64,000 nt of DNA from Lysinibacillus sphaericus (lineage in GTDB: Bacteria > Bacillota > Bacilli > Bacillales_A > Planococcaceae). Position numbers and translations under genes: made by a program. Positions 1 to 64,000 of the stretch are shown in pieces. Position 1 is the stretch's first letter. Every line of letters starts with the position of its first letter. The stretch is from assembly GCF_001629735.1 (NCBI RefSeq), contig NZ_CP015224.1:868001-932000 (forward strand), read 5' to 3'. The notes under the pieces were generated by a model that saw only the letters and a program-made list of their open reading frames with translations, was not told the origin of the DNA and searched no databases.

Positions 1-1575
1 GATGTACAGCTTAAAACAGCTGAGCAAATGTTAGAGGATATTCAAGGGTCCTATGCAGCGATTGGTTTATCTGTCCAGTCATTAGAGGAAGCGTATAATC
101 GTGCTGACGAAGGGCTTGCAGTACAGTTGACAGATGAGCGTTTAAATGTGCACAAATCATTTATTCGTGCTTATAAGGAAGGGTATCCAACGTTTAAGTC
201 TGAGCTTGGTACTATTATTCGTGTGGATCGCGTTGAATTTGAAAAATTTGTCGCGCAAGAAAATAAATCATGCTTTGTGGACAATATCGATTTCTATTAT
301 GATAGTCCATTAACGCGCATGGGCGTTACACTTGTGGATACTCCAGGAGCAGACTCTATAAATGCTCGTCATACAGGTGTAGCCTTTGAATATATTCGGA
401 ATGCCGATGCCATCCTATTTATTACGTATTATAATCATGCTTTTGCCAAAGCTGACCGTGAGTTTTTAATTCAGCTTGGTCGTGTAAAAGATGCCTTTGA
501 GCTTGATAAAATGTTCTTTATTGTGAATGCTATTGATTTAGCAACAACGGATGAAGAGCAGGAAGATGTAAAAGGCTATGTACGTTCAGAATTACAGCGA
601 TTTGGTATTCGTTTCCCGAGACTGTATGGTGTATCGAGTCTTTTAGCGTTAAAGGAGAAGGTGGAAGGTTCAGATTTAACATCAGGCATGCCACCGTTTG
701 AAAACGACTTCCATACATTTTTAAATGATGAATTGAGTGCATTAGCAGTGCAGGCTCTTGCGGAGGAAGTTGACAAAACAGAGCAACGCTTAGCGGATTT
801 AATTGCACAAACGGAGGAAAACCTCAAACGTAAAGACGAGCGCTTAGAGGAATTAACCGTACTTGAAAAGCATGTGCAATCCAAGTTTAGTGTGCTGAAT
901 ACAAGTATGCTGGAAAGTGAGACAAAGCAAGAGCTTGATGAGCTTCTCTATTATGTTCTACAACGTGTCTACTATCGTTACCCTGAATTCTTTAAGGAAG
1001 GATACAATCCTTCAACATTTGCGGCCATGCCAGCACAGCAGGCATTGGAGCATGCGTTGAAGGAAGTGATGCAAAGCTTACGTTTTGACTTTACACAGGA
1101 AATGCGTGTGACAAACTTCCGTTTATCACAGTTTATAAGCAAAAAAATGCAGCACCGATTTAAGGATGAAGTACGGGAGCTAAAAGAGCTTAACCGTAGC
1201 TTCTCGTTCTTAGCATTTGAATCTTCTGAGCCAAATTTACTTGATTTTGAAGGCCCATTTGGTGATATTTCGAAATATACTAGCGTAAAATCTCACTTCC
1301 GTAATCAAAAAGCTTTCTTTGAGAAGAATGAAAAAGTGAAGCTGAGCGATGCGTTAGAAGCATTAACAAAGCCGGATGCCCAGGATTATTTAGATGCACA
1401 GAAAGTTTCTCTCATGACTTGGGCCATTACGTTTATTGCAGAGGAAGCAGAAAAATTACGTTTATATATTTATCATCAAGCGCTTGAGCAAATTGAAACA
1501 GAGCGATTGGCGCTTCAAGAAGAAAGCCGTTTAGCTTCTTGGAAAGCGATTTACGCACAATTACAAAACGCATGA
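1..1575 (+). CDS. dynA: Dynamin-like GTPase, C-terminal part (5' end outside window)
   Basis: The reading frame is open from base 1, so the gene starts upstream; 524 residues are visible. A G3-type motif DTPGADS lies near visible residue 113, followed by an NAID-type G4 element (IVNAIDLA). The P-loop must lie outside the window. The remainder is a long helical stalk-like region rich in Glu, Lys and Leu. Bacterial dynamins of the DynA (YpbR) type carry two fused GTPase units and remodel or repair the cell membrane; this looks like the second unit. The stop overlaps the Shine-Dalgarno of the next gene, so the two are probably co-transcribed. Confidence 0.85.
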   Translation, partial: DVQLKTAEQMLEDIQGSYAAIGLSVQSLEEAYNRADEGLAVQLTDERLNVHKSFIRAYKEGYPTFKSELGTIIRVDRVEFEKFVAQENKSCFVDNIDFYYDSPLTRMGVTLVDTPGADSINARHTGVAFEYIRNADAILFITYYNHAFAKADREFLIQLGRVKDAFELDKMFFIVNAIDLATTDEEQEDVKGYVRSELQRFGIRFPRLYGVSSLLALKEKVEGSDLTSGMPPFENDFHTFLNDELSALAVQALAEEVDKTEQRLADLIAQTEENLKRKDERLEELTVLEKHVQSKFSVLNTSMLESETKQELDELLYYVLQRVYYRYPEFFKEGYNPSTFAAMPAQQALEHALKEVMQSLRFDFTQEMRVTNFRLSQFISKKMQHRFKDEVRELKELNRSFSFLAFESSEPNLLDFEGPFGDISKYTSVKSHFRNQKAFFEKNEKVKLSDALEALTKPDAQDYLDAQKVSLMTWAITFIAEEAEKLRLYIYHQALEQIETERLALQEESRLASWKAIYAQLQNA

Positions 1576-1585
1576 GGTGATTCCT

Positions 1586-2395
1586 ATGGGAAAAGTATTC
1601 AAATCAGTAGATGAAATTCAGTTTGATGGTGTCCGTTTTATCGATGCTCGTTTTGATTTACAAGACAAAGAAGCTGGAAAAAAAGCATTTGAAGAAGGTC
1701 ATGCAACAGGAGCAATCCATATGGATTTAGAGCAGCAGCTATCTGATATGGACAGTCAAGACGGTCGTCACCCAATGCCGAACAAAGAAAAATTGACATC
1801 TGTATTTCAAGAATTAGGCTTACGTTATGAAGATCAAATCGTTATCTATGATCAAGGAGCAGCACCTTTCGCTCCACGTGCTTGGTGGATGCTTAAGTAT
1901 GCTGGTTTCCCAAATGTTGTCATTGTTAACGGGGGAGCATCGGCATTGGAAACGAAAGTGCCATTTACAAAAGACGTCGTAAAATACCCACCAACAATCA
2001 TTGATTTTGATTGGAAGGATGAGCTGTATGCACCACGCCAAGCAGTAAAGGCGATTGTGGACGGAGAAGTGAAAGCAACTTTACTCGATGCTCGTGCGGC
2101 TGAGCGTTATCGTGGGGAATTCGAGCCATTAGATAAAGTAGCAGGTCATATACCAACAGCAAAAAACTTTGACTGGGAGCAATTAAAGAAAGATGGACAA
2201 TTGCAGGCTAACGATGCATTGCGTCAAAAAGTTGCACAAGATGAACATGTGGTTGTCTACTGTGGCAGTGGTGTAACCGCATCCCCGCTTTATGCCGTAT
2301 TAGCAGATGAAGGCTATGAAAACATTCAGTTATACGTAGGTAGCTTTAGTGATTGGATTACACAATATGAGGTTGAAAAAGGTACAAATGAATAA
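1586..2395 (+). CDS. Rhodanese-family sulfurtransferase (3-mercaptopyruvate sulfurtransferase type)
   Basis: This is a 269-residue protein with two rhodanese domains. The N-terminal one is inactive-like and the C-terminal one carries the catalytic loop CGSGVTA with Cys226. The CGxGVTA loop is the form usual in 3-mercaptopyruvate sulfurtransferases, whereas thiosulfate enzymes tend to have CRKGVT, so mercaptopyruvate is the likelier donor. The ATG at 1586 is preferred over an in-frame GTG at 1577 because GAGGTGA lies 5 bases upstream of it. It follows the dynamin gene directly, so the two probably share an mRNA, though no functional link is evident. It ends in a strong terminator. Confidence 0.88.
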   Translation: MGKVFKSVDEIQFDGVRFIDARFDLQDKEAGKKAFEEGHATGAIHMDLEQQLSDMDSQDGRHPMPNKEKLTSVFQELGLRYEDQIVIYDQGAAPFAPRAWWMLKYAGFPNVVIVNGGASALETKVPFTKDVVKYPPTIIDFDWKDELYAPRQAVKAIVDGEVKATLLDARAAERYRGEFEPLDKVAGHIPTAKNFDWEQLKKDGQLQANDALRQKVAQDEHVVVYCGSGVTASPLYAVLADEGYENIQLYVGSFSDWITQYEVEKGTNE

Positions 2396-2406
2396 GGGTT
2401 AAAGCA

Positions 2407-2435
2407 AAAACGCTCACTTTGGTGGGCGTTTTTTT
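2407..2435 (+). terminator. Rho-independent terminator after the sulfurtransferase gene
   Basis: AACGCTCAC pairs with GTGGGCGTT across a 4-base loop, followed by seven T residues. Confidence 0.85.
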
Positions 2436-2454
2436 GGTGGTGGATCGGGTGCGG

Positions 2455-3066
2455 GGGAAAGTGATGGATAGAAGTGGGAAAGTGACGGATAGGAAGGAGA
2501 AAGTGACGGATAGGATAACAAAAGTGACGGATAGAGCGGAAAAAGAGCTGTCTAGCTTGCTTGATATACGTAGGTAGAGCTGAATCCTGGAACGGACGGG
2601 ACGGATAGAAAGGAGAAAGTGACGGATAGGATAACAAAAGTGACGGATAGAGCGGAAAAAGAGCTGTCTAGCTTGCTTGATATACGTAGGTAGGGCTGAA
2701 TCCTGGAACGGACGGATAGAAAGGAGAAAGTGACGGATAGGATGCCAAAAGTGGCGGATAGGAAGCTGAAACTGGGGGATAGAATAACAAAAGTGACGGA
2801 TAGAGCGGAAAAAGAGCTGTCTAGCTTGCTTGATATACGTAGGTAGGGCTGAATCCTGGAACGGACGGATAGAAAGGAGAAAGTGACGGATAGGATGCCA
2901 AAAGTGACGGATAGGATGCCAAAAGTGGCGGATAGGAAGCTGAAACTGGGGGATAGAAAGCCAAAACCGACGGATAGAGCCAAAAAAGCGTCTCCCGTCT
3001 AGCTCGCTCGAAACAAATAGATAGAGTTACTGAATCTATGGCTCAAATGCCAAAACAAACGGATAG
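2455..3066. repeat. Tandem GTGACGGATAG-type repeat tract with a nested long repeat
   Basis: About 600 bases hold roughly twenty copies of the core (G)TGACGGATAG with small variants (GTGGCGGATAG, CTGGGGGATAG, CCGACGGATAG). Many are spaced 21 bases apart. A longer unit starting AGCGGAAAAAGAGCTG and ending in CTGGAACGGACGG begins at 2535, 2651 and 2804, with a degenerate fourth copy near 2978. Because 21 is divisible by 3, the opposite strand stays open over long stretches (reading LSVTF repeats), but those frames have no Shine-Dalgarno and simply mirror the repeat. I treat the tract as noncoding. It lies between a terminator and the MBL gene. Confidence 0.85.
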
Positions 3067-3147
3067 CCAACCCTTAAAAAAGCCGATCGAATTCAAAATG
3101 ACTCACCATTCATTTTATGCTACACTCTTTTAAAAGGGGGAAAGTGG

Positions 3148-3978
3148 ATGTTTAAACGTGAGACGAGCATAGGAGTTCAACGCCATGGTGATGTACAATG
3201 TGCACTTGGAAAGGTAGCTGTTCAGGGGTTTGGTATGAGTGTGTATAGCTTTTTTGTTGATGGCTTATTAATCGATACAGGCTCAAATTCGCTGGCACAG
3301 GAGTTTCAATCATTTTTTAAGGAGCTACCAATGGAGCAAATTGCCCTTACTCATTCGCATGAGGATCATGCGGGCAATGCCGCCTGGCTTCAACAGCAAA
3401 TGGATATTCCTATTTATCTTCACCGTGAATCTCTTCAGGCTTGTACGAAGAAGGGTGATTATCCTTTGTACCGTCAAGCATTATGGGGGGAGCGGCCAGC
3501 TTTTCTAGCGCAGCCAATAGGCACTACATTGCAAACAAAAACAGCTGTCTGGGACGTTATTGAAACACCTGGACATACGACAGATCATCTGGCCTTCTAT
3601 AATCGTCAATCAGGTGCTATGTTCACGGGAGATTTATACATTCAAACGAAAACGAAGGTAGTACTCGATGAAGAAAATATTGTACATACCTTAGCATCGT
3701 TAAAAAAATTATTAACCTATGATTTTAACGAAGTTTATTGTTGTCATGCAGGCTATTTAACAGATGGCAGAAATAGAATACTAGAAAAAATAGCGTATAT
3801 TGAAGAAATGGAAGAGAAGGTTCGTCACTTGTTTGTACAAGGTTATTCAGTAGAGGAGATGACGTCCAATATTTTCCCTCGAGAGTATCCCATTATTAAA
3901 GTGTCTGGCGATCAATGGTCTTCTAAGCATATAATCAGAGCATTTATTCGTCATTTTACTGAAGAGTCCTTGCAATAG
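3148..3978 (+). CDS. MBL-fold metallo-hydrolase
   Basis: This 276-residue protein has the metallo-beta-lactamase fold zinc motif HSHEDH at residues 69-74. It also has a third ligand histidine in TPGHTTDH (about 150), an aspartate in FTGDLY (about 169) and a histidine in CCHAGY (about 207), so the dinuclear metal site looks complete. No export signal is seen, so it should be cytoplasmic. The family covers glyoxalase II, lactonases and RNases; the substrate cannot be named from sequence. The start has AAAGGGGGAAAGTGG directly upstream. It is a single gene between the repeat tract and its own terminator. Confidence 0.85.
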   Translation: MFKRETSIGVQRHGDVQCALGKVAVQGFGMSVYSFFVDGLLIDTGSNSLAQEFQSFFKELPMEQIALTHSHEDHAGNAAWLQQQMDIPIYLHRESLQACTKKGDYPLYRQALWGERPAFLAQPIGTTLQTKTAVWDVIETPGHTTDHLAFYNRQSGAMFTGDLYIQTKTKVVLDEENIVHTLASLKKLLTYDFNEVYCCHAGYLTDGRNRILEKIAYIEEMEEKVRHLFVQGYSVEEMTSNIFPREYPIIKVSGDQWSSKHIIRAFIRHFTEESLQ

Positions 3979-3990
3979 GGCTCTTTTTTT
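3962..3990 (+). terminator. Terminator overlapping the stop codon of the MBL gene
   Basis: AAGAGTCC pairs with GGGCTCTT around the stop codon, followed by a run of T. The gene's last codons form the left arm. Confidence 0.8.
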
Positions 3991-4304
3991 GTTGGGCTTA
4001 AATGCGGTAACAGCAATAGTAAAAAACTTTGTGAAAAAATGTGAATAATTTGTGACAAACTCACTTGGCTCAATGGATACGCTTACAAAAGTTTGTGAAA
4101 AAATTCTCTTTTACACAAGAAAAATACTATGTGAAATATTGAACAGCTTGAAAGGCGATAGTTGTACATTTCCCAATATTCATCCTTATGATATTAACTA
4201 TTTTAAAATAATTGATTGTGAAAAGTTTAATTTGACAGAAAGGCGTGTATGAAGTCTTGTAATGCTGTGTTTTCGAAATGAAAAATAAATTGACAGAAAA
4301 TTCG
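3991..4304. other. Intergenic region rich in TTTGTGA words upstream of malic enzyme
   Basis: There is no convincing gene here. The stretch contains several TTTGTGA/TTGTGA words (about 4027, 4048, 4088) and further GTGAAA words (about 4130, 4218). A reverse TTCACAAA sits inside the promoter spacer just downstream at 4316-4323. The half-site resembles those of Rex (TTGTGA..TCACAA) but no full palindrome is formed, so regulation by a Rex or Fnr-like factor is only a guess. Confidence 0.4.
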
Positions 4305-4333
4305 TTGACTATATTTTCACAAAGTAATATGAT
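4305..4333 (+). promoter_or_regulatory. Sigma-A-type promoter of the malic enzyme gene
   Basis: TTGACT, 17-base spacer, TATGAT. The spacer contains TTCACAAA. Confidence 0.75.
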
Positions 4334-4375
4334 TCTAAAATATAATGAAAAACAAAGGGAAAAGGATGGGATGGA

Positions 4376-5578
4376 ATGGACGTCATGAAGAAAGCTTTAG
4401 AAATGCATGCACATTATAGCGGTAAATTAGAGGTGATTTCGAAAGTTCCAGTACAGGATTCTTATGATTTAAGTCTTGCTTATTCACCTGGAGTGGCTGC
4501 ACCATGTGTGGAAATTGAAAGAAACCCATCGCTGGTTTATGACTATACAATGAAGGGGAATATGGTGGCAGTTGTGTCAGATGGTACGGCAGTTTTAGGA
4601 TTAGGGGATATTGGTCCTAAAGCTGCATTACCAGTTATGGAAGGGAAAGCGATTTTATTAAAGCGTTTTGCCAATGTTGATGCTTTTCCAATATGTTTAG
4701 ATACAAAAAGTACGGATGAAATCGTCAGCATTGTGAAGGCGCTTGCTCCGACGTTTGGGGCGGTGAATTTAGAGGATATTTCAGCACCTAGATGTTTTGA
4801 AATTGAGGATCGACTGCGTCAGGAATGTGATATACCAGTATTCCATGATGATCAGCACGGTACAGCTATTGTAGTAGGTGCCGCTATGATTAATGCGAAT
4901 CGTATTGTGCAAAAGGATATTGCGACAATGAAGGTCGTCATCAATGGCGCTGGGGCAGCAGGGATTGCTATTTTACGAATCCTTGTGCAAATGGGCTATA
5001 AAAATATTTTTATGTGTGATACAAAAGGTATTATTTATGAGGGACGTAAAGAGGGGATGAATCCGATTAAAGAGGCGGTTGCTCATTTAACAAATCCAGA
5101 GAAAATACATGGTACGTTGAGTGAGGCGCTCGTTGGTGCGGATGTTTTTATTGGTGTTTCGGTTGCCAATCTATTAACAGAGGGGCATATTGCGTCTATG
5201 AATGAAAACCCGGTGGTCTTTGCATTAGCTAACCCAAATCCAGAAATTACGTATGAAAATGCCAAGGCGTGGGGAGTTCGTGTAATGGGTACGGGTCGTT
5301 CGGATTATCCGAATCAAATTAACAATGTCCTGGCGTTCCCTGGCATTTTCCGTGGCGCATTAGATGTACGTGCTACGGATATCAATGAAACCATGAAACT
5401 AGCTGCTGTGGAAGCAATAGCTTCACTTGTTAGTGATGAAGAGCTTATGGAGGAATATATTGTTCCTAAGTCATTAGATGAACGTGTTGTTGCCATTGTC
5501 TCTCGTGCAGTTAGCGGTGCAGCGGTCGAATCTGGAGTCTCGGAATTGTTCCAACAAACTACAGCGCTAACAGTTTAA
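4376..5578 (+). CDS. NAD(P)-dependent malic enzyme (oxaloacetate-decarboxylating)
   Basis: This 400-residue enzyme matches the short bacterial malic enzymes (B. subtilis YtsJ size, not the 560-residue MalS type). They oxidatively decarboxylate malate to pyruvate and make NAD(P)H. Seen motifs are YSPGVAAPC near the N terminus, GDIGPKAALPVMEGKA, the acidic metal-binding stretch LEDISAPRCFEIE, HDDQHGTA and a Rossmann motif INGAGAAGIAIL. AAAGGA lies 9 bases before the ATG; a second in-frame ATG at 4385 is possible. It is monocistronic, with its own promoter and terminator. Cofactor preference cannot be told from the sequence with confidence. Confidence 0.93.
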   Translation: MDVMKKALEMHAHYSGKLEVISKVPVQDSYDLSLAYSPGVAAPCVEIERNPSLVYDYTMKGNMVAVVSDGTAVLGLGDIGPKAALPVMEGKAILLKRFANVDAFPICLDTKSTDEIVSIVKALAPTFGAVNLEDISAPRCFEIEDRLRQECDIPVFHDDQHGTAIVVGAAMINANRIVQKDIATMKVVINGAGAAGIAILRILVQMGYKNIFMCDTKGIIYEGRKEGMNPIKEAVAHLTNPEKIHGTLSEALVGADVFIGVSVANLLTEGHIASMNENPVVFALANPNPEITYENAKAWGVRVMGTGRSDYPNQINNVLAFPGIFRGALDVRATDINETMKLAAVEAIASLVSDEELMEEYIVPKSLDERVVAIVSRAVSGAAVESGVSELFQQTTALTV

Positions 5579-5603
5579 CAAATTACAGATATCGAAATAC
5601 GGC

Positions 5604-5643
5604 AAATGTAGAAAAGTAAAGAAATGCTTTTCTACATTTTTTT
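5604..5643 (+). terminator. Terminator after malic enzyme
   Basis: A perfect 13-bp stem AAATGTAGAAAAG / CTTTTCTACATTT with a 10-base loop is followed by T residues. Confidence 0.9.
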
Positions 5644-5807
5644 ATCGAATTTGCTCGAAAAATGTTGTTGTTTGGTTTTTTATGTAATAAAATTGGTGAG
5701 TATAAGGTAATGACTTGTGCAATGGATTGAAAAGTATAAATACATAATTTTGCAATGTTTTTGAAACGAAATAGGTCTTAAGTCTATTTAAAGAGGAGAA
5801 AAAATAC

Positions 5808-7556
5808 ATGAATACATTCGTTCCATTTAGATCTATTAAAGGCAAACTGATTGCTTTCTCTTTATTGCTTTTAATGATTCCCTTGATTATTTTAGGCTAT
5901 CTAAGCTATCAACAAAGTAAATCAAATTTAGAGTCGGTGGGAAAAGAAAACTTAAGAAACAGTGTGGAAATGACCATTGCCATGATTGAACAGTTTAATC
6001 AAGAGGTAGAGGCAGGTAATTTAACTTTAGAAGAAGCACAAGAGAAAGTGAAGGTCGCTATTTTAGGGAAAAAGGATAATGACGGAAAGCGACCTATTAA
6101 TAAAAATATTAAACTAGGTGAGAATGGTTATATCTTTGTTGTAGACCAAAAGGGGACCTCTATTGCACATCCGAACATCGAGGGAAATAATGTCTGGGAT
6201 GAACAGGATGATAATGGAGTTAAGTATATGCAAGAAATCATTGCCAAGGGGAATGAAGGTGGTGGATTTGTCTCCTATTCGTGGCCATTACCAAATTCAG
6301 ATCAACTAGAGGATAAAGGGGTCTATGCAGAAACGGATCCGTATTGGGGATGGGTTATTGGTGCCAGTACCTATTTAGCAGACTTTAATAAACCAGCGGA
6401 GAGTATTTTGAAATTAACGATGATTGTAATTGGTGTCGCTATTATTATTGGGATATTAGTTATTTGGCAGTATGCAAGTAGTATGGTTAAACCTATCAAC
6501 CGAGTGGTCCAAGCGATGGAGCGATTTGCAGAGGGTGATTTGACGCAAGAAAGTATGTCTATTCGCTCAAAAGACGAAATTGGCAAACTGGCAAACGCTA
6601 TGAATCAAATGCAATCTAAATTGAAGGACATGATACACAATATTGCTCAAGCATCTGATTTAATTAATACTTCTAGTAAGGAGCTTTCACAATCGGCCAA
6701 TGAAGTAAATATGGGTGCAGAGCAAGTGGCGATAACAATGAATGAATTAGCATCTGGGGCAGAAGGACAAGCACATCATTCGAACGAATTAACTTCCCTG
6801 ATGGAACGTTTTACTGCGGATTTGCGTGAAACAAATCAGTATGGTGAGCATATTCATCAATCTTCTTTTGAAGTGTTAGGCTTAACCAATGAAGGAAGTC
6901 AGCTCATGACATCTTCGAATTCTCAAATGAAAAAGATTGATAGTATTGTACAAAATGCAGTAGAGAAAGTAAAAAATTTAGATGCCCAAGCACAGGAAAT
7001 TTCTAAATTGGTGGTGGTCATTAAAGATATTGCCAATCAAACCAATTTATTAGCTTTAAATGCCGCGATTGAAGCTGCTAGGGCAGGTGAACATGGCAAG
7101 GGATTTGCGGTGGTTGCGGATGAAGTACGCAAGCTTGCTGAACAAGTAGGCTATTCAGTCAATGATATTACAACAATTGTAGCAAATATTCAGCAAGATT
7201 TTGATGTTGTTACGAGCTCATTAGAGGATGGCTATCAGGAGGTAAAAGAAGGGACAACTCAAATTAAAGCTACGAGTGAAACGTTTACGACGATTAGTGA
7301 TTCTATTAATGATGTTGTAGAAAGTGTTCAATTGATTTCCAAAAATTTATCAAAAGTAACGGAAGATGGTCAAAAAATGAATAGTGCTATTCAAGAAATA
7401 GCTGCGGTCGCAGAAGAATCTGCAGCAGGTGTGGAGCAAACGACAGCGACAACAGAACAGACAAGTAGCTCAATGGAGGTTATGGCGGGGAAATCAGCCC
7501 AATTATCAACATTGGCTATAGAATTAAAGACATTGGTTGCCCAATTTAAACTGTAA
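5808..7556 (+). CDS. Methyl-accepting chemotaxis protein with Cache-type sensor
   Basis: This 582-residue transmembrane chemoreceptor has TM1 at about residues 13-33 and TM2 at about 202-224. Between them is an extracellular single-Cache-like domain with [17 protein letters not shown] and a [12 protein letters not shown] ending. A HAMP linker follows (about 225-278), then the long cytoplasmic coiled coil. The conserved hairpin tip region containing [17 protein letters not shown] is near residue 430. It should signal to CheA/CheW; Cache sensors of this kind often bind small organic acids, but the ligand is unknown. AAGAGGAG precedes the ATG. It is monocistronic; no clear sigma-D promoter was found. 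Confidence 0.93.
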
Positions 7557-7557
7557 A

Positions 7558-7596
7558 AAAATCTCCCGCTCTCTTAAATGAGAGGGGAGATTTTTT
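7558..7596. terminator. Bidirectional terminator between MCP and Yip1 genes
   Basis: AAATCTCCC pairs with GGGAGATTT, with an inner CTCTC/GAGAG stem. It has T runs on both sides, and the right edge overlaps the stop of the minus-strand gene. Confidence 0.85.
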
Positions 7597-8248
7597 ACAT
7601 CATGCCTACTCCGATAGCCCCAACTAGGATAATGAAGAATAGAACGAAGAACAAGATGAATAAAATAATTCCTGGAATAAAGATCGTGAAAAAGGCCATC
7701 CAATTAGTGATTTGGTGTGCTTCTGCTACCACACCGACAGAAATGACGAAAGACCAAATAGTGACAACAATAGAAGCTAAAATGGCTGGCCAAAAAATCC
7801 ATGGCAGTGAGCCCATAAAGTTTGGATCTAATAAGGATTCCGGAGAAGTGATTAACCAGATTAAATAAAATGGAATAAGCACTATAAATGGTACAGCTGT
7901 AAGGCTCAGCCCTTTAAATAAGTCTGAATACGTACCAGTACCCTTAAATAGCTTACCAAATAGCCATGTGATGAGAGCGGATATAGCTGTCCCAATAATA
8001 CCAGCGATTGGAGCAAAAATTACACACAGTAAAGCCAATAACCAAGGGGAAAGTTCAGTGAAAAACTCCGAATCCGTCAGCCCTGACATGATAGAGCCGA
8101 TATAACCGATGGACATAATCAAAATAGCAAAGCCGATTGATTTTTCGTTAATCATATAGCGAGCGGTTTGCTTTGGATGTAACCAAACGGATATAAACGG
8201 ATTCATCTTTGGCCTTTCTTCATTTTGTGTGTCATTAAAATTTTCCAT
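7595..8248 (-). CDS. Yip1-family integral membrane protein
   Basis: This 217-residue protein has a short hydrophilic N terminus (MENFNDTQ) and about five hydrophobic segments ending in a C-terminal TM. A PFISVWLHPKQTARYMI stretch before the first TM is typical of bacterial Yip1-domain proteins. Function in bacteria is not established. The start at 8248 is chosen because GGAGGT lies 6 bases upstream; the frame extends further upstream without a ribosome site. It converges on the MCP gene and shares its terminator. Confidence 0.75.
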   Translation of the reverse strand: MENFNDTQNEERPKMNPFISVWLHPKQTARYMINEKSIGFAILIMSIGYIGSIMSGLTDSEFFTELSPWLLALLCVIFAPIAGIIGTAISALITWLFGKLFKGTGTYSDLFKGLSLTAVPFIVLIPFYLIWLITSPESLLDPNFMGSLPWIFWPAILASIVVTIWSFVISVGVVAEAHQITNWMAFFTIFIPGIILFILFFVLFFIILVGAIGVGMM

Positions 8249-8354
8249 TAAACTACCTCCAAAATAATAGAATAATTGCATGTTACGCATAGTTAGTATA
8301 CGAGCGACACAGTGAAAAGTTTCGTAGAAAGTAAAAATAAGTTATTTTCATGAC

Positions 8355-8380
8355 AAAAGAGCCGCACAACGGCGACTCTT
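8355..8380 (-). terminator. Probable terminator of the purC-like gene
   Basis: On the minus strand AAGAGTCGCCG can pair with CGGCTCTT (small bulge), followed by TTTTG. Confidence 0.6.
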
Positions 8381-8381
8381 C

Positions 8382-9068
8382 TTAGTTACTTAGTATAATT
8401 TTTTCAAGCTCTAATGGTTTAATATATTGCTCACCTTTGTAAGCACGCATATTACCACCAGAAATTTCATCGATTAATAAAATTTCATTAGTTTGGGCAT
8501 CACGGCCGAATTCCAATTTAATGTCATAAAGCGTTAAGCCCTTTTTAGCAAGCTCAGTTCCTACAAATTTAGAAATTTCAATTGTACGTTGTTTTAAAAT
8601 GGCATATTCTTCGTGTGTTAACAGGTTTAACATAGCTAATGCATCTTCAGAGATTGGAGGATCTTGGCGATCATCATCTTTAATGGTAACTTCCACAAAG
8701 GCATCAAGATCTTGGCCTTCCTGCGCATAGGCGCCGTAGCGTCGTAGGAATGAGCCAACTGCCTTAAAGCGGCAAATTACTTCTAAACCGTTCCCGAACA
8801 CTGTTGCAGGTTTTACAGTCATTGTTGCATCATCAAAGTTTGCATCTACATAGTGAGTAGGAACACCTTGTTCATTTAATTTAGAATAGAAATAAGAAGT
8901 TAAGCGTAAACCCGCTAAGCCAGCACCATCCATTGTTAAGCCAACCGTATTAGCGCCTGGGTCGAACACGCCGTTTTCACCTGTTACATCGTCTTTAAAT
9001 TTTAATAAATAATGACCGTCTTCTAATCTGAACACATTCTTCGTTTTCCCTGTATACAATAATTCCAC
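8382..9068 (-). CDS. purC: Phosphoribosylaminoimidazole-succinocarboxamide (SAICAR) synthase, divergent form
   Basis: This 228-residue protein has the PurC fold signature. It opens with ELLYTGKTKNVF, where the family has YxGKxK, and ends with DIKLEFG and LIDEISGGNMR, where classical PurC has DFKLEFG and DEISPDTCR. PurC joins CAIR and aspartate in step 8 of de novo purine synthesis. It differs strongly from B. subtilis PurC in the middle, resembling the clostridial/archaeal-like branch, and it stands alone rather than in a pur operon. GTG at 9068 is chosen because GGAGGG lies 7 bases upstream; an ATG 21 bases earlier would contain that site inside the gene. PurR-like boxes lie upstream. Confidence 0.85.
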   Translation of the reverse strand: MELLYTGKTKNVFRLEDGHYLLKFKDDVTGENGVFDPGANTVGLTMDGAGLAGLRLTSYFYSKLNEQGVPTHYVDANFDDATMTVKPATVFGNGLEVICRFKAVGSFLRRYGAYAQEGQDLDAFVEVTIKDDDRQDPPISEDALAMLNLLTHEEYAILKQRTIEISKFVGTELAKKGLTLYDIKLEFGRDAQTNEILLIDEISGGNMRAYKGEQYIKPLELEKIILSN

Positions 9069-9100
9069 AAAAAACCCTCCAATATTCATAGTACTCTAAA

Positions 9101-9145
9101 ATTATAACACGAATATTTTAAATATTTAATATGAAAAATGTTCGT
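9101..9145 (-). promoter_or_regulatory. Promoter with inverted PurR-box-like pair upstream of purC
   Basis: On the minus strand ACGAACATT (9137-9145) and, inverted, the AATATTCGT complement of ACGAATATT (9109-9117) flank a 19-base AT spacer. TATAAT follows at 9106-9101. The PurBox core of Gram-positive PurR is CCGAAC(A/T)(A/T)T in inverted pairs, so this fits with one or two mismatches per half. Confidence 0.55.
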
Positions 9146-9183
9146 TTTGTGTGTTTATTTATATCATTTATTGCTGATTTGCA

Positions 9184-9224
9184 ATAAAAAACAAGGTGAT
9201 AACGAATAATCGTCATCACCTTGT
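9184..9224 (-). terminator. Terminator of gdhA
   Basis: ACAAGGTGAT pairs with ATCACCTTGT. On the minus strand it is followed by TTTTTT. Confidence 0.88.
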
Positions 9225-9282
9225 GTGTTTGAAATGCTTCGTAACTGGGTGGTGGATTTATGCTAGATTGCTAGGTCAGTAA

Positions 9283-10656
9283 TTAATAAATTCCTTCAGT
9301 AAGCATTCCATCTGCCACCTTAATAAAGCCAGCGATGTTTGCACCCATAACTAAGTTGCCAGGGAAGCCGTATTTTTCAGCAGCAGCTTTACTATCTGAA
9401 TAAATATCTTTCATAATTTGATGAAGTTTCGCATCTACTTCTTCAAATGACCAAAATACGCGGCTTGAATCTTGTGCCATTTCAAGAGCAGATACAGCAA
9501 CTCCTCCAGCATTCGCTGCTTTTGCTGGTCCGAATAATACACCTGCATTTAAGAATTCATTAATTGCTTCAAGATCAGAAGGCATGTTGGCACCTTCACC
9601 AATCGCTTTGACCCCATTAGAAATTAATGTACGAGCTGATTCACCATTAATTTCGTTTTGAGTTGCACATGGTAGAGCAATGTCACAAGGAATTGTCCAA
9701 ATGCCAGTGCAGCCATTAGTAAAAGTAGCATTTGGTCGGTAACTTACGTAAGTTGAAATACGATCACCTTTTACTTCTTTGATTTCTTTAATGACATCTA
9801 AATCTAAGCCTTCTGGGTCATAAATATAGCCTGAGGAATCAGAGCAGGCAACTACTTTTGCGCCGTATTGCTGTGCTTTCTCAATTGCATACGTCGAAAC
9901 GTTTCCAGAACCAGAAACGACCACAGTTTTTCCTTCAAATGAATCATTCACATCTTTTAACATCTCATTAACGAAATAAACTGTACCGTAACCCGTTGCC
10001 TCTTTACGTGCTAAAGAGCCACCATACCCAGGAGTTTTCCCAGTTAATACACCTGATTCACTAGCTTTCGTTAAACGTTTATATTGCCCCCATAAATAAC
10101 CTACTTCACGAGCGCCTACACCAATATCACCAGCAGGAACATCGACATCTGGACCAATATGACGGTATAATTCAGTCATGAACGCTTGGCAGAATCGCAT
10201 GATTTCAGAATCTGATTTACCTTTCGGATCAAAGTTTGAGCCACCTTTACCACCACCGATTGGTTGGCCTGTTAAAGCATTTTTAAAGATTTGTTCAAAG
10301 CCAAGGAATTTAATGATGGATTCATTTACCGAAGGGTGGAAGCGTAGACCGCCTTTATAAGGCCCCATGACATTGCTATATTGTACACGATATCCACGAT
10401 TTACTTGGACTTGATTATGATCATCTTGCCAAGCGACACGGAAGGAAATGATGCGATCAGGCTCAACAATACGTGATAAAATATTGGCCTTAATATATTC
10501 AGGATGTTGGACGAATACAGGTACTAATGAAATAAAAATTTCTTCAGCTGCTTGTAGAAACTCCGCTTGATGACAGTTCTGTTGTTTAAGTTGCTCGAAT
10601 ACGCCATCTACGTATTCTTTAGCTAATTGTTCATTGCTAACAGTTGTGATTGTCAT
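9283..10656 (-). CDS. gdhA: NADP-type glutamate dehydrogenase
   Basis: This 457-residue protein has the length and motifs of the hexameric NADP-linked enzymes: PIGGGKGGSNFDPKGKSD with the substrate-binding lysine near residue 133, GDIGVGAREVGYLWGQYK, and VVSGSGNVSTYA in the Rossmann domain. These enzymes mainly fix ammonium into 2-oxoglutarate, whereas the B. subtilis RocG/GudB type is shorter and NAD-linked. The start has GGGGG about 8 bases upstream. A promoter TTGAAT-17-TACGAT is seen at 10714-10686. It is monocistronic, with its own terminator. Confidence 0.95.
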   Translation of the reverse strand: MTITTVSNEQLAKEYVDGVFEQLKQQNCHQAEFLQAAEEIFISLVPVFVQHPEYIKANILSRIVEPDRIISFRVAWQDDHNQVQVNRGYRVQYSNVMGPYKGGLRFHPSVNESIIKFLGFEQIFKNALTGQPIGGGKGGSNFDPKGKSDSEIMRFCQAFMTELYRHIGPDVDVPAGDIGVGAREVGYLWGQYKRLTKASESGVLTGKTPGYGGSLARKEATGYGTVYFVNEMLKDVNDSFEGKTVVVSGSGNVSTYAIEKAQQYGAKVVACSDSSGYIYDPEGLDLDVIKEIKEVKGDRISTYVSYRPNATFTNGCTGIWTIPCDIALPCATQNEINGESARTLISNGVKAIGEGANMPSDLEAINEFLNAGVLFGPAKAANAGGVAVSALEMAQDSSRVFWSFEEVDAKLHQIMKDIYSDSKAAAEKYGFPGNLVMGANIAGFIKVADGMLTEGIY

Positions 10657-10685
10657 AGTAAAACCCCCATTTAGTTGATAGGTGT

Positions 10686-10714
10686 ATCGTATATTTATTT
10701 TTCAAACTATTCAA
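10686..10714 (-). promoter_or_regulatory. Sigma-A-type promoter of gdhA
   Basis: Read on the minus strand: TTGAAT, 17 bases, TACGAT. Confidence 0.55.
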
Positions 10715-10830
10715 TAAAATACTTTTTGAGTTTGTGAAAAATTGAGCAAGAGGGGTCATGTAAATATTATTTTAAAATAATTTATTGTATTAGTATTCAT
10801 CTAATTATGAGAAAGGAATGATGCCTTATT

Positions 10831-11304
10831 GTGAAGGTTCTTATAGATGCTGATGCCTGTCCAGTAGTGGATTTGGCGCTATCTGTATCATCTGAGTTTG
10901 AGATTGAAACTATCTTATTTTGCGATACATCCCACCGTGTGGAACGTGATAATGTAATAACAATTATTGTACCGAAAGGTCCTGATTCGGTTGATTTTAC
11001 GCTAGTGAACGCGCTTTCAAAACATGATATTGTCATTACACAGGATTACGGGCTTGCGGCAATGGTTTTAGCAAGAGGAGGGTATCCTATTGATCAAAAT
11101 GGACGAGAAATGTCTAATGAAAATATCGAACGTTTGCTCGATATGCGTCATGTCGGTCAAAAAATTCGAAGGGCAGGTGGACGTACCAAGGGCCCTAAAA
11201 AAAGGACACAAGAAAACAATATTTCGTTTGAAATGAAATTTCGACAAATTTGTGAACGAGCGATTTCTGCACAAAAAATGGAGGATTCTACAGGTGAAAA
11301 ATGA
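10831..11304 (+). CDS. yqxD: UPF0178 (DUF188, YaiI/YqxD) family protein
   Basis: This 157-residue protein begins VLIDADACPVVD and contains a TQDYGLAAMVLARG block and RRAGGRTKGPKKRT near the C terminus, all hallmarks of YqxD/YaiI. The fold is PIN/NYN-like with conserved acidic residues (DADACP, TQD), which suggests a nuclease-like active site; no function is established. A GTG start is used; AAAGGAA lies upstream, rather far. The 3' end overlaps the start of dsdA by 11 bases, so the two are translationally coupled. Confidence 0.85.
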   Translation: MKVLIDADACPVVDLALSVSSEFEIETILFCDTSHRVERDNVITIIVPKGPDSVDFTLVNALSKHDIVITQDYGLAAMVLARGGYPIDQNGREMSNENIERLLDMRHVGQKIRRAGGRTKGPKKRTQENNISFEMKFRQICERAISAQKMEDSTGEK

Positions 11305-12622
11305 ACTTAAACATGATTTTTTAGAGCAGTTTCCACAGTTGAAATTGATGGCGGCAAAAGATACTGTACTTTGGGAAAATACAAATAGAGTGAAGAATCC
11401 GGCAACATCGCTTTTTACTATGGAAGAAGTGGAGGAGGCAGAGGAAACGTTACAACGCTTTTCCGCATATTTAAAGCTGGCGTTCCCTGAGCTTGTGGCA
11501 AGTAATGGATTAATCGAATCAGGTATTCAAGAAATCCCTGCTATGAAAGGTGCGATTGAGAATAAATATGGTGTGCTTATAGAAGGTCAGTTACTTTTAA
11601 AATCCGATCATGCTTTACCTATCTCAGGTTCCATCAAGGCGCGTGGAGGCATTTATGAGGTCTTAAAGCATGCTGAAAGGCTGGCGCTGGCGAGTGGAAA
11701 GCTCCAAAAAATAGATGATTATGGGCGTTTAGCATCTGCGGAGTTTCAATCCTTCTTTCAGCAATACACCATCGCAGTTGGCTCAACAGGAAATTTAGGC
11801 TTAAGTATCGGCATTATGGGCAAGAAGCTCGGCTTTAATGTCGTTGTACATATGTCGAGTGATGCCAAGGAATGGAAAAAAGCTTTACTCAGAGAAAAAG
11901 GTGCCACGGTTGTTGAATATGAGGGTGATTACAGTGCTGCCGTTGAACAGGGACGCCAAGAAGCAGAATTAGATCCGATGTGTCATTTCATTGATGATGA
12001 AAACTCTAAGGATTTGTTTGCTGGCTATGCAGTCGCAGCAATGCGTTTAAAAGGGCAATTAGAACATATGAATGTGCCAGTCAGTGCTACAAACCCATTG
12101 TTTGTTTATTTACCATGTGGGGTAGGAGGAGGACCAGGTGGAGTTGCCTACGGATTACGAGAACTATTTGGTGAACATGTGCATATTTTCTTTGCGGAGC
12201 CCGTGGCATCTCCTTGCATGACGCTAGGCTTAATGACTGGACTTCATGATGCTATTAGCGTAGAGGATATTGAATTAGACAATAAAACCGAAGCAGATGG
12301 TCTGGCAGTGGGCCGCGCCTCCAAGTTTGTAGGAAAAGTAATGGAGACGTATATAAGCGGCTGCTATACAGTGACGGATGAAGAATTGTTTACCTCATTA
12401 GGTTTAGCAATGGATAGCGAAAAATTATTTTTAGAGCCATCCGCACATGCGGGAATGTTTGGACCGATTCGATTAATGAAAAACGGGCAAAGCTATTTGG
12501 AAAAGCATAACTTAGCGGACAAAATGGAACAGGCAACACATCTGATTTGGGCAACAGGAGGGAGTATGGTCCCTGATAGCATGCGTGCCACGTATTTAGC
12601 TAAGAGCAGAGATTTAGTTTAA
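11294..12622 (+). CDS. dsdA: D-serine ammonia-lyase (D-serine dehydratase)
   Basis: This 442-residue PLP enzyme of fold type II converts D-serine to pyruvate and ammonia. The PLP lysine is in SGSIKARGG (about residue 114), and the phosphate-binding glycine loop is CGVGGGPGGVAYGL (about 275). The ending contains LIWATGGSMVP, as in DsdA proteins, and the size matches the family. GTG at 11294 is preferred because GGAGG lies 10 bases before it inside yqxD. It overlaps yqxD by 11 bases. Its likely role is to detoxify or use D-serine. Confidence 0.92.
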   Translation: MKNELKHDFLEQFPQLKLMAAKDTVLWENTNRVKNPATSLFTMEEVEEAEETLQRFSAYLKLAFPELVASNGLIESGIQEIPAMKGAIENKYGVLIEGQLLLKSDHALPISGSIKARGGIYEVLKHAERLALASGKLQKIDDYGRLASAEFQSFFQQYTIAVGSTGNLGLSIGIMGKKLGFNVVVHMSSDAKEWKKALLREKGATVVEYEGDYSAAVEQGRQEAELDPMCHFIDDENSKDLFAGYAVAAMRLKGQLEHMNVPVSATNPLFVYLPCGVGGGPGGVAYGLRELFGEHVHIFFAEPVASPCMTLGLMTGLHDAISVEDIELDNKTEADGLAVGRASKFVGKVMETYISGCYTVTDEELFTSLGLAMDSEKLFLEPSAHAGMFGPIRLMKNGQSYLEKHNLADKMEQATHLIWATGGSMVPDSMRATYLAKSRDLV

Positions 12623-12686
12623 CAATGACCATACTTTTTGTTTAAAAAAGAGAAGGTATTACCCAAATCAAGCTATTCAAAGCACA

Positions 12687-12719
12687 AAAACAGGTGAAGA
12701 AAAATGCTTCACCTGTTTT
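12687..12719. terminator. Bidirectional terminator between dsdA and the aminotransferase gene
   Basis: AAAACAGGTGAAG pairs with CTTCACCTGTTTT around a 7-base loop. Confidence 0.9.
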
Positions 12720-12723
12720 CTTA

Positions 12724-13893
12724 TTAACGTTGCAATGCTTTACGTTGAGCTGCTAAATATACCTCTTGAGCGGCAAGGACACCTGCGCCTGGCTGGAAGT
12801 CATAAGCGAAGTCTTGAAGCGCGGCCTCCAATAAGGATACAGCTTGTAGGATATCACTTGGGAAGCAGTAGCCCATATGGCCAAATCTGAAAATTTTATC
12901 TTGTAGGTGACCAAGGCCACCTGCAAAATCTAGGTGATATTGCTGCTTAAGGTGTGTTAAGAATTCACCAAGCTCAATTCCCTTTGGTGCCATAATAGCT
13001 GTAATGGTAGGGGAGGCATATTGATCTTCAGTTAAGAGCTCGATGTGTAATGCTTTCATAGCGCTACGTACCATGTTTTTCATGAGTTCATGACGGGCAA
13101 TTGTTTGCTGGAAGCCACCTTCCTGTTCAATTAACTGACAAACCTCATGCAGGCCATCAATAAGCGTGATAGCAGGAGTATTTGGCGTCATCCCCTTTTC
13201 AGCCCAACTACGATAACTTAATAGATTTAAATAATAGGCTGGCGTTTGATTATCTTCAATGACTTGCCAAGCTCTTTCGCTCACACTGACAAGAGAGAGT
13301 CCAGGCGGTAGCATCATCGCTTTTTGAGAGCCTGTCACGAGAATATCAATACCCCAAGCATCCATTTCAGCCGGCGCGCCACCGATGCAGCTTACGCCAT
13401 CCACGATAACGAGTGCATCTGTTTCGTCTTGAATCACTTGTGCTAATTCAGCAACAGGGTTTAAAATGCCTGTAGAAGTTTCGTTATATGTGATAAAAAC
13501 CGCTTTGATATTTTGTAATGGCTGTAAAAATGCCTGTAGCTCCTCAGGTGTGCAAGCTTGTCCCCACTCTTTTTCAAGCTTATGTACATGGAAGCCGTAT
13601 TGCTCGCAAATGGAAACGAAATAGTCACCGAATGCCCCGACCGTAATGACCACAACTTCCTCACCAGCGGCAACCGTATTGACTGCCGCAGCTTCTAGTG
13701 CAGCTGTCCCGCCCGATGGCAAGAGTAAAATGTCCTGTGTCGTGCCAAAGACAGGCTTTACCGCCTCAATCGTTTTTCGGTATAATTCTACAAATTCTTG
13801 ACTCCGATGACTAAAAATATCCCGACTCATCGCTAGCTGAACTCTCTTTGGAATCGGTGTCGGCCCCGGATGTCTTAAAATATTTTCATACAT
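12724..13893 (-). CDS. Class V pyridoxal-phosphate aminotransferase (alanine/serine-glyoxylate type)
   Basis: This 389-residue protein begins with the family hallmark HPGPTPIP. It has the phosphate-binding SGGTAALEA, an aspartate in VDGVSCIGG, and the PLP lysine in TGSQKAMMLPPGL near residue 190. The closest known groups are alanine-glyoxylate, serine-glyoxylate and ureidoglycine-glyoxylate (PucG) transaminases. No purine-catabolism genes adjoin it, so I do not assign the substrate. AAAGGGG lies about 9 bases before the chosen ATG. It is monocistronic. Confidence 0.85.
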   Translation of the reverse strand: MYENILRHPGPTPIPKRVQLAMSRDIFSHRSQEFVELYRKTIEAVKPVFGTTQDILLLPSGGTAALEAAAVNTVAAGEEVVVITVGAFGDYFVSICEQYGFHVHKLEKEWGQACTPEELQAFLQPLQNIKAVFITYNETSTGILNPVAELAQVIQDETDALVIVDGVSCIGGAPAEMDAWGIDILVTGSQKAMMLPPGLSLVSVSERAWQVIEDNQTPAYYLNLLSYRSWAEKGMTPNTPAITLIDGLHEVCQLIEQEGGFQQTIARHELMKNMVRSAMKALHIELLTEDQYASPTITAIMAPKGIELGEFLTHLKQQYHLDFAGGLGHLQDKIFRFGHMGYCFPSDILQAVSLLEAALQDFAYDFQPGAGVLAAQEVYLAAQRKALQR

Positions 13894-14035
13894 ATTATCA
13901 ATCCCCTTTACTTGACAGAAATTCAAAATTTTCTAACTATAATAATAACATACTTTTTGTAGGGACTAGCTGCTTTTTGAATAAATAATGGAAGAGGTTA
14001 GTATAAAGCTATCATTTGAAAAGGAGACCAAGGAT

Positions 14036-15097
14036 ATGGAAACAGTGATGCACTACCCATTTATCTATTTTTTGTACGACCACAATCAGGTGCTTGTATA
14101 TACAATTCAAACGCTCGATTCCATTACATTAGCAAATGTCGTGGAAAATGGAGAATGGGAGAGGTATGAGCTTCCGCCATCAGAGCCATTTACAACATTT
14201 CGGCATGAACAAAGTGATCCTAAAGAGGGATGGTCTTTTTGGGCTGCGGCGGAACACCTTAGCTATTTGGTAGACACCATTAATGATTACATTCAGCTTC
14301 AAAGAAACAGGATGACGACAACTGCCCGAGGTGCACATATTGTTTGCTCAGAATCTGCAGCTGGCTCCTTACGAGTGGAACTTGCTCCGCCTAAATATGT
14401 CATTGGCTTTCCTGAGGATTTGTCTATAGGACCGCTGTGGAAGCTTGATGAAGAAAGAGGACAAGCATTCCGCCAAAAGTGGTTAATGGAAAATATTAAC
14501 GATGAGATGGATGACTTTGTTGGTCCTACTAAAATAAGAGATGCCATTCGAGAGATACGTGATATCCCTAGTCACCTACCTATCTATATTTGGTGTGGGG
14601 ACCATATAGAAGAACAATGTGGGCTTCGGTTTTTCCTCTATGTATTGCGTGATCAGCACAATGAAATATTTCTTATACATTCAAATGGACAGCAAGTGAT
14701 CGAACGTCAGTGGAATCCAAATCTGTATGATATAAAGAGATTATCAGTAAAGGGACGTCAAAAATTTCTACAGCAATGGGAAGGTTTGGCAGAATCAACA
14801 GCAGTACTTCGTCAATGGGAGCATCAGCATATTCAAGAGGTGCCTGAAAATTTTTATGACTCTTTCATCGTGAAGAAGCTAAAAGAAATGCATCAGGAGC
14901 AGGGACATGTGGATTTTATTCAAACTGGAACATTTCTTTTAGAGCTACTTGCTAGCATGGAGAAACAGCCAAACATCTTTTATTTAGAATATAGAATCCG
15001 ATATTTAGTTTATAATGGCACTCTAGTATTAAAAGGAATTCCTAAATCTATGCGGCATTATTATGTGAAACTACGCCAAAAAACCTCTTTAGTCTGA
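14036..15097 (+). CDS. DUF1835/DUF3658-type protein
   Basis: This is a 353-residue cytoplasmic protein. A central domain starts at about residue 100 with HIVCSESAAGSLRVEL and continues FPEDLSIGPLW, the signature of DUF1835. The part after it, with IYIWCGDHIEEQCGLRF and the acidic/aromatic C terminus, fits DUF3658. The first 100 residues form an extra N-terminal segment. The role is unknown. The frame is open to an ATG at 13988, but AAGGAGA lies 9 bases before the ATG at 14036, so that start is used. Confidence 0.7.
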   Translation: METVMHYPFIYFLYDHNQVLVYTIQTLDSITLANVVENGEWERYELPPSEPFTTFRHEQSDPKEGWSFWAAAEHLSYLVDTINDYIQLQRNRMTTTARGAHIVCSESAAGSLRVELAPPKYVIGFPEDLSIGPLWKLDEERGQAFRQKWLMENINDEMDDFVGPTKIRDAIREIRDIPSHLPIYIWCGDHIEEQCGLRFFLYVLRDQHNEIFLIHSNGQQVIERQWNPNLYDIKRLSVKGRQKFLQQWEGLAESTAVLRQWEHQHIQEVPENFYDSFIVKKLKEMHQEQGHVDFIQTGTFLLELLASMEKQPNIFYLEYRIRYLVYNGTLVLKGIPKSMRHYYVKLRQKTSLV

Positions 15098-15114
15098 AGA
15101 CTTAAAGAGGTTTT
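15080..15114. terminator. Bidirectional terminator at the end of the DUF1835 gene
   Basis: AAAACCTCTTTA pairs with TAAAGAGGTTTT. The left arm is inside the coding end of the plus-strand gene and serves the minus-strand gene too. Confidence 0.85.
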
Positions 15115-15125
15115 AAGATGGTGAA

Positions 15126-15611
15126 CTAGGCTACGAATGGTTTGTTCATGCGCATTAAACCGTAAATAGCAAAGAACAGCCCGCCTGTAATAACCATTAG
15201 AATTGTGAAAAGTACAGCCTTACCAGTTTCACCACACCAGCGATAGAATAGGCGATATGTGAAATACAATGTAAAGCCCACCATACCTAGTGATGCGAGT
15301 ATACCGATAACTGGTATAAACGAAACGATAAACAAGCCTGCATAAATAAGCGTATTTTTTAGAGCCGTTGCACGAATCGTTTCTCGATTATCTCCACCAG
15401 CAGTCAGTAGGAAAAGACTGTATACATTAATGATAGGAATCCAAGCAATATAGGCTACATCTCCAAAACCATTTGTTTTAGATGTCATAAAATAAATTAG
15501 TGCACTAATAATGTAGGCGATTAGCCCAAGAACTAGAGATGCTAAAATTAGGATAAGAAATAAGCCTCCCATGGCTGCATCTAAATCAGAGTTATAATAA
15601 TTATAGTCCAT
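15126..15611 (-). CDS. Small polytopic membrane protein, function unknown
   Basis: This 161-residue protein has four hydrophobic segments: about residues 13-40, 55-70, 85-115 and 130-150. It has WIPIINVYSLFLL and FIPVIGILASLG motifs between them. Such proteins are common in bacilli without assigned roles. The start at 15611 follows GGGAGG by 7 bases. It is monocistronic. Confidence 0.65.
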   Translation of the reverse strand: MDYNYYNSDLDAAMGGLFLILILASLVLGLIAYIISALIYFMTSKTNGFGDVAYIAWIPIINVYSLFLLTAGGDNRETIRATALKNTLIYAGLFIVSFIPVIGILASLGMVGFTLYFTYRLFYRWCGETGKAVLFTILMVITGGLFFAIYGLMRMNKPFVA

Positions 15612-15910
15612 CAGAAAAACCTCCCTTCTTAAGAAAATACCTCCTAATGATACCAATCCTATTATGTTTAATCTACAAGCATTTATATGTAATTTTTAGT
15701 AGCAATCACACAAATGTACTAGAAAGAAAATGTCCATTATTTCTTTTATGATGATTTTTTGAGTAATGAAGGAAAGAAATGCAAAAAATATCCCTGGGAA
15801 AATTATTGTGCTAGTGTTGGAGAATCATTTTTTAAATTTTTCACCGTTTACTATTCGCAAACATTACTATCCTATGTTTGTAGTGGTACCTGACATGCCA
15901 GCCTATTCAC
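15612..15910. other. Intergenic region
   Basis: AT-rich spacer between the small membrane protein gene and the nitroreductase terminator. I see no gene or clear site in it. Confidence 0.5.
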
Positions 15911-15942
15911 AAAAAAGTCACCTTCCTATATAGAAAGGTGAC
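15911..15942 (-). terminator. Terminator of the nitroreductase gene
   Basis: GTCACCTT pairs with AAGGTGAC. On the minus strand it is followed by TTTTTT. Confidence 0.85.
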
Positions 15943-15955
15943 CATTTTACATGTA

Positions 15956-16585
15956 TTACATGAATTTGGCGATATGCTCGAGCTCAATACGTGAAGAATT
16001 ATAGGCAGGGGCTGCTGCTTTACCAATCGCAATTAAAATAACGGGTACGATATGGTCAGCTAATTCAAAATGTTTGGCGAAGGCTTCTTTGTTAAAACCA
16101 CCCATTGGTACTGTATCATAGCCCATGTCTTTTGCTAAAAGCATGATTTGCATGGAAATTAGACCAGCATCAAATGTAACGATATTTTTTAAAATCTCCT
16201 GAGGAAGCTGAGAATACAAGTTCATAGAATTAGTTATCATTAAATCCTTAGTTGCTTCATTAATATAACCAAGATCGTAATTTTTTGTAAAGATTGACTC
16301 CGCATTTTCGTACATTTTTGTATCGCCTAGCACAGCAATAACAGCTGAGGAAGTTTCCACTTGTTCTTGATTGTTAGCAATGGCACGTAACTCTTTTTTT
16401 ATTACTTCATCTTGAATGACGATAAAGCGCCATGGCTGTAAGTTACTTGAAGATGGCGCAGAAGTGGCTTCTGTTAGTAATTCTTCTAGTTGTTCTTGAG
16501 GGATTTTATAATTTTCGTCGTATTTACGAACAGATTTACGGTCATGCATAACTTTATTTATATTGCTTTTTGTCACTGTCATCAT
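15956..16585 (-). CDS. Nitroreductase-family FMN oxidoreductase
   Basis: This 209-residue protein has the FMN-binding start DRKSVRKYDENYKIP, the SAPSSSNLQPWRFIVI motif, and a C-terminal DTVPMGGFNKEAFAKHF block. It resembles B. subtilis YdgI/YodC. The family reduces nitroaromatics, quinones or flavins with NAD(P)H as dimers; the physiological substrate is unknown. GGAG lies 7 bases before the first of two adjacent ATG codons. It is monocistronic. Confidence 0.88.
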   Translation of the reverse strand: MMTVTKSNINKVMHDRKSVRKYDENYKIPQEQLEELLTEATSAPSSSNLQPWRFIVIQDEVIKKELRAIANNQEQVETSSAVIAVLGDTKMYENAESIFTKNYDLGYINEATKDLMITNSMNLYSQLPQEILKNIVTFDAGLISMQIMLLAKDMGYDTVPMGGFNKEAFAKHFELADHIVPVILIAIGKAAAPAYNSSRIELEHIAKFM

Positions 16586-16798
16586 TTTGACTCCTTCATT
16601 ATAAGTTGCGTGTTTACTATACGATAAATGAACTCAAATTCCAAGTAAATTGCTCGAATTAGAGAGTCTTGAATGAAGGATTTCTGATGAGAGGATGATT
16701 GCCTGAATGTCATGACGCACCAAACTCGAAATTTGCAAGGAGAAACAACTGAATTTTTTCATGCTTTAGATAGAATTTATCTTTTAGAAAAAATGTAG

Positions 16799-16967
16799 AG
16801 GAGTGCTTTATGGAGAAGTTGATTGAACGGAGTGGGTGTTTTCTGTGCGAAGCAAAGCAGTTCCTCAATCTCCTATAGTGGAAAACAGCGTCCTTTCTTC
16901 ATTAAATGGTTAAAAGAAAAAAGACTATAGTTCCACTCAAATGTTTTTGAGGTTGTCTATAGTCCGA
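16799..16967. repeat. Dispersed composite repeat, copy 1, including a terminator
   Basis: It begins GGAGTGCTTTATGGAGAAG and ends in an AAAAGAAAAAAGACTATAG stem that pairs with CTATAGTC at 16957-16964. Both flanks match the longer copy at 41808-42030, while the middle is shorter and diverged. On the minus strand the stem plus T-run forms the terminator of the ferric-reductase-like gene. Confidence 0.7.
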
Positions 16968-16980
16968 AGGGTAACACTTG

Positions 16981-18207
16981 CTATCTTAGTTTAAATGCTT
17001 CCCATTCTATATGGCTAGTAGGCGCGGACGATTTGAAGTGCTTTATCATTTTTTCGGGTCCACATAGATAAATACTTGTATGAGCTGGTATGGTCATCCG
17101 GTCAAAGGAAAGCCTGTCCTGCTCTGTTGTATCAATAAAGGTGACCGTAAATTTATCATTGGATTGCGCATAGTTCAGTAAAAAATCTTTATATACCATA
17201 TTATCCACACCATGAAAGGAATAATATAAATCAATTTTCTTAGTAGGTTTTGTTTGTAAATAGGCTATGAACGGCGTAATGCCAATGCCACCAGCAACCC
17301 AAAGTTGTTGATTGGCTCCTTTGGCAAAGTCAAAATGGCCAAAAGGACCATCTATGGCAACAGGGGTGTTCAATTGTATTTGTTTGTAGACCTGCTTTGT
17401 AAAATCGCCGACTGCTTTGATCGTCACTCTAATTTTTTCTCCATCCCCACCAGAAATAGTGAAAGGATGGGGTGCTTTTTCAATGCCTTCCTGAAAGATT
17501 TTTAGAAAGATAAATTGTCCAGGTCGGTAATGAAGCTTTTTCGTAAGGGTCAGTTCTAATTCGATGACATGGATATTTAGTTTTTGAATGTTGGAAATAG
17601 AACCGTTATACCGGAAAAACATATCTTGATACATTGTCATCATATACAGGGCAGACATAAAACCAATAGTTGTTGTAAGAGCAGTGAAAATACCCAATGC
17701 TGAGGGCTGTAATAAATCATATTCGCTCGAAAAATAAGTATGGTAAATACCCAATGTATAAGGAAGAAGCAAAAAGCGGTGTAACCAGCGCCAATGCTCA
17801 TATTTTAAAAATTTTGCTAGGAATGCAAGGGCGATTAGGATGATAAATCCATATTGCCCGAGCTCTCCAAGCTCTTTCGCCCATTCACGAAAAGATGTTT
17901 GCGGGAGTTCTTGATCAGGAACCATCTTTTGCAATTGCCCATGGATCATGATAGAACCAAGTGAAAACATGGCCAATACTTTATGATAAAAATTTAAGCG
18001 CCCTAGCCCATTAAACCAACGCTCTAGTAGTTTCATTCTTGTTGAGAAAAGAAACACAAGGAAGAGTCCTGTAATCGCTAAGCCTCCAATAATATGAGCA
18101 AGCTTGTTCAGTGGATGAATGGGGGCCAGGGGGATAGCAAAATACCAAAGGCACGCACTACTGCCCATTACCAATATAATAAAAAGTAGTCCTCTATAAG
18201 CTTTCAT
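16981..18207 (-). CDS. Ferric-reductase-like transmembrane flavoprotein
   Basis: This 408-residue protein has about six transmembrane helices in the first 200 residues (heme-binding ferric reductase-like domain with several His). A ferredoxin-NADP reductase module follows: FAD-binding RPGQF and HPFTISGG (about 226-250), NAD(P)-binding VAGGIGITPF (about 304) and CGPEK (about 380). It should pass electrons from NAD(P)H through FAD and heme across the membrane; the acceptor (ferric iron, oxygen or another) is not known. GGAGG lies upstream of the ATG. It ends in the terminator carried by a dispersed repeat. Confidence 0.8.
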   Translation of the reverse strand: MKAYRGLLFIILVMGSSACLWYFAIPLAPIHPLNKLAHIIGGLAITGLFLVFLFSTRMKLLERWFNGLGRLNFYHKVLAMFSLGSIMIHGQLQKMVPDQELPQTSFREWAKELGELGQYGFIILIALAFLAKFLKYEHWRWLHRFLLLPYTLGIYHTYFSSEYDLLQPSALGIFTALTTTIGFMSALYMMTMYQDMFFRYNGSISNIQKLNIHVIELELTLTKKLHYRPGQFIFLKIFQEGIEKAPHPFTISGGDGEKIRVTIKAVGDFTKQVYKQIQLNTPVAIDGPFGHFDFAKGANQQLWVAGGIGITPFIAYLQTKPTKKIDLYYSFHGVDNMVYKDFLLNYAQSNDKFTVTFIDTTEQDRLSFDRMTIPAHTSIYLCGPEKMIKHFKSSAPTSHIEWEAFKLR

Positions 18208-18368
18208 AAATAACCTCCATCCCTATTTTTAACCATATACTTTATGGCTATACAATTATTGGATGAAAATATTTCAGATCGTACGTTCGGAATGTATGTT
18301 CCCTTTTGGGCGTATTTATGTTACATTAAGATGGTTCGCAAAATGCGTAAGAAGGGTGGAAGTACTTT

Positions 18369-18857
18369 ATGCAAGGGAATACCCATATGGTTGGGGGCAT
18401 TACAGCAAGTCTAGCCTTTGCACAAATTTCAAATGATAATCCGCTTGTTTTGGTAGGGGCAGGCGTTATCGGTGCATTACTTCCAGATATTTGCCATGGT
18501 GGTAGCAAAATCGGAAGGAAGCTTCCTATCATTTCAAAAATAGTTAATTCGCTGTTTGGGCATCGTTCCTTTACACATAGTTTGCTGTTTTTATTTTTGA
18601 TTGGGATGCTACTACATACATTTATACCTTATAAGTCCGTTACAATAGGTATTTTATTAGGGATGGCAAGCCATGTTTTATTAGATATGGGGACCAAAAA
18701 GGGTGTAAAGCTATTTTTCCCAGTCTCCATTTCGGTGCGTCTACCGCTTACTACAAAAACAGGTAGTAAAGTGGAAAAAATAGTGTTTACATTGTTAACA
18801 ATGCTGTCAGTCTTTTTTAGCTATGAAATCATTGTGCAGCTTCTTGCTACAAATTAA
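18369..18857 (+). CDS. Membrane-bound metal-dependent hydrolase, YdjM/DUF457 family
   Basis: This 162-residue membrane protein has conserved histidines in MQGNTHMVGG, DICHGGS, HRSFTHS (about 63) and ASHVLLD, the signature of the YdjM/DUF457 family of putative metal-dependent hydrolases. It has about four TM segments. In other bacteria some members are LexA-controlled; no LexA box is seen here. GGGTGGAAG precedes the ATG. Confidence 0.8.
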   Translation: MQGNTHMVGGITASLAFAQISNDNPLVLVGAGVIGALLPDICHGGSKIGRKLPIISKIVNSLFGHRSFTHSLLFLFLIGMLLHTFIPYKSVTIGILLGMASHVLLDMGTKKGVKLFFPVSISVRLPLTTKTGSKVEKIVFTLLTMLSVFFSYEIIVQLLATN

Positions 18858-19030
18858 GGAAAGAAACCCACTAAAGTGTAAGACCCCCCGGTAGGTAGCA
18901 GTTTATTTAAGGGGAGTAATGTTTGTAAGCTTTGTTTGAGTTGAAGCTTTGTGCAAGCAGAAAGTATGCGTACCAATGGGAGATTGTCCGTAATTTTTAT
19001 GGAGCTTTAAAAAATATCTGAAACTAGCGA
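18858..19030. other. Intergenic region
   Basis: Spacer between the DUF457 gene and the MerR-like promoter. No gene is visible; there is no strong terminator after the DUF457 gene. Confidence 0.4.
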
Positions 19031-19061
19031 TTGACCTTTGCGTAACGCAAACCTTTATAAA
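19031..19061 (+). promoter_or_regulatory. MerR-type promoter/operator without an obvious downstream gene
   Basis: TTGACC, a 19-base spacer and TATAAA, with the dyad TTTGCGT-A-ACGCAAA centred in the spacer. An overlong 19-base spacer with a centred dyad is the hallmark of MerR-activated promoters. A terminator follows only about 15 bases downstream of the -10, so either a very short RNA is made or the target gene is lost. Confidence 0.6.
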
Positions 19062-19071
19062 GTGCTGCTCA

Positions 19072-19115
19072 AAAAGGAACCCCTGAACGAGAAAATTCTC
19101 ATGCAGGGGTTTTAT
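19072..19115. terminator. Terminator between the MerR-like promoter and the YisP-like gene
   Basis: AACCCCTG pairs with CAGGGGTT, with an inner GAG/CTC stem. T runs occur on both strands. Confidence 0.85.
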
Positions 19116-19160
19116 TGGTATTACATATTAATGGGTCATTCTAGAAATGAGAGCCGCCCA

Positions 19161-19982
19161 TCAGTCTGCCTGTACCTCTTCAACGGTTTGCTCAACCTCT
19201 GTACGTGTTATTTTTTCACGACCGTCTTGCATGGCTTTTAATGTTTTATGCGCTAATGCAAGTGGTAATCGACAGAATAATAATACTGTGCGTTTATTAA
19301 TATCTTTCATATAAAGATCAGCTTTCGCGAGATTTTCCTCTGCATAAGTAAATAAATCCTCGCGTGTCCAGCCGTCAGGAACGAAACTTACGCCACGCTC
19401 ATCCATATCCTCATGCTGATTGCGTAAAATATTGACAGCCTGGAGACCTCGACCATAGCCAATTGCTAAATCGCGATCTGTTTGAATGTCTGCACCCCAC
19501 GCCCAAAGCTCAGACAGCATTGTCCCAACAAGCCCTGCTACGTAGTATGTATAATCATCTAAATCCTCGCGTGTATGCACCTGCCAATTAGCTTTAGCCC
19601 ACTTCGCCATACCAAAGGCCATTTCACTTGTAGAAGCTTGGACAATTTTTCGAGATTCCTCAGGGCAGAATGCTAGCCAATCTGCTAAGCGAAGGGTTAC
19701 CTCAGGTAACTGTGCCGCATAAGGCGCTACCAATTCTTGATATGCCTCATTATTAAATGTGTCCTTTAAAAGGTCACTAGTTGCCGATAATAAATCAAAC
19801 TTTACATCATTGGAAAGCTGTTCATGATCCTCTATTTCATCGATGGCACGCATCGCTAAATAGGCAGCTGCTACCGATACCTTTAAATCATTTTTTAAGA
19901 AAGTGATGGGTATATAAAAAGTGCGACTTGTATCTTTTAAAACCTGCATCGCTTCTTTATAAAGTCTTTTTTGATCTTTCAC
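19161..19982 (-). CDS. Squalene/phytoene synthase-family protein (YisP-like)
   Basis: This 273-residue all-helical isoprenoid enzyme has a first aspartate motif intact as DEIED (about residues 46-50). The second reads NILRNQHEDMDERG (about 183-196), with Asn where condensing squalene/phytoene synthases have the first Asp. B. subtilis YisP, a relative, makes farnesol from farnesyl diphosphate and affects biofilm membranes; that role is a plausible inference. Carotenoid synthesis is less likely because no desaturase gene adjoins it. GTG at 19982 is chosen because GGAGG lies 7 bases upstream. Confidence 0.8.
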   Translation of the reverse strand: MKDQKRLYKEAMQVLKDTSRTFYIPITFLKNDLKVSVAAAYLAMRAIDEIEDHEQLSNDVKFDLLSATSDLLKDTFNNEAYQELVAPYAAQLPEVTLRLADWLAFCPEESRKIVQASTSEMAFGMAKWAKANWQVHTREDLDDYTYYVAGLVGTMLSELWAWGADIQTDRDLAIGYGRGLQAVNILRNQHEDMDERGVSFVPDGWTREDLFTYAEENLAKADLYMKDINKRTVLLFCRLPLALAHKTLKAMQDGREKITRTEVEQTVEEVQAD

Positions 19983-20104
19983 TTGTATTCCTCCGTTCAA
20001 ATGGTTCCACATCTATAGTATATCGTATCGTAAAAATGGGGAAAGATAAAACAGATTGTTCATGAATATGGAGATATTCTTTGAAAACGGTTACTAAAAA
20101 TGAT

Positions 20105-20124
20105 ATAGTTTAATAGTAAACTAT
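20105..20124. promoter_or_regulatory. Inverted repeat, probable operator of the SDR gene
   Basis: ATAGTTTA and TAAACTAT form a perfect 8-bp inverted repeat with a 4-base spacer, 87 bases before the SDR start. Confidence 0.5.
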
Positions 20125-20210
20125 TTAAACCTATACTTTTATTGTGGTCTAAAAGGGACGGTTTATACTAGTACGACAGACAAATTTCAAGTGAGAGGAA
20201 GTATAAAGTA

Positions 20211-20945
20211 ATGGGACGTTTAAATAATAAAATTACAATGATTACAGGTGGAGCATCTGGAATGGGGGCAGCGATGGCAAAGTTGTTTGCACAAGAAGGT
20301 GCGACAGTCATTGCAGCAGATATTAACGAGGAGAACCTAGCGAAAATCTCAGAGCTCGAAAATGTAGAGGGCATGAAATTAGATGTTTCTTCTGACGAAA
20401 ACTGGGCAGAAGTGACAAAAGCGATTGTCGAAAAATATGGTCGTATCGATATTTTAATTAACAATGCTGGTATTTCTTCAGAAAAAGGTCCAGATCAAAT
20501 TACACAAGCGGACTGGTCCATCATGCACAATATCAATGCTTTTGGTCCATTCCTTGGCATTAAACATGCGTCTAAATATATGAAGGAAGCAGGGAAGGGC
20601 TCAATCGTAAATACATCATCTTACACAGCCATTATTGGTGCAGGATTCAATGCATATACAGCATCTAAAGGCTCTTTACGTGCGATCGCTCGTGCAGCGG
20701 CTTCCGAGCTTGGTGCTTTCAATGTTCGTGTCAATACCGTATTCCCAGGTGTTATTGAAACACCGATGACAGCAAAATTATCGGAAGCAAAAGAAGCTAT
20801 GGATATGTTAGTAAAAACTACGCCAATGGGTCGTCTTGGTCAACCAGAAGAAGTAGCGAATGCAATCTTATTTTTAGCATCCGATGAAGCTTCTTATATT
20901 ACAGGTGCTGAGTTAGTTATTGATGGTGGTTATTCAGCACGTTAA
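20211..20945 (+). CDS. Short-chain dehydrogenase/reductase
   Basis: This 244-residue classical SDR has the nucleotide motif TGGASGMG at about residues 12-19 and AADI after beta-2, which suggests NAD preference. It also has NNAG, the catalytic Ser in NTSSY, YTASK with Tyr/Lys near 149-153, and the C-terminal ITGAELVIDGGY. The substrate is unknown; cyclic alcohol/steroid or 3-oxoacyl reductase annotations are common for this subgroup. AGAGGAAG precedes the ATG. It is monocistronic with a strong terminator, and the inverted repeat upstream suggests a dedicated repressor. Confidence 0.9.
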   Translation: MGRLNNKITMITGGASGMGAAMAKLFAQEGATVIAADINEENLAKISELENVEGMKLDVSSDENWAEVTKAIVEKYGRIDILINNAGISSEKGPDQITQADWSIMHNINAFGPFLGIKHASKYMKEAGKGSIVNTSSYTAIIGAGFNAYTASKGSLRAIARAAASELGAFNVRVNTVFPGVIETPMTAKLSEAKEAMDMLVKTTPMGRLGQPEEVANAILFLASDEASYITGAELVIDGGYSAR

Positions 20946-20963
20946 TTAATTGCATCGTAAAAG

Positions 20964-21008
20964 AAAGTGGAAATGCCTGTTTGCAAGCAGTGCATTTTCA
21001 CTTTTTTT
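20964..21008 (+). terminator. Terminator after the SDR gene
   Basis: AAAGTGGAAATGC pairs with GCATTTTCACTTT, followed by a T run. Confidence 0.88.
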
Positions 21009-21180
21009 GTTTTTTTAGTAGAATGATGTTAAAGTATTATAATTCGTCAAGATTCACTTGTAGATGAGAAATAAATTGATATTTTTCGTGATTTTTTTAT
21101 GAATGTTTATGAAGTTATTGCACAATTATTTCAACAGCGTTAAAGTTTAGAAAGGGCGAAAATGTCATTACAAGATTTGG

Positions 21181-21340
21181 GGGACTGGACGAGGCGTTAT
21201 CGTTTCGGACAATGACTAGTTAGTCAGGATTTTGGCACACCAAAACTCCTTGCAAAATCCTTGACACCAATGAAGGCATGGAACTTATTTAGTTGCCTGA
21301 CTACTAGCGTAATGATCATTCGTAATAGATGAGGTTACGT
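21181..21340 (+). ncRNA. Foldable leader-like element upstream of pantothenate kinase
   Basis: A long-range helix pairs CTAGTTAGTCAGG (21216-21228) with CCTGACTACTAG (21296-21307). Inside, GGATTTTG (21227-21234) can pair with CAAAATCC (21253-21260), or alternatively TTTTGG with CCAAAA in a small hairpin. The region is less AT-rich than the flanks. It fits no riboswitch class I know. The rest of the 20946-21362 gap holds nothing else I can name. Confidence 0.4.
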
Positions 21341-21362
21341 AATAAACACAAAGGAGAATTGT

Positions 21363-22199
21363 ATGCCAAAGGCTATAGGTATTGATGCAGGTGGCACATT
21401 GACAAAGGTTGCTTATTTAGATGAAGACAATGAACTTATTCTAACAACCTTCCCGTCAAATGATTTGCTATCTGTGAAAAATTGGATTATTGATCATCCA
21501 GATATTGAGGATATTGGTGTTACGGGGGGACGTACAGAACAATTACTTGATGTCATTAAAACAATGAAATCGATTCATTATATAGTAGAATTTGAAGCTA
21601 CATTAAAAGGTGTTCGTTTTTTGTTAAATAAGGAAGGCTACTTGTTTGAACGTAGTATGATTACTAATATCGGAACGGGTACTTCTATACATTATATGGA
21701 AGATAATACACATATACGTGTTGGTGGGACAGGCGTTGGTGGCGGAACATTAATAGGATTGTCAGCGCTTACAACAGGCATTACAGATTATAATGAAATT
21801 CGTGAAATGGCTGCTAATGGTCATCGAGAAGGTATAGATTTATTAGTCAAAGACATTTATCAAGGAATGGATACACCCATTGATGGGCATTTAACTGCGA
21901 GTAATTTTGGTAAAGTGGGCATTACACAATCCATGAAGCATCCTGCTGAGGATATTATTGCAACTGTACAGGGACTTGTTGGTGAAGTGATTACAACATT
22001 AAGTATTCAATATGCTGAGGAAAAAAATACACAGCATATCGTTTATATTGGATCGACTCTCAGCAATAATGAACATCTTGCCCGCGTAATTGCCAATTAT
22101 ACACGCACGAAAAAGCATACACCTGTCTTTATTAATGATCATGGCTTTTCTGGAGCTGTGGGAGCATTGTTAAATATAACGGAATATACCATTGTCTAG
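21363..22199 (+). CDS. coaW: Type II pantothenate kinase
   Basis: This 278-residue ASKHA-fold kinase has the N-terminal phosphate motif GIDAGGTLTK, a NIGTGTSIHYM block, and VGGTGVGGGTLIGLS, matching staphylococcal CoaW-type enzymes. It phosphorylates pantothenate as the first step of coenzyme A synthesis; type II enzymes are typically not feedback-inhibited. AAAGGAG lies 8 bases before the ATG. It is preceded by the foldable element at 21181-21340. A CoaB-like protein gene lies at 44051, not linked. Confidence 0.85.
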   Translation: MPKAIGIDAGGTLTKVAYLDEDNELILTTFPSNDLLSVKNWIIDHPDIEDIGVTGGRTEQLLDVIKTMKSIHYIVEFEATLKGVRFLLNKEGYLFERSMITNIGTGTSIHYMEDNTHIRVGGTGVGGGTLIGLSALTTGITDYNEIREMAANGHREGIDLLVKDIYQGMDTPIDGHLTASNFGKVGITQSMKHPAEDIIATVQGLVGEVITTLSIQYAEEKNTQHIVYIGSTLSNNEHLARVIANYTRTKKHTPVFINDHGFSGAVGALLNITEYTIV

Positions 22200-22210
22200 A
22201 GACAGATTAG

Positions 22211-22254
22211 AATGAACATGACTAACTTGGGTTAGGGATGTTCATTTTTTTTTT
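22211..22254 (+). terminator. Terminator after coaW
   Basis: AATGAACAT pairs with ATGTTCATT, with an inner CTAAC/GTTAG stem, then ten T residues. Confidence 0.9.
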
Positions 22255-22327
22255 ACAAAAATGCCCGAAAAAAATACCTCATATAAACGCGAGTACCTGA
22301 GCAAATTATATGTAGGAGGTGATATCT

Positions 22328-22552
22328 GTGGGCAATCGAAATAATAAAAACAGCAAAAAAACCATGAATGCCAGAACGCATAATCCTTTTGGCACCTACA
22401 AAAGCAAAGACCTCGATAGAAGTAATAGTAATAATAACAACCCGAATGACAACTTGAATGAGGAGTTCGCGGCAGAGTTTGATGCGAAGGCCAAAAATAA
22501 AAACAATAAAACCAATCATGATAAAAATCAACAATCCAATAAAAAGAACTAA
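22328..22552 (+). CDS. Small Asn/Lys-rich hydrophilic protein
   Basis: This 74-residue protein has Asn and Lys as its main residues, contains no cysteine and almost no hydrophobic residues, and has a core HNPFGTYKSKDLDR and an EEFAAEFDAKAKNK end. AGGAGGTGAT lies 6 bases before the GTG start, so translation is convincing. The composition is like small spore proteins (the EFAAEF block recalls gamma-type SASP), but I do not recognise a named family. It is followed 22 bases later by a shorter protein with a related EEYSAEF block. Confidence 0.65.
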   Translation: MGNRNNKNSKKTMNARTHNPFGTYKSKDLDRSNSNNNNPNDNLNEEFAAEFDAKAKNKNNKTNHDKNQQSNKKN

Positions 22553-22574
22553 TTATTTTTTGGAGGTGTAAGCA

Positions 22575-22706
22575 ATGGCGAAGAAAAGGAAAACAAGCTT
22601 TAAAAAGAAAAAGAAAGAGGATACACATAAAAAGAATGATCGAGAAGAATACTCAGCTGAGTTTAACCAAGTCATTCATAATAATCCTCAACAGCCCAAA
22701 CAATAA
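22575..22706 (+). CDS. Tiny Lys-rich hydrophilic protein, partner of the preceding one
   Basis: This 43-residue protein begins MAKKRKTSFKKKKKED and continues REEYSAEFNQVIHNNPQQ. A full GGAGGTG site lies 8 bases before the ATG. The EEYSAEFN segment matches EEFAAEFD of the neighbouring 74-residue protein, which suggests a shared origin. The strongly basic N terminus could bind DNA or RNA. No family was recognised; spore-core localisation is a guess. Confidence 0.6.
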   Translation: MAKKRKTSFKKKKKEDTHKKNDREEYSAEFNQVIHNNPQQPKQ

Positions 22707-22793
22707 ACAACGCTGCTCCATTAGTAATTACTTTTGGAGCTCTTATTTTTTACTTCGTTCATCATTTTATACCGTTAATTAGGAGGGTTTTCT

Positions 22794-23114
22794 GTGAAAA
22801 ATGTGTATGTAATGCTTGGACTTCTGTTTGCCGTGCCATTACATATTCCAGAGATAGTTTTGGCACAGCAAGAAACACCTGCCTATGCGAAGTGGGGAAA
22901 GCTAGCGGTAGAAGAAGTGAAGGGGAAGTATCCCCATGCAAAGATTGTGGACTATTTACATGAGGGAAAGGAAGTACATGGAGCGTCAACCATTGAAAAA
23001 TTTAAGCTTTGGCTGAAGCAACCTGACAAAGAATTTGGAGTTCATGTACGAATTAGCTACCTTACATCGACGCAAGAAGTAGAGAAAATTGAATTACAGG
23101 AAAGCCAGTCATAA
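22794..23114 (+). CDS. Secreted DUF3889-type protein
   Basis: This 106-residue protein has an N-terminal signal sequence (about residues 1-25, ending near VLAQQ). A mature part follows with YAKWGKLAVEEVKGKYPHAKIVDYLHEGK, typical of the YqzG/YdhC-type DUF3889 proteins of bacilli. Function is unknown. The GTG start has AGGAGGG at 7 bases. It converges on the DJ-1 gene. Confidence 0.75.
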   Translation: MKNVYVMLGLLFAVPLHIPEIVLAQQETPAYAKWGKLAVEEVKGKYPHAKIVDYLHEGKEVHGASTIEKFKLWLKQPDKEFGVHVRISYLTSTQEVEKIELQESQS

Positions 23115-23143
23115 AAAAGAGGATGCCTATGCTTAGGCATCCT
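23113..23143. terminator. Bidirectional terminator between DUF3889 and DJ-1 genes
   Basis: GGATGCCTA pairs with TAGGCATCC. The T run is clear on the minus strand (TTTTTT) and weak on the plus strand. Confidence 0.75.
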
Positions 23144-23149
23144 TAATGC

Positions 23150-23704
23150 TCATCCCTCTAGTTTTTTAATAAATTCATGCATTAGCCCTGGTAAATCTGG
23201 CCAAGCATGACCGCTTACTAAGTTACCATCTGTGTGAAGATTGGCATCTATATAGGTGGCCCCAGCTACTTGAACTTCTGGTTTGCAAGCAATGTAGGCT
23301 GTAAGTTCGCGTCCTTTTAGTACTTCGGGGATGGTTGCGAATATTTGTGCTGCATGACAAACAGCGGCAATCGGTTTATTGGTTTCAAAAAAATGACTCA
23401 CAATGGTCGGTACATATTCATTTAAACGGATATATTCTGGCGCCCTTCCCCCTGGAATCATTAAACCATCAAATTGTGATGGATCAATATCTGCAAAAGA
23501 AGCATGTGCCTCTAAGCCATAGGCAGGACGCTCAATATATGTGTCGACGCCCTCTACAAAATCATGTAATACTGTCTGTAATTTCTTTGCGGATGGTGCT
23601 GCGATTGTGACATCAAAACCTGCCTCAAGACAACGATAATAAGGATAAAAAATTTCTAAAGCTTCTACTGCATCTCCTGCAAGTATTAAAACCCTTTTCC
23701 CCAT
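23150..23704 (-). CDS. DJ-1/PfpI-family protein
   Basis: This 184-residue protein has the flavodoxin-like start RVLILAGDAVEALE with the conserved acidic residue, the GLMIPGGRAPEYIR strand-loop, and the nucleophile elbow AVCHAAQ with Cys near residue 117. The family includes proteases, glyoxalase III and deglycase-type proteins; which of these applies is not clear. A GGAGAT site precedes the ATG. It is divergent from the MarR-MFS pair. Confidence 0.85.
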   Translation of the reverse strand: MGKRVLILAGDAVEALEIFYPYYRCLEAGFDVTIAAPSAKKLQTVLHDFVEGVDTYIERPAYGLEAHASFADIDPSQFDGLMIPGGRAPEYIRLNEYVPTIVSHFFETNKPIAAVCHAAQIFATIPEVLKGRELTAYIACKPEVQVAGATYIDANLHTDGNLVSGHAWPDLPGLMHEFIKKLEG

Positions 23705-23828
23705 GATTCCATCTCCTTTTCCTTGTGATCTCCTTGCTTAATTCGACATATGCAAAAAATTCCCTGCAAAGATAGAATGACCTTTGCCAAATTAGTTGCT
23801 TTACAAAGGAAAAAATGAAGCGTATAGT

Positions 23829-23848
23829 TTATTTAGCTAGGTAAATAA
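23829..23848. promoter_or_regulatory. Inverted repeat, probable MarR operator
   Basis: TTATTTA and TAAATAA form a perfect 7-bp inverted repeat spaced by 6 bases. It ends 6 bases before the Shine-Dalgarno of the marR gene, a position suited to autorepression. Confidence 0.55.
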
Positions 23849-23867
23849 TTTTTAGGAGGAAGACCAT

Positions 23868-24266
23868 ATGAATCCGATATTCCATGCTTTATTTCAAAAA
23901 AGTCGGTACTTAACGAACTGCTTAAATGAAGTGTTGAAGCAGCATCAATTATATAGCTCCCAATGGACCATTTTATATTGCTTACATAAAAACGGGCCTA
24001 TGACCTTAACGCAAATATGGAAATATTTAAATGTAGAGGCACCAAGCATTACAAGAGCTATCACACGATTAGAGACATTGGGCTGGGTCGAACGATTAGA
24101 CGGGGAAGATAAGCGTGAAAAAATTGTAACCTTAACTGCACAAGCCAATGACCGCTTACCAGCCATTACAGAAACAATTTTAGCTTTTGAGGAAGAAATG
24201 GTAGGATCACTTACTGCTGAGGAGCAGCAGCAGTTTATGATATTACTGGAAAAAATGAAAGGTTGA
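23868..24266 (+). CDS. MarR-family transcriptional regulator
   Basis: This 132-residue winged-helix protein has QWTILYCLHKNGPMTLTQIWKYL for the first helices, APSITRAITRLE as recognition helix and a wing RLDGEDKREKIVTLT. These dimeric repressors usually respond to small phenolic or toxic compounds. AGGAGGAAG precedes the ATG and an inverted repeat lies just upstream. The end runs into the MFS gene, so it probably controls that transporter and itself. Confidence 0.9.
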   Translation: MNPIFHALFQKSRYLTNCLNEVLKQHQLYSSQWTILYCLHKNGPMTLTQIWKYLNVEAPSITRAITRLETLGWVERLDGEDKREKIVTLTAQANDRLPAITETILAFEEEMVGSLTAEEQQQFMILLEKMKG

Positions 24267-24271
24267 TTAAC

Positions 24272-25462
24272 TTGCAGCAAGGGAAGAATACACAAATATG
24301 GACAAAGCGATTTATTAGTCTCTTTTTAACAAATATATCTGTCTTTTTTGTTTTTTATGGGCTAGTAACGACTTTGCCGCTTTATGCCATCGGTGAACTA
24401 CACCAAACAGATAAGGAAGCCGGCTTGTTATTGTCAGGTTTTTTACTATCAGCGATAATTGTACGTCCGTTTTCAGGGAAATTATTAGATGTGTTTGGGA
24501 AGAAAAAATTGCTAGTGCTATCCATAGCCGGCTATTTTGCTTGTACTGTCTTATATTTATTTATTCATCCATTTGGACTTTTACTGGGTCTTCGTTTTAT
24601 TCAGGGGATCTTCTTTAGTATCATTACAACAGCCGCAGGATCATTAGCTGCAGATATTGTACCAGCCAAGCGAAAAGGGGCAGGTTTAGGTTATTTCACG
24701 ATGTCTACAAATCTAGCGGTTGTCATTGGGCCATTTATTGGTCTATTATTAATTCAATATAGCACTTTTAACGTGTTATTTATTGTCATGAGTTTTTGTA
24801 TACTAGCTGGAGGCATTTTAGCATTAACGGTTCATACTGACGATTTACCGCAGCCAGCACATAAAGGGAAATTAACGTTCACCTTCCATGATTTATTTGA
24901 GCGAAAGGCATTGCCCGTTGCAGCAATTGCTAGTTTAGTAGCTTTTTCGTATGCTAGTGTTTTATCATTTTTATCGGTCTATGCACAGCAAAAAGGTTTA
25001 ATGGCGGTTGCCAGTCTTTTTTATGCCGTGTTTGCAGCAGCTATGTTAATTACACGTCCATATACAGGAAAACTTTATGATACAAAGGGGCCTCAATTTG
25101 TTATTATTCCAGGTATTATCTCTTTTGCTATCGGACTTATCATGCTAGCCTTCGTTGAAGGACCCATGTTATTTTTAAGTGCAGCTATTTTTGTAGGCTT
25201 TGGCTACGGAGCAGTGACAACGAGCTTACAAGCATTAGCGGTTCAATCAACAGCCATCCAACGAAGCGGCTACGCAACAGCAACCTATTTCACGATGTTT
25301 GACCTTGGGATTGCTCTAGGCTCTTATATTTTAGGAATGGTGGCCGTACAGGCAGGATATGCTTCTGTCTACTTATCAGGGGCCGGTTTACTAGGAGTGG
25401 TCTTTATTATTTATCTCCTACGTCTTGCCAAGATGAAGCCGAAAAAAGTAGTGAATATATAG
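24272..25462 (+). CDS. MFS-family efflux transporter
   Basis: This protein of about 396 residues has 12 hydrophobic segments and a GKLLDVFGKKK loop between TM2 and TM3, the MFS signature. It resembles drug and purine efflux proteins of bacilli. Two TTG starts are possible: 24263, overlapping the marR stop by 4 bases, and 24272, for which AAAGG sits at a better distance; I use 24272. It is co-transcribed with marR and likely exports the compound the regulator senses. Confidence 0.88.
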   Translation: MQQGKNTQIWTKRFISLFLTNISVFFVFYGLVTTLPLYAIGELHQTDKEAGLLLSGFLLSAIIVRPFSGKLLDVFGKKKLLVLSIAGYFACTVLYLFIHPFGLLLGLRFIQGIFFSIITTAAGSLAADIVPAKRKGAGLGYFTMSTNLAVVIGPFIGLLLIQYSTFNVLFIVMSFCILAGGILALTVHTDDLPQPAHKGKLTFTFHDLFERKALPVAAIASLVAFSYASVLSFLSVYAQQKGLMAVASLFYAVFAAAMLITRPYTGKLYDTKGPQFVIIPGIISFAIGLIMLAFVEGPMLFLSAAIFVGFGYGAVTTSLQALAVQSTAIQRSGYATATYFTMFDLGIALGSYILGMVAVQAGYASVYLSGAGLLGVVFIIYLLRLAKMKPKKVVNI

Positions 25463-25463
25463 T

Positions 25464-25494
25464 AAAACAGTTGGGATGACCCCAACTGTTTTTT
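25464..25494 (+). terminator. Terminator after the MFS gene
   Basis: AAAACAGTTGGG pairs with CCCAACTGTTTT around a short loop, followed by more T. Confidence 0.9.
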
Positions 25495-25528
25495 ACTTTT
25501 ATATGCGGCCATAGCCAACGAAATATTT

Positions 25529-26317
25529 TTACCAATAGGTGTTCTTAATATTAGCAATAGAAACGCCTTCATTACTAGCATTAATCAGTTCCTTAATCTG
25601 ATAGTTATTTTTTACAATCCATTTTGCTAAATCTACACAGGCTGTACTAGCAAAATTAGCATCCGAGCGAAACGTCATGGTGGCCATCATCGGCTCAGGT
25701 GGAAGAGTTCGTAATTGAAATGTATCTGGAAACAATGGAAGCTCCTAGCTTAAAAAATAACCGACTTCAAATTCGAATTCATCTTCTTTATCCTCTATTT
25801 CTTTCCATAAAACGACCTGAGGACTTTGAGCCAATTGGCGAATTTCTTTTGATAATATTCGATTAAATGTACGAAATAGGTCTGGAATGTCTTCTTCTTT
25901 CCCATGCGCCTTCAAAGAAAGGAACTGCTGGGCATTTTCAGCTTTGATTCTGATTTCTTGTATGGTTTCCACTTGCCCCTCACTTTCTAAAAGCTGCATA
26001 CGTTCCTCAATTCGAGCAAGCTTGGCTTGTTCCATATCGATAATGCCTTGAATTTCATTTTTTTTCAGCTTAAACATTCCTTGAATATCCTTTATTGTAA
26101 TATCTTCATGGAGTAAATGAATGATTTGTGGCAAAGTGAATCCTAATTCCTTATAAATAAAAATTCGGTTGATTTCAAGGAGCTGGTCTGCCGAATAGTA
26201 ACGATAGCCAGTTTCGTGATCCACCTTTCTTGGCTTTAATAGGCCGATTTGATCATAGTAGCGCAATGTTTTTAAGGATACTTTGCTTAGCCTAGAAAAC
26301 ACACTAATTTTAAACAA
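25529..26317 (-). pseudogene. MerR-family regulator with GyrI-like effector domain, interrupted by an in-frame TAG
   Basis: The frame encodes a MerR DNA-binding domain (FSRLSKVSLKTLRYYDQIGLL, then TGYRYY), a dimerisation coiled coil and the start of an effector domain (FEFEVGYFLS). TAG at 25747-25745 then stops it. The same frame continues ELPLFPDTFQLRTLPPEP, then ATMTFRS and LAKWIVKNNY, which is how GyrI-like domains of BmrR-type regulators go on. Full length would be about 262 residues; translation to the TAG gives about 190. GGAGGTGAT sits before a TTG start at 26317. It retains DNA-binding parts but probably lost ligand sensing. Confidence 0.75.
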
Positions 26318-26347
26318 AATATCACCTCCAATCTCTATCATAATGGA

Positions 26348-26379
26348 AGTATATAGTTTCCCGTGCAGGGGAAAGTCAA
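26348..26379 (-). promoter_or_regulatory. MerR-type autoregulated promoter
   Basis: On the minus strand TTGACT is followed after 19-20 bases by ATATAC/TATACT. The long spacer holds the dyad TTTCCC-N-TGCA-N-GGGAAA (26357-26374). The layout is that of MerR-family self-activated promoters. Confidence 0.6.
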
Positions 26380-26393
26380 GAGTAAAGTGGTTT

Positions 26394-27404
26394 TTATTCA
26401 AGCAGGAGCATTTTCAGGTTTTTATCAATAAATTCAGAATCTGGCTCATGCTGTCCAATCCCTGCACAATGTCCCCACTTCGATTCAATAGGGAGGAAGC
26501 GCGCATTTGGCATATGTAGTGCATCATAATTATTGTCCTCTGGAGGAAAGAAAAGATCAGTACTTCCTGGCATGACCAATGCACGAGCTGTAATCTTGCT
26601 TAATGCAAGCTCGAAATCACCATCATACGTCGAATTGGCACTAATATTTCCAGTAATGCCGGTACGTAGCATGGAGATTAAATCATTGGCGTCAAAGCTT
26701 AAAAACACTTGATCCCAGTAATCCACGAGGTATTCCTCCAGCGTTTCATAGCCTTCTTGCTGATAGAGCTGTTCTAAATAATAAGCCTGTGAGAATCCCC
26801 AAGCTGCATAGACGCGTCCCATGGCAGCCAATCCCTCTTTAGGTTGCTCGGTGTAAAAACCATTTTTCCAGTTAGAATCAGCTTGAAGGGCAGCAATCAT
26901 TCCTTCAAATACAACCTTGGCATGGGGTCTAGTCATGGCAGTCCCTCCGAATGGAGCGATTCGTTCGACCATCTCAGGGTAACTTGCTCCCCATTGAAAG
27001 GTTTGTACAGCCCCTAACGACCAGCCAACTACGAGTGCTATTTTACTAATACCAAACTTTTGAGTAACCAATTGATGCTGTAGTCGCACATTATCATAAA
27101 TTGAAATGAGTGGGAAATTTGCTTGATGATAGGGCGCTGGTGTATTGCTTGGAGAAGAGGATAATCCATTGCCAAGCATATTCGGTATGATGATAAAATA
27201 CTTTTCTGGGTCCAGTGCCTTGCCAGTTCCGATTAACCATTCATTATCAGTATGCAAGCCTGCAAACCATGTAGGATAAACAATGGCATTATTCTTTTCC
27301 GCATTTAGTGTCCCGTATGTTTGATAGGCAAGAACAGCATTTGGCAGTATGTCACCTGATTGTAGCTGAATGTCTCCCAGTTCATAAAGTTTATAATCTT
27401 TCAT
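26394..27404 (-). CDS. Alpha/beta-fold hydrolase of the homoserine O-acetyltransferase (MetX)-like family
   Basis: This 336-residue protein has the MetX-like opening (AYQTYGTLN), a nucleophile elbow GWSLG with Ser near 128, Asp in GSTDLFFPPED near 286 and His in KWGHCAG near 315, so the triad is complete. True MetX has GGSMGG at the elbow; the GWSLGA seen here and the lack of met neighbours argue for a hydrolase or acyltransferase of other specificity. It is divergent from a LysR gene, which may control it. Confidence 0.78.
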   Translation of the reverse strand: MKDYKLYELGDIQLQSGDILPNAVLAYQTYGTLNAEKNNAIVYPTWFAGLHTDNEWLIGTGKALDPEKYFIIIPNMLGNGLSSSPSNTPAPYHQANFPLISIYDNVRLQHQLVTQKFGISKIALVVGWSLGAVQTFQWGASYPEMVERIAPFGGTAMTRPHAKVVFEGMIAALQADSNWKNGFYTEQPKEGLAAMGRVYAAWGFSQAYYLEQLYQQEGYETLEEYLVDYWDQVFLSFDANDLISMLRTGITGNISANSTYDGDFELALSKITARALVMPGSTDLFFPPEDNNYDALHMPNARFLPIESKWGHCAGIGQHEPDSEFIDKNLKMLLLE

Positions 27405-27543
27405 GTGAAAAACTCCTTTTTGTCATTAAAGATGGGATAGATGGTCTTTCTTGTCATTACTCTACGAGAATGCTATTGTGAAGTCAAAGAAACGTTTTTG
27501 AATAAAACATTCATTTTTTTTGAATCATGGGGTGAACTATACA

Positions 27544-28425
27544 ATGGAATTGCGTCAATTAAAGACCTTTTATACACTCGCTTCAACACTCAACTTTAGC
27601 CGCGCTGCAGAGGTGCAAAACTATGTTCCATCCACGGTTACGATGCAAATGAAGGCATTGGAAGAGGAACTAGGTGTAAAGCTGGTGGACAGATTAGGAA
27701 AAAAAGTAATCTTGACTGATGCGGGTAGACGTTTTCTAGATTATGTAGTCCGTATATTGAGTGAACTTGAAGAAGCGGAGCATGCGGTTAAGCAATCTGG
27801 CGAAATGACGGGGACGTTGGTCATTAGTGCAGATGAAACGTTGTGTACGTACCGCCTGCCTGCTATACTGCGTCTGTTTCGCTTACGATATCCAGGAATT
27901 CGGCTTATTTTTAAGCCGCTGTCACATGCGAACTTGAAACAAAGTTTGCGAGAAGGGGACGCGGACATTATTTTTATGCTAGATGAGGACAAGCACGAGA
28001 TTGGGTTTTGCGGAGAAAAAATGCAGGATGAGTCCTTTTATATTTTGGTAGCGCCTGATCATCCATTAGCTTCACGTACTGAATTGGACATTGAAGATTT
28101 TAATGGGGAGACCTTTTTACTGACGGAGAAAGGGTGTTCCTATCGCACATTTTTTGAGCGAAGTCTTTCTCAAAAGGGCATGGGGGGAATTACGGAATTG
28201 GAATTTAACAGTGCGGAGGCGATTAAACAATGTGCGAAAATAGGGATGGGCATCGCCATCTTGCCTGAAATGGCTGTGACAGCAGAATTGAGTAGGGGGG
28301 AACTAGTCTCGTTGCCGTGGGATATGTCGGCCACATCGTTTGCCACCCAAATGTTTTGGCATGAAGAAAAGTGGATTTCGCCTGCCATCCAAGCTTTTTT
28401 AAACTTGGCACGAGACTTTGCTTGA
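27544..28425 (+). CDS. LysR-family transcriptional regulator
   Basis: This 293-residue protein has an N-terminal winged HTH (MELRQLKTFYTLASTLNFSRAAE, then VTMQMKALEEELGVKL) and a periplasmic-binding-like co-inducer domain. GGGGTGA lies 8 bases before the chosen ATG. It is divergent from the MetX-like gene with a 139-base shared control region, the usual arrangement for a LysR regulator and its target. Confidence 0.9.
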   Translation: MELRQLKTFYTLASTLNFSRAAEVQNYVPSTVTMQMKALEEELGVKLVDRLGKKVILTDAGRRFLDYVVRILSELEEAEHAVKQSGEMTGTLVISADETLCTYRLPAILRLFRLRYPGIRLIFKPLSHANLKQSLREGDADIIFMLDEDKHEIGFCGEKMQDESFYILVAPDHPLASRTELDIEDFNGETFLLTEKGCSYRTFFERSLSQKGMGGITELEFNSAEAIKQCAKIGMGIAILPEMAVTAELSRGELVSLPWDMSATSFATQMFWHEEKWISPAIQAFLNLARDFA

Positions 28426-28491
28426 AGTTTAATCACAATAAACAATTTAACAATGACTCTCTCAATTTTCACAATCAATATTTTCTTTATC

Positions 28492-28720
28492 AATACATTA
28501 GGTTATAAAGATAATCCGTTTACAATGATTGTAGGTGTTCAATCAAATAGTAAATATAGACCTGTATCAAGTGTAGAGTTTGGATTTAAACCTGAAAACA
28601 GCATTTAGAGAAATAGCTAATCAAATAGTAACCACCGTGGAACGAGATGTAATGTGGCTAGAACCAAGATTATTCTGTAAGATAAACAAACACAAGGTCT
28701 TTAAGATTCGTTTCATTTAA
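28492..28720 (+). pseudogene. Remnant of the 3' end of an ATP-dependent DNA ligase gene
   Basis: Two frames joined by a shift near 28605 read GYKDNPFTMIVGVQS, then SSVEFGFKPEN, then AFREIANQIVTTVERDVMWLEPRLFCKI. The order (GYxxxxFxxxVG, EFGxxPE, LEPRLxC) is that of the C-terminal OB part of phage/LigD-type ATP-dependent DNA ligases. No start, nucleotidyltransferase domain or ribosome site is present. It marks the left part of the accessory island. Confidence 0.5.
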
Positions 28721-28782
28721 AGGGTTTAATTTAGAAGTTAATGAGCTTTAAAATACGAAATTAAGTAAAGGGTGGTATTTAT

Positions 28783-29172
28783 GTGTTAAGAAAAATAATT
28801 ATTATTTCATTTGCATTGATTTTTCTATGTGTGGGATGTTCTAATGATACAAAGAAAATTATTTTAGAGATGGCTGATGAAAATGGAGATTTTAAAGAAA
28901 GTTTAGAAATCCTAGATAAAGATCAAGTCTCAATAATAAATAAAATTCTTACTAAAGTTAAATGGAAAGAAAAAAGTAAAGAGTCATTTGGACTATTAAA
29001 GTTTAGAATGTCTTTTGATTTTATAGACCCTGATAAGGAGTTGAAGTCTTCTTATTATTTAATCTATGTCAATTCAAAAGAACAAGTAACTCTGGTAGAA
29101 AATGATATGAAATATACTAAATTATCAAAAGAAGAATCAAAAGAATTACTTGAAATACTAGCAAATAAATAA
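28783..29172 (+). CDS. Small lipoprotein, function unknown
   Basis: This 129-residue protein has a type II signal peptide (hydrophobic FALIFLCV, then the lipobox VGC with Cys near residue 19). The mature part is hydrophilic with a YYLIYVNSKEQVTLVENDMKY beta-rich stretch. AAAGGGTGG lies 6 bases before the GTG start. No family was recognised. It is AT-rich like the whole island and stands alone. Confidence 0.65.
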   Translation: MLRKIIIISFALIFLCVGCSNDTKKIILEMADENGDFKESLEILDKDQVSIINKILTKVKWKEKSKESFGLLKFRMSFDFIDPDKELKSSYYLIYVNSKEQVTLVENDMKYTKLSKEESKELLEILANK

Positions 29173-29810
29173 CTTAAAGGACAAAGATAGTGAAATTAAA
29201 AATCAATACATTTTTAATGAATGAAGAACAAATGCTTTAATGAAAGAATATTGATTTTTCAAAACTAAATGTTCACAACTATTGAGAGAGTCTTAAATGA
29301 CTCTCTTTTATGCAATAATATTTCCCATTAAATAAAACTAAAAGATAGATTATCTATTCAATAGCATGTTGTTCCTAAAGAGAGAAACTATAGCTTGATA
29401 AAGAAATGAAAGGAGAGCAGCAAAAGTTATCAAGACCTAAATTGAAAAAAAGTAGATAAAATAAAGAGCATAACATATTAGTCATATAAAATATGTTATG
29501 CTCTCGATTTTTAACTAAAATAACGGACCACTGTTTCACATTAAAGAATATTTTGTTGCTCTACTATCTGGTACCAATCAGTTTTAAGAAAGTCATTCAT
29601 CATATACTAACCCTCTACTAAACCCACTAAACTGTATTACTTGCTTATCATCCGCCTTTTTAATGTCGTTAGGTAGAAATTTATGAGCTTTAAACACTCT
29701 TATACCTTCTTCGACTTGGAGATATGATACTTTTCCGACATCCAAGAGACTTTGTATTAGTTTTTCAATGTATAATATAAATGCAGCCTTTTCATCATAT
29801 TGTAGATTTA
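29173..29810. other. Gene-poor AT-rich stretch with decayed coding remnants
   Basis: It contains a terminator-like hairpin at 29285-29310 and a larger one at 29466-29503 (GAGCATAACATAT / ATATGTTATGCTC, then TTTTT). On the minus strand from about 29840 to 29593 an open frame without a start reads FILYIEKLIQSLLDVGKVSY, then VFKAHKFLPNDIKKADDK, ending YDE and stop. This looks like the C-terminal remnant of a real protein I cannot name. A 20-residue frame starting MMNDFLKTDWYQ overlaps its stop. Confidence 0.4.
29285..29312 (+). terminator. Terminator-like hairpin downstream of the lipoprotein gene
   Basis: AGAGAGTC pairs with GACTCTCT, followed by TTTT. Confidence 0.65.
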
Positions 29811-29890
29811 AAATAAAGTTGTACCGTTTATAAAAAAGATGTATCGTTTAAAATAAAGTTCTACTGTTTTTAAAAAAGTTGCACCATTTT
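29811..29890. repeat. Four tandem 20-bp direct repeats
   Basis: Four units of exactly 20 bases follow each other, consensus (A/T)AAA(T/A)AAAGTTG(T/C)ACCGTTT. They overlap the beginning of the decayed minus-strand frame. The period is not a multiple of three. Such arrays are found as iterons or as transposase-binding sites at transposon ends; here the role is unknown. Confidence 0.75.
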
Positions 29891-29994
29891 GTCTCTTTTG
29901 ATGTAAGAATTCTAAGTGAGTTTTAATCAAACTTTTTTATAAAAAATAACTCCTTCACAAAATTAAATCCATCCATTGTGATTAATCTTTTTTC

Positions 29995-30147
29995 AAAATG
30001 GATGGGTTTCTTCTATTGTAAAATCAGCATTTGTAGCACGGTTTTAATTAAACTTTATTTTAAACCAGCACAAAATGGATTCTTCTTATTTACCGTAAAA
30101 TACGGGTTTGTAAGGTGTTTTTAATTAAACTTTATTTCAAAGTAACA
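29995..30147. repeat. Two degenerate 77-bp tandem repeats
   Basis: Units 29995-30071 and 30072-30147 both run AAAATGGAT, TTCTTCT/TTCTTAT, GTAAAAT, GTTTTAATTAAACTTTATTT. A partial copy of the GTTTTAATCAAACTTT core is at 29920-29935. The core AAACTTTATTTTAAA is the reverse complement of a word in the 20-bp array just upstream, so the two arrays face each other. Confidence 0.65.
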
Positions 30148-30169
30148 AAAAGCTTTTATAATCGCCAAC

Positions 30170-30213
30170 AAAAAAAACGAACTATCCACCGAAAAGCTCG
30201 GAATAGTTCGGTT
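30170..30213 (-). terminator. Terminator of the protease operon
   Basis: On the minus strand CGAACTATTCC pairs with GGATAGTTCG, followed by eight T residues. Confidence 0.85.
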
Positions 30214-30287
30214 TTTCTATTTATCGTGTTTTGGTAATTTAGAGATTATTCGGCTTTATGAAGGAACCAATTAGTTATGTCCCAGCC

Positions 30288-30848
30288 TCACTTCTTTTTC
30301 TTACATTCAAATTTATATCCACCTGCTTTAGTTGCAGCTCCACCATCAGTGGTTCCTTTAGCTCCTGCTTTGTCCTTTGAATCAATTTCTGGATAACCAC
30401 CGTTAGCGTAACACTTATCAATTAGGGTCATTTTTTCTTTATGAGAAAAGTAAAGGGCAGAAAAGATAATACCACCAGCAACAATAATTGCACCAACTAC
30501 TATTGGAACAAACCAAACAATATTTGCGTGACCTAATTCTGTGTCGATTTTTATATCGTCCAAATTGTACCCGTTCTGTATCAAGATTTCATCAATTTCT
30601 TCATCGCTTAAATTTTTCAGATAATTTTTAACGTAATTTAATTCTTGATTCTCTAAATATGGATTTAAACTTAAAGCCTCTTCTTCAAATAAAACTATTT
30701 CGTGAGTTTTCACTGAATAGTAAGTAGAATTATTTATTGCATCATCTTTTGCTGCTACTTCATTTGCTTTAGAGATAGGAGAAGCGATTGCGCTAAATAA
30801 TAGTGTCAATATTAGCAATGGTACTAGTTTAAACATTTTTTTGATCAT
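30288..30848 (-). CDS. Exported membrane-anchored protein with C-terminal two-Cys motif
   Basis: This 186-residue protein has a signal peptide (about residues 1-28, cut near ISKANE), a helical acidic domain (LSDEEIDEILIQNGYNL), then one TM segment (about 109-132). A C-terminal tail reads CYANGGYPEI, then a Gly/Ala/Lys-rich linker, then YKFEC and four Lys. A motif of Cys, Asn-Gly, Tyr/Glu and a closing F-x-C is also present in the divergent 76-residue protein at 31782. It is the second gene after the subtilisin lipoprotein, 13 bases downstream, so it is a candidate substrate or partner. No family was recognised. Confidence 0.65.
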   Translation of the reverse strand: MIKKMFKLVPLLILTLLFSAIASPISKANEVAAKDDAINNSTYYSVKTHEIVLFEEEALSLNPYLENQELNYVKNYLKNLSDEEIDEILIQNGYNLDDIKIDTELGHANIVWFVPIVVGAIIVAGGIIFSALYFSHKEKMTLIDKCYANGGYPEIDSKDKAGAKGTTDGGAATKAGGYKFECKKKK

Positions 30849-30861
30849 AATAACATTCCTC

Positions 30862-31710
30862 TCATTTGTTTGTATTTTTGTTAAATATTAGTATATTTAT
30901 TACTCTACCATTAAAATTAAAAAATTCAACATTATCTTGTAAATAGATTTCTTTTTTGTCTATATTTTTATTTAAATAGATTGATAAAACACCCGTGAAG
31001 TTTGCCGAAGCTATTGATGAACCTTCGGTTCTTATATAATTTCCTTTGTTATTTTTAGCTATAACATCGACTCCTGGAGCAAAGAAATCTATTTTCCCTG
31101 TAGAAGAAAATCCAAATAACTCCTTATTTTTATCTATAGCAGCTACTGATATTACATTTTTATATTCGGCTGGATAATCGGATATATCACTCATAGTATC
31201 TCCACTAGAGGCTACTAGAATAATATTTTTTTTGTGGGCTTTATCTATACATTCTTTTAGCTGTTTGTTGTTTGTATTAAAACCTAGGCTCATATTGATC
31301 ACGTCAGCTTCATATTCTATTGCTTTAGATATTCCGTCACAAACGTTATTTATTGTGGTTTGTCCTTTATTATTAATTACCTGGATATCAAATAACTCTA
31401 CATTAGTATTAATACCTATTTTTTCATCAATAATAATACTAGCAATTTTTGTTCCATGATCGAATTCGTCATTAGTTTTATTTTCGTTTGTAATAACGTT
31501 ATAGCTTTTTGTGATAAGATTCTTTGCGAAATGTCTCTTATTTATACCACTATCAAGTATTGCTATTTTTATTTTTTTATCACCGTCTTCTTTAGAGTAA
31601 TTTCCAACATTCTGAATCTTTAAATTCCAGCTATCCTTGTTTTCATTGTTAGTACAAGCGTTTAAGAAAAATAAACTAATAAAACACATGAGAATTAACC
31701 TCGATTTCAT
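30862..31710 (-). CDS. Membrane-anchored subtilisin-family (S8) protease lipoprotein
   Basis: This 282-residue protein has a lipoprotein signal with lipobox LNAC (Cys near 19), and almost the whole mature part is one S8 catalytic domain. The triad is Asp in IAILDSGINKRH (about residue 53), His in DHGTKIASI (about 85) and Ser in EGSSIASANF (about 230); the oxyanion region VASSGD is present. No propeptide is visible, and at about 260 mature residues it is a minimal subtilase. It should act on the outer face of the membrane on nearby substrates. AAGGAAGGGA precedes the ATG. It forms an operon with the two-Cys membrane protein. Confidence 0.85.
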   Translation of the reverse strand: MKSRLILMCFISLFFLNACTNNENKDSWNLKIQNVGNYSKEDGDKKIKIAILDSGINKRHFAKNLITKSYNVITNENKTNDEFDHGTKIASIIIDEKIGINTNVELFDIQVINNKGQTTINNVCDGISKAIEYEADVINMSLGFNTNNKQLKECIDKAHKKNIILVASSGDTMSDISDYPAEYKNVISVAAIDKNKELFGFSSTGKIDFFAPGVDVIAKNNKGNYIRTEGSSIASANFTGVLSIYLNKNIDKKEIYLQDNVEFFNFNGRVINILIFNKNTNK

Positions 31711-31781
31711 AGAAATCCCTTCCTTTATTACAATATTTTGGGTAAAATCTAATTAATTATAGCTTAAAGGGGGAGATTTAT

Positions 31782-32012
31782 GTGAAGAATGTTAATGGGG
31801 ATTATAATTATATTCAAATTGCCATAATAATTGTTTTTACTTTGTTATTGGTATTTGCAATATTAATTGCTGTAAAAAGTTATTTTAATAACAAAGAAAT
31901 AGGCTTGCTTTCTTCAGGATGTTTGAAAAATGATGGAGAGTACGAATTAGTAATTACTAATAAGTTAACTCAGAGTTATGAGTTTTCTTGTAATGAGAAA
32001 GAGGAACAGTAA
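31782..32012 (+). CDS. Small membrane protein with extracytoplasmic two-Cys tail
   Basis: This 76-residue protein has a short cytoplasmic N terminus, one TM (about residues 11-34), then YFNNKEIGLLSSGCLKNDGE and a closing YEFSCNEKEEQ. The tail parallels that of the 186-residue protein (KE, C, N, G, E, then Y-x-F-x-C), so both could form a small disulfide loop outside the cell. AAAGGGGGAG lies 6 bases before a GTG start. It is divergent from the S8 protease, sharing a 71-base promoter region. Confidence 0.65.
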   Translation: MKNVNGDYNYIQIAIIIVFTLLLVFAILIAVKSYFNNKEIGLLSSGCLKNDGEYELVITNKLTQSYEFSCNEKEEQ

Positions 32013-32391
32013 AGATTCAATGAGTAGCGCTAACCATTCTTTTTCGTTTTTTGTCGGAGTTGTGTGAGGGGGAAATACAGGGGAAGTGACAACTATAAAT
32101 GGCAAATAATTTATTGGTGAAGCAGATCATAAGAACCTTTCATAAAGGGTGAGAGCAAGATTTGTTAAATTATACATGTTGCATTAATTTACGTGAATGA
32201 TGTGCCTGTGATGTACTATGAGAAATCCCTATGTCCTAACCGTCCGTAGAAAAAGGGCAAAATCTACTCAATTGAAGATTAGCCCTTTGTTTTATTTAAA
32301 TTTTTAGCGACCAAATAAGAAAATAGGTCATCTTTGTTTATACCTTGTTTAATTGAATATTCGGAGGATTTGCTTCATCCAGTTACTCCTT
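32013..32391. other. Intergenic region with a bidirectional terminator
   Basis: There is no gene. A hairpin AAAGGGC-AAATCT / AGATT-GCCCTTT at 32251-32298 has T runs on both strands. Confidence 0.5.
32251..32298. terminator. Bidirectional terminator
   Basis: AAAGGGC and GCCCTTT arms with inner AATCT/AGATT pairing; TTTT on one side and TTTTT on the other. Confidence 0.75.
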
Positions 32392-33514
32392 TCAGTCTTT
32401 TTTCTTTAGGTTAAATTCGGATTGTGCTTTATTCCAATCTTCCCGAATATCTTCATCCGAAGGATGTAGGTATAGGTTCATTGTCATTTGAATTTGAGAG
32501 TGACCTGATCGTTCTTGCACTTGTTTAATGTCCTTTGTTTTCTGATAATAGATGGTAGCGTGTGTATGGCGAAATAGGTGAGGGTGTAGGTTTATCCCTG
32601 TCTTCTTTTTTAAACGCTTAAATAAGGATTCTACGTTCCAATATTCCATCGGTTTCCCCACGTCTTTTCCTCTCAATTTTACAAAAACAAAGTTTGTGTC
32701 CAAATCTAATTCATCCAGCACTTCATACAAATAATCGTCATATAAATCCATTAAGCACTGGGATACATAAATTTCTCGCTCACCAGTCTTTAACATCGCA
32801 CCGTTTTCTGATTCTCCACGATCCACTAAACGAATTCGATGTCCCTTGCCATGATCAAAAATGAAATCCTCTATGAAAAGAGCGAGAGCTCCCCCCAATA
32901 CGCAATCCTGTTTCAAATAACAATTGAATTAAGAATCTATCTCGAATATTAGTAGTTGCTTCTAATACTTGCTGCACTTGTTCTTTTGTGAGTGTATCTA
33001 CTTTTTTTCGTGGTTCTTTTAATTTCAGTATGTTTCTGATAGAGGGCTTGTCCTTATTTATATGGTGTAAAAAACTCTTGTAATGTGAGTGTCCCCCTGT
33101 AAACACTTGCTTCATCAGCTTTTCCATTATGTCATTTTGCACTTCTTCATTACGGTAAAGGTAATCATAAAAGTTTACTATTACTGTAATTGTAAGGTTA
33201 ATTGTCTTTTCCGTTCGTTTTGCTTTCTCTTGTTGAAGGGGAATAACGTTTAAACTCTGATAAGGGCTTCTTAACCATCCCACAAAATCAACTAAATCTT
33301 CTAATCTAATGAACTTATAATCCTTATCTTTTTCCACTAAGTAGTCATAAAAATGCTTTAAGGAGTAACAATATGTCTTTTGAGTATTAGGGCTTTTTCC
33401 TGTCTTATCTAAATACTTTATATATTTCATCACTGGCATTACAGGAAACCCCTCTTGATCCAATAATATGTATCTCCTCTTGTTATTTTCAATGAGAACT
33501 TCTTGTACCCTCAT
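32392..33514 (-). pseudogene. tnpA: Tyrosine recombinase (Tn554 TnpA-like), frameshifted
   Basis: Two overlapping frames together encode a complete tyrosine recombinase of about 373 residues, close to the length of Tn554 TnpA-like proteins. The first part has a SAM-like core-binding domain and ends in LLFETGLRIG with the catalytic Arg. The second carries RHTHAT (HxxR box), SGHSQIQMTMNLYLH with His and the Tyr nucleophile. The frames meet at a run of six G on the coding strand (32891-32896); five G would restore the frame. The start has GGAGAG about 8 bases upstream. TnpB and TnpC companions of Tn554 are absent. A slippage mechanism or sequencing error cannot be excluded. Confidence 0.75.
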
Positions 33515-33600
33515 AGCACATCTCTCCGAAAAGATATTAACGCTCGGTCTAAAGACCTCACTACGCCTCCCGCTGTGGGCTACATCCTCCACCAAAAAAA

Positions 33601-33612
33601 GAACGTATGTTC
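33601..33612. promoter_or_regulatory. LexA (SOS) box upstream of the recombinase
   Basis: GAACGTATGTTC matches the Gram-positive LexA core GAAC-RNRY-GTTC fully; flanks A and T replace the usual C and G. It lies 87 bases before the recombinase start. Confidence 0.55.
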
Positions 33613-33678
33613 TTTAATATTTTATACATACTATACGATATTTTCAATATCTAATTAACAAATCTAATATATAAAAGA

Positions 33679-33720
33679 AAAGAGGATATATGCTCATATA
33701 TTGAACATAATATCCTCTTA
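33679..33720 (-). terminator. Terminator of the amino-acid ABC transporter operon
   Basis: AAGAGGATAT pairs with ATATCCTCTT; T-rich downstream on the minus strand. Confidence 0.8.
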
Positions 33721-33756
33721 TTAGTTTAGTCTATTTAACTATGTCCGCCCTCCTTT

Positions 33757-34503
33757 TTATTTTAGGTTCTTTTGTAAAAATGCCTTAGTTCGGTCGTTTT
33801 GTGGGTTTGTAAAGAAGTTATCGGGGTGGTCAGATTCGATAATTTGTCCATCATCCATAAAGACAACCTTATTGGCTACTTCACGCGCAAAGCCCATTTC
33901 ATGTGTAACGACAATCATAGTCATTTGGTCTTCAGCTAAGCTTTTCATGACCTTTAATACTTCTCCTGTCAGCTCAGGATCTAAGGCAGATGTTGGCTCG
34001 TCAAATAATAAAATTTGAGGGTTCATCATTAAAGCACGGGCAATTGCCACTCGTTGCTTTTGACCACCGGATAAATTAGCTGGATAGGCATTTGCCTTCT
34101 CGGAAAGTCCAATTTTTTTCAATAAATCTAGACAACGGCTCGAAATGGCTTCAGCTGATTCTTGTTTTAATAAGCGAGGGGCCATTTCAAGGTTTTGCTG
34201 CACTGTTAAGTGGGGGAATAGGTTAAAATGTTGAAAGACCATCCCCATTTTAGCTGTCAGGTTTTTGATTTCCTGTGGCTTGGCATACACGCCGTCCTGC
34301 ACAAGATAATCACCATCTACTAAAATGCTACCACCATCAATTTCCTCTAAATGAATTAAGCTTCGGAGCATGGTACTTTTACCAGACCCAGAGGGACCGA
34401 TTACCGCAATGACATCGTTCTTCTCTACAGAAAATGAAATTTGTTTAAGAACCTCGACTTGATTAAAAGATTTTTTTAAGTTGGTTACTGCCATCAATGC
34501 CAT
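33757..34503 (-). CDS. Polar amino-acid ABC transporter, ATP-binding protein
   Basis: This 248-residue ATPase has Walker [10 protein letters not shown], a Q-loop [13 protein letters not shown], signature LSGGQKQR, Walker [16 protein letters not shown] and the H-loop VTHEMGFA. It is of the GlnQ/HisP type and energises import of polar amino acids. ATG at 34503 is chosen because GAGGTGAT lies 4 bases upstream; a GTG nearer lies inside that site. It is the third gene of an operon with permease and binding protein. Substrate is unassigned; cystine or basic/acidic amino acids are possible. Confidence 0.93.
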
Positions 34504-34514
34504 ATAGATCACCT

Positions 34515-35171
34515 CTATTCAAATTTAAAACGTTTTTCTAGCCATTTAAAGAATACGGTCAAGATCAGCGTCATGATTAAATAAATAGCACCAGCAATAA
34601 AGAAAGGTACAATCGTAAAGTCACGATTGACGGCTGTTTGCGCAAAATGTAGTAATTCTGGAACTGCTACAGCATAGAGTAGGGCTGTGTCCTTAATTAG
34701 CGTAACAGATTCATTCGATAAAGCTGGTAAGGCTACGCGGAACATTTGTGGCAAAATGACACGTGTTGTGGTTTGCCATTTTGATAAACCGAGTACTTGT
34801 GCTGCCTCATATTGTCCTTTATCGATGGCGAGTAGTCCACCACGAAAAATTTCAGCAAAGTAGGCAGCATAATTTAAAATAAAGCCAAGGCACGCGGCTA
34901 CAAAACGATCCAATACTAAATATTCACCGATTACTGGCAGCATAGGTAGACCAAAGCAAATTAATAATAATTGTAGCAATAGTGGTGTACCACGCATGAT
35001 ATAAATATACGTATGTGCAAGCCAAGAAAGTGGTTTAATGCGACTTTTCACTGCAAGTGTCAATAAAAAGCCAAATGGAATCGATATAAGAATGGCGATG
35101 AAAAACAGGATAACGGTCATTTTCGCGCCCTCTAGCATCGGCCATATCATAGTTTGCCAGTAATCTGTCAT
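34515..35171 (-). CDS. Polar amino-acid ABC transporter, permease
   Basis: This 218-residue permease of the HisM/GlnP family has about five TM segments and the EAA loop [21 protein letters not shown] in the second half. GGAGGGA precedes the ATG. It is the second gene of the operon; a strong hairpin separates it from the binding-protein gene and may set different mRNA levels. Confidence 0.92.
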
Positions 35172-35192
35172 AGTGATGTCCCTCCAAAGAGA

Positions 35193-35220
35193 GTAAGAGT
35201 TTCGCAGAGGAAACTCTTAC
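35193..35220 (-). promoter_or_regulatory. Intercistronic stem-loop between binding protein and permease genes
   Basis: A perfect 11-bp stem GTAAGAGTTTC / GAAACTCTTAC with a 6-base loop. In the direction of transcription no T run follows (TCTC instead), so it fits an mRNA-stabilising or processing element better than a terminator. Confidence 0.65.
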
Positions 35221-35236
35221 AAAAAATATCCTGTCT

Positions 35237-36034
35237 TTATTTTAATACTTTATCCTCACCGAACCATTTTGTAGAAATATCAGCTGCTGTACCGTCTTCA
35301 TTCATTTTGTCTAATGCAGCTTGCAATTTTTCCAATAATGCTTCATTCCCTGGTTTTACACCAATACCGTACTGTTCTGGAGCAAGTGATTCCTCTAATA
35401 ATTTAAATGTATCAGGCTCTTGTGTCATGTAATATTCTGCTACTACAGCATCAATTACTACGGCATCAACACGTCCTGTCTTTAAGTCTGATAAAGCTAA
35501 AACGTTATCCGAGAATTCTGTAATTGTTTTTATCTCTTTGTGGATTGGGTTACCATTTAATGCGTCTGCAGCAGAAGAAAGAGATTGAATGCCTACTTCT
35601 GTGCCTGCTAAATCAGTTAATTTCACAATCTTAGAATCTGCTTTAGTCATAACCACTTGAGAGTTTTCGAGATAAGGCTTTGTAAATAATACTTTTTCCT
35701 TGCGCTCATCTGTAATGGTATAACCGTTCCAAATTAAATCAATACGTCCGCTGAGTAATTCAGCCTCTTTCGTTTTCCAGTCGATTGGTTGGAATTCAGC
35801 TTCTACGCCCATATGCTCAGCTGCCGCGCGTGCTAAATCAATATCAAATCCCACGATTTCATTTTTATCATCGCGAAAGCCCATCGGTGCAAATTTATCG
35901 TCAATGCCAATAATGATTTTTTCCTGATCAGCTGAAGATGGGTCTTTCTCTGTTGATTTTTCTTTTGATGTGCCACATGCTGCTAAAACAATGACAGCTG
36001 TTAGCATCATCACTAAAGTTATTATACGTTTCAT
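35237..36034 (-). CDS. Polar amino-acid ABC transporter, substrate-binding lipoprotein
   Basis: This 265-residue protein has a lipoprotein signal ending in the lipobox LAAC (Cys near 20) and a type II periplasmic-binding fold: GFDIDLARAAAEHMGVEAEFQPIDW, then DLIWNGYTITDERKEKVLF and KWFGEDK at the end. It is tethered outside the membrane and feeds the permease/ATPase pair downstream. It is the first gene of the operon. The ligand cannot be read from sequence; the Trp in IWNGYTIT is typical of amino-acid binders. A CodY-like word lies about 100 bases upstream. Confidence 0.92.
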   Translation of the reverse strand: MKRIITLVMMLTAVIVLAACGTSKEKSTEKDPSSADQEKIIIGIDDKFAPMGFRDDKNEIVGFDIDLARAAAEHMGVEAEFQPIDWKTKEAELLSGRIDLIWNGYTITDERKEKVLFTKPYLENSQVVMTKADSKIVKLTDLAGTEVGIQSLSSAADALNGNPIHKEIKTITEFSDNVLALSDLKTGRVDAVVIDAVVAEYYMTQEPDTFKLLEESLAPEQYGIGVKPGNEALLEKLQAALDKMNEDGTAADISTKWFGEDKVLK

Positions 36035-36246
36035 CCTTATTTCCCCCTATATAAAACTATCACTTTCGTTTGCTAAACTACTAATGTGTTAAAGGATATC
36101 ACCGCGTCTAATGTATGTCAATATCGTTTTGGATTAATCAGAAAATTTTATGCGTATTAGAGCTAATTTTGTATGATCTTTGTAAGAAAATTGACTTCAT
36201 AAAAAGAATGGATTGGGGGATATTAAGTATCTGAATAGAAGGGGAG

Positions 36247-36273
36247 AAAAGGGACTGTCCATAACAGTCCCTT
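36247..36273 (-). terminator. Terminator of the RNase H-like gene
   Basis: GGGACTGT pairs with ACAGTCCC around 5 bases, followed by TTTT on the minus strand. Confidence 0.85.
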
Positions 36274-36285
36274 GGCATGCATTGT

Positions 36286-36678
36286 TTAATGATTATTATT
36301 TTGGATAGCTTTTCGTGCCAAGGCATCAGCAGCTTTGTTTTGAGAATCAGGCACCCATTTAATAAAAAATAAATCGAAGGTGTTGGAGAGCGATAATGCT
36401 TTTTCCAGAAAAGGTTTAAATTCCTCGTTTTTCACATATTCTTTTTCCATAGAGGCGACAACGATTTTAGAATCAGAGCGAACGGAAACAAGCGTAGAGC
36501 TAAGCTTTTGTGCTTCCTCAAGGCCACGGACTAAAGCAGTAAATTCAGCAATATGATTATTTGTTTCCCCGATATACTCACTAATTTGTATATGTTGGCC
36601 TTCACCTTTAATAAATATACCGATACCGCTTGGGCCAGGGTTACCTGCACTAGCAGCATCTATATAAACCTCTAACAT
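36286..36678 (-). CDS. RNase HI-like protein (YpeP type)
   Basis: This 130-residue RNase H fold protein has all four acidic residues in family order: Asp7 (YIDAAS), Glu45 (AEFTAL), Asp69 (RSDSK) and Asp118 (KAADALA). It lacks the basic handle of E. coli RNase HI. It should cleave RNA in RNA-DNA hybrids, though some bacillar paralogues of this type show little activity. It is divergent from a small zinc-binding protein gene, as with ypeP/ypeQ in B. subtilis. Confidence 0.83.
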   Translation of the reverse strand: MLEVYIDAASAGNPGPSGIGIFIKGEGQHIQISEYIGETNNHIAEFTALVRGLEEAQKLSSTLVSVRSDSKIVVASMEKEYVKNEEFKPFLEKALSLSNTFDLFFIKWVPDSQNKAADALARKAIQNNNH

Positions 36679-36868
36679 AACATCCCTACTTTACTATTTG
36701 ACTTCCATATAATTGTACAACAAGGATACGCTGTAAAACATCTATGTGCTAGTAGTGATGGACTTGAAAAAATTGCTGAAGTGGATAAACAAAATAGTTG
36801 CTTGTTCAAAATGAACGCTTCATAATAGTAGGAAGTGAATTTTGGACGTGAAAGGAGCGAGAGTTCAC

Positions 36869-37060
36869 ATGGATAAAGTGACGGTTATGAAGGATATAGA
36901 CGAACTGCATGATACGTATTGCGCAGATTGCTTAGTCATTCAGCAATTACGTAAAGAACGTGGTAAACCAGGAGCTCATCGCTTCTGTATTGAAGCCTGT
37001 TCAATTGGAGAAAAGCTACAGTTTTTAGGTGAAGAGCTTTTAAAAGTTTACAGTAAATAA
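36869..37060 (+). CDS. Small four-Cys zinc-finger-like protein (YpeQ type)
   Basis: This 63-residue protein has CADC (18, 21) and a second pair RFCIEAC (40, 44), consistent with one zinc site. ATG at 36869 is used, with AAAGGAG upstream, although an in-frame TTG at 36842 exists. It is placed back to back with the RNase H-like gene, as in B. subtilis ypeQ. Function is unknown. Confidence 0.72.
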   Translation: MDKVTVMKDIDELHDTYCADCLVIQQLRKERGKPGAHRFCIEACSIGEKLQFLGEELLKVYSK

Positions 37061-37078
37061 GGAATCGTTTGGAAAAAA

Positions 37079-37118
37079 GCTACATTTATTAGCAATTGCT
37101 GATAAATGTAGCTTCTTT
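37079..37118. terminator. Bidirectional terminator
   Basis: AAGCTACATTTAT pairs with ATAAATGTAGCTT; T-rich on both sides. Confidence 0.88.
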
Positions 37119-37125
37119 TATAGGA

Positions 37126-38109
37126 TTATTTTGTTTCGACATAGCTATTTAAATCTTGGTAATACTTTGTAAGTGAAGAAGCAGAAATATCAAAAGTTGC
37201 AGCAATTTCTTTTACCGTCATAGAAAGAGATTCAAAGAGCTCTTTTTCCTGCCCGTAACGGATTGCACCAGCAACAATGGCCGCTTCTTTGCGTGCAGTA
37301 GGTTGTCCTTCTATTAAATAGTCCTCTAATAGCTCAAGCATTGGAGCTGTTTCACGATCATTTTGCTCCAAGAATTCTTTTACTTGTGATAGGACTGTGC
37401 TTTCAAAATTAGTGAATTCTTCCCCTTTGTAGCCGTTGGAGACCAGTAGCTCCCAGAATGCAAGATGTTCTTCTTTTAAGAATGCTCCAACTTTTTTCTC
37501 AGATGCTTCAAAGTTTTTCTTAAACTCTTCAAATACTTTTAGATGATCCTCAGGGAAGAAAATCAATGTAGACACAGCTAAATAATGTGACAATTTCTTC
37601 GTTCCATCCGGTAAAATAAAGGCAAAGACATGCATACCTTCCGGAATTGGTTTATCATTTTCACGACGAATATAAAGCTCTTCATTTGTAAGTAAATGAC
37701 TTGCTTTAAAATAATTTTCCTCAACAACAGATACCGTACCAATAAATAATGCAGGGTGAGACCAGTCTTCAAGTACTTTTACTGTAGAAGGTCTTACTGC
37801 TTTTTTCTTCGTTTTCTTTAAATAACTTTTCCAAATCGATGGCTCTTGATGGAAGAAAAAGTCGTCTAAAGCGATGGCTTCAATCAGCTCACGCTGTAGC
37901 ACGCTCTCTAATTTAGGTTGCCATGTGCCCACATGCTCGATATAAGCACGAACATCTTTACGCTCAGGGTATTCTAAATAAAATGTTTGTAGCACACGCT
38001 CTAATTCTTCGATTTGTACTGTTTCCACTGTTACTTGCTGTTTACCTTCACAACATTTTTTATATTTTTTGCCGCTACCGCATGGGCATGGATCATTACG
38101 TTTTACCAT
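37126..38109 (-). CDS. SEC-C zinc-motif protein
   Basis: This 327-residue protein starts with the SEC-C zinc motif NDPCPCGSGKKYKKCC (Cys 8, 10, 19, 20), as found at the end of SecA and in YecA-type proteins. The following 300 residues are mostly helical with no catalytic motif that I recognise. A C-terminal helix-turn-helix-like end (VKEIAATFDISASSLTKYYQDL) could bind DNA. Function is unknown. Confidence 0.75.
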   Translation of the reverse strand: MVKRNDPCPCGSGKKYKKCCEGKQQVTVETVQIEELERVLQTFYLEYPERKDVRAYIEHVGTWQPKLESVLQRELIEAIALDDFFFHQEPSIWKSYLKKTKKKAVRPSTVKVLEDWSHPALFIGTVSVVEENYFKASHLLTNEELYIRRENDKPIPEGMHVFAFILPDGTKKLSHYLAVSTLIFFPEDHLKVFEEFKKNFEASEKKVGAFLKEEHLAFWELLVSNGYKGEEFTNFESTVLSQVKEFLEQNDRETAPMLELLEDYLIEGQPTARKEAAIVAGAIRYGQEKELFESLSMTVKEIAATFDISASSLTKYYQDLNSYVETK

Positions 38110-38283
38110 AATTAGAACACTTCCTTTGACAATTGTTAATCGTATATTGCTAAATAATTTGCGTACTCTTAATAATAACGGTACTTTTGTATGAAGAAAA
38201 ATGATTGTCTATTTTGAAATATCTAAAAAGTGTGGAGGGACGCCCTAATTCAAGTATATGTATGCACGTTTTCACTTAGAACT

Positions 38284-38328
38284 AAAAAAAGAAAACGATC
38301 TGTACGTTGCAAGCACAGATTCGTTTTC
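38284..38328 (-). terminator. Terminator of pepF
   Basis: GAAAACGA-CTGT pairs with ACAG-TCGTTTTC; seven T follow on the minus strand. Confidence 0.88.
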
Positions 38329-38336
38329 TAGAGCAT

Positions 38337-40154
38337 TTATGATTGTTGGACAGCTTCAATCTCGAGTGTGAGACGTTCTAGTTCGTCTACTAAATGACCG
38401 ATGTAGGCAATCGTATCTCGAAGTGGTTGATCCGTTGTAATATCGACACCTGCCATTTGTGCCAATTCCACTGGGGATTTTGTTCCGCCAGCCTGCAGGA
38501 CTGCTAACCATTCTTCAACGGCTGCATCACCTTCTTTTAAAATGCGCTGAGATACTTGTGTTGAAATCGTTAAGCCCGCACTATAAGTGTATGGGTAAAG
38601 GCCCATATAGTAATGAGGCTGACGCATCCACGTCAGTTCAACACCTTCCGTAATATCCACTGCATCGCCCCAAAAATCTTCTAGTACAGAACGTTTTAAC
38701 TGGTTTAAAATATTCGCGTTGACAGATTCACCAGCGTCCACCAATTCATATACTTTACGTTGGTATGCGGCTTCAAGTAAGTGCGTGACGAAGTTATGAT
38801 AATACGTTTTAGAGACAATATTTGAAATGACCCAACGTTTAAAGCGCACATCTTCATTATGCGTTAATAAATAATTTGCTAGCAGCATTTCATTCATCGT
38901 AGATGGTGCTTCAATAAAGTATAGGGAAGGACGACTATTAAAATAGGATTGATGAGCATGCGTATTCGCAAAATGACCTGCATGACCAAGCTCATGAATG
39001 AGGGTGAAGACTTCATTCATACGTTCATTCCATGACATTAAAATATAAGGGTGACTACCGTAAGGACTTGAACAGAATGCCCCTGTCGATTTACCTTTAT
39101 TAGGTGCATAGTCAATCCAGCGTTCCTTGAAGGCTCTGTCGATTAGGTGATTGTAGTCTTCACCCATAATCGCCAATGCTTTATCGACATATTCCTTCGC
39201 CTCGTCCATCGATAATTTTGGATCATAGGCAGCATCTAAAGCAATTTTTAAATCTGCAAATGTCATGTGCTCAATACCATTCGCTTTTTGAATTAATTTT
39301 GCATATCGACGCATATGGGGGGCAAGTTCTTTAGAAATCAAATCGATTTGGCGATTATAAAGGGAGCGATCGACATCTTGATCGAATAGTAAATAATCAA
39401 AGATGGAATCAAATCCTCGAAGATCAGCCATTGTTTTTTCTTGTTGAATATGAGTGTTGTAAACTTGTGCAGTTGTATGTTGATAATCGCTCAACTTGCT
39501 GGAAAAAGCTTTAAAGGCAGCACGGCGAACTTCTGTATTGGCTTCAAACTCCCAATCATTTTCATAAAGGACAAAGCTTAATGGATGCTTTTCACCATTT
39601 GCTTCAAATTCGCCAAAATTCATATCTACTAATTTTGTCGTATTATACGTTTCGTAAGGTGCATCAAAAGTAGAACTAAAGGCAGCAAGCGCTTTTTCGA
39701 CTTCTGGATGTAACTGGTGAGGTTTTCGTTTTAATAATTCCTCTAAATAATGTTTGTAAAGAGGGCTTAATGTTGCCGCTTCTTGTAATACTGCTTCATC
39801 CAAAGCAAGTAATTCACTTCTTACGAATGATAGGGCGCTACTTATTTTACCGATAGCTGTACTAAATTTTGCAGCACGCATTTGGGCTACATCATCCGTG
39901 CGATCTGCTTGTAGGTTTAAGCTCGCATACGTACCAATTGGAACGATACTTTTTTGCAAGTTTTCGAAAGCTGTTAATACATCAATCACTTTTTGCGCAT
40001 CTGTAATGGTACCTTTATACGTTTGTTCGAAGCTAATTGCTTCTTCAACAAGCTGTGCTAAAGTAGGTTCAAAATCTGCATCATTTTTTAATAAATCAGT
40101 TAAATCCCATGTTTCTTCTACTGCAATATCTTTTCTTAATGGTAAAACTTCCAT
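38337..40154 (-). CDS. pepF: Oligoendopeptidase F (M3B metallopeptidase)
   Basis: This 605-residue protein has the size and order of PepF: an N-terminal helical lobe, the zinc motif HELGHAGH near residues 385-392, and the downstream third ligand in the EAPSTMNEMLLANYLL stretch. The C-terminal HYYMGLYPYTYSAGL is typical. It is cytoplasmic and cleaves oligopeptides of roughly 7-17 residues. AAAGGGGTG lies 8 bases before the ATG. It is monocistronic. Confidence 0.93.
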   Translation of the reverse strand: MEVLPLRKDIAVEETWDLTDLLKNDADFEPTLAQLVEEAISFEQTYKGTITDAQKVIDVLTAFENLQKSIVPIGTYASLNLQADRTDDVAQMRAAKFSTAIGKISSALSFVRSELLALDEAVLQEAATLSPLYKHYLEELLKRKPHQLHPEVEKALAAFSSTFDAPYETYNTTKLVDMNFGEFEANGEKHPLSFVLYENDWEFEANTEVRRAAFKAFSSKLSDYQHTTAQVYNTHIQQEKTMADLRGFDSIFDYLLFDQDVDRSLYNRQIDLISKELAPHMRRYAKLIQKANGIEHMTFADLKIALDAAYDPKLSMDEAKEYVDKALAIMGEDYNHLIDRAFKERWIDYAPNKGKSTGAFCSSPYGSHPYILMSWNERMNEVFTLIHELGHAGHFANTHAHQSYFNSRPSLYFIEAPSTMNEMLLANYLLTHNEDVRFKRWVISNIVSKTYYHNFVTHLLEAAYQRKVYELVDAGESVNANILNQLKRSVLEDFWGDAVDITEGVELTWMRQPHYYMGLYPYTYSAGLTISTQVSQRILKEGDAAVEEWLAVLQAGGTKSPVELAQMAGVDITTDQPLRDTIAYIGHLVDELERLTLEIEAVQQS

Positions 40155-40287
40155 TTATAAACACCCCTTTACATGTAAGTGATTTCATTATAACGAAACT
40201 ATTTCGGAAAGTGAAATAATTTAATAGAATAGTAGAAATATTCTTAAAGAAAAGTGTTTGGTTTTTTCATTCAATTGTATGGGGTAT

Positions 40288-40312
40288 GTTTGAAATACTG
40301 TTAGTCGGGAAC
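40288..40312 (+). promoter_or_regulatory. Sigma-B-type promoter of dps
   Basis: GTTTGA, 13 bases, GGGAAC. The sigma-B consensus of bacilli is GTTTAA-N12-15-GGGTAT. A weaker overlapping candidate, GTTTTT-N15-GGGTAT, is at 40261-40287. Confidence 0.6.
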
Positions 40313-40388
40313 AATGTGTGTATAGCCAACATTATTTGCAACACATATTAAAGGCTAGAACAATTGATACATTGGAGGAGAACTTATT

Positions 40389-40829
40389 ATGACACAAAAC
40401 TTAAACAAACAATTAAATAAGCTAGTAGCAACATGGTCTGTGCTTTATACAAAGCTGCACAATTATCATTGGTATGTCACAGGGCATGCATTCTTTACAC
40501 TACATGCAAAATTTGAAGAATTGTATAATGAAACAACGTTAAATTTAGATGAAATTGCAGAACGTATTCTTTCAAAGGATGGCAAGCCTGTGGCGACATT
40601 AAAAGAGCATCTAGAGCTTTCCTATGTAGAGGAAGCAACAGGAAATGAGACGACGGAGGAAATGGTAGCAACGACAATTTCGGATTTCCAAAAGCTTATG
40701 AAAGCTCTAAATTCTACTATGGCACTGGCAGCAGAGGAAGGGGACGATCGTACAGAGGATTTACTGAATGCGATGTACCAATCTCTTGAAAAGCATACAT
40801 GGATGTTAAAAGCCTTCTTAGACAAATAA
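40389..40829 (+). CDS. dps: Dps-family ferritin-like DNA-protecting protein
   Basis: This 146-residue four-helix protein has the inter-subunit ferroxidase ligands in exact family spacing: His27 and His39 (HWYVTG.FFTLHAKFEELYNE), Asp54 and Glu58 (LDEIAER). It forms 12-mer cages that oxidise and store iron with peroxide and protect DNA. GGAGGAG precedes the ATG. A sigma-B-like promoter upstream fits the stress control known for dps in B. subtilis. Confidence 0.93.
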   Translation: MTQNLNKQLNKLVATWSVLYTKLHNYHWYVTGHAFFTLHAKFEELYNETTLNLDEIAERILSKDGKPVATLKEHLELSYVEEATGNETTEEMVATTISDFQKLMKALNSTMALAAEEGDDRTEDLLNAMYQSLEKHTWMLKAFLDK

Positions 40830-40839
40830 ACGGATTAAT

Positions 40840-40872
40840 AGCATTCCCATACTATGTGGGGATGCTTTTTTT
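40840..40872 (+). terminator. Terminator after dps
   Basis: GCATTCCCAT pairs with GTGGGGATGC (with G-T pairing), followed by seven T. Confidence 0.88.
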
Positions 40873-40962
40873 GTAGGGTTTCTTTCCCTATATGACAAAA
40901 AGAGAACTTGTATAAAAGCAGAGTAACAATTATTACAGTTTGGTAACGAAGCGACAAAAGGA

Positions 40963-40987
40963 GTTTGTTTCCTAATCATCAGGGTAA
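40963..40987 (+). promoter_or_regulatory. Sigma-B-type promoter of the YflT-type gene
   Basis: GTTTGT, 13 bases, GGGTAA, about 36 bases before the start codon. Confidence 0.62.
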
Positions 40988-41023
40988 TTATTTAGTAAGC
41001 CATACAAATAGGAGGAATTGAAC

Positions 41024-41473
41024 ATGAACATGAATATGATGAATGAACAAAATCCAAAAATTGAGGTGGCCCATACAAGGGATGAAATGCTTCATATTTT
41101 AGAAACTATGCGAACGGAAGGTTTCCATAAAGAGGATATCCATATTATTGCGAAAGATTCCCAGCAGTTGGAGGATGTGAAATGGGATGATGATGTCCAC
41201 ACACATGAGGCTGGTAACTGGGTGGACCAATTTAAATCTTGGTTTACAGGTGATTCAGCTGTAACAGAAGGCTTAAAACGCTTTAATCTTTCCGAAGGGC
41301 AAATAGCTTACTATGCTCATCTTGTAGAGCAGGGGAGTATCGTATTATTTGCAGAACGTGATGATGATTATGATACGCTACAATCACAACACCCGGAAAC
41401 AGCTGCTGAGCAGGAAGAACGTTTAAGACAAGAGCGCATGAATGAGGCTGAGCAACTTAGAAGATTTTTATAA
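41024..41473 (+). CDS. General stress protein, YflT/GSP17M type
   Basis: This protein of about 149 residues has the YflT-type fold pattern: KIEVAHTRDEMLHILETMRTEGF, then IHIIAKDSQQLEDV. A middle WVDQFKSWFTGDS stretch and a glutamate-rich C-terminal helix (EQEERLRQERMNEAEQL) follow. GSP17M-type proteins are sigma-B-controlled with unknown biochemical role, and a sigma-B-like promoter is present here. AGGAGGAA lies 6 bases before the first of several ATG codons. It sits next to dps, which has a similar promoter. Confidence 0.8.
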   Translation: MNMNMMNEQNPKIEVAHTRDEMLHILETMRTEGFHKEDIHIIAKDSQQLEDVKWDDDVHTHEAGNWVDQFKSWFTGDSAVTEGLKRFNLSEGQIAYYAHLVEQGSIVLFAERDDDYDTLQSQHPETAAEQEERLRQERMNEAEQLRRFL

Positions 41474-41572
41474 AGGGAAAACAGAGTGATCTACTCTGTA
41501 AGATTAAGTACATGTAATTGTACATTAATTCTTATTTAATAGTATTTTATTTATAATGTTACACATTAAATA

Positions 41573-41617
41573 AAAAAGCACATTACTAAAAACAAATTTT
41601 AGTGATGTGCTTTTTAT
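41573..41617 (+). terminator. Terminator after the YflT-type gene
   Basis: GCACAT and ATGTGC arms with inner ACTAAAA/TTTTAGT pairing, followed by TTTTT. Confidence 0.85.
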
Positions 41618-41807
41618 TTTTATTAACTCTTACATATAAATTTATTAAAAGATTAAACATTTTACAATTACTAAGAAAAATATTAAAGAAGAAAAAAGAA
41701 CTTATGTTCTTGATGGGGAAGAATAATTTTATTGGTTTGAGTATTGTCCAAGCATGTTAAAAGTAAATATCAGTTACAAAAATTTACTTTTCAACACCCT
41801 ATGTAGA

Positions 41808-42030
41808 TGGAGTACTTTATGTAGAAGTTGATGGGAACGAAGGGCGGCGACTACTGCGGGAAAAGCGGGAAAGTCGAGAATCCTGGACTGAGCGAAGCGA
41901 GGGAAGCAGCTCGACCCCGCCCGCGGAAAGCGTCCGCCCGTAGTGAAAATCAACGGCTTTACTTTATTTCATTGTAAAAGAAAAAAGACTGTAGGCAAAC
42001 TCTCAAATTTTTTGAGTTTGTCTACAGTCT
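41808..42030. repeat. Dispersed composite repeat, copy 2, with GC-rich palindrome and terminator
   Basis: GTTGAT (41827) and ATCAAC (41954) bound a GC-rich palindrome-like core with GGGCGGCGAC, GCGGGAAAAGCGGG, CCCGCGGAAAGCG and CCGCCCG words. This element type is common in Bacillus-group genomes. It is followed by a hairpin GACTGTAG-CAAACTC / GAGTTTG-CTACAGTC (41987-42029). On the minus strand this hairpin with TTTTTT ends the EamA gene. Flanks match the copy at 16799-16967. The preceding 41618-41807 holds nothing I can name. Confidence 0.75.
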
Positions 42031-42063
42031 GAACAGAGTGATCATTGTGGATCACTCTGCTTT

Positions 42064-42972
42064 TTAATGAATGACTTTTTCTGGAGCATCCTTTTTAATA
42101 AAGCGTAATACATGGAAATGCTCTAATTGGGCAAATAAATTACCAATTAAAATAAAGCTACCACCAATAACCAGTTTCATTGTCAATCCTTCACCGATGA
42201 ACATCATCGCAAACATTGCTGCAAATATAGGTTCTAAGGAAAAAATAAGACCTGTATGTGTAGCAGAAGTATACTGTTGTGCAACAGTTTGGCCAACGAA
42301 ACAAAACGCACTACAAATGATGCCAAGTCCTAAAATAGCCATCCAGGATGTCGTATTATTCGGTAAAGCTGGTGTTTCAAATAATAAGGTTAAGATCAGG
42401 GCATAAATACCCGCAAAGCCTAATTGGTAAATGCCGTACGAAATGGACTCCACATTCCGTGTAAATGAACTGTTTAAAAGTAAATAAATAGAATAACATA
42501 GCGCAGCGATTGCGACTAACAAATCTCCTTTATGGAAGGAGAAAGAGCCTTGCGCCGTTAACACTGTAATACCTATCATGGTACAAATAATCGCAAAGCT
42601 CACGGCTCTGGAAGGTAATTTTTTATCAATGAAGCTACTGAAAATCGGCACTAGTACAACAGTTAGGCTTAAAATAAAGCCTGCATTTGAAACGGAAGTG
42701 GATTGTAATCCAAATAAGCTTAATGCGAACACAATGAATAATAAAAATCCTTGGATAGCTGCATATTTTAAAGTCTTACCATCTACTTTTATCATCCGTT
42801 TATAAAAAATAAGCCCAGCTACTATAAATGCGATGATACAACGTAAAGCCACCACATTATAAACAGCCAATGTTTCAAGCCCCATGACCATAAAGGTATA
42901 AGATAGTCCCCAAAACATTGTGACAATAACCATCAATACATTTGCTTTTCCTTGGATACTCAATATGTTCAC
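42064..42972 (-). CDS. EamA/DMT-family transporter
   Basis: This protein of about 302 residues has ten TM segments in two EamA repeats, with the typical MFWGLSYTFM start and a LEPIFAAMFAMMFIGEGL signature in the second repeat. It probably exports a metabolite or amino acid. The GTG at 42972 overlaps the best ribosome site (TAGGTGAAC), so the TTG at 42963 may be the true start. It is divergent from a LysR gene, its likely regulator. Confidence 0.87.
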   Translation of the reverse strand: MNILSIQGKANVLMVIVTMFWGLSYTFMVMGLETLAVYNVVALRCIIAFIVAGLIFYKRMIKVDGKTLKYAAIQGFLLFIVFALSLFGLQSTSVSNAGFILSLTVVLVPIFSSFIDKKLPSRAVSFAIICTMIGITVLTAQGSFSFHKGDLLVAIAALCYSIYLLLNSSFTRNVESISYGIYQLGFAGIYALILTLLFETPALPNNTTSWMAILGLGIICSAFCFVGQTVAQQYTSATHTGLIFSLEPIFAAMFAMMFIGEGLTMKLVIGGSFILIGNLFAQLEHFHVLRFIKKDAPEKVIH

Positions 42973-43097
42973 CTACCATCTGTGTACTAAAACAGTTTGT
43001 ATACTAAAAATTACTATATATGTTGTATTGAGATTAGTAAAACGAATGTTTATAATGATTAGGATTAAAAAAATTCATGTATGTAGAGGGAATGCCG

Positions 43098-43976
43098 ATG
43101 AGCTTAGTAAAATATGAGATTTTAACAAAGGTAGCAGAAGTCGCAAGCTTTACAAAAGCAGCAGATGCACTAGGATTAACTCAGTCTGCTGTCAGTCATG
43201 CCGTATCAAGTTTAGAAAAAGAATTTGGGTTTGCCTTAATACATCGAAGTAGAGCCGGTGTCACCCTAACGAGTGAGGGGCAAACAATGCTAAGGGCAAT
43301 GCGTCAGGTTTTAGACGCACAGGAATTATTGCAACAAGAGGCGGCTCATATTCATGGAGTGACAAGAGGAAACGTCCGTATTGGCGTTATTTCAAGTATA
43401 TCTTCTAATTGGATGCCAGAAATTATTAGGATTATGGACAATCAGTTTCCTGGAATACAGGTGGAATTACGCGAGGGAGATTATTATGAAATTGAACAAT
43501 GGTTACTTAGTGGGGAAATTGAGGCAGGATTTTTAAATGGTCAAAAATCTGAGCAATATCAATATACAGAATTACAGCAGGATCCCTTATTATGTATCGT
43601 TTCAGATAAAAGCCCACTATTTAATAAGTCAGAGATAGATATTGTTGATTTGGAAGATATGCCTTTTATTATGACTTCCTATAAAGGGACCAATGATGTC
43701 AAAGTGTTGTTGGAACAATATCATGTGAAGCCAAATATTCGCTTTGAACTTTCAGAGGAGGTAGGTATTGTTTCTATGATTTCTCATCAACTAGGAATCA
43801 GTATTTTACCACAATTGGTCATTCAAAATTTGCCGCCTACATTAAAAGCAATTCCACTAAAGCAAGGTGCCTACCGTACAATCGGAATTGCCATGAAGCA
43901 TAATGCATCACCTGTAACGAAGAAATTTGCGGAGATTTTAAGTGCATGGCTGATGGAACAAAAAAGTGCAGTCTGA
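43098..43976 (+). CDS. LysR-family transcriptional regulator
   Basis: This 292-residue protein has the HTH SFTKAADALGLTQSAVSHAVSSLEKEFG and a co-inducer-binding domain. AGAGGG lies 8 bases before the ATG at 43098; upstream in-frame ATG codons lack such spacing. It is divergent from the EamA exporter gene, which it probably regulates. Confidence 0.9.
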   Translation: MSLVKYEILTKVAEVASFTKAADALGLTQSAVSHAVSSLEKEFGFALIHRSRAGVTLTSEGQTMLRAMRQVLDAQELLQQEAAHIHGVTRGNVRIGVISSISSNWMPEIIRIMDNQFPGIQVELREGDYYEIEQWLLSGEIEAGFLNGQKSEQYQYTELQQDPLLCIVSDKSPLFNKSEIDIVDLEDMPFIMTSYKGTNDVKVLLEQYHVKPNIRFELSEEVGIVSMISHQLGISILPQLVIQNLPPTLKAIPLKQGAYRTIGIAMKHNASPVTKKFAEILSAWLMEQKSAV

Positions 43977-44050
43977 TGGAATCTATTGAAGCCTATCCGT
44001 GCATTACGGTAAAATAGTAGGTGTATATATTTTAGAAAATAGGTGAGTGG

Positions 44051-44725
44051 ATGGGGACATTACAAGGTAAAACCGTACTCATTACAAGTGGGGGAACACT
44101 TGAAAAATGGGATCGTGTACGAGGGCACACGAATTTATCAAAAGGGACAATGGGCTGTTATTTAGCGGAGGCGGCACTCGCTGCTGGTGCTAATGTAGTA
44201 TATATGCATGGCTATTTTGCACAGCTTCCAGTGAATCACGATCAAATGAAATTGATTAAATTTGAGGGCATTGACGATTTAGGAGAAAAAGTTCGTCATG
44301 CTGTCCAACAAGAACATGTTGATATTGTGATTATGGCTGCTGCTGGCTCCGATTGGGTCATTGATAAAGTGTATGATCAATCGGGCAACTTGATGGAGGA
44401 AGCAGGGAAAATGCCTTCCGATGAGCCACCTATTATTCATTTTAAAAAGGCGCCGAAAGTCTTAGGACAAATCAAGGGCTGGCAACCAAATGTGACGTTA
44501 GTAGGGTTTAAGCTAGAAGCAACCAATGACGAGGAGTTTTTGTTAGCACGTGCACGACTGCGAATGGAAACAGCCCATGCTCAATTAATGGTAGCCAATA
44601 GCTCTCAATCTTTATATGGCGGGGACGAGCCCCATTGGATTGTACCTGCTGATGGACAGCCAACTAAAGTAATGAGCAAGCAAAAAACAGCCGAAGCTTT
44701 AATGCTGTATTTGCAAAATCAATAA
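44051..44725 (+). CDS. Stand-alone CoaB-like (phosphopantothenoylcysteine synthetase) protein
   Basis: This 224-residue protein corresponds to the DNA/pantothenate-metabolism flavoprotein fold of CoaB. It has VLITSGGTLEKWDRVR, then TNLSKGTMG (CoaBC has TNxSSGKMG), GFKLEATND and LMVANSSQS. There is no CoaC (decarboxylase) domain. Stand-alone CoaB of this size occurs in streptococci and enterococci, whereas bacilli usually have fused CoaBC, so this is probably an extra, possibly specialised, copy. AGGTGAG lies before the ATG. Confidence 0.75.
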   Translation: MGTLQGKTVLITSGGTLEKWDRVRGHTNLSKGTMGCYLAEAALAAGANVVYMHGYFAQLPVNHDQMKLIKFEGIDDLGEKVRHAVQQEHVDIVIMAAAGSDWVIDKVYDQSGNLMEEAGKMPSDEPPIIHFKKAPKVLGQIKGWQPNVTLVGFKLEATNDEEFLLARARLRMETAHAQLMVANSSQSLYGGDEPHWIVPADGQPTKVMSKQKTAEALMLYLQNQ

Positions 44726-44730
44726 ATATG

Positions 44731-44765
44731 AACTGTGTAGAGAAATATTTCTACACAGTTTTTTC
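44731..44765 (+). terminator. Terminator after the CoaB-like gene
   Basis: AACTGTGTAG pairs with CTACACAGTT, followed by T residues. Confidence 0.9.
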
Positions 44766-44828
44766 TTGTTTAAAAGCGGAGTATCATTTATTATTTACTT
44801 AACAGTCGGTAAAAAAAGGAGGATTATG

Positions 44829-45425
44829 ATGGGTAATAAAGAACAAACTTTTCAAAAAATCATAGATGTGGCTTATGTGATGTTTGCAACTAAAGGGTTT
44901 GAAAAAACAAGTTTAGCAATGATTGCTGCAGAGGTCGGTATATCAAAACCAGCCATCTACTATTATTTTCAATCAAAGGATCAATTAATTGCTTACTTAT
45001 TTGATGCACTGTATAAAGAAATTCAACAGGATATCGCTGTGAATTATAAGGAGCTTTCTCATACGAATTTCAAGGAGAAATTACTCGAGCTAGGCTATAA
45101 GTCTATTGAAGCGCAGGGGAAGGATCCTTATTTTAATAAAATATTTAATCAATATGTACTATTAGCAGCTCGCGATGAAAACTATAAGAAACAATTAGTG
45201 GAGCTAGAAACTAGCTTTTTAACAAGCTTTGTTGAAGTCCTACGATATGGCGTGAAGCTAGGGGTGCTAGAGGATACTCCCCATATAGAAGCAAAGGCAC
45301 AGATGCTAGCCCTGGTTTATGATAATATCGGTAATTTCATGTTAACAGGCAACCAATTGAACTATAGAGCTATTTGGAAGGAGGCAGTACATAGCGTTAT
45401 CCAAGGAGACAAAAATGATCAATAA
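44829..45425 (+). CDS. TetR-family transcriptional regulator
   Basis: This 198-residue regulator has an N-terminal HTH (ATKGFEKTSLAMIAAEVGISKPAIYYYFQSKDQL) and a helical ligand domain. AAAGGAGG lies 6 bases before the ATG at 44829; the adjacent ATG at 44826 is also possible. TTTAC and GTAAA arms around ACAGTCG just upstream (about 44797-44815) may be the operator. The 3' end overlaps the DUF418 gene by 11 bases, so it likely controls that gene. Confidence 0.88.
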   Translation: MGNKEQTFQKIIDVAYVMFATKGFEKTSLAMIAAEVGISKPAIYYYFQSKDQLIAYLFDALYKEIQQDIAVNYKELSHTNFKEKLLELGYKSIEAQGKDPYFNKIFNQYVLLAARDENYKKQLVELETSFLTSFVEVLRYGVKLGVLEDTPHIEAKAQMLALVYDNIGNFMLTGNQLNYRAIWKEAVHSVIQGDKNDQ

Positions 45426-46509
45426 CAATCGGCGCATTGAAGGTCTTGATTTTGCAAGAGCTCTCGCCATGCTAGGGATGTTCATTGTAAATTTTGGAGT
45501 CATAACAGGTTCTACAACGAATGGTTCAGCATGGATGATTACCTTACAAAATCTTTTCGAGGGGCGTGCTTCCGCTGTATTTGTCATGTTAGCAGGAATA
45601 GGGATAGCTTTAATGACTCGTCAGGCTAGAGAGACTAAGGACCCACTGCTTCTTCGTCAGAATCGACTTACTTTATGGAAAAGGTCGTTTTTGTTATTTA
45701 CGATTGGGCTAATATTATATGTGATCGGCTGGACAGGAGATATATTACATTATTATGGCGTGTATATGTTTGTGGCCGCATGTCTGATTGCGCAATCCAA
45801 GAAAATGATGATCTTCATCATAGGTGCTATCCTCATCCTTTCACAATGGCTTCAAATTCAATTTAATTACCTTGCTGGTTGGCATCCAACATATGTCTTA
45901 CTAGAGTATCTTGATTTTTGGACACCAGCAGGATTTATAAGAAATTTGATGTTTAATGGCTATCACCCACTATTCCCCTGGATTTGCTTCTTTCTGATGG
46001 GGATGTTAATCGGCACATTAGATTTAACAAATCGTACTATAAGAAAAATCTTACTAGTGACAGGTTTATTGCTAGTCATATTGACTGAGACTTTTTCAAT
46101 ATTATTTATTAAGATAACAACAACCATCCATTTATTAGATGTAGAGAGTGCATTGTATTTATTTGATACGGGACCGATTCCACCAAATATGATGTATGTC
46201 CTATCTAATTCGGCTTCGGCTATAGTCCTCATTGTAGGCTCCATCTATCTTGTAGAGACATGTAAAAATAAAGTCATTGAAGCTTTCATCTTAACCGGGC
46301 AAATGTCTTTAACCCATTATGTTGGCCATGTTTTTATAGGGATTGGGATACTAATTGTTTGCCAAAAGCTGGAGAATCAAACGCTTGCTTTTTCCATGCT
46401 GTATGCCTGCTGTTACTTTTTAGGATGTGTGTTTGCTTCTGTTTGGTGGAGAGCTAAACATCATCACGGTCCACTTGAATCCTTGATGAGGAAATGGAGT
46501 TCGAAATAA
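45415..46509 (+). CDS. DUF418 (YeiB-type) membrane protein
   Basis: This 364-residue protein has about nine to ten TM segments, starting RIEGLDFARALAMLGMFIVNFG, the YeiB/DUF418 hallmark. The C-terminal DUF418 part has LTGQMSLTHYVGHVFIGIG and ends in WWRAKHHHGPLESLMRKWS. Function is not established; acyltransferase- or transporter-like roles are proposed for the fold. AAGGAG precedes an ATG that overlaps the tetR stop. Confidence 0.87.
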   Translation: MINNNRRIEGLDFARALAMLGMFIVNFGVITGSTTNGSAWMITLQNLFEGRASAVFVMLAGIGIALMTRQARETKDPLLLRQNRLTLWKRSFLLFTIGLILYVIGWTGDILHYYGVYMFVAACLIAQSKKMMIFIIGAILILSQWLQIQFNYLAGWHPTYVLLEYLDFWTPAGFIRNLMFNGYHPLFPWICFFLMGMLIGTLDLTNRTIRKILLVTGLLLVILTETFSILFIKITTTIHLLDVESALYLFDTGPIPPNMMYVLSNSASAIVLIVGSIYLVETCKNKVIEAFILTGQMSLTHYVGHVFIGIGILIVCQKLENQTLAFSMLYACCYFLGCVFASVWWRAKHHHGPLESLMRKWSSK

Positions 46510-46627
46510 ATTAGTGGATAGCCATCTATTTCTTACTGATTAGGCATAAAATACTTTAGGTATAGGCAGTTTTCTAATCTAAAATACACATTACAAAGTA
46601 TTCAGCTAGGTTTTCTAATATTTTATA

Positions 46628-46656
46628 TTGACAATCGTATAACAGAATTATAGAAT
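46628..46656 (+). promoter_or_regulatory. Promoter of the SAM riboswitch transcript
   Basis: TTGACA, 17 bases, TAGAAT. The riboswitch begins about 20 bases downstream of the -10. Confidence 0.75.
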
Positions 46657-46677
46657 TATTTTCAAGAAACGCAGTAC

Positions 46678-46773
46678 TCTTATCGAGAGAGGTGGAGGGA
46701 CCTGGCCCAATGAAGCCTCGGCAACCGGAAAAATAGGTGCCAAATCCAACAGATGTGTCTGAGAGATAGGAGG
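46678..46773 (+). ncRNA. SAM-I (S-box) riboswitch
   Basis: The conserved S-box order is complete: CTTATCGAGAGAGGTGGAGGG, then the core GGCCCAATGAAGCCTCGGCAACC, GGTGCCAAATCC, and the closing CTGAGAGATAGGAG pairing with the opening strand (P1). It binds S-adenosylmethionine and lowers expression when SAM is plentiful. An expression platform with a terminator follows. Confidence 0.95.
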
Positions 46774-46808
46774 GGCTATCAATTAGCTTGATGCATTGGC
46801 CTCTTTTG
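46770..46808 (+). terminator. Riboswitch-controlled terminator
   Basis: AGGGGC can pair with GCCTCT, with an inner ATCAA/TTGAT stem, then TTTT. The left arm overlaps the 3' strand of the riboswitch closing helix, so SAM binding would allow or block it. Confidence 0.7.
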
Positions 46809-46841
46809 TACAACAAGAATCAGAAAGAAGGGGTGTATCGT

Positions 46842-46997
46842 ATGGCTCAGTCGACAAAGGTAGAAGATAAGAAATTAGAGGCTATTGCAAAGGCCATTCA
46901 AAATCTTGAATTTGGTGAAGTGCATATTACGATTCAGGATGGTGTAATTGTTCAAATTAATAGGCTTGAAAAGCAGAGATTTCCACAAAAGAAATAA
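46842..46997 (+). CDS. yezD: YezD-family (DUF2292) small protein
   Basis: This 51-residue protein has IAKAIQNLEFGEVHITIQDGVIVQINRLEKQRF, the YezD/DUF2292 pattern of a short helix followed by beta strands. AAGGGGTG lies before the ATG. It is the only gene behind the SAM riboswitch and is followed by a strong terminator. Members of this family often sit beside sulfate-assimilation or methionine genes, so a role in sulfur metabolism is a fair inference; the biochemical role is unknown. Confidence 0.82.
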   Translation: MAQSTKVEDKKLEAIAKAIQNLEFGEVHITIQDGVIVQINRLEKQRFPQKK

Positions 46998-47023
46998 AGA
47001 TCATTTCAGATGAACGATGTGAA

Positions 47024-47073
47024 AAGGCCACCAATAAGCATGGTTTCCGTTGCTTACAAGTGGCCCTTTTTTT
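47024..47073. terminator. Terminator between yezD and flavin reductase genes
   Basis: A long imperfect stem GGCCACCAATAAGC / GCTTACAAGTGGCC, with seven T on the plus strand and TTTT on the minus strand. Confidence 0.88.
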
Positions 47074-47080
47074 ATGAGAA

Positions 47081-47566
47081 TTAGCTATAAAAGCTTTTTG
47101 GAATCTGACCGATATGACGGCGATGGTAGAGAAGCGGTTCCTTTTGAGAATTTGTAATATCTAGTACTTGCCCAATAAAAATAGTATGATCGCCAGCATC
47201 TATCTGTTGAAATGATTTACATTGTAAAATAGCTGCTGTATCATGTAAAATCGGTAGCCCAAATGATGAAGTAGACCATTTTGCCTGAGCAAAGCGATCT
47301 GGGACTTTACTTGCAAATAATGTACATAAATGCTCTTGATCACTCGCTAAAATATTAACAGCGAATTTTCCAGCACCCATAAAATAAGGATGGAGCTGAG
47401 ATTTTTTATCCAGTGACCATAAAATAAGTAGTGGGTCAATGGAAACAGATGCAAAAGAATTGACGGTTAAGCCAATTGGATTCGTTTCATGACATGCTGT
47501 AACAACCGTTACACCTGTAGGATAGTTACCTAATGCCAATTTAAAAGCAGCTACATGATCTGTCAT
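47081..47566 (-). CDS. Flavin reductase-family protein
   Basis: This 161-residue protein is of the flavin reductase-like (FMN-binding split barrel) family: YPTGVTVVTA, GLTVNSFASVSIDPLLILWSL and FAVNILASDQEHL are typical. It supplies reduced flavin to monooxygenases or reduces FMN/FAD with NAD(P)H. GAGGTGAT precedes the ATG. No partner monooxygenase is next to it; the divergent neighbour is a VOC protein. Confidence 0.87.
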   Translation of the reverse strand: MTDHVAAFKLALGNYPTGVTVVTACHETNPIGLTVNSFASVSIDPLLILWSLDKKSQLHPYFMGAGKFAVNILASDQEHLCTLFASKVPDRFAQAKWSTSSFGLPILHDTAAILQCKSFQQIDAGDHTIFIGQVLDITNSQKEPLLYHRRHIGQIPKSFYS

Positions 47567-47724
47567 TCAAATCACCTCTTTATAGTGAGTAATAAATTAG
47601 TTAACGGAGTTAGTAGGGAAATTGCACTTTTTTTCATACCAGCTAGTAACTCCTTTTCTTAAGTAAATATTAAATCAATTACACATCTAGGTAAAGCTAA
47701 TGGGGGAAAGAAAGGGGAATTGCC

Positions 47725-48510
47725 ATGACTTTATATTTTGATCATCTGGTACATCAAGTAGAATCTCCGGAAAATATAAAGGTTTTCTTCAATAAACGAA
47801 ATGTCCATACAGTGAACGGTGGTCAACACACGATGTGGGGGACTTACAATACGCTAAGCTACTTTGGCTTAAGCTATATTGAACAAATCGCTATTTATGA
47901 TCGTGATTTATTTGAGCAAGCGGCCCAGTACCCATATTCCCTACATTATACGTTTAAACGTAATCATGAGCGCCAAGGATTTTCACGAATTGCCTTGCGC
48001 ACCCAAAATATTGAAGAAGAGGGTCAACGATTGCGTGCATTGGGCTTTGATGTATATGGTCCCGATGCTTGTAGTCGAACAAGACCAGATGGCACGATAA
48101 TCGAATGGAAGCTATTGCATTTTGGCAGGGCTGACCTTGCATTGGATTTCCCATTCTTAATTGAATGGGCAGATGAAGATGAGAAACGTCTTGCTCAATT
48201 AAAAGCTAGTGGCGCGATTGATGAAACGCAAGCTATTACCATGGAATCGATTCAGTTTTATGTCAGGGATGTGGAGAAGACGGTGCAGCTTTGGCAGAAG
48301 GTATTACAGCTACCCAAGTTTGTGCAGCATGAGCAGTTTGTGTCTCTACAGCTACCGAATATGCGCTTGGATTTTTATGAGGAAGCGGCAGCATCTAGCA
48401 TGACGCTCGGGCATTTAAAAGAAGGGCCTATCGGTGTAACATTGAACGATCCACACAGAACCAAGGAAACATTAGTTTGTCCAGGTGCTTTTTATTGGAT
48501 TAATAGATAA
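47725..48510 (+). CDS. VOC-superfamily (glyoxalase-like) protein
   Basis: This 261-residue protein has a glyoxalase-3-like N-terminal part (FDHLVHQVESPENIKVFF, then GGQHTMWGTYNTLSYFG) and a second VOC module (SIQFYVRDVEKTVQLWQKVL). Bacillar homologues are common and uncharacterised. GAAAGGGG precedes the ATG. It is divergent from the flavin reductase gene with a 158-base gap. Confidence 0.8.
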   Translation: MTLYFDHLVHQVESPENIKVFFNKRNVHTVNGGQHTMWGTYNTLSYFGLSYIEQIAIYDRDLFEQAAQYPYSLHYTFKRNHERQGFSRIALRTQNIEEEGQRLRALGFDVYGPDACSRTRPDGTIIEWKLLHFGRADLALDFPFLIEWADEDEKRLAQLKASGAIDETQAITMESIQFYVRDVEKTVQLWQKVLQLPKFVQHEQFVSLQLPNMRLDFYEEAAASSMTLGHLKEGPIGVTLNDPHRTKETLVCPGAFYWINR

Positions 48511-48513
48511 ATT

Positions 48514-48546
48514 AAAAATCCACTTCAATCGTTGAAGTGGATTTTT
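48514..48546 (+). terminator. Terminator after the VOC gene
   Basis: AAAATCCACTTCAA pairs with TTGAAGTGGATTTT around a 3-base loop. Confidence 0.92.
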
Positions 48547-48614
48547 ATGTGTAAACATGTCAAAAAGCGGATTGAACTATTTTTAAATATTTCATCCACC
48601 TTCAGTTTCCTAGC

Positions 48615-48815
48615 TTATAATTTTACAACATTTGAAGCTTGCGGGCCGCGATTGCCTTCCACAACATCAAATGAAACCTTTTGACCTTCTTCAAGTGTAC
48701 GGAAGCCTTCCTCCTGGATGCCCGTAAAATGTACAAATACATCTTCTCCATCATCACATTCAATAAAGCCATAGCCCTTTTCATTATTGAACCACTTTAC
48801 GATCCCCTGTTGCAT
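48615..48815 (-). CDS. Cold-shock protein (CspA family)
   Basis: This 66-residue OB-fold protein has RNP1 KGYGFIE and RNP2 VFVHF, beginning [14 protein letters not shown]. It binds single-stranded RNA/DNA as an RNA chaperone. GGAGGCGA lies 6 bases before the ATG at 48821 three codons' worth earlier, and 9 bases before the ATG at 48815; the latter matches the family start. A promoter at 48937-48909 gives a leader of about 87 bases, as in other csp genes. Confidence 0.92.
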
Positions 48816-48908
48816 AAGCATTCGCCTCCAATGCGCTTGAAAGTAAAATAAAGTTAAAGAAATCGTGCTATCAATGAGAAAATGTGAAAAAATAGCATTT
48901 TCTCTTAG

Positions 48909-48937
48909 AACATACATGAATTGAACAAAAATGTCAA
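48909..48937 (-). promoter_or_regulatory. Promoter of the cold-shock gene
   Basis: On the minus strand TTGACA, 17 bases, TATGTT. Confidence 0.75.
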
Positions 48938-49028
48938 TTGATTGTCGGAATGCGAGCATATCTGGCTTTCTTTTTTTTCACAATTAAGACTATAATGGAA
49001 ATGAACAACATAGAAAGTAGGATGCCAA

Positions 49029-50708
49029 ATGACAACGAAAAATCAACCATTAACAGATTTAGAAATCGCGAGTCAAGCAGTAATCAAACCTATTACGGAA
49101 ATTGCCCATGCTGCAGGTATTCCAGAGGATGCACTTGAGCAGTATGGCCGCTACAAAGCAAAGATTGACCCATTAAAAATTACAGCTCAAGGTGAGGACG
49201 CAAAGGTTGTGTTAGTGTCAGCTATTAGTCCAACCCCAGCAGGTGAAGGAAAGTCAACTGTGACTGTAGGACTAGCTGATGCCCTTCATCAATTAAATAA
49301 GAAAGTGATGGTAGCGTTACGTGAACCTTCGCTTGGTCCAGTAATGGGCGTAAAAGGTGGCGCAACTGGTGGGGGCTACGCACAGGTTGTACCAATGGAG
49401 GATATTAACTTACACTTCACTGGTGATCTTCATGCGATAACAACAGCCAACAATGCTTTATCTGCATTTATTGATAATCATATCCACCAAGGGAATGTCT
49501 TAAACATTGATCCACGACGTATTATTTGGAAACGTGTGATGGATTTGAATGATCGCTCATTACGTAAAGTGATTGTGGGATTAGGTGGACCTGTTCAGGG
49601 CATGCCGCGTGAAGATGGCTTTGATATTACGGTTGCCTCGGAAATTATGGCAGTGTTCTGTTTAGCAACAAGTATTGAGGATTTGCGCGAACGCATCGCT
49701 AGCATCGTGATTGGCTATACCTTTGAGCGTGAGCCTGTCTTTGTGCGTGATTTACAGGTAGAGGGTGCCTTAACATTATTATTAAAGGATGCCTTTAAGC
49801 CAAACTTAGTACAAACATTGGAAGGGACACCAGCAATTATACACGGTGGTCCATTTGCAAATATTGCCCACGGCTGTAACTCCATTATGGCGACACAAAC
49901 TGCTCGTAAACTAGCGGATATTGTGGTGACGGAAGCGGGCTTCGGCTCTGATTTAGGTGCTGAAAAGTTCATGAACATTAAAGCACGTAAAGCAGGCTTT
50001 AAGCCAAGTGCCGTTGTGATTGTAGCAACGATTCGTGCATTAAAAATGCACGGTGGTGTTCCAAAAACATCACTTGTCGGTGAAAATGTGGAAGCACTGC
50101 TCCAAGGGATTGAAAATTTAGCTAAACACGTCGACACGGTACGTACATTTGGTGTTGAACCGATTATTGCATTAAATCGTTTCATTACAGACACAGAGGC
50201 AGAGCTGGAAGCAGTTCTAAACTGGTGTCAAGAAAACCATGTGCGTATTGCCCGAACAAATGTCTGGGAAGAGGGCGGTAAAGGTGGAGTAGCCTTAGCT
50301 GAACAAGTACTAGCTGTGTTGGAAGAAGAAAACAACTTCTCACCATTATATGATGTAACAGAATCCATTGAAGAAAAAGTACGCACTATTGTACAAAAGG
50401 TATATGGTGGGAAAGATGTCCAATTCACTGACCAAGCTAAAAAACAAATGGCTCAAATCGAAAAATTTGGCTGGGATTCTTTGCCGATTTGCATGGCGAA
50501 AACGCAATACTCTTTATCCGATCAACCAAGTTTACTTGGACGTCCTGAAGGCTTTACAGTGACAATTCGTGAGGTGATACCGAAGCTAGGTGCAGGTTTC
50601 CTAGTTTGCCTGACAGGCGATATTATGACAATGCCGGGCTTACCAAAAGCTCCTGCTGCGTTACGCATGAATGTCGACAATGACGGACATGCGGTAGGAT
50701 TGTTCTAA
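49029..50708 (+). CDS. fhs: Formate-tetrahydrofolate ligase
   Basis: This 559-residue protein has the full length of Fhs, with the ATP-binding motif [10 protein letters not shown] near residue 67, [22 protein letters not shown] and a [12 protein letters not shown] block. It makes 10-formyl-THF from formate, ATP and THF, feeding purine and formyl-Met synthesis. AGTAGGA lies upstream of the ATG; a TATAAT box sits at 48991-48996. It is monocistronic. Confidence 0.96.
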
Positions 50709-50719
50709 TAAAATGTTGA

Positions 50720-50754
50720 AAGGCTGCCCTTTAAAATAGGGGCAGCTTTTTTTA
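50720..50754 (+). terminator. Terminator after fhs
   Basis: AAAGGCTGCCC pairs with GGGGCAGCTTT, then a T run. Confidence 0.9.
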
Positions 50755-51057
50755 TTGGTTGGCTGATAGGAGCCTAAACATTTTTTATTTCACTACTATT
50801 TCTCCCACCAGTGCCACTAAAATAGGCCTCTCCCCTTATAGTTGAAAATTGTCTAAACATTCATCATCACTTTTTTAGAAAATTTAAGTTTCTAGTTTAA
50901 AAACTAGGATTTCTTTTCATGCCATTACAAACTCGAGAAGCTTTCTTATATAAATGTGTTTGGTAATTTTTATTTATAATTATCTAATATTGGAAAGGAA
51001 AAGCGGAATTTTACAACGCTGTGCAATTGTCAAATGAATTTTTATTTAAAAAATACA
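50755..51057. other. Intergenic region upstream of the hyu operon
   Basis: About 300 bases of AT-rich DNA without a gene. It contains an imperfect hairpin TTTCTAGTTT / AAACTAGGA near 50888-50911. Confidence 0.4.
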
Positions 51058-51086
51058 TTGAATTTTCTTTTTATTTTAAATATAAT
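51058..51086 (+). promoter_or_regulatory. Sigma-A-type promoter of the hyu operon
   Basis: TTGAAT, 17 bases, TATAAT. Its position upstream of 51145 shows that the upstream extension of the hyuA frame is not translated. Confidence 0.75.
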
Positions 51087-51144
51087 TTACTTAATTCTAA
51101 TTCGGAACACTGTACCGATTATAGGAACGCGGAGGGATGGAGTC

Positions 51145-53181
51145 TTGAAAATCGCAACAGATATTGGCGGTACTTTTACCGACCTAGTTTATACAGATGA
51201 GAAAGGAAATCTTCATTTTGACAAGGGGCATACGACGCCAGGGCATTTTGAGGATGGTATATTAAACGTATTAGGACGACATGTAACAGAGGATTCTCTC
51301 ATTGAATCATTTATTCATGGTTCTACTGTTATTATCAATACATTAACAGAGAGAAAAGGGGGCGTAGTTGGATTAATTACAACAAAAGGCTTCCGTGATG
51401 TATTAGAAATTGCACGTGGTAACCGACCAGACTTATATAATTTTAAATATACAAAGCCAGCACCTTTTGTAGAGCGTTATTTACGACAAGAAATTGATGA
51501 ACGCATTGATTTTAAAGGAAATATTATGAAAGCGCTTAATAGGGATGAAGTTGGTAAGATTGTCCGTCAATTTAAGGAGTTAGGTGTAGAGGCAATTGCC
51601 ATTTCCTTAATTCATGGCTATAAAAATCCCATTCACGAGCAGCAATTAAAAGTAGAAATATTGAACATTTGGCCTGAGGTGTATATTACGCTTTCAAGCG
51701 AAACCATTAAAGAATATCGTGAATATGAAAGAACCAATACAACTGTTTTAAATTCATATGTAAAGCCAATTGCTCATGCTTATTTAAAAAGCTTAAAAGA
51801 AAAATTAAGTACAATTGGTATTACCGACCATTTGAAAATTATGCAATCAAATGGTGGTACAACAAGCTTTGATAAAGCGATGGAGCTGCCAATCAATCTA
51901 GTAGAATCTGGCCCTGTAGCCGGAATGTTTGGAGCTGCAAAATTAGGTGAGCTTCTAAATGAATCCAATATTATCGCCTTTGATGTGGGGGGGACGACAG
52001 CGAAATGCTCACTTATTACAGATGGCAAAGTAAATGTTACGACAGATTACTATATTGAAAGAAATGAAAAATTTGCTGGCTATCCCATTAAAACTCCGGT
52101 TGTAGATATAGTGGAAATCGGCAATGGTGGGGGCTCTATCGCTCGTGTGGACCAGTTCGGTTCCTTAAAGGTTGGTCCAGATTCTGCTGGGGCAAACCCA
52201 GGTCCAGTAGCCTATGGGTTAGGTAATACACAGCCAACAATTACAGATGCTAATGTTTATTTGGGAAGATTATCATTAGCAAACTTCGATAATCCAGTTT
52301 CTATTGACAAAGTGGAGGAGGCACTTATTGAAGCGATTGCGAAACCGTTTCATGTCTCAGCCGAGGAAGCAGCGCAAGGTATTTTAGATATTGCGAATTC
52401 TAATATGTTAAATGCATTGAAGCTCATTTCCATTCGTAAAGGCTATGACCCAGAAGATTTTACAATGGTTGCCTTTGGTGGTGGTGGTCCACTACATGCT
52501 ATTAATTTAGCAGAGGAATTAGGCATGAAAAAGGTCATTATCCCTTATGGCTCTTCTGTCTTTTCTGCATTAGGAATGATGATGACAGAATATCGCCAAG
52601 ACTATATTCAAACAAGTTTAATGGACTTTGATCACGTGCATCTTGCTGACATTCAAGCGAATATTAATCAAGCTATTGAAAGTGCCTATGCAGATGCACC
52701 TTTATCGAAAGAGCATTATTATTTCGAAATTAATTATGACTTACGTTATAAAGGCCAAGAGCATGCAGTTAAATTGAACGCATCGAATATCACAATTGAT
52801 GATAAAGGGCTTCTCCAATTGGCTGAAGCGTTCCATGTAAAACATAAACAAGAATTTTCATTCGATTTACCAACTACTCCAATAGAATTAGTGAATCTAC
52901 ATCTTACCATCTATGGAAAAGATGAGGCTGTTCAATTTAAAGAATTAGATTTCTCTCATATTGATGTGTCAACTTGTATTAAAACAAAACGCAACTTATA
53001 TGTAAAAGAAAAGGGGTGGGTTGAGGTCAATGTTTATGATCAACAAAAGCTTGCTCCGGGTTATGTCATTACAGGCCCTGCTATCGTTGAAAATCCAACA
53101 TCTACAGTCGTGATCAATGAAAAGCAATCCATAGAAATTGATAAATATGGAAATTTGATTGTAGAGATGGAGGGAAAATAA
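51145..53181 (+). CDS. hyuA: Hydantoinase/oxoprolinase family subunit A
   Basis: This 678-residue ASKHA-fold ATPase has the nucleotide motif ATDIGGTFTDLVY at the N terminus, NGGTTSFDKAMELPINLVESGPVAGM and AFDVGGTTAKCSL in the middle, and GNGGGSIARVD. HyuA with HyuB forms ATP-dependent amidohydrolases for hydantoins or 5-oxoproline, or carboxylases of the acetone carboxylase group. The TTG start has GGAGGG 8 bases upstream. It is first in a five-gene operon. Confidence 0.88.
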   Translation: MKIATDIGGTFTDLVYTDEKGNLHFDKGHTTPGHFEDGILNVLGRHVTEDSLIESFIHGSTVIINTLTERKGGVVGLITTKGFRDVLEIARGNRPDLYNFKYTKPAPFVERYLRQEIDERIDFKGNIMKALNRDEVGKIVRQFKELGVEAIAISLIHGYKNPIHEQQLKVEILNIWPEVYITLSSETIKEYREYERTNTTVLNSYVKPIAHAYLKSLKEKLSTIGITDHLKIMQSNGGTTSFDKAMELPINLVESGPVAGMFGAAKLGELLNESNIIAFDVGGTTAKCSLITDGKVNVTTDYYIERNEKFAGYPIKTPVVDIVEIGNGGGSIARVDQFGSLKVGPDSAGANPGPVAYGLGNTQPTITDANVYLGRLSLANFDNPVSIDKVEEALIEAIAKPFHVSAEEAAQGILDIANSNMLNALKLISIRKGYDPEDFTMVAFGGGGPLHAINLAEELGMKKVIIPYGSSVFSALGMMMTEYRQDYIQTSLMDFDHVHLADIQANINQAIESAYADAPLSKEHYYFEINYDLRYKGQEHAVKLNASNITIDDKGLLQLAEAFHVKHKQEFSFDLPTTPIELVNLHLTIYGKDEAVQFKELDFSHIDVSTCIKTKRNLYVKEKGWVEVNVYDQQKLAPGYVITGPAIVENPTSTVVINEKQSIEIDKYGNLIVEMEGK

Positions 53182-53184
53182 ATC

Positions 53185-54864
53185 ATGAAAAAAGACGTTT
53201 TTGCTGTAGAGATTATTCAGGATTCATTGCTAGCCATAGGGGATGAAATGTTTGTCGCTCTAGCGCGCTCTTCTATGAGTCCCGTAATCTATGAAGTATT
53301 AGACTATGCTTGTGGTTTAACAGATGCACAGGGGAACTTAATTAGCCAAGGAAATGGTGTTACAAGCTTTATTGGTATGCTAAGTCCAATGGTGCAGAGA
53401 GTAATTGAAAAATTCGATAATGGTCAAAGGTTGCATGAGGGCGATGTCATTATTATTAATGACCCGTATGTAGGGGGAGGCTCGCATTTATCAGATGTTG
53501 GTTTAGTGCTTCCCATCTTTTATCAAGGTGAAATTATTGCTTACTCTGCCAATAAAGCACACTGGACAGAGGTAGGGGGCATGGACCCTGGTTCATTTAC
53601 AAGTAATTCTAATGAAATTTATCAGGAAGGTCTACAACTGCCTGGTGTCAAACTTTATCATAAAGGTGAATTGAACGAAGCCATTTATGAGATTATTTCT
53701 ACAAATGTTCGTTTACCAGAGCTATCTATCGGCGATATGTTTGCACAAGTGGCCGCCTTAAAAACAGGCGAAAAGCGAATCACAGAGCTTTGTCAAAAGT
53801 TTGGTGCTGAATCGGTGAAATTGTCGATTCAAAAATTATTGGACAAAGGTGAAAAAATTGTAGAGCTAGAGCTGCAGCATTTGCCTAAAGGTAAGTTTTA
53901 TGCAGAGGACTTTATTGAGGGAGATCCATTAAAGGGTGGACCATACCCGATTAAAGTGAAAGTAACGATTAGTGATGAAGAATTTATTTGTGATTTTAGA
54001 GGCTCCCACCCAGCGGTAAATGTGCCAGTAAACTGCTCCAAATTTGGTTTAATGGCAAGTGTGCGTGTGATGTTCCTAGCATTACTAGGTGATATAGATG
54101 TCATTAATGAGGGAGTCTTTAAACGCTTAACTATTTTAACGGATGAAAATTCCATTGTCTCGGCTAAGCGCCCACATCCTGTATCCATGAATTTTGAGGC
54201 ACGTATTGGGGCGGCTGATTTAATTTGGAAAGCACTTGCGCCACATTTACCAGAAAGATTATCTGCTGGACATTTACAATCCGTTTGTACATTTATTCTA
54301 ACAGGTAAAAATCCTGAAAATGATGAGTCCTTCCTTATCGTTGAACCATCTGTTGGTGGTTGGGGAGCATCAAATGATGAAGATGGTCAAAGCGGGCAAT
54401 ATTGTATGGGAGACGGTGAAACCTATAATTTACCTGTTGAAATTGCAGAAACGAAATATGGCATTCAAATTGATGAATATAGCTTAAACTGTGACGGTGC
54501 AGGTACAGGCCAATTTAGAGGTGGCTTAGGTGTACGCCGTGTCTATACAATTAATAATGATGGTCAAAAGGTTTCAGTCAACTTAGGGAGACACCAATTC
54601 GCTCCATTCGGTTTAAGTGGAGGAGGCGAAGGCTCTCATAACTATTTAATCGTTCATAAAAAGGATGGCTCTACGATTGGACCAGTTGGCGTACTAGCCA
54701 ATTATGAATTGCAAAAAGGCGATCGTATTGAGCTTGTTACAGCAACAGGTGGTGGCTATGGAAATCCACTTGAAAGAAGTAAAGAGGCTATTGAGCGTGA
54801 TGTGTTAAATGAATATATTTCGGTAGAAGTAGCGAAAAAGCATTACGGTTATCAAAACGCTTAA
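53185..54864 (+). CDS. hyuB: Hydantoinase B/oxoprolinase family subunit B
   Basis: This 559-residue HyuB-type subunit has the YEVLDYACGLTDAQGNLISQG start region, INDPYVGGGSHLSDV with conserved Asp/His, HWTEVGGMDPGS and the C-terminal GGGYGNPLERS. It starts 3 bases after hyuA and forms the catalytic partner for ring opening of a cyclic amide. Substrate cannot be chosen between hydantoin, oxoproline and others from sequence alone. Confidence 0.9.
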   Translation: MKKDVFAVEIIQDSLLAIGDEMFVALARSSMSPVIYEVLDYACGLTDAQGNLISQGNGVTSFIGMLSPMVQRVIEKFDNGQRLHEGDVIIINDPYVGGGSHLSDVGLVLPIFYQGEIIAYSANKAHWTEVGGMDPGSFTSNSNEIYQEGLQLPGVKLYHKGELNEAIYEIISTNVRLPELSIGDMFAQVAALKTGEKRITELCQKFGAESVKLSIQKLLDKGEKIVELELQHLPKGKFYAEDFIEGDPLKGGPYPIKVKVTISDEEFICDFRGSHPAVNVPVNCSKFGLMASVRVMFLALLGDIDVINEGVFKRLTILTDENSIVSAKRPHPVSMNFEARIGAADLIWKALAPHLPERLSAGHLQSVCTFILTGKNPENDESFLIVEPSVGGWGASNDEDGQSGQYCMGDGETYNLPVEIAETKYGIQIDEYSLNCDGAGTGQFRGGLGVRRVYTINNDGQKVSVNLGRHQFAPFGLSGGGEGSHNYLIVHKKDGSTIGPVGVLANYELQKGDRIELVTATGGGYGNPLERSKEAIERDVLNEYISVEVAKKHYGYQNA

Positions 54865-54876
54865 AGGGAGAAATAT

Positions 54877-55629
54877 ATGACTGTCAAGACATTAAAAAAC
54901 TCATTAGATATACTAGAGTGTTTTGCGACGACAGAAAATGCATTAGGTGTTCGTGAAATTTCGCGCATGATGAAAATGCCGACAAGTGTCGTACAAAGAG
55001 CCATTAATACATTTACAGAAACGGGTTATTTATTACAGGATGAAGGTACAAAAAAGTATAAATTAGGCTACAAAATGTTCCTTTTTTATGATGTGCTCTC
55101 ACATACAATGGACCCACACTCGACTATTTATGAATTAATGCAAAATCTTGCAAGTGAAATAAACGAATCGGTATTTCTCACTTACATGGACAATGAATAT
55201 GGTGTCACAACAAAAATTGCCGAAAGTAATAAAAATGTAAAGTATGCGGTGTCTTTAGGAACTAAGACACCCCTTTACATCGGTGCTTCCTGTAAAGTCA
55301 TGTTCGCCTTTTTAGAAGAGGATAGACAGCTTGAATTAATAGCTTTTTTTCAAAACAAGCAATCGAAAGAGGAGCATATGGAATTTTTTGAGACATTAAG
55401 GGAAGAGCTACAAAGTATACGCCAACAAAAATGGTGTATAACCGTTGGTGAATACAATGAACACGCTTTTGGCATCAGTGTACCGTTATTCAACTATAAA
55501 AAAGAAATTATCGCATCTCTTACAATTTCTGGATTAGTATATGATATAGATGATCAAAGGGAGAAATATATGCTTGACCAGTTAGTAAAAGTAGTTCAAC
55601 AGATACAATCGCATATTTCAAAACTATAA
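54877..55629 (+). CDS. IclR-family transcriptional regulator
   Basis: This 250-residue protein has an N-terminal winged HTH (LGVREISRMMKMPTSVVQRAINTFTETGYL) and the GAF-like effector domain with a SLGTKTPLYIGASCKVMFAFL pocket motif. AAAGGGAG precedes the ATG. It lies inside the hyu operon and should sense its substrate or product. Confidence 0.9.
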   Translation: MTVKTLKNSLDILECFATTENALGVREISRMMKMPTSVVQRAINTFTETGYLLQDEGTKKYKLGYKMFLFYDVLSHTMDPHSTIYELMQNLASEINESVFLTYMDNEYGVTTKIAESNKNVKYAVSLGTKTPLYIGASCKVMFAFLEEDRQLELIAFFQNKQSKEEHMEFFETLREELQSIRQQKWCITVGEYNEHAFGISVPLFNYKKEIIASLTISGLVYDIDDQREKYMLDQLVKVVQQIQSHISKL

Positions 55630-55651
55630 CAGCAATAGGGGAGCTGACAGT

Positions 55652-57226
55652 ATGAATAATAAAGTATTACACCCACGGGCTTTGGAGCCTATGACTCTAC
55701 TCATGATTGTCTTTACATCTGTAGTTGGGGCTATTATCGGGATACAGCTGATTACAACTTTAGGGATTTCTGCTAATACGTCTATCGTAGGGGCAATATT
55801 TGCGATGATTCTAGGAAGAATCCCAATTGGCAAGCTCATTGCATTTAAATCTGTGCATAGACAAAATATAATCCAAACGGCCATTTCAGCCGCAACATTT
55901 AGTGCAGCGAGTAGCTTAATGCTGCCAATTGGTATTCCCTATGTTTTGGGCTATGAAAATTTAGTATTACCTTTGTTTATCGGTGTTATTTTAGCGATGT
56001 TTGTGGATGCTTTATTATTATATAAATTTTTTGATACAAAGATTTTCCCAGCAACAGGTACTTGGCCACCAGGGATTGCAACTGCTGAAGCTATTAAAGC
56101 GGGCGATAAAGGTGGTAAAAATGCCAAAGTATTAATCGGTGGTGTGTTAATTGGTATTGTGGGGTCTGTTCTTAAAATTCCAATGTCAGCTTTTGGGGTA
56201 GCGTTTATTGGCAATATTTGGGCACTAACAATGTTTGGGGTTGGGCTTCTACTAAGAGGCTATTCTGTTCAATTATTTAATGTCGACTTAAATGCTTATT
56301 ATATTCCGCATGGGGTTATGATTGGTGCTGGGATTGTGGCACTTTTCCAAGTAGCCTTTGCTTTACTAAATAAAAAATCGATTAAAAAGTCAGAAGAGTT
56401 AATCTATTCAAAGGGTGCAAAAGAAATTCGCCAAGCCTTTGGTATTGGGTTTATTGCTTATTTAGCCATTGCCTTATTAATCGCTGTTTTAGGCGGTATT
56501 ATCACACATATGTCATTTGGGATGCTAATAGGATTCATCCTCTTTGCCACAATCGCAGCATTTGTCCATGAGCTTATCGTTGGTATTGCGGCCATGCATG
56601 CGGGTTGGTTCCCAGCGTTTGCAGTGGCATTTATTACATTGATTGTTGGTATTTTAATAGGCTTCCCTGCACCAGCTCTTGCTTTGTTAGCAGGTTATAG
56701 TGCAGCTACAGGGGTTGCATTTGCGGATATGGGCTATGATTTAAAAACTGGTTTTATTCTGCGTGGAAATGGTAGTGATCCGGCACTAGAAAAAGAAGGG
56801 CGCAAACAGCAAATGATCGCTGGTATGTTGGCGTTCTCCATTTCTGCTATTGTTGTTTTACTATCCTACAAATCATATTTTGCACAAGATTTAGTAGCTC
56901 CTGTTAACCATGTTTATGCGGCAACTATTCAATCTGGGGTTACAGGGGATGTGGCGAAACAACTAATGATTTGGGCAATTCCAGGGGCATTGATCCAATT
57001 GATTGGTGGCTCGAAACGACAAATGGGTATTCTTTTTGCTACAGGTTTATTACTGATCAATCCGATTGCTGGATGGGCAGTATTAGCAGGTATCTTACTT
57101 CGTGTAATTTTCACGTATGTAACGAAAGGTAAGAGAGAATCTGAAATGACTGTCTTTGCAGCAGGTGTTATTGCTGGGGATGCTTTATATAGCTTCTTCT
57201 CTTCTATTCTAAAAATAGGGAAATAG
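55652..57226 (+). CDS. OPT-family transporter
   Basis: This 524-residue protein has about 14 TM segments. OPT-family signatures include FPATGTWPPGIATAEAI, GYSVQLFNVDLNAYYIPHG and the C-terminal INPIAGWAVLAGILLRV. Family members import oligopeptides or metal chelates with protons. Inside this operon it probably imports the compound that HyuAB hydrolyses, such as a small (possibly cyclic) peptide. GGGGAG precedes the ATG, and the gene follows iclR by 22 bases. Confidence 0.85.
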   Translation: MNNKVLHPRALEPMTLLMIVFTSVVGAIIGIQLITTLGISANTSIVGAIFAMILGRIPIGKLIAFKSVHRQNIIQTAISAATFSAASSLMLPIGIPYVLGYENLVLPLFIGVILAMFVDALLLYKFFDTKIFPATGTWPPGIATAEAIKAGDKGGKNAKVLIGGVLIGIVGSVLKIPMSAFGVAFIGNIWALTMFGVGLLLRGYSVQLFNVDLNAYYIPHGVMIGAGIVALFQVAFALLNKKSIKKSEELIYSKGAKEIRQAFGIGFIAYLAIALLIAVLGGIITHMSFGMLIGFILFATIAAFVHELIVGIAAMHAGWFPAFAVAFITLIVGILIGFPAPALALLAGYSAATGVAFADMGYDLKTGFILRGNGSDPALEKEGRKQQMIAGMLAFSISAIVVLLSYKSYFAQDLVAPVNHVYAATIQSGVTGDVAKQLMIWAIPGALIQLIGGSKRQMGILFATGLLLINPIAGWAVLAGILLRVIFTYVTKGKRESEMTVFAAGVIAGDALYSFFSSILKIGK

Positions 57227-57241
57227 AAAGGGTCATGCTCG

Positions 57242-58285
57242 ATGACAAAAGTATTAACGTATGAGGATGGGATTGCTGCTGTGTATGGAGGAGCAATCCT
57301 TGGCGGAGGCGGAGGTGGCCTCTTAGAGGAAGGACTTAAACTGGTGAAGGAAATCTTTGCAGCCGGAGAACCTCAAATAATCGATATAACAGAATTAGAT
57401 GATGAGGATTTAGTAGCGTGTGTGGCAATGGTAGGCGCACCTTCAGCAGCCGAACAATATATTTCGAACGAACAGCTTTGCTGGAGTTATCGCCAGATGA
57501 ATGCACATACCAATCATCGTCTAAAAGGCATCATCACAAATGAAAATGGTGCCATCACAACGATTAATGGTTGGTTGCAGTCTGTGTTATTACATGTGCC
57601 CGTCGTGGATGCTCCATGTAATGGGCGGGCACATCCAACAGGTATTATGGGATCTCTAAATCTCCATGAACAACAAGACTATCAATCTGTACAATTTTAC
57701 GCAGGTGGCAAAGATGATTTTGCGGTTAAAGGGTTTGTGGAGGGGCATCTACAAAATACGGCTAAAACAGCCCGACAAGCGTCTATTTTAGCTGGAGGAT
57801 TAGTAGGCGTAACGAGGAATCCCGTGACCATAGAGTATTTACAGAAACATGGTGCACCGAATGCTATTACAATGGCTATTGAGCTTGGCTATCATTTCCT
57901 CAGGGGACAAACCTTTGATGAAAAAATGTCCAATATTTTACAACTGTTGAATGGGGAGCATATTGTTTCGGGCGAGGTAAAAAATTATGTATTAACGAAG
58001 GAAAATGGCTTTGATGTAGGGAAATTATCCGTTGGGGATTACCATTTGACTTTCTGGAATGAATATATGACGTTATCGAAAGAAGGGCAGTTACAATCAA
58101 AATTTCCAGATCTTATGATGACATTCGATACGGAAAAGATGTTGCCAGTTCCAAGTGCGAGTATAAAAGAAGGAATGCAAGTAGCGGTCATCCATGTGGA
58201 TCAATCTCATTTAAAATTAAGTTCAACGATGGAAAATCAAGAGCTGTTAAAAGAAATTGATGAGGTCATCAAGGGTGTGATGTAA
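57242..58285 (+). CDS. DUF917-family protein
   Basis: This 347-residue protein has the DUF917 start (YEDGIAAVYGGAILGGGGGG) and the conserved VDAPCNGRAHPTG and ILAGGLVGVTRNP blocks. DUF917 proteins are regularly encoded beside HyuA-type subunits and some are fused to them, so it is likely an accessory or third subunit of the hydrolase. GAAAGGGT precedes the ATG, 15 bases after the transporter stop. It is the last gene of the operon. Confidence 0.87.
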   Translation: MTKVLTYEDGIAAVYGGAILGGGGGGLLEEGLKLVKEIFAAGEPQIIDITELDDEDLVACVAMVGAPSAAEQYISNEQLCWSYRQMNAHTNHRLKGIITNENGAITTINGWLQSVLLHVPVVDAPCNGRAHPTGIMGSLNLHEQQDYQSVQFYAGGKDDFAVKGFVEGHLQNTAKTARQASILAGGLVGVTRNPVTIEYLQKHGAPNAITMAIELGYHFLRGQTFDEKMSNILQLLNGEHIVSGEVKNYVLTKENGFDVGKLSVGDYHLTFWNEYMTLSKEGQLQSKFPDLMMTFDTEKMLPVPSASIKEGMQVAVIHVDQSHLKLSSTMENQELLKEIDEVIKGVM

Positions 58286-58314
58286 GAGTTACTTTTAAAT
58301 AGTAAAATAAATAA

Positions 58315-58361
58315 TAAAAGCTGCCATCATCTACATGACTGTAAGATGGGCAGCTTTTATT
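58315..58361 (+). terminator. Terminator of the hyu operon
   Basis: AAAAGCTGCCATC pairs with GATGGGCAGCTTTT. Confidence 0.9.
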
Positions 58362-58973
58362 TGTCCTTCAGCGGGAAGGTATTACATGTTATCACAATCG
58401 TTCCTACTTCCTTTATAGCTTCTTACAATTTGGGTTTACAGAATCTTCATTGTGTTTGTACGACTCATGTATGTGGTTTCATAAACTGGCAGTCATCATC
58501 GTGTACGATTTTCATTAAAGGGAGGAGCTACGTTCATACAACTAGAAGAAGGTAACAACCAATAACGAAAAACAATTACACATGGCGTCCATTTAATGAT
58601 AACCTTTTGGTCGTAAAAACAACTAACTTGTTGTTCACAATTTTCTGCTGTACATAGTGCTATGCGGGTTAAACAAAGAATTTCTAAGGGAAAGTGTTCA
58701 CTTTTATTTGTTTGATGATTGGTTTTCTTTACTTATGTCATCTTGCAAACATACTATTCAATTGTAAGCCCGCTGAAGTTGATATTCATACTGTCAAACA
58801 CATAGCTGTTTGTACAAAGCCGAAAAATATGAGGTACAGAACAAATTGTTTGTTCTGCACGTTTATCTTATAATATTCTGAAAAATTAGTCAATTAAAAA
58901 GCTATTGATTTTTTATTTTTCGTGAGTGCTATAAATACAGTATAATCGTGTAGGAAGGGAATGAGTTTGAACT
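58362..58973. other. Intergenic region with a 9-bp inverted repeat
   Basis: There is no convincing gene in about 600 bases. At 58837-58857 CAGAACAAA and TTTGTTCTG form a perfect inverted repeat around TTG, about 115 bases before the HD gene; it could be an operator. Confidence 0.45.
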
Positions 58974-59588
58974 ATGGATCATTTAATGAGTAAAGTACGA
59001 GAAATTTATGAACAGTTTGACGCCAGCCATGATTTTCAGCATATTGAGCGTGTCTATCAAAATGCGCTAGCGATCTTACATACAGAACCAGCAGCCGATG
59101 CCGAGGTTGTTAAAATTGCGGTGCTGTTACATGATGTGAGCGACAAAAAGTATACCGATAGTAAGGAACAGGAGGAACAGCTCATTGCAGAGCTCCCTGT
59201 TAGCGAAGAAAAAAAGCAACATATTCGAGATTGTATTGCACAAGTATCGTTTAATGGTGGAAATGAGCTAGTGGCTACATCTTTGGAAGCAAAAATCGTT
59301 CGCGATGCAGACCGTTTAGATGCGATTGGAGCAATTGGCATCGCACGAACATTTGCCTATGGTGGTGCGAAAGGCCGCAAGCTTTATGATAAGGATGAAG
59401 AAGCACGCACACATATGTCAGAATCCGAATATCGTCAAAAAAATACGTCATCTGTCACTCACTTTTACGAAAAGCTATTGCTGCTAAAGGATTTAATGGT
59501 AACGGAAAAGGGCAAGCAAATGGCACTTGAACGTCATCAATTTATGGAAAGCTTTTTACAGCAATTGCAACATGAAATAGGTCAATAG
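58974..59588 (+). CDS. HD-domain phosphohydrolase
   Basis: This 204-residue protein has HDFQH (19-23), the HD pair in LLHDVSD (53-54) and the distal RDADRLDAIG Asp near 117, which complete a metal-binding HD site (YedJ/YpgQ-like). Family members hydrolyse nucleotides or phosphate esters. The ribosome site is weak (AAGGGAATG, distant); an ATG at 58986 is an alternative start. It ends in a terminator. Confidence 0.85.
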   Translation: MDHLMSKVREIYEQFDASHDFQHIERVYQNALAILHTEPAADAEVVKIAVLLHDVSDKKYTDSKEQEEQLIAELPVSEEKKQHIRDCIAQVSFNGGNELVATSLEAKIVRDADRLDAIGAIGIARTFAYGGAKGRKLYDKDEEARTHMSESEYRQKNTSSVTHFYEKLLLLKDLMVTEKGKQMALERHQFMESFLQQLQHEIGQ

Positions 59589-59591
59589 CAT

Positions 59592-59627
59592 AAAGCACCG
59601 CCCTCAATGGAAGGGAGGTGCTTTTAT
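59592..59627 (+). terminator. Terminator after the HD gene
   Basis: AAAGCACC and GGTGCTTT arms with inner CCCT/AGGG pairing. Confidence 0.88.
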
Positions 59628-59836
59628 GTGATGTTCGGGTATTTCTTTCGTAGTATTAAAAATAGGAAGAGATTGTTCAGCCCTATAAAAATTAAAAAAT
59701 AGTTTCCCCTTCAATCCACTGCGTTTGTTCATATTTTTTTCTTTAATGAATACAAATTTTCGATATATAGAAATAAATTAATTACGACAGCAAATTCCAT
59801 TTAGTTGATGATAGTGGGGTGGTAGACATAACCATT
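59628..59836. other. Intergenic region
   Basis: AT-rich spacer, nothing recognised. Confidence 0.4.
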
Positions 59837-59978
59837 TTATTGTGATGGAAAGTTTTTTTCGATGAAATCTGCAATACTTGCATATTGGGCGATTTCATAG
59901 TCAGTAAATCGTAATGAATCGTCCGAACTCTCTTCTATAATTAGGAATCATAACAATAAACTTGGAAATTTTCATCAT
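59837..59978 (-). pseudogene. Small frameshifted gene of unknown function
   Basis: A good AAAGGAG site precedes MMKISKFIVMIP on the minus strand, but the frame stops after about 25 codons. One base further the frame reads IIEESSDDSLRF, then YEIAQYASIADFIEKNF, ending in Gln and stop. Joined by a one-base shift near 59940 this is one protein of about 46 residues. No family was recognised. The rest of the gap up to 60308 has an open stretch reading FVQQIHQKGKAAERAELEQK near 60068 that may be another remnant. Confidence 0.45.
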
Positions 59979-60308
59979 GTTACTCCTTTATATTAACTTG
60001 GAATAGTATGTTACACTACTGTTTTAAACTTCTGAAATGGTAATTTATACTAATATACTACCGATTTTGTACAACAAATTCATCAAAAGGGGAAAGCTGC
60101 TGAACGAGCAGAACTAGAACAAAAGATCATCAAATTTCCGTGTATTTACAGGAGAATGGGAACGTCATTAGGACAAATTGTTGATAGTTTGTTGTTCTTT
60201 GTTTACCTGTCAATTGATGTTATGATGAATATTGGATATCAATAATCGTCTACATAAAAGTAGTGTGGGCATGAACAATACCTAACATGAAAGAGATGGA
60301 ATAGTGAA

Positions 60309-62195
60309 ATGAGTCATTTAATCGTACAAAATTTAACAAAAACTGTGGGCGATAAAACGCTTTTTGAAAATATTGAATTTACCATTTATGAGGGTGAGCG
60401 AGCTGGCTTAATCGGTATTAATGGTACAGGTAAATCGACCCTGCTGTCGATTTTAGCAGAGGATATCGAAGCGGATACTCTCACTATGGATCGCCCCAAC
60501 AAATACCGTATCGCCTATTTACCACAGGAACCGTCATTTCAATCAGGAGAAACAGTTTTGCAAGCAGTCTTTGCTGGCGATTCACCGGTTTTACAACTGA
60601 ATCGTCAGTATGAGGAAACGGTGGCTGCACTGGCAGTAAATCCAACATCTGAAAGTTTACAAAAGACTTTATTTGGTTTGCAACAGCGTATGGATGAAGA
60701 GCAGGCATGGGATGTCAATGCGCTTGCGAAAACAGCCTTAACAAAGCTAGGCATTGAAACATTTGATAAAGAAGTGCTAACGCTTTCTGGCGGACAGCAA
60801 AAACGAGTGGCATTGGCTAAAGTATTAATTGAACCAGCAGATCTCTACTTATTAGATGAGCCGACCAACCATTTAGATGTGGAGGCAACGGAGTGGCTTC
60901 AAGAGATGGTGCTACGCTTAAAGGGTGCAGTTATTTTTATTACCCATGATCGTTATTTCTTAGATGAATTATCAACACATATTTACGAGCTAGCCGATCA
61001 AACTCTGTATAGACACACCGGAAATTATGGTGATTTTTTAGAGGCCCGTGCCATCCGTGAGGAAATGAAGGCGGCATCTGCTCAGAAGGATCGCAACCGT
61101 TATCGTTCAGAGTTGAAATGGATTCGTCGCGGTGCAAAGGCGCGCTCTACTAAACAAAAAGCGCGTATCCAACGCTTTGAAAAGTTGGAGGAGAATTTAG
61201 AGCGTAAATCAGAGGATGTTTCATTGGAAATGGGACTTGCTACAACCCGTCTTGGGCGCAAAGTACTCGAGGCTGAAAATATTTCGAAAGCATTTGGACA
61301 GCAAAAGATTCTGGATAACTTTTCATTTTTACTCCAGCAAGGTGACCGTATTGGCATAATTGGTGCGAATGGCGTAGGGAAATCTACCTTATTAAAGATG
61401 CTAGCAGGAGAGCTTACACCAGACCAAGGTGAAATTCTTGTTGGATCAACAGTGAAGCTCGCCCATTTCAAGCAAACTTTACCGAAAATGAATGAAAATG
61501 AGCGTATGATTGAATATATACGTGAGGCTTCGAATGATATTACAGATGCAGAGGGTGTACGCTATTCCGCGGCTCAAATGCTAGAGCGATTTTTATTCCC
61601 ACTACATGCACACGGTACACCAATTGGTAAATTATCAGGTGGTGAGCGCAAGCGCCTTCATTTATTACGTTTATTAATGGAGCAGCCTAATGTTTTATTA
61701 TTGGACGAGCCAACCAATGATTTAGATATTGAAACATTAGGTGTGCTTGAGGATTTCATTGAGCATTTCCCTGGCGTAGTCATCACGATTTCCCATGACC
61801 GTTTTTTCCTAGACCGTATTGCGAAAAAGCTATGGATCTTAGATGGAAAAGGGCAGGTTGAGGAAACACTGGATCTTTATAGTGAGTATTTGGAGAAGCG
61901 TGAGCATACTGCAACTGCTAAAGTTGATGCACCGAAAGCTGAAAAGCCGAAGTCTGAAAAACCAAAATCAGACAAGAAAAAGCTATCATTTAAAGAGCAA
62001 AAAGAATGGGAAACGATTGCAGATGATATTGAGAAAGCAGAAGCAGCTATTATGGAGACCGAAGAGGGAATCGCTAATGCTGGTTCAGATTTTACAAAAC
62101 TACAGGAATTAACAGCTAAGCTTGATGAGCTAAATGCACAGTATGAGCATCTGATTGAAAGATGGTCATATTTAGATGAAATTGCTAACGGATAA
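60309..62195 (+). CDS. yfmR: ABC-F family ATPase (YfmR/Uup type)
   Basis: This 628-residue protein with two ABC domains and no membrane segments has Walker A motifs GINGTGKST and GANGVGKST, signatures LSGGQQKR and LSGGERKR, and Walker B LLDEPTNHLD and LLDEPTNDLD. Between them is a basic linker (RSELKWIRRGAKARSTKQKAR). A Lys-rich coiled coil closes the C terminus (about 535-628), as in Uup/YfmR. These proteins act on stalled ribosomes in the cytoplasm. The ribosome site is weak. cvfC follows after 12 bases. Confidence 0.92.
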   Translation: MSHLIVQNLTKTVGDKTLFENIEFTIYEGERAGLIGINGTGKSTLLSILAEDIEADTLTMDRPNKYRIAYLPQEPSFQSGETVLQAVFAGDSPVLQLNRQYEETVAALAVNPTSESLQKTLFGLQQRMDEEQAWDVNALAKTALTKLGIETFDKEVLTLSGGQQKRVALAKVLIEPADLYLLDEPTNHLDVEATEWLQEMVLRLKGAVIFITHDRYFLDELSTHIYELADQTLYRHTGNYGDFLEARAIREEMKAASAQKDRNRYRSELKWIRRGAKARSTKQKARIQRFEKLEENLERKSEDVSLEMGLATTRLGRKVLEAENISKAFGQQKILDNFSFLLQQGDRIGIIGANGVGKSTLLKMLAGELTPDQGEILVGSTVKLAHFKQTLPKMNENERMIEYIREASNDITDAEGVRYSAAQMLERFLFPLHAHGTPIGKLSGGERKRLHLLRLLMEQPNVLLLDEPTNDLDIETLGVLEDFIEHFPGVVITISHDRFFLDRIAKKLWILDGKGQVEETLDLYSEYLEKREHTATAKVDAPKAEKPKSEKPKSDKKKLSFKEQKEWETIADDIEKAEAAIMETEEGIANAGSDFTKLQELTAKLDELNAQYEHLIERWSYLDEIANG

Positions 62196-62207
62196 GGAGC
62201 GATAGAC

Positions 62208-63335
62208 ATGAAGATTATTACAATTGAACCGACACCAAGTCCAAATTCTATGAAGATTGTTGTTGATACAGAGCTACCGTTCGGGAAAAGCTATAATTTT
62301 ACAAAGGATAATAAAGATGAAGCGACTGGCGAAGCAGCAGCTATTTTAGCTATTGAGGGGATAAAGGGCGTTTATCATGTAGCTGATTTCTTTGCGGTGG
62401 AGCGTAATGCAAAATATGCTTGGGAGGGTATTTTAGCAAGTATCCGTCAAGTATTAGGTGAAGACGTTGAAACGCAAGATGAACCAATGGTAGCTAACGA
62501 GTTTTACGGGGAAGTTTATGTCCATGTACAGTTCTATAAGCAAGTACCCCTACAAGTAAAAGTGTTTGATAACCAACGTGAACATCGTATGAGCTGTGGT
62601 GATCGTTTTGTCGAGGCTTTTAACCAAATTATTGAATCAGCAGTAGATGAAAACTATATTTTCCAGCGTAAATGGATTGATTATGGTGTGCGGTATGGTG
62701 AACTAGAAGAAATCGCAGAAGCGGTCAAAAGGGAAATTGATGTCACATATTCTGCAGAACGATTAGCAGAAATTGTAGCTGCGATTAATAATGATGATGA
62801 AAAAGCAATCGTTCCATCCAATAAGCTGAAAATAACAGTGGAACAGTTCCAACAACCAGAATGGGAGAAACGCTTCCAGTTGTTAGACCAAATGGCTGAT
62901 CCGGAGCTGGATGATTTACCATTGTTAGATTTAGCTTTACAGGATGAGCAAATGTCTATTCGTCGTCTAGCAACTGTATATTTAGGGATGGTCGAAGATG
63001 TTACGGTAGTTCCATATTTAGAGAGAGCCCTTCAAGATAAAAGTGCCGCCGTGCGACGTACAGCAGGTGACTGTATGAGCGATCTTGGCTTTGTAGAATT
63101 TGAAGGAGCTATGCAGCAAGCCCTACAAGATAAGAACAAATTGGTACGTTGGCGTGCAGCGATGTATTTATATGAGGTGGGTACAGAACAATCATTACCC
63201 GTATTAAAAGCGGCTGAAGATGATAAAGAATTCGAAGTAAAGCTACAAGTGAAAATGGCCATTGCCCGTATCGAGCAAGGTGAAGAAGCAAAAGGCTCGG
63301 TTTGGAAGCAAATGACCGAATCCCGCCAGCAATAA
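62208..63335 (+). CDS. cvfC: Conserved virulence factor C-type protein (YpgR-like)
   Basis: This 375-residue protein has an Nfu N-terminal-like domain (residues 1-85: ITIEPTPSPNSMKIV, then IEGIKGVYHVADFFAVERN), then a middle domain. HEAT-like repeats follow from about 225 on (LATVYLGMVEDVTVVPYLERAL, then AVRRTAGDCMSDLG). The architecture matches B. subtilis YpgR and staphylococcal CvfC; the exact function is unknown, and the Nfu-like part hints at iron-sulfur matters but lacks the Cys pair. AAGGAGCG precedes the ATG. It is co-transcribed with the ABC-F gene. Confidence 0.85.
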   Translation: MKIITIEPTPSPNSMKIVVDTELPFGKSYNFTKDNKDEATGEAAAILAIEGIKGVYHVADFFAVERNAKYAWEGILASIRQVLGEDVETQDEPMVANEFYGEVYVHVQFYKQVPLQVKVFDNQREHRMSCGDRFVEAFNQIIESAVDENYIFQRKWIDYGVRYGELEEIAEAVKREIDVTYSAERLAEIVAAINNDDEKAIVPSNKLKITVEQFQQPEWEKRFQLLDQMADPELDDLPLLDLALQDEQMSIRRLATVYLGMVEDVTVVPYLERALQDKSAAVRRTAGDCMSDLGFVEFEGAMQQALQDKNKLVRWRAAMYLYEVGTEQSLPVLKAAEDDKEFEVKLQVKMAIARIEQGEEAKGSVWKQMTESRQQ

Positions 63336-63343
63336 TTATGGAA

Positions 63344-63374
63344 GAAAAAAACCAGCAATTGCTGGTTTTTTTAT
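63344..63374 (+). terminator. Terminator after cvfC
   Basis: AAAAAAACCAGCA pairs with TGCTGGTTTTTTT. Confidence 0.9.
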
Positions 63375-63622
63375 TTTGGTGTGAGAGCTTTATGCCAAAG
63401 AAATGAAGTTGCTCAATATCCTTGATTTTCAAAGGTGTTTACTTTTTAAATTATAAAAAATAACATTAAGTAGAAAAAAATGTTGTTTTTTAGCGATTTA
63501 TGGCTAAACAAAAAGTTAAGGTCATGCTATGAATTATTAACATATTGTCTAGTTTCATAGAGAAGGGTCAATGTTAAAATAATGTAAATTCAGAATATTC
63601 TATAAAATAGGAGGTCCTTTGC

Positions 63623-64000
63623 ATGACAGTAACTAGTTTAAAAACAACCAAATCGTATGTGCGAGATCGGCAGGCGGTCATCGCGTTAACACAAAAGCTA
63701 GTACGAATTGAAAGCGTTTACCGCGAGAATGATCCAAAGGGTAATGAAGAGGAGGTGGCACACGTAGTTGCGGCATATTTAAGGGATATTGGCATTGAGA
63801 CGCATGTAGAGGAGGTTGTGCCTGGCCGGCCGAATGTTATTGGTATTATTGATTCGGGCAAGCCTGGGAAAACATTACTTTTCGAGGGTCATACAGATGT
63901 TGTAACGGAAGGAAATCGAGATGCATGGGCATATGATCCGTTTGGAGCAGAGATTGTTGAGGGGCGTATGTACGGCAGAGGAACAAATGATACGAAGGGG
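63623..64000 (+). CDS. M20-family metallopeptidase, N-terminal part (runs past the window)
   Basis: 126 residues are visible. The first metal ligands are in EGHTDVV (His and Asp at about 89-91), and the bridging-Asp motif GRGTNDTKG sits at the window edge, where the open frame continues. It is of the ArgE/DapE/peptidase M20 group, which hydrolyses N-acyl amino acids or dipeptides. AGGAGG lies 8 bases before the ATG. The specificity-determining domains are outside the window. Confidence 0.88.
   Translation, partial: MTVTSLKTTKSYVRDRQAVIALTQKLVRIESVYRENDPKGNEEEVAHVVAAYLRDIGIETHVEEVVPGRPNVIGIIDSGKPGKTLLFEGHTDVVTEGNRDAWAYDPFGAEIVEGRMYGRGTNDTKG

What the first reader, a model, noticed from the sequence alone, without database searches (positions are those of the whole stretch)
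30288..32012. Lipoprotein subtilisin with two membrane proteins carrying a shared two-Cys tail: possible undescribed surface proteolysis system
A minimal S8 protease with intact triad is lipid-anchored outside the membrane. Its operon partner and its divergent neighbour are both single-TM proteins whose outside tails share the pattern KE..C..N.G..E....Y.F.C. A protease tethered next to small disulfide-loop membrane proteins suggests processing, signalling, immunity or bacteriocin-like function. I know of no described system with this set.
Basis: partly seen in the sequence, partly recalled or inferred. Interest (0 to 1): 0.72.

Follow-up and report, generated by a model that had tools for sequence, protein, structure and literature searches.

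The report
Bacteriocin-like precursor with tethered protease, look-alike guard
A bacterial chromosome carries a three-gene insert: a precursor with a predicted secretion signal that ends in a membrane helix and a two-cysteine tail, a subtilisin-type protease predicted to be tethered outside the cell that likely trims it into an antibacterial peptide, and a small membrane protein related to that same tail that would likely protect the producer; no such set turned up in the papers and family libraries searched.

Summary
In detail: S8 lipoprotein (30862-31710, -), 186-aa protein (30288-30848, -) and divergent 76-aa protein (31782-32012, +) are real, and the shared Cys tail is homology, not chance (profile probability 97.9% without the TM; 0 of 100 shuffles reach the score; reciprocal hits). 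All 7 S8-bearing loci found, in four Bacillales genera and partly on plasmids, carry the trio. In the window it sits in a 5.3-kb insertion absent from a sister genome. The 186-aa protein reads as signal peptide, pro-domain and C-terminal module (helix plus two-Cys tail). [A/G]HAN lies just before the helix in 7 of 7 S8-bearing and 0 of 20 S8-less homologues. A related pro-domain carries a different two-Cys peptide in staphylococci. Best reading: a bacteriocin precursor, its tethered maturation protease, and an immunity/decoy protein sharing the toxin's own module. It resembles TMcin bacteriocins in architecture, without their gene cluster and without detectable similarity to TMcin-like candidates.

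The parts
30288..30848 (-). precursor gene, 186 aa: signal peptide + pro-domain + TM/two-Cys module
   Evidence: no Pfam or NCBIfam family over its cut-off
30762..30848 (-). predicted signal peptide, residues 1-29 (boundary by eye)
   Evidence: sequence; least conserved segment, mean identity 0.42 among 7 trio copies
30525..30761 (-). pro-domain, residues 30-108; ends in GHA before N109, the proposed cleavage point
   Evidence: AlphaFold pLDDT block means 76-85 for residues 31-90; H107, A108, N109 invariant in A1; [A/G]HAN in 7/7 S8-bearing vs 0/20 S8-less loci
30288..30524 (-). C-terminal module, residues 109-186: TM helix (about 110-132) and tail with Cys146 and Cys182
   Evidence: most conserved segments (TM 0.63, tail 0.72); homologous to the 76-aa protein
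30862..31710 (-). S8 (subtilisin) lipoprotein, 282 aa; C19 lipobox, D53, H85, oxyanion D171, S232
31782..32012 (+). 76-aa membrane protein (GTG start), TM helix plus hairpin with Cys47 and Cys70; proposed immunity/decoy
   Evidence: AlphaFold mean pLDDT 85.5: helix 5-49, strands 52-60 and 65-72; family in 21 of 32 genus genomes
30178..30210 (-). terminator-like hairpin after the precursor gene
   Evidence: z-score -4.05
28417..33739 (.). 5.3-kb insertion that holds the trio; absent in sister genome G004
   Evidence: flanking bases 28416 and 33740 are 35 bp apart there
32392..33595 (-). tyrosine recombinase in two overlapping frames (32392-32916 and 32855-33595), apparently broken

Best explanation
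This is a likely bacteriocin locus: a 186-residue precursor with a predicted signal peptide would be cut just before its membrane helix, at a conserved [A/G]HA-N site, by the subtilisin encoded beside it, which is predicted to be tethered to the outer face of the membrane, releasing a 78-residue helix-plus-two-cysteine peptide predicted to attack the membranes of competitors, while the 76-residue membrane protein, which is homologous to that same peptide module, likely protects the producer. Shown: gene order, homology of the two Cys modules, conservation of the trio, motif-protease co-occurrence, mobile setting. Inferred: export route, cleavage point, disulfide, killing, and protection (probably by the 76-aa protein pairing with the peptide and blocking its assembly). 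How the tail leaves the cell is not settled.
For: Trio conserved in 7 of 7 S8-bearing loci: this Lysinibacillus, Viridibacillus, a Peribacillus chromosomal contig and a 216-kb Peribacillus plasmid, two Bacillus isolates, and B. altitudinis plasmids of 8.4 and 8.6 kb counted once. Protease has a predicted tether in 7 of 7: lipobox in 4, an N-terminal hydrophobic stretch (by eye) in 3. [A/G]HAN before the helix in 7/7 S8-bearing and 0/20 S8-less distinct loci. The C-terminal module is the best conserved part. Modular precursor: L065, L079, L080 and L082 have a related pro-domain with a different two-Cys peptide and a small membrane ORF beside it; nine further database proteins, five named Staphylococcus, end in the same kind of peptide. 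Small membrane ORF within 450 bp of the precursor in 17 of 27 loci vs 14 of 90 control anchors (Fisher p 4e-6). In L064 the membrane protein beside the precursor ends in a tm-like module (E 5.9e-6 in a set of five sequences). Mobile setting: small plasmids, recombinases, empty site. TM helix plus Cys-pinned two-strand loop is the known architecture of TMcin bacteriocins (PMC12328743).
Against: No activity data. No transporter or DsbA-type gene in the trio. A cleaved signal peptide followed by one strongly hydrophobic helix (mean hydropathy 2.67) with charges -3 before and +1 after predicts the tail inside the producer, where a disulfide would not be expected. Both Cys are lost in the Peribacillus-type and Corynebacterium tm partners. 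The HAN/S8 link may reflect one clade rather than function, and for 11 of the 20 S8-less loci only about 1.5 kb of flank was read. In 19 of the 21 genus genomes with a tm match, the match does not lie beside a precursor, so tm need not be an immunity protein. Within Peribacillus-type copies omega of tm is 0.77, 1.74 and 0.18.
Confidence: 0.5

Rival explanations
1. Surface signalling by shedding: the S8 lipoprotein cuts the precursor outside the membrane and either the freed pro-domain is the signal or the remaining helix with an inside tail reports to the cell; the 76-aa protein is a binding partner.
For: Topology rules place the precursor tail inside and the tm tail outside; tm proteins are widespread without the trio.
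Against: The pro-domain is less conserved than the C-terminal module (0.50 vs 0.63-0.72) and goes with different C-terminal peptides elsewhere; no shared regulator gene was seen beside the trio in the loci read; small-plasmid spread.
Confidence: 0.2
2. Membrane toxin-antitoxin or plasmid-keeping module: the precursor module harms its own host unless the tm homologue is present, stabilising plasmids and islands.
For: Small plasmids and a mobile insertion; a toxin-like and a neutralising-like gene pair sharing one module.
Against: Signal peptide and dedicated outside protease point to export; the protease is not needed for an internal toxin.
Confidence: 0.12
3. Surface exclusion of phage or plasmids by membrane proteins matured by the protease.
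For: Mobile setting; the S8 domain matches PADLOC subtilase and IetS models (E 3.6e-12 and 1.6e-5) and a phage protease family (phrog_3677, E 2e-57).
Against: These hits are to the S8 catalytic domain; precursor has only a weak PADLOC match (E 0.003) and tm none; no precursor relative in viral contigs or phage records.
Confidence: 0.08

Closest known systems
TMcin bacteriocins (TmcA of S. aureus G1905; PMC12328743, PMC13252029)
   Same: Product is one TM helix followed by a loop with two conserved Cys; leader removed by a locus-encoded protease at the membrane; plasmid-borne in one case, and found in Bacillota and Actinomycetota.
   Different: TmcA is encoded by 297 bp with a 45-residue leader, cut by an S2P-type metalloprotease, oxidised by a DsbA homologue and exported by TmcBC; here a predicted Sec-type signal plus a 79-residue pro-domain, an S8 protease, a homologous tm partner, no transporter. 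No profile similarity to eight TMcin-like candidates chosen by architecture near PF11667 genes; TmcA itself was not compared.
Closticin 574 (described in PMC10888436, passages read)
   Same: Preproprotein with a probable general signal peptide and the antimicrobial peptide (82 aa) at the C-terminus, thought to be processed outside by a proteinase.
   Different: No protease is assigned to it in the passages read; sequence relationship not tested.
SDP cannibalism toxin of Bacillus (recalled; only a listing seen)
   Same: Signal-peptide precursor, hydrophobic C-terminal toxin with a disulfide, membrane immunity protein (recalled).
   Different: No SdpA, SdpB or SdpI family among the eight window genes scanned; precursor has no Pfam or NCBIfam match over cut-off.
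Lantibiotic leader peptidases of the S8 family, such as NisP (recalled)
   Same: Extracellular tethered subtilisin that trims a bacteriocin precursor (recalled).
   Different: No lanthionine enzyme or dedicated ABC transporter seen in the insertion; the substrate would be a Sec-type precursor.

Membership tests
S8 subtilase family | Asp/His/Ser triad in the subtilisin family by sequence | tested here: met
   Pfam PF00082 E=1.4e-32; D53, H85, S232 align with solved subtilisins
S8 subtilase family | oxyanion-hole Asn | tested here: not met
   Asp171 here; Asp in 5 of 7 trio copies, Asn in 2 of 7. Asp at this site is known in active PC2 (recalled), so activity is not excluded
TMcin | mature part is a TM helix followed by a C-terminal segment with two conserved Cys | tested here: met
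   both Cys invariant in A1 and A3; hydrophobic segment 110-128
TMcin | two-strand loop pinned to the helix end by a disulfide | tested here: inconclusive
   tm76 model fits, mean pLDDT 85.5; the precursor's own tail is modelled poorly, block pLDDT 34-65; disulfide not testable here
TMcin | two conserved Trp flanking the helix | tested here: not met
   one invariant Trp (W112) at the start of the helix, none at its end
TMcin | sequence homology to TmcA | tested here: inconclusive
   no similarity to 8 TMcin-like candidates (hhalign probability 0.5-5; 5 and 11 of 100 shuffles reach the score), which were chosen by architecture alone; TmcA itself was not compared
TMcin | tmcP (PF11667) metalloprotease and tmcBC ABC transporter in the cluster | tested here: not met
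   own genome has two PF11667 matches, both outside the window; no such genes in the insertion or annotated beside S8 on the plasmids
Closticin-574-like | Sec preproprotein with C-terminal peptide processed outside | tested here: inconclusive
   predicted anatomy fits; processing and homology not tested
SDP toxin system | sdpAB and sdpI partners | tested here: not met
   none among the eight window genes scanned against Pfam; other trio loci were not scanned for them
Bacteriocin (general) | kills relatives; producer immune | not testable with these tools
   -

The most novel reading that the evidence does not exclude
A second, independently evolved class of helix-plus-disulfide-loop membrane bacteriocins, matured by a tethered subtilisin, in which immunity comes from a membrane-anchored copy of the toxin's own pore module, and whose orphan copies, common on Lysinibacillus chromosomes, act as standing resistance genes.
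Probability: 0.3. Interest if true: 0.8.

Novelty: new variant of a known kind. Interest (0 to 1): 0.6.

Why it matters
If right, it adds an antimicrobial peptide family that Pfam and NCBIfam do not name, shows a second route to the TMcin-type architecture, and offers a clear case of immunity built from the weapon's own module. Relatives occur in Bacillota and in one Corynebacterium assembly, and the protease-motif link makes cleavage directly testable with one Ser-to-Ala mutant.

Tried and rejected

Rows dropped: the truncated duplicates L085 and L086 (copies of L043 and L044) are not counted, and L050, which the script flagged HAN, is counted as lacking it because its AHAN lies in the signal peptide. 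Precursor homologues with internal stops or truncation (G030, G002) were left out of alignments and counts and were not mended. For 11 of the 20 S8-less rows only about 1.5 kb of flank was read. Most rows of alignment A1 come from proteins without genomic context, so the HAN/S8 count rests on the 27 loci alone. In one search the hit at L042 is not the tm gene, and the tm gene of L048 failed the filter.

Full report
What is there. The window lies in a chromosome of 4.69 Mb; the genus is taken as Lysinibacillus because a 95%-identical copy of the 76-aa protein is named so (P0016). Three genes were confirmed: an S8 lipoprotein at 30862-31710 (-), a 186-aa protein 13 bp downstream at 30288-30848 (-), and a divergent 76-aa protein at 31782-32012 (+) with a GTG start. 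A terminator-like hairpin follows the 186-aa gene (30178-30210). Against the Viridibacillus copies omega is 0.19 (S8), 0.31 (precursor) and 0.26 (tm); among the three Peribacillus-type copies it is 0.15, 0.17 and 0.33 for S8, 0.48, 0.54 and 0.06 for the precursor, and 0.77, 1.74 and 0.18 for the short tm gene.

The protease. It is a short subtilase (PF00082, E=1.4e-32) with little room for the usual propeptide between the lipobox (C19) and the catalytic domain (from about residue 45). D53, H85 and S232 align with the catalytic residues of solved subtilisins; the oxyanion Asn is Asp171. Across the seven trio copies that residue is Asp in five and Asn in two. Four copies have a lipobox; the three Peribacillus-type copies have an N-terminal hydrophobic stretch instead, so a predicted tether is kept while its form changes. 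The S8 domain also matches a phage protease family strongly (phrog_3677).

The precursor. No Pfam or NCBIfam family covers it over cut-off. A protein search gave 13 proteins among 171 candidates. Alignment shows a variable signal region, a pro-domain, an invariant HAN directly before W..P and the helix, then two invariant Cys in a tail ending GYKF(E/D)C. Among the seven trio copies mean identity rises from signal 0.42 through pro-domain 0.50 and helix 0.63 to tail 0.72. The precursor looks modular: L065, L079, L080 and L082 share the N-terminal part but end in a different two-Cys peptide, and nine further database proteins, five of them named Staphylococcus, end in the same kind of peptide. 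L065, L079, L080 and L082 each have a small membrane ORF beside them.

The tail is shared by descent. Profile comparison of the post-helix parts alone gives probability 97.9 and score 56.6, against a best of 18.8 in 100 column shuffles; the helix alone gives 54 and the pro-domain 0.3. The precursor profile picks up tm-family proteins in other genomes, and the tm profile picks up the precursor module in 5 of 5 genomes tested (E 4e-9 to 7e-8). The 76-aa model is confident: helix 5-49, strands 52-60 and 65-72, so that Cys47 lies at the helix end and Cys70 in the second strand.

Distribution. Named relatives: 5 loci in genome contigs, 4 of 72,556 plasmid records, none in viral contigs or 50,697 phage records. 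Whole-genome searches with the precursor found 11 of 61 relatives, all in the genus. With the profile, 35 of 261 genomes of the order matched, but 16 of these are matches to the helix-and-first-Cys stretch only, that is tm-type proteins, and one to the pro-domain only. In the class sample 12 of 398 matched, again mostly partial. In the staphylococcal-type family 3 of 108 matched, pro-domain only; in the Peribacillus-type family 3 of 43, of which two are loci already known and one is tm-type. The S8-bearing form is in 7 distinct loci; all 7 have the tm protein and [A/G]HAN before the helix. Of 20 S8-less loci none has HAN there. Two of the 20 have a separate tm partner (L013; L046 Corynebacterium); L064 has a tm-like module fused to the neighbouring membrane protein (E 5.9e-6 in a set of five); 13 have another small membrane ORF within 450 bp, eight of them a helix with a charged, coiled-coil-like tail. 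In the uniform test 17 of 27 precursor loci have a small membrane ORF within 450 bp, against 14 of 90 control anchors (Fisher p 4e-6). Of the seven S8 loci only L045 passes with its tm gene; L042 passes with another ORF, S8 stands between in five, and L048's tm gene failed the filter. In the genus, tm matches occur in 21 of 32 genomes and lie beside a precursor in 2 of these 21 (this genome and G016); in four others they are 16-21 kb away on the same contig.

Mobility. In sister genome G004 the bases matching 28416 and 33740 lie 35 bp apart, so the window carries a 5.3-kb insertion; G009 has other genes at the same place. A recombinase split over two frames lies inside it. The B. altitudinis copies are on 8.4- and 8.6-kb plasmids and a diverged, S8-less Lysinibacillus copy on an 8.2-kb plasmid.

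How it most likely works. The anatomy fits a bacteriocin precursor: export signal, pro-domain, a membrane-active C-terminal peptide, a protease placed on the outer face, and a small membrane protein for protection. The best comparison is TMcin, whose product is a TM helix with a disulfide-pinned two-strand loop that forms large pores (PMC12328743: outline, abstract, introduction, first results section, sections 7, 9 and 10, and passages seen), made inside the membrane with a metalloprotease, a DsbA homologue and an ABC exporter, the disulfide being needed for killing (PMC13252029: outline and parts 1-2 of 5 seen). Eight TMcin-like candidates from loci near PF11667 genes show no profile similarity to either module here, so the likeness is one of architecture. 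Closticin 574 gives the precedent for a signal-peptide preproprotein cut outside to an 82-aa C-terminal peptide (PMC10888436, passages seen).

What does not fit. A cleaved signal peptide plus one hydrophobic helix flanked -3/+1 predicts the tail inside; in the family the N-side is negative in 22 of 25 rows and the C-side positive in 18 of 25. The tm family has a positive N-terminus in 20 of 22 rows (0 in the window copy) and is predicted tail-out. Homologous modules would then lie in opposite directions, unless the precursor's helix is carried across whole. Two groups of tm partners have lost both Cys. The motif-protease link could be shared ancestry. The many orphan tm proteins show that the family has other roles or settings.

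Noticed in passing
window 28783-29172 (+): 129-aa predicted lipoprotein without a family match, inside the same insertion; the stretch before its start resembles that before the 76-aa gene (repeat D8, 20 nt, 85%).
   Followed up: no
window 32392-33595 (-): Tyrosine recombinase split into two overlapping frames; a recombinase also lies beside the precursor on P. frigoritolerans plasmid L047 and, by likeness, in L044.
   Followed up: partly
window 30862-31710 (-): The S8 domain matches a 1125-residue phage protease profile (phrog_3677, E 2e-57) more strongly than Pfam's S8 model.
   Followed up: no
window 29458-29511 and 29807-30147: Strong hairpin (22-nt arms, z=-6.7) and short tandem/direct repeats between the lipoprotein and the precursor gene; a 51-bp piece (80%) recurs at the same site in G009.
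   Followed up: partly
L048 2513-3172 (+), B. altitudinis plasmid pPOD2000: Second possible precursor: 219 aa, signal-like start, hydrophobic C-terminus with two Cys, upstream of the S8 gene; no family match over cut-off.
   Followed up: partly
L065, L079, L080, L082; P0018, P0019, P0021-P0027: Precursor-like proteins with a different C-terminal two-Cys peptide, five named Staphylococcus: possibly a further undescribed bacteriocin family.
   Followed up: partly
L064 2039-2857 (-): 272-aa membrane protein beside a precursor ends in a TM/two-Cys module like the 76-aa protein.
   Followed up: yes
L055, L058, L059, L060: Precursors beside a conserved 160-aa membrane protein and an XRE-type regulator, a different partner set.
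   Followed up: partly
P0020: 95-aa protein with the same helix but altered ends, apparently a broken precursor copy in a close relative.
   Followed up: no
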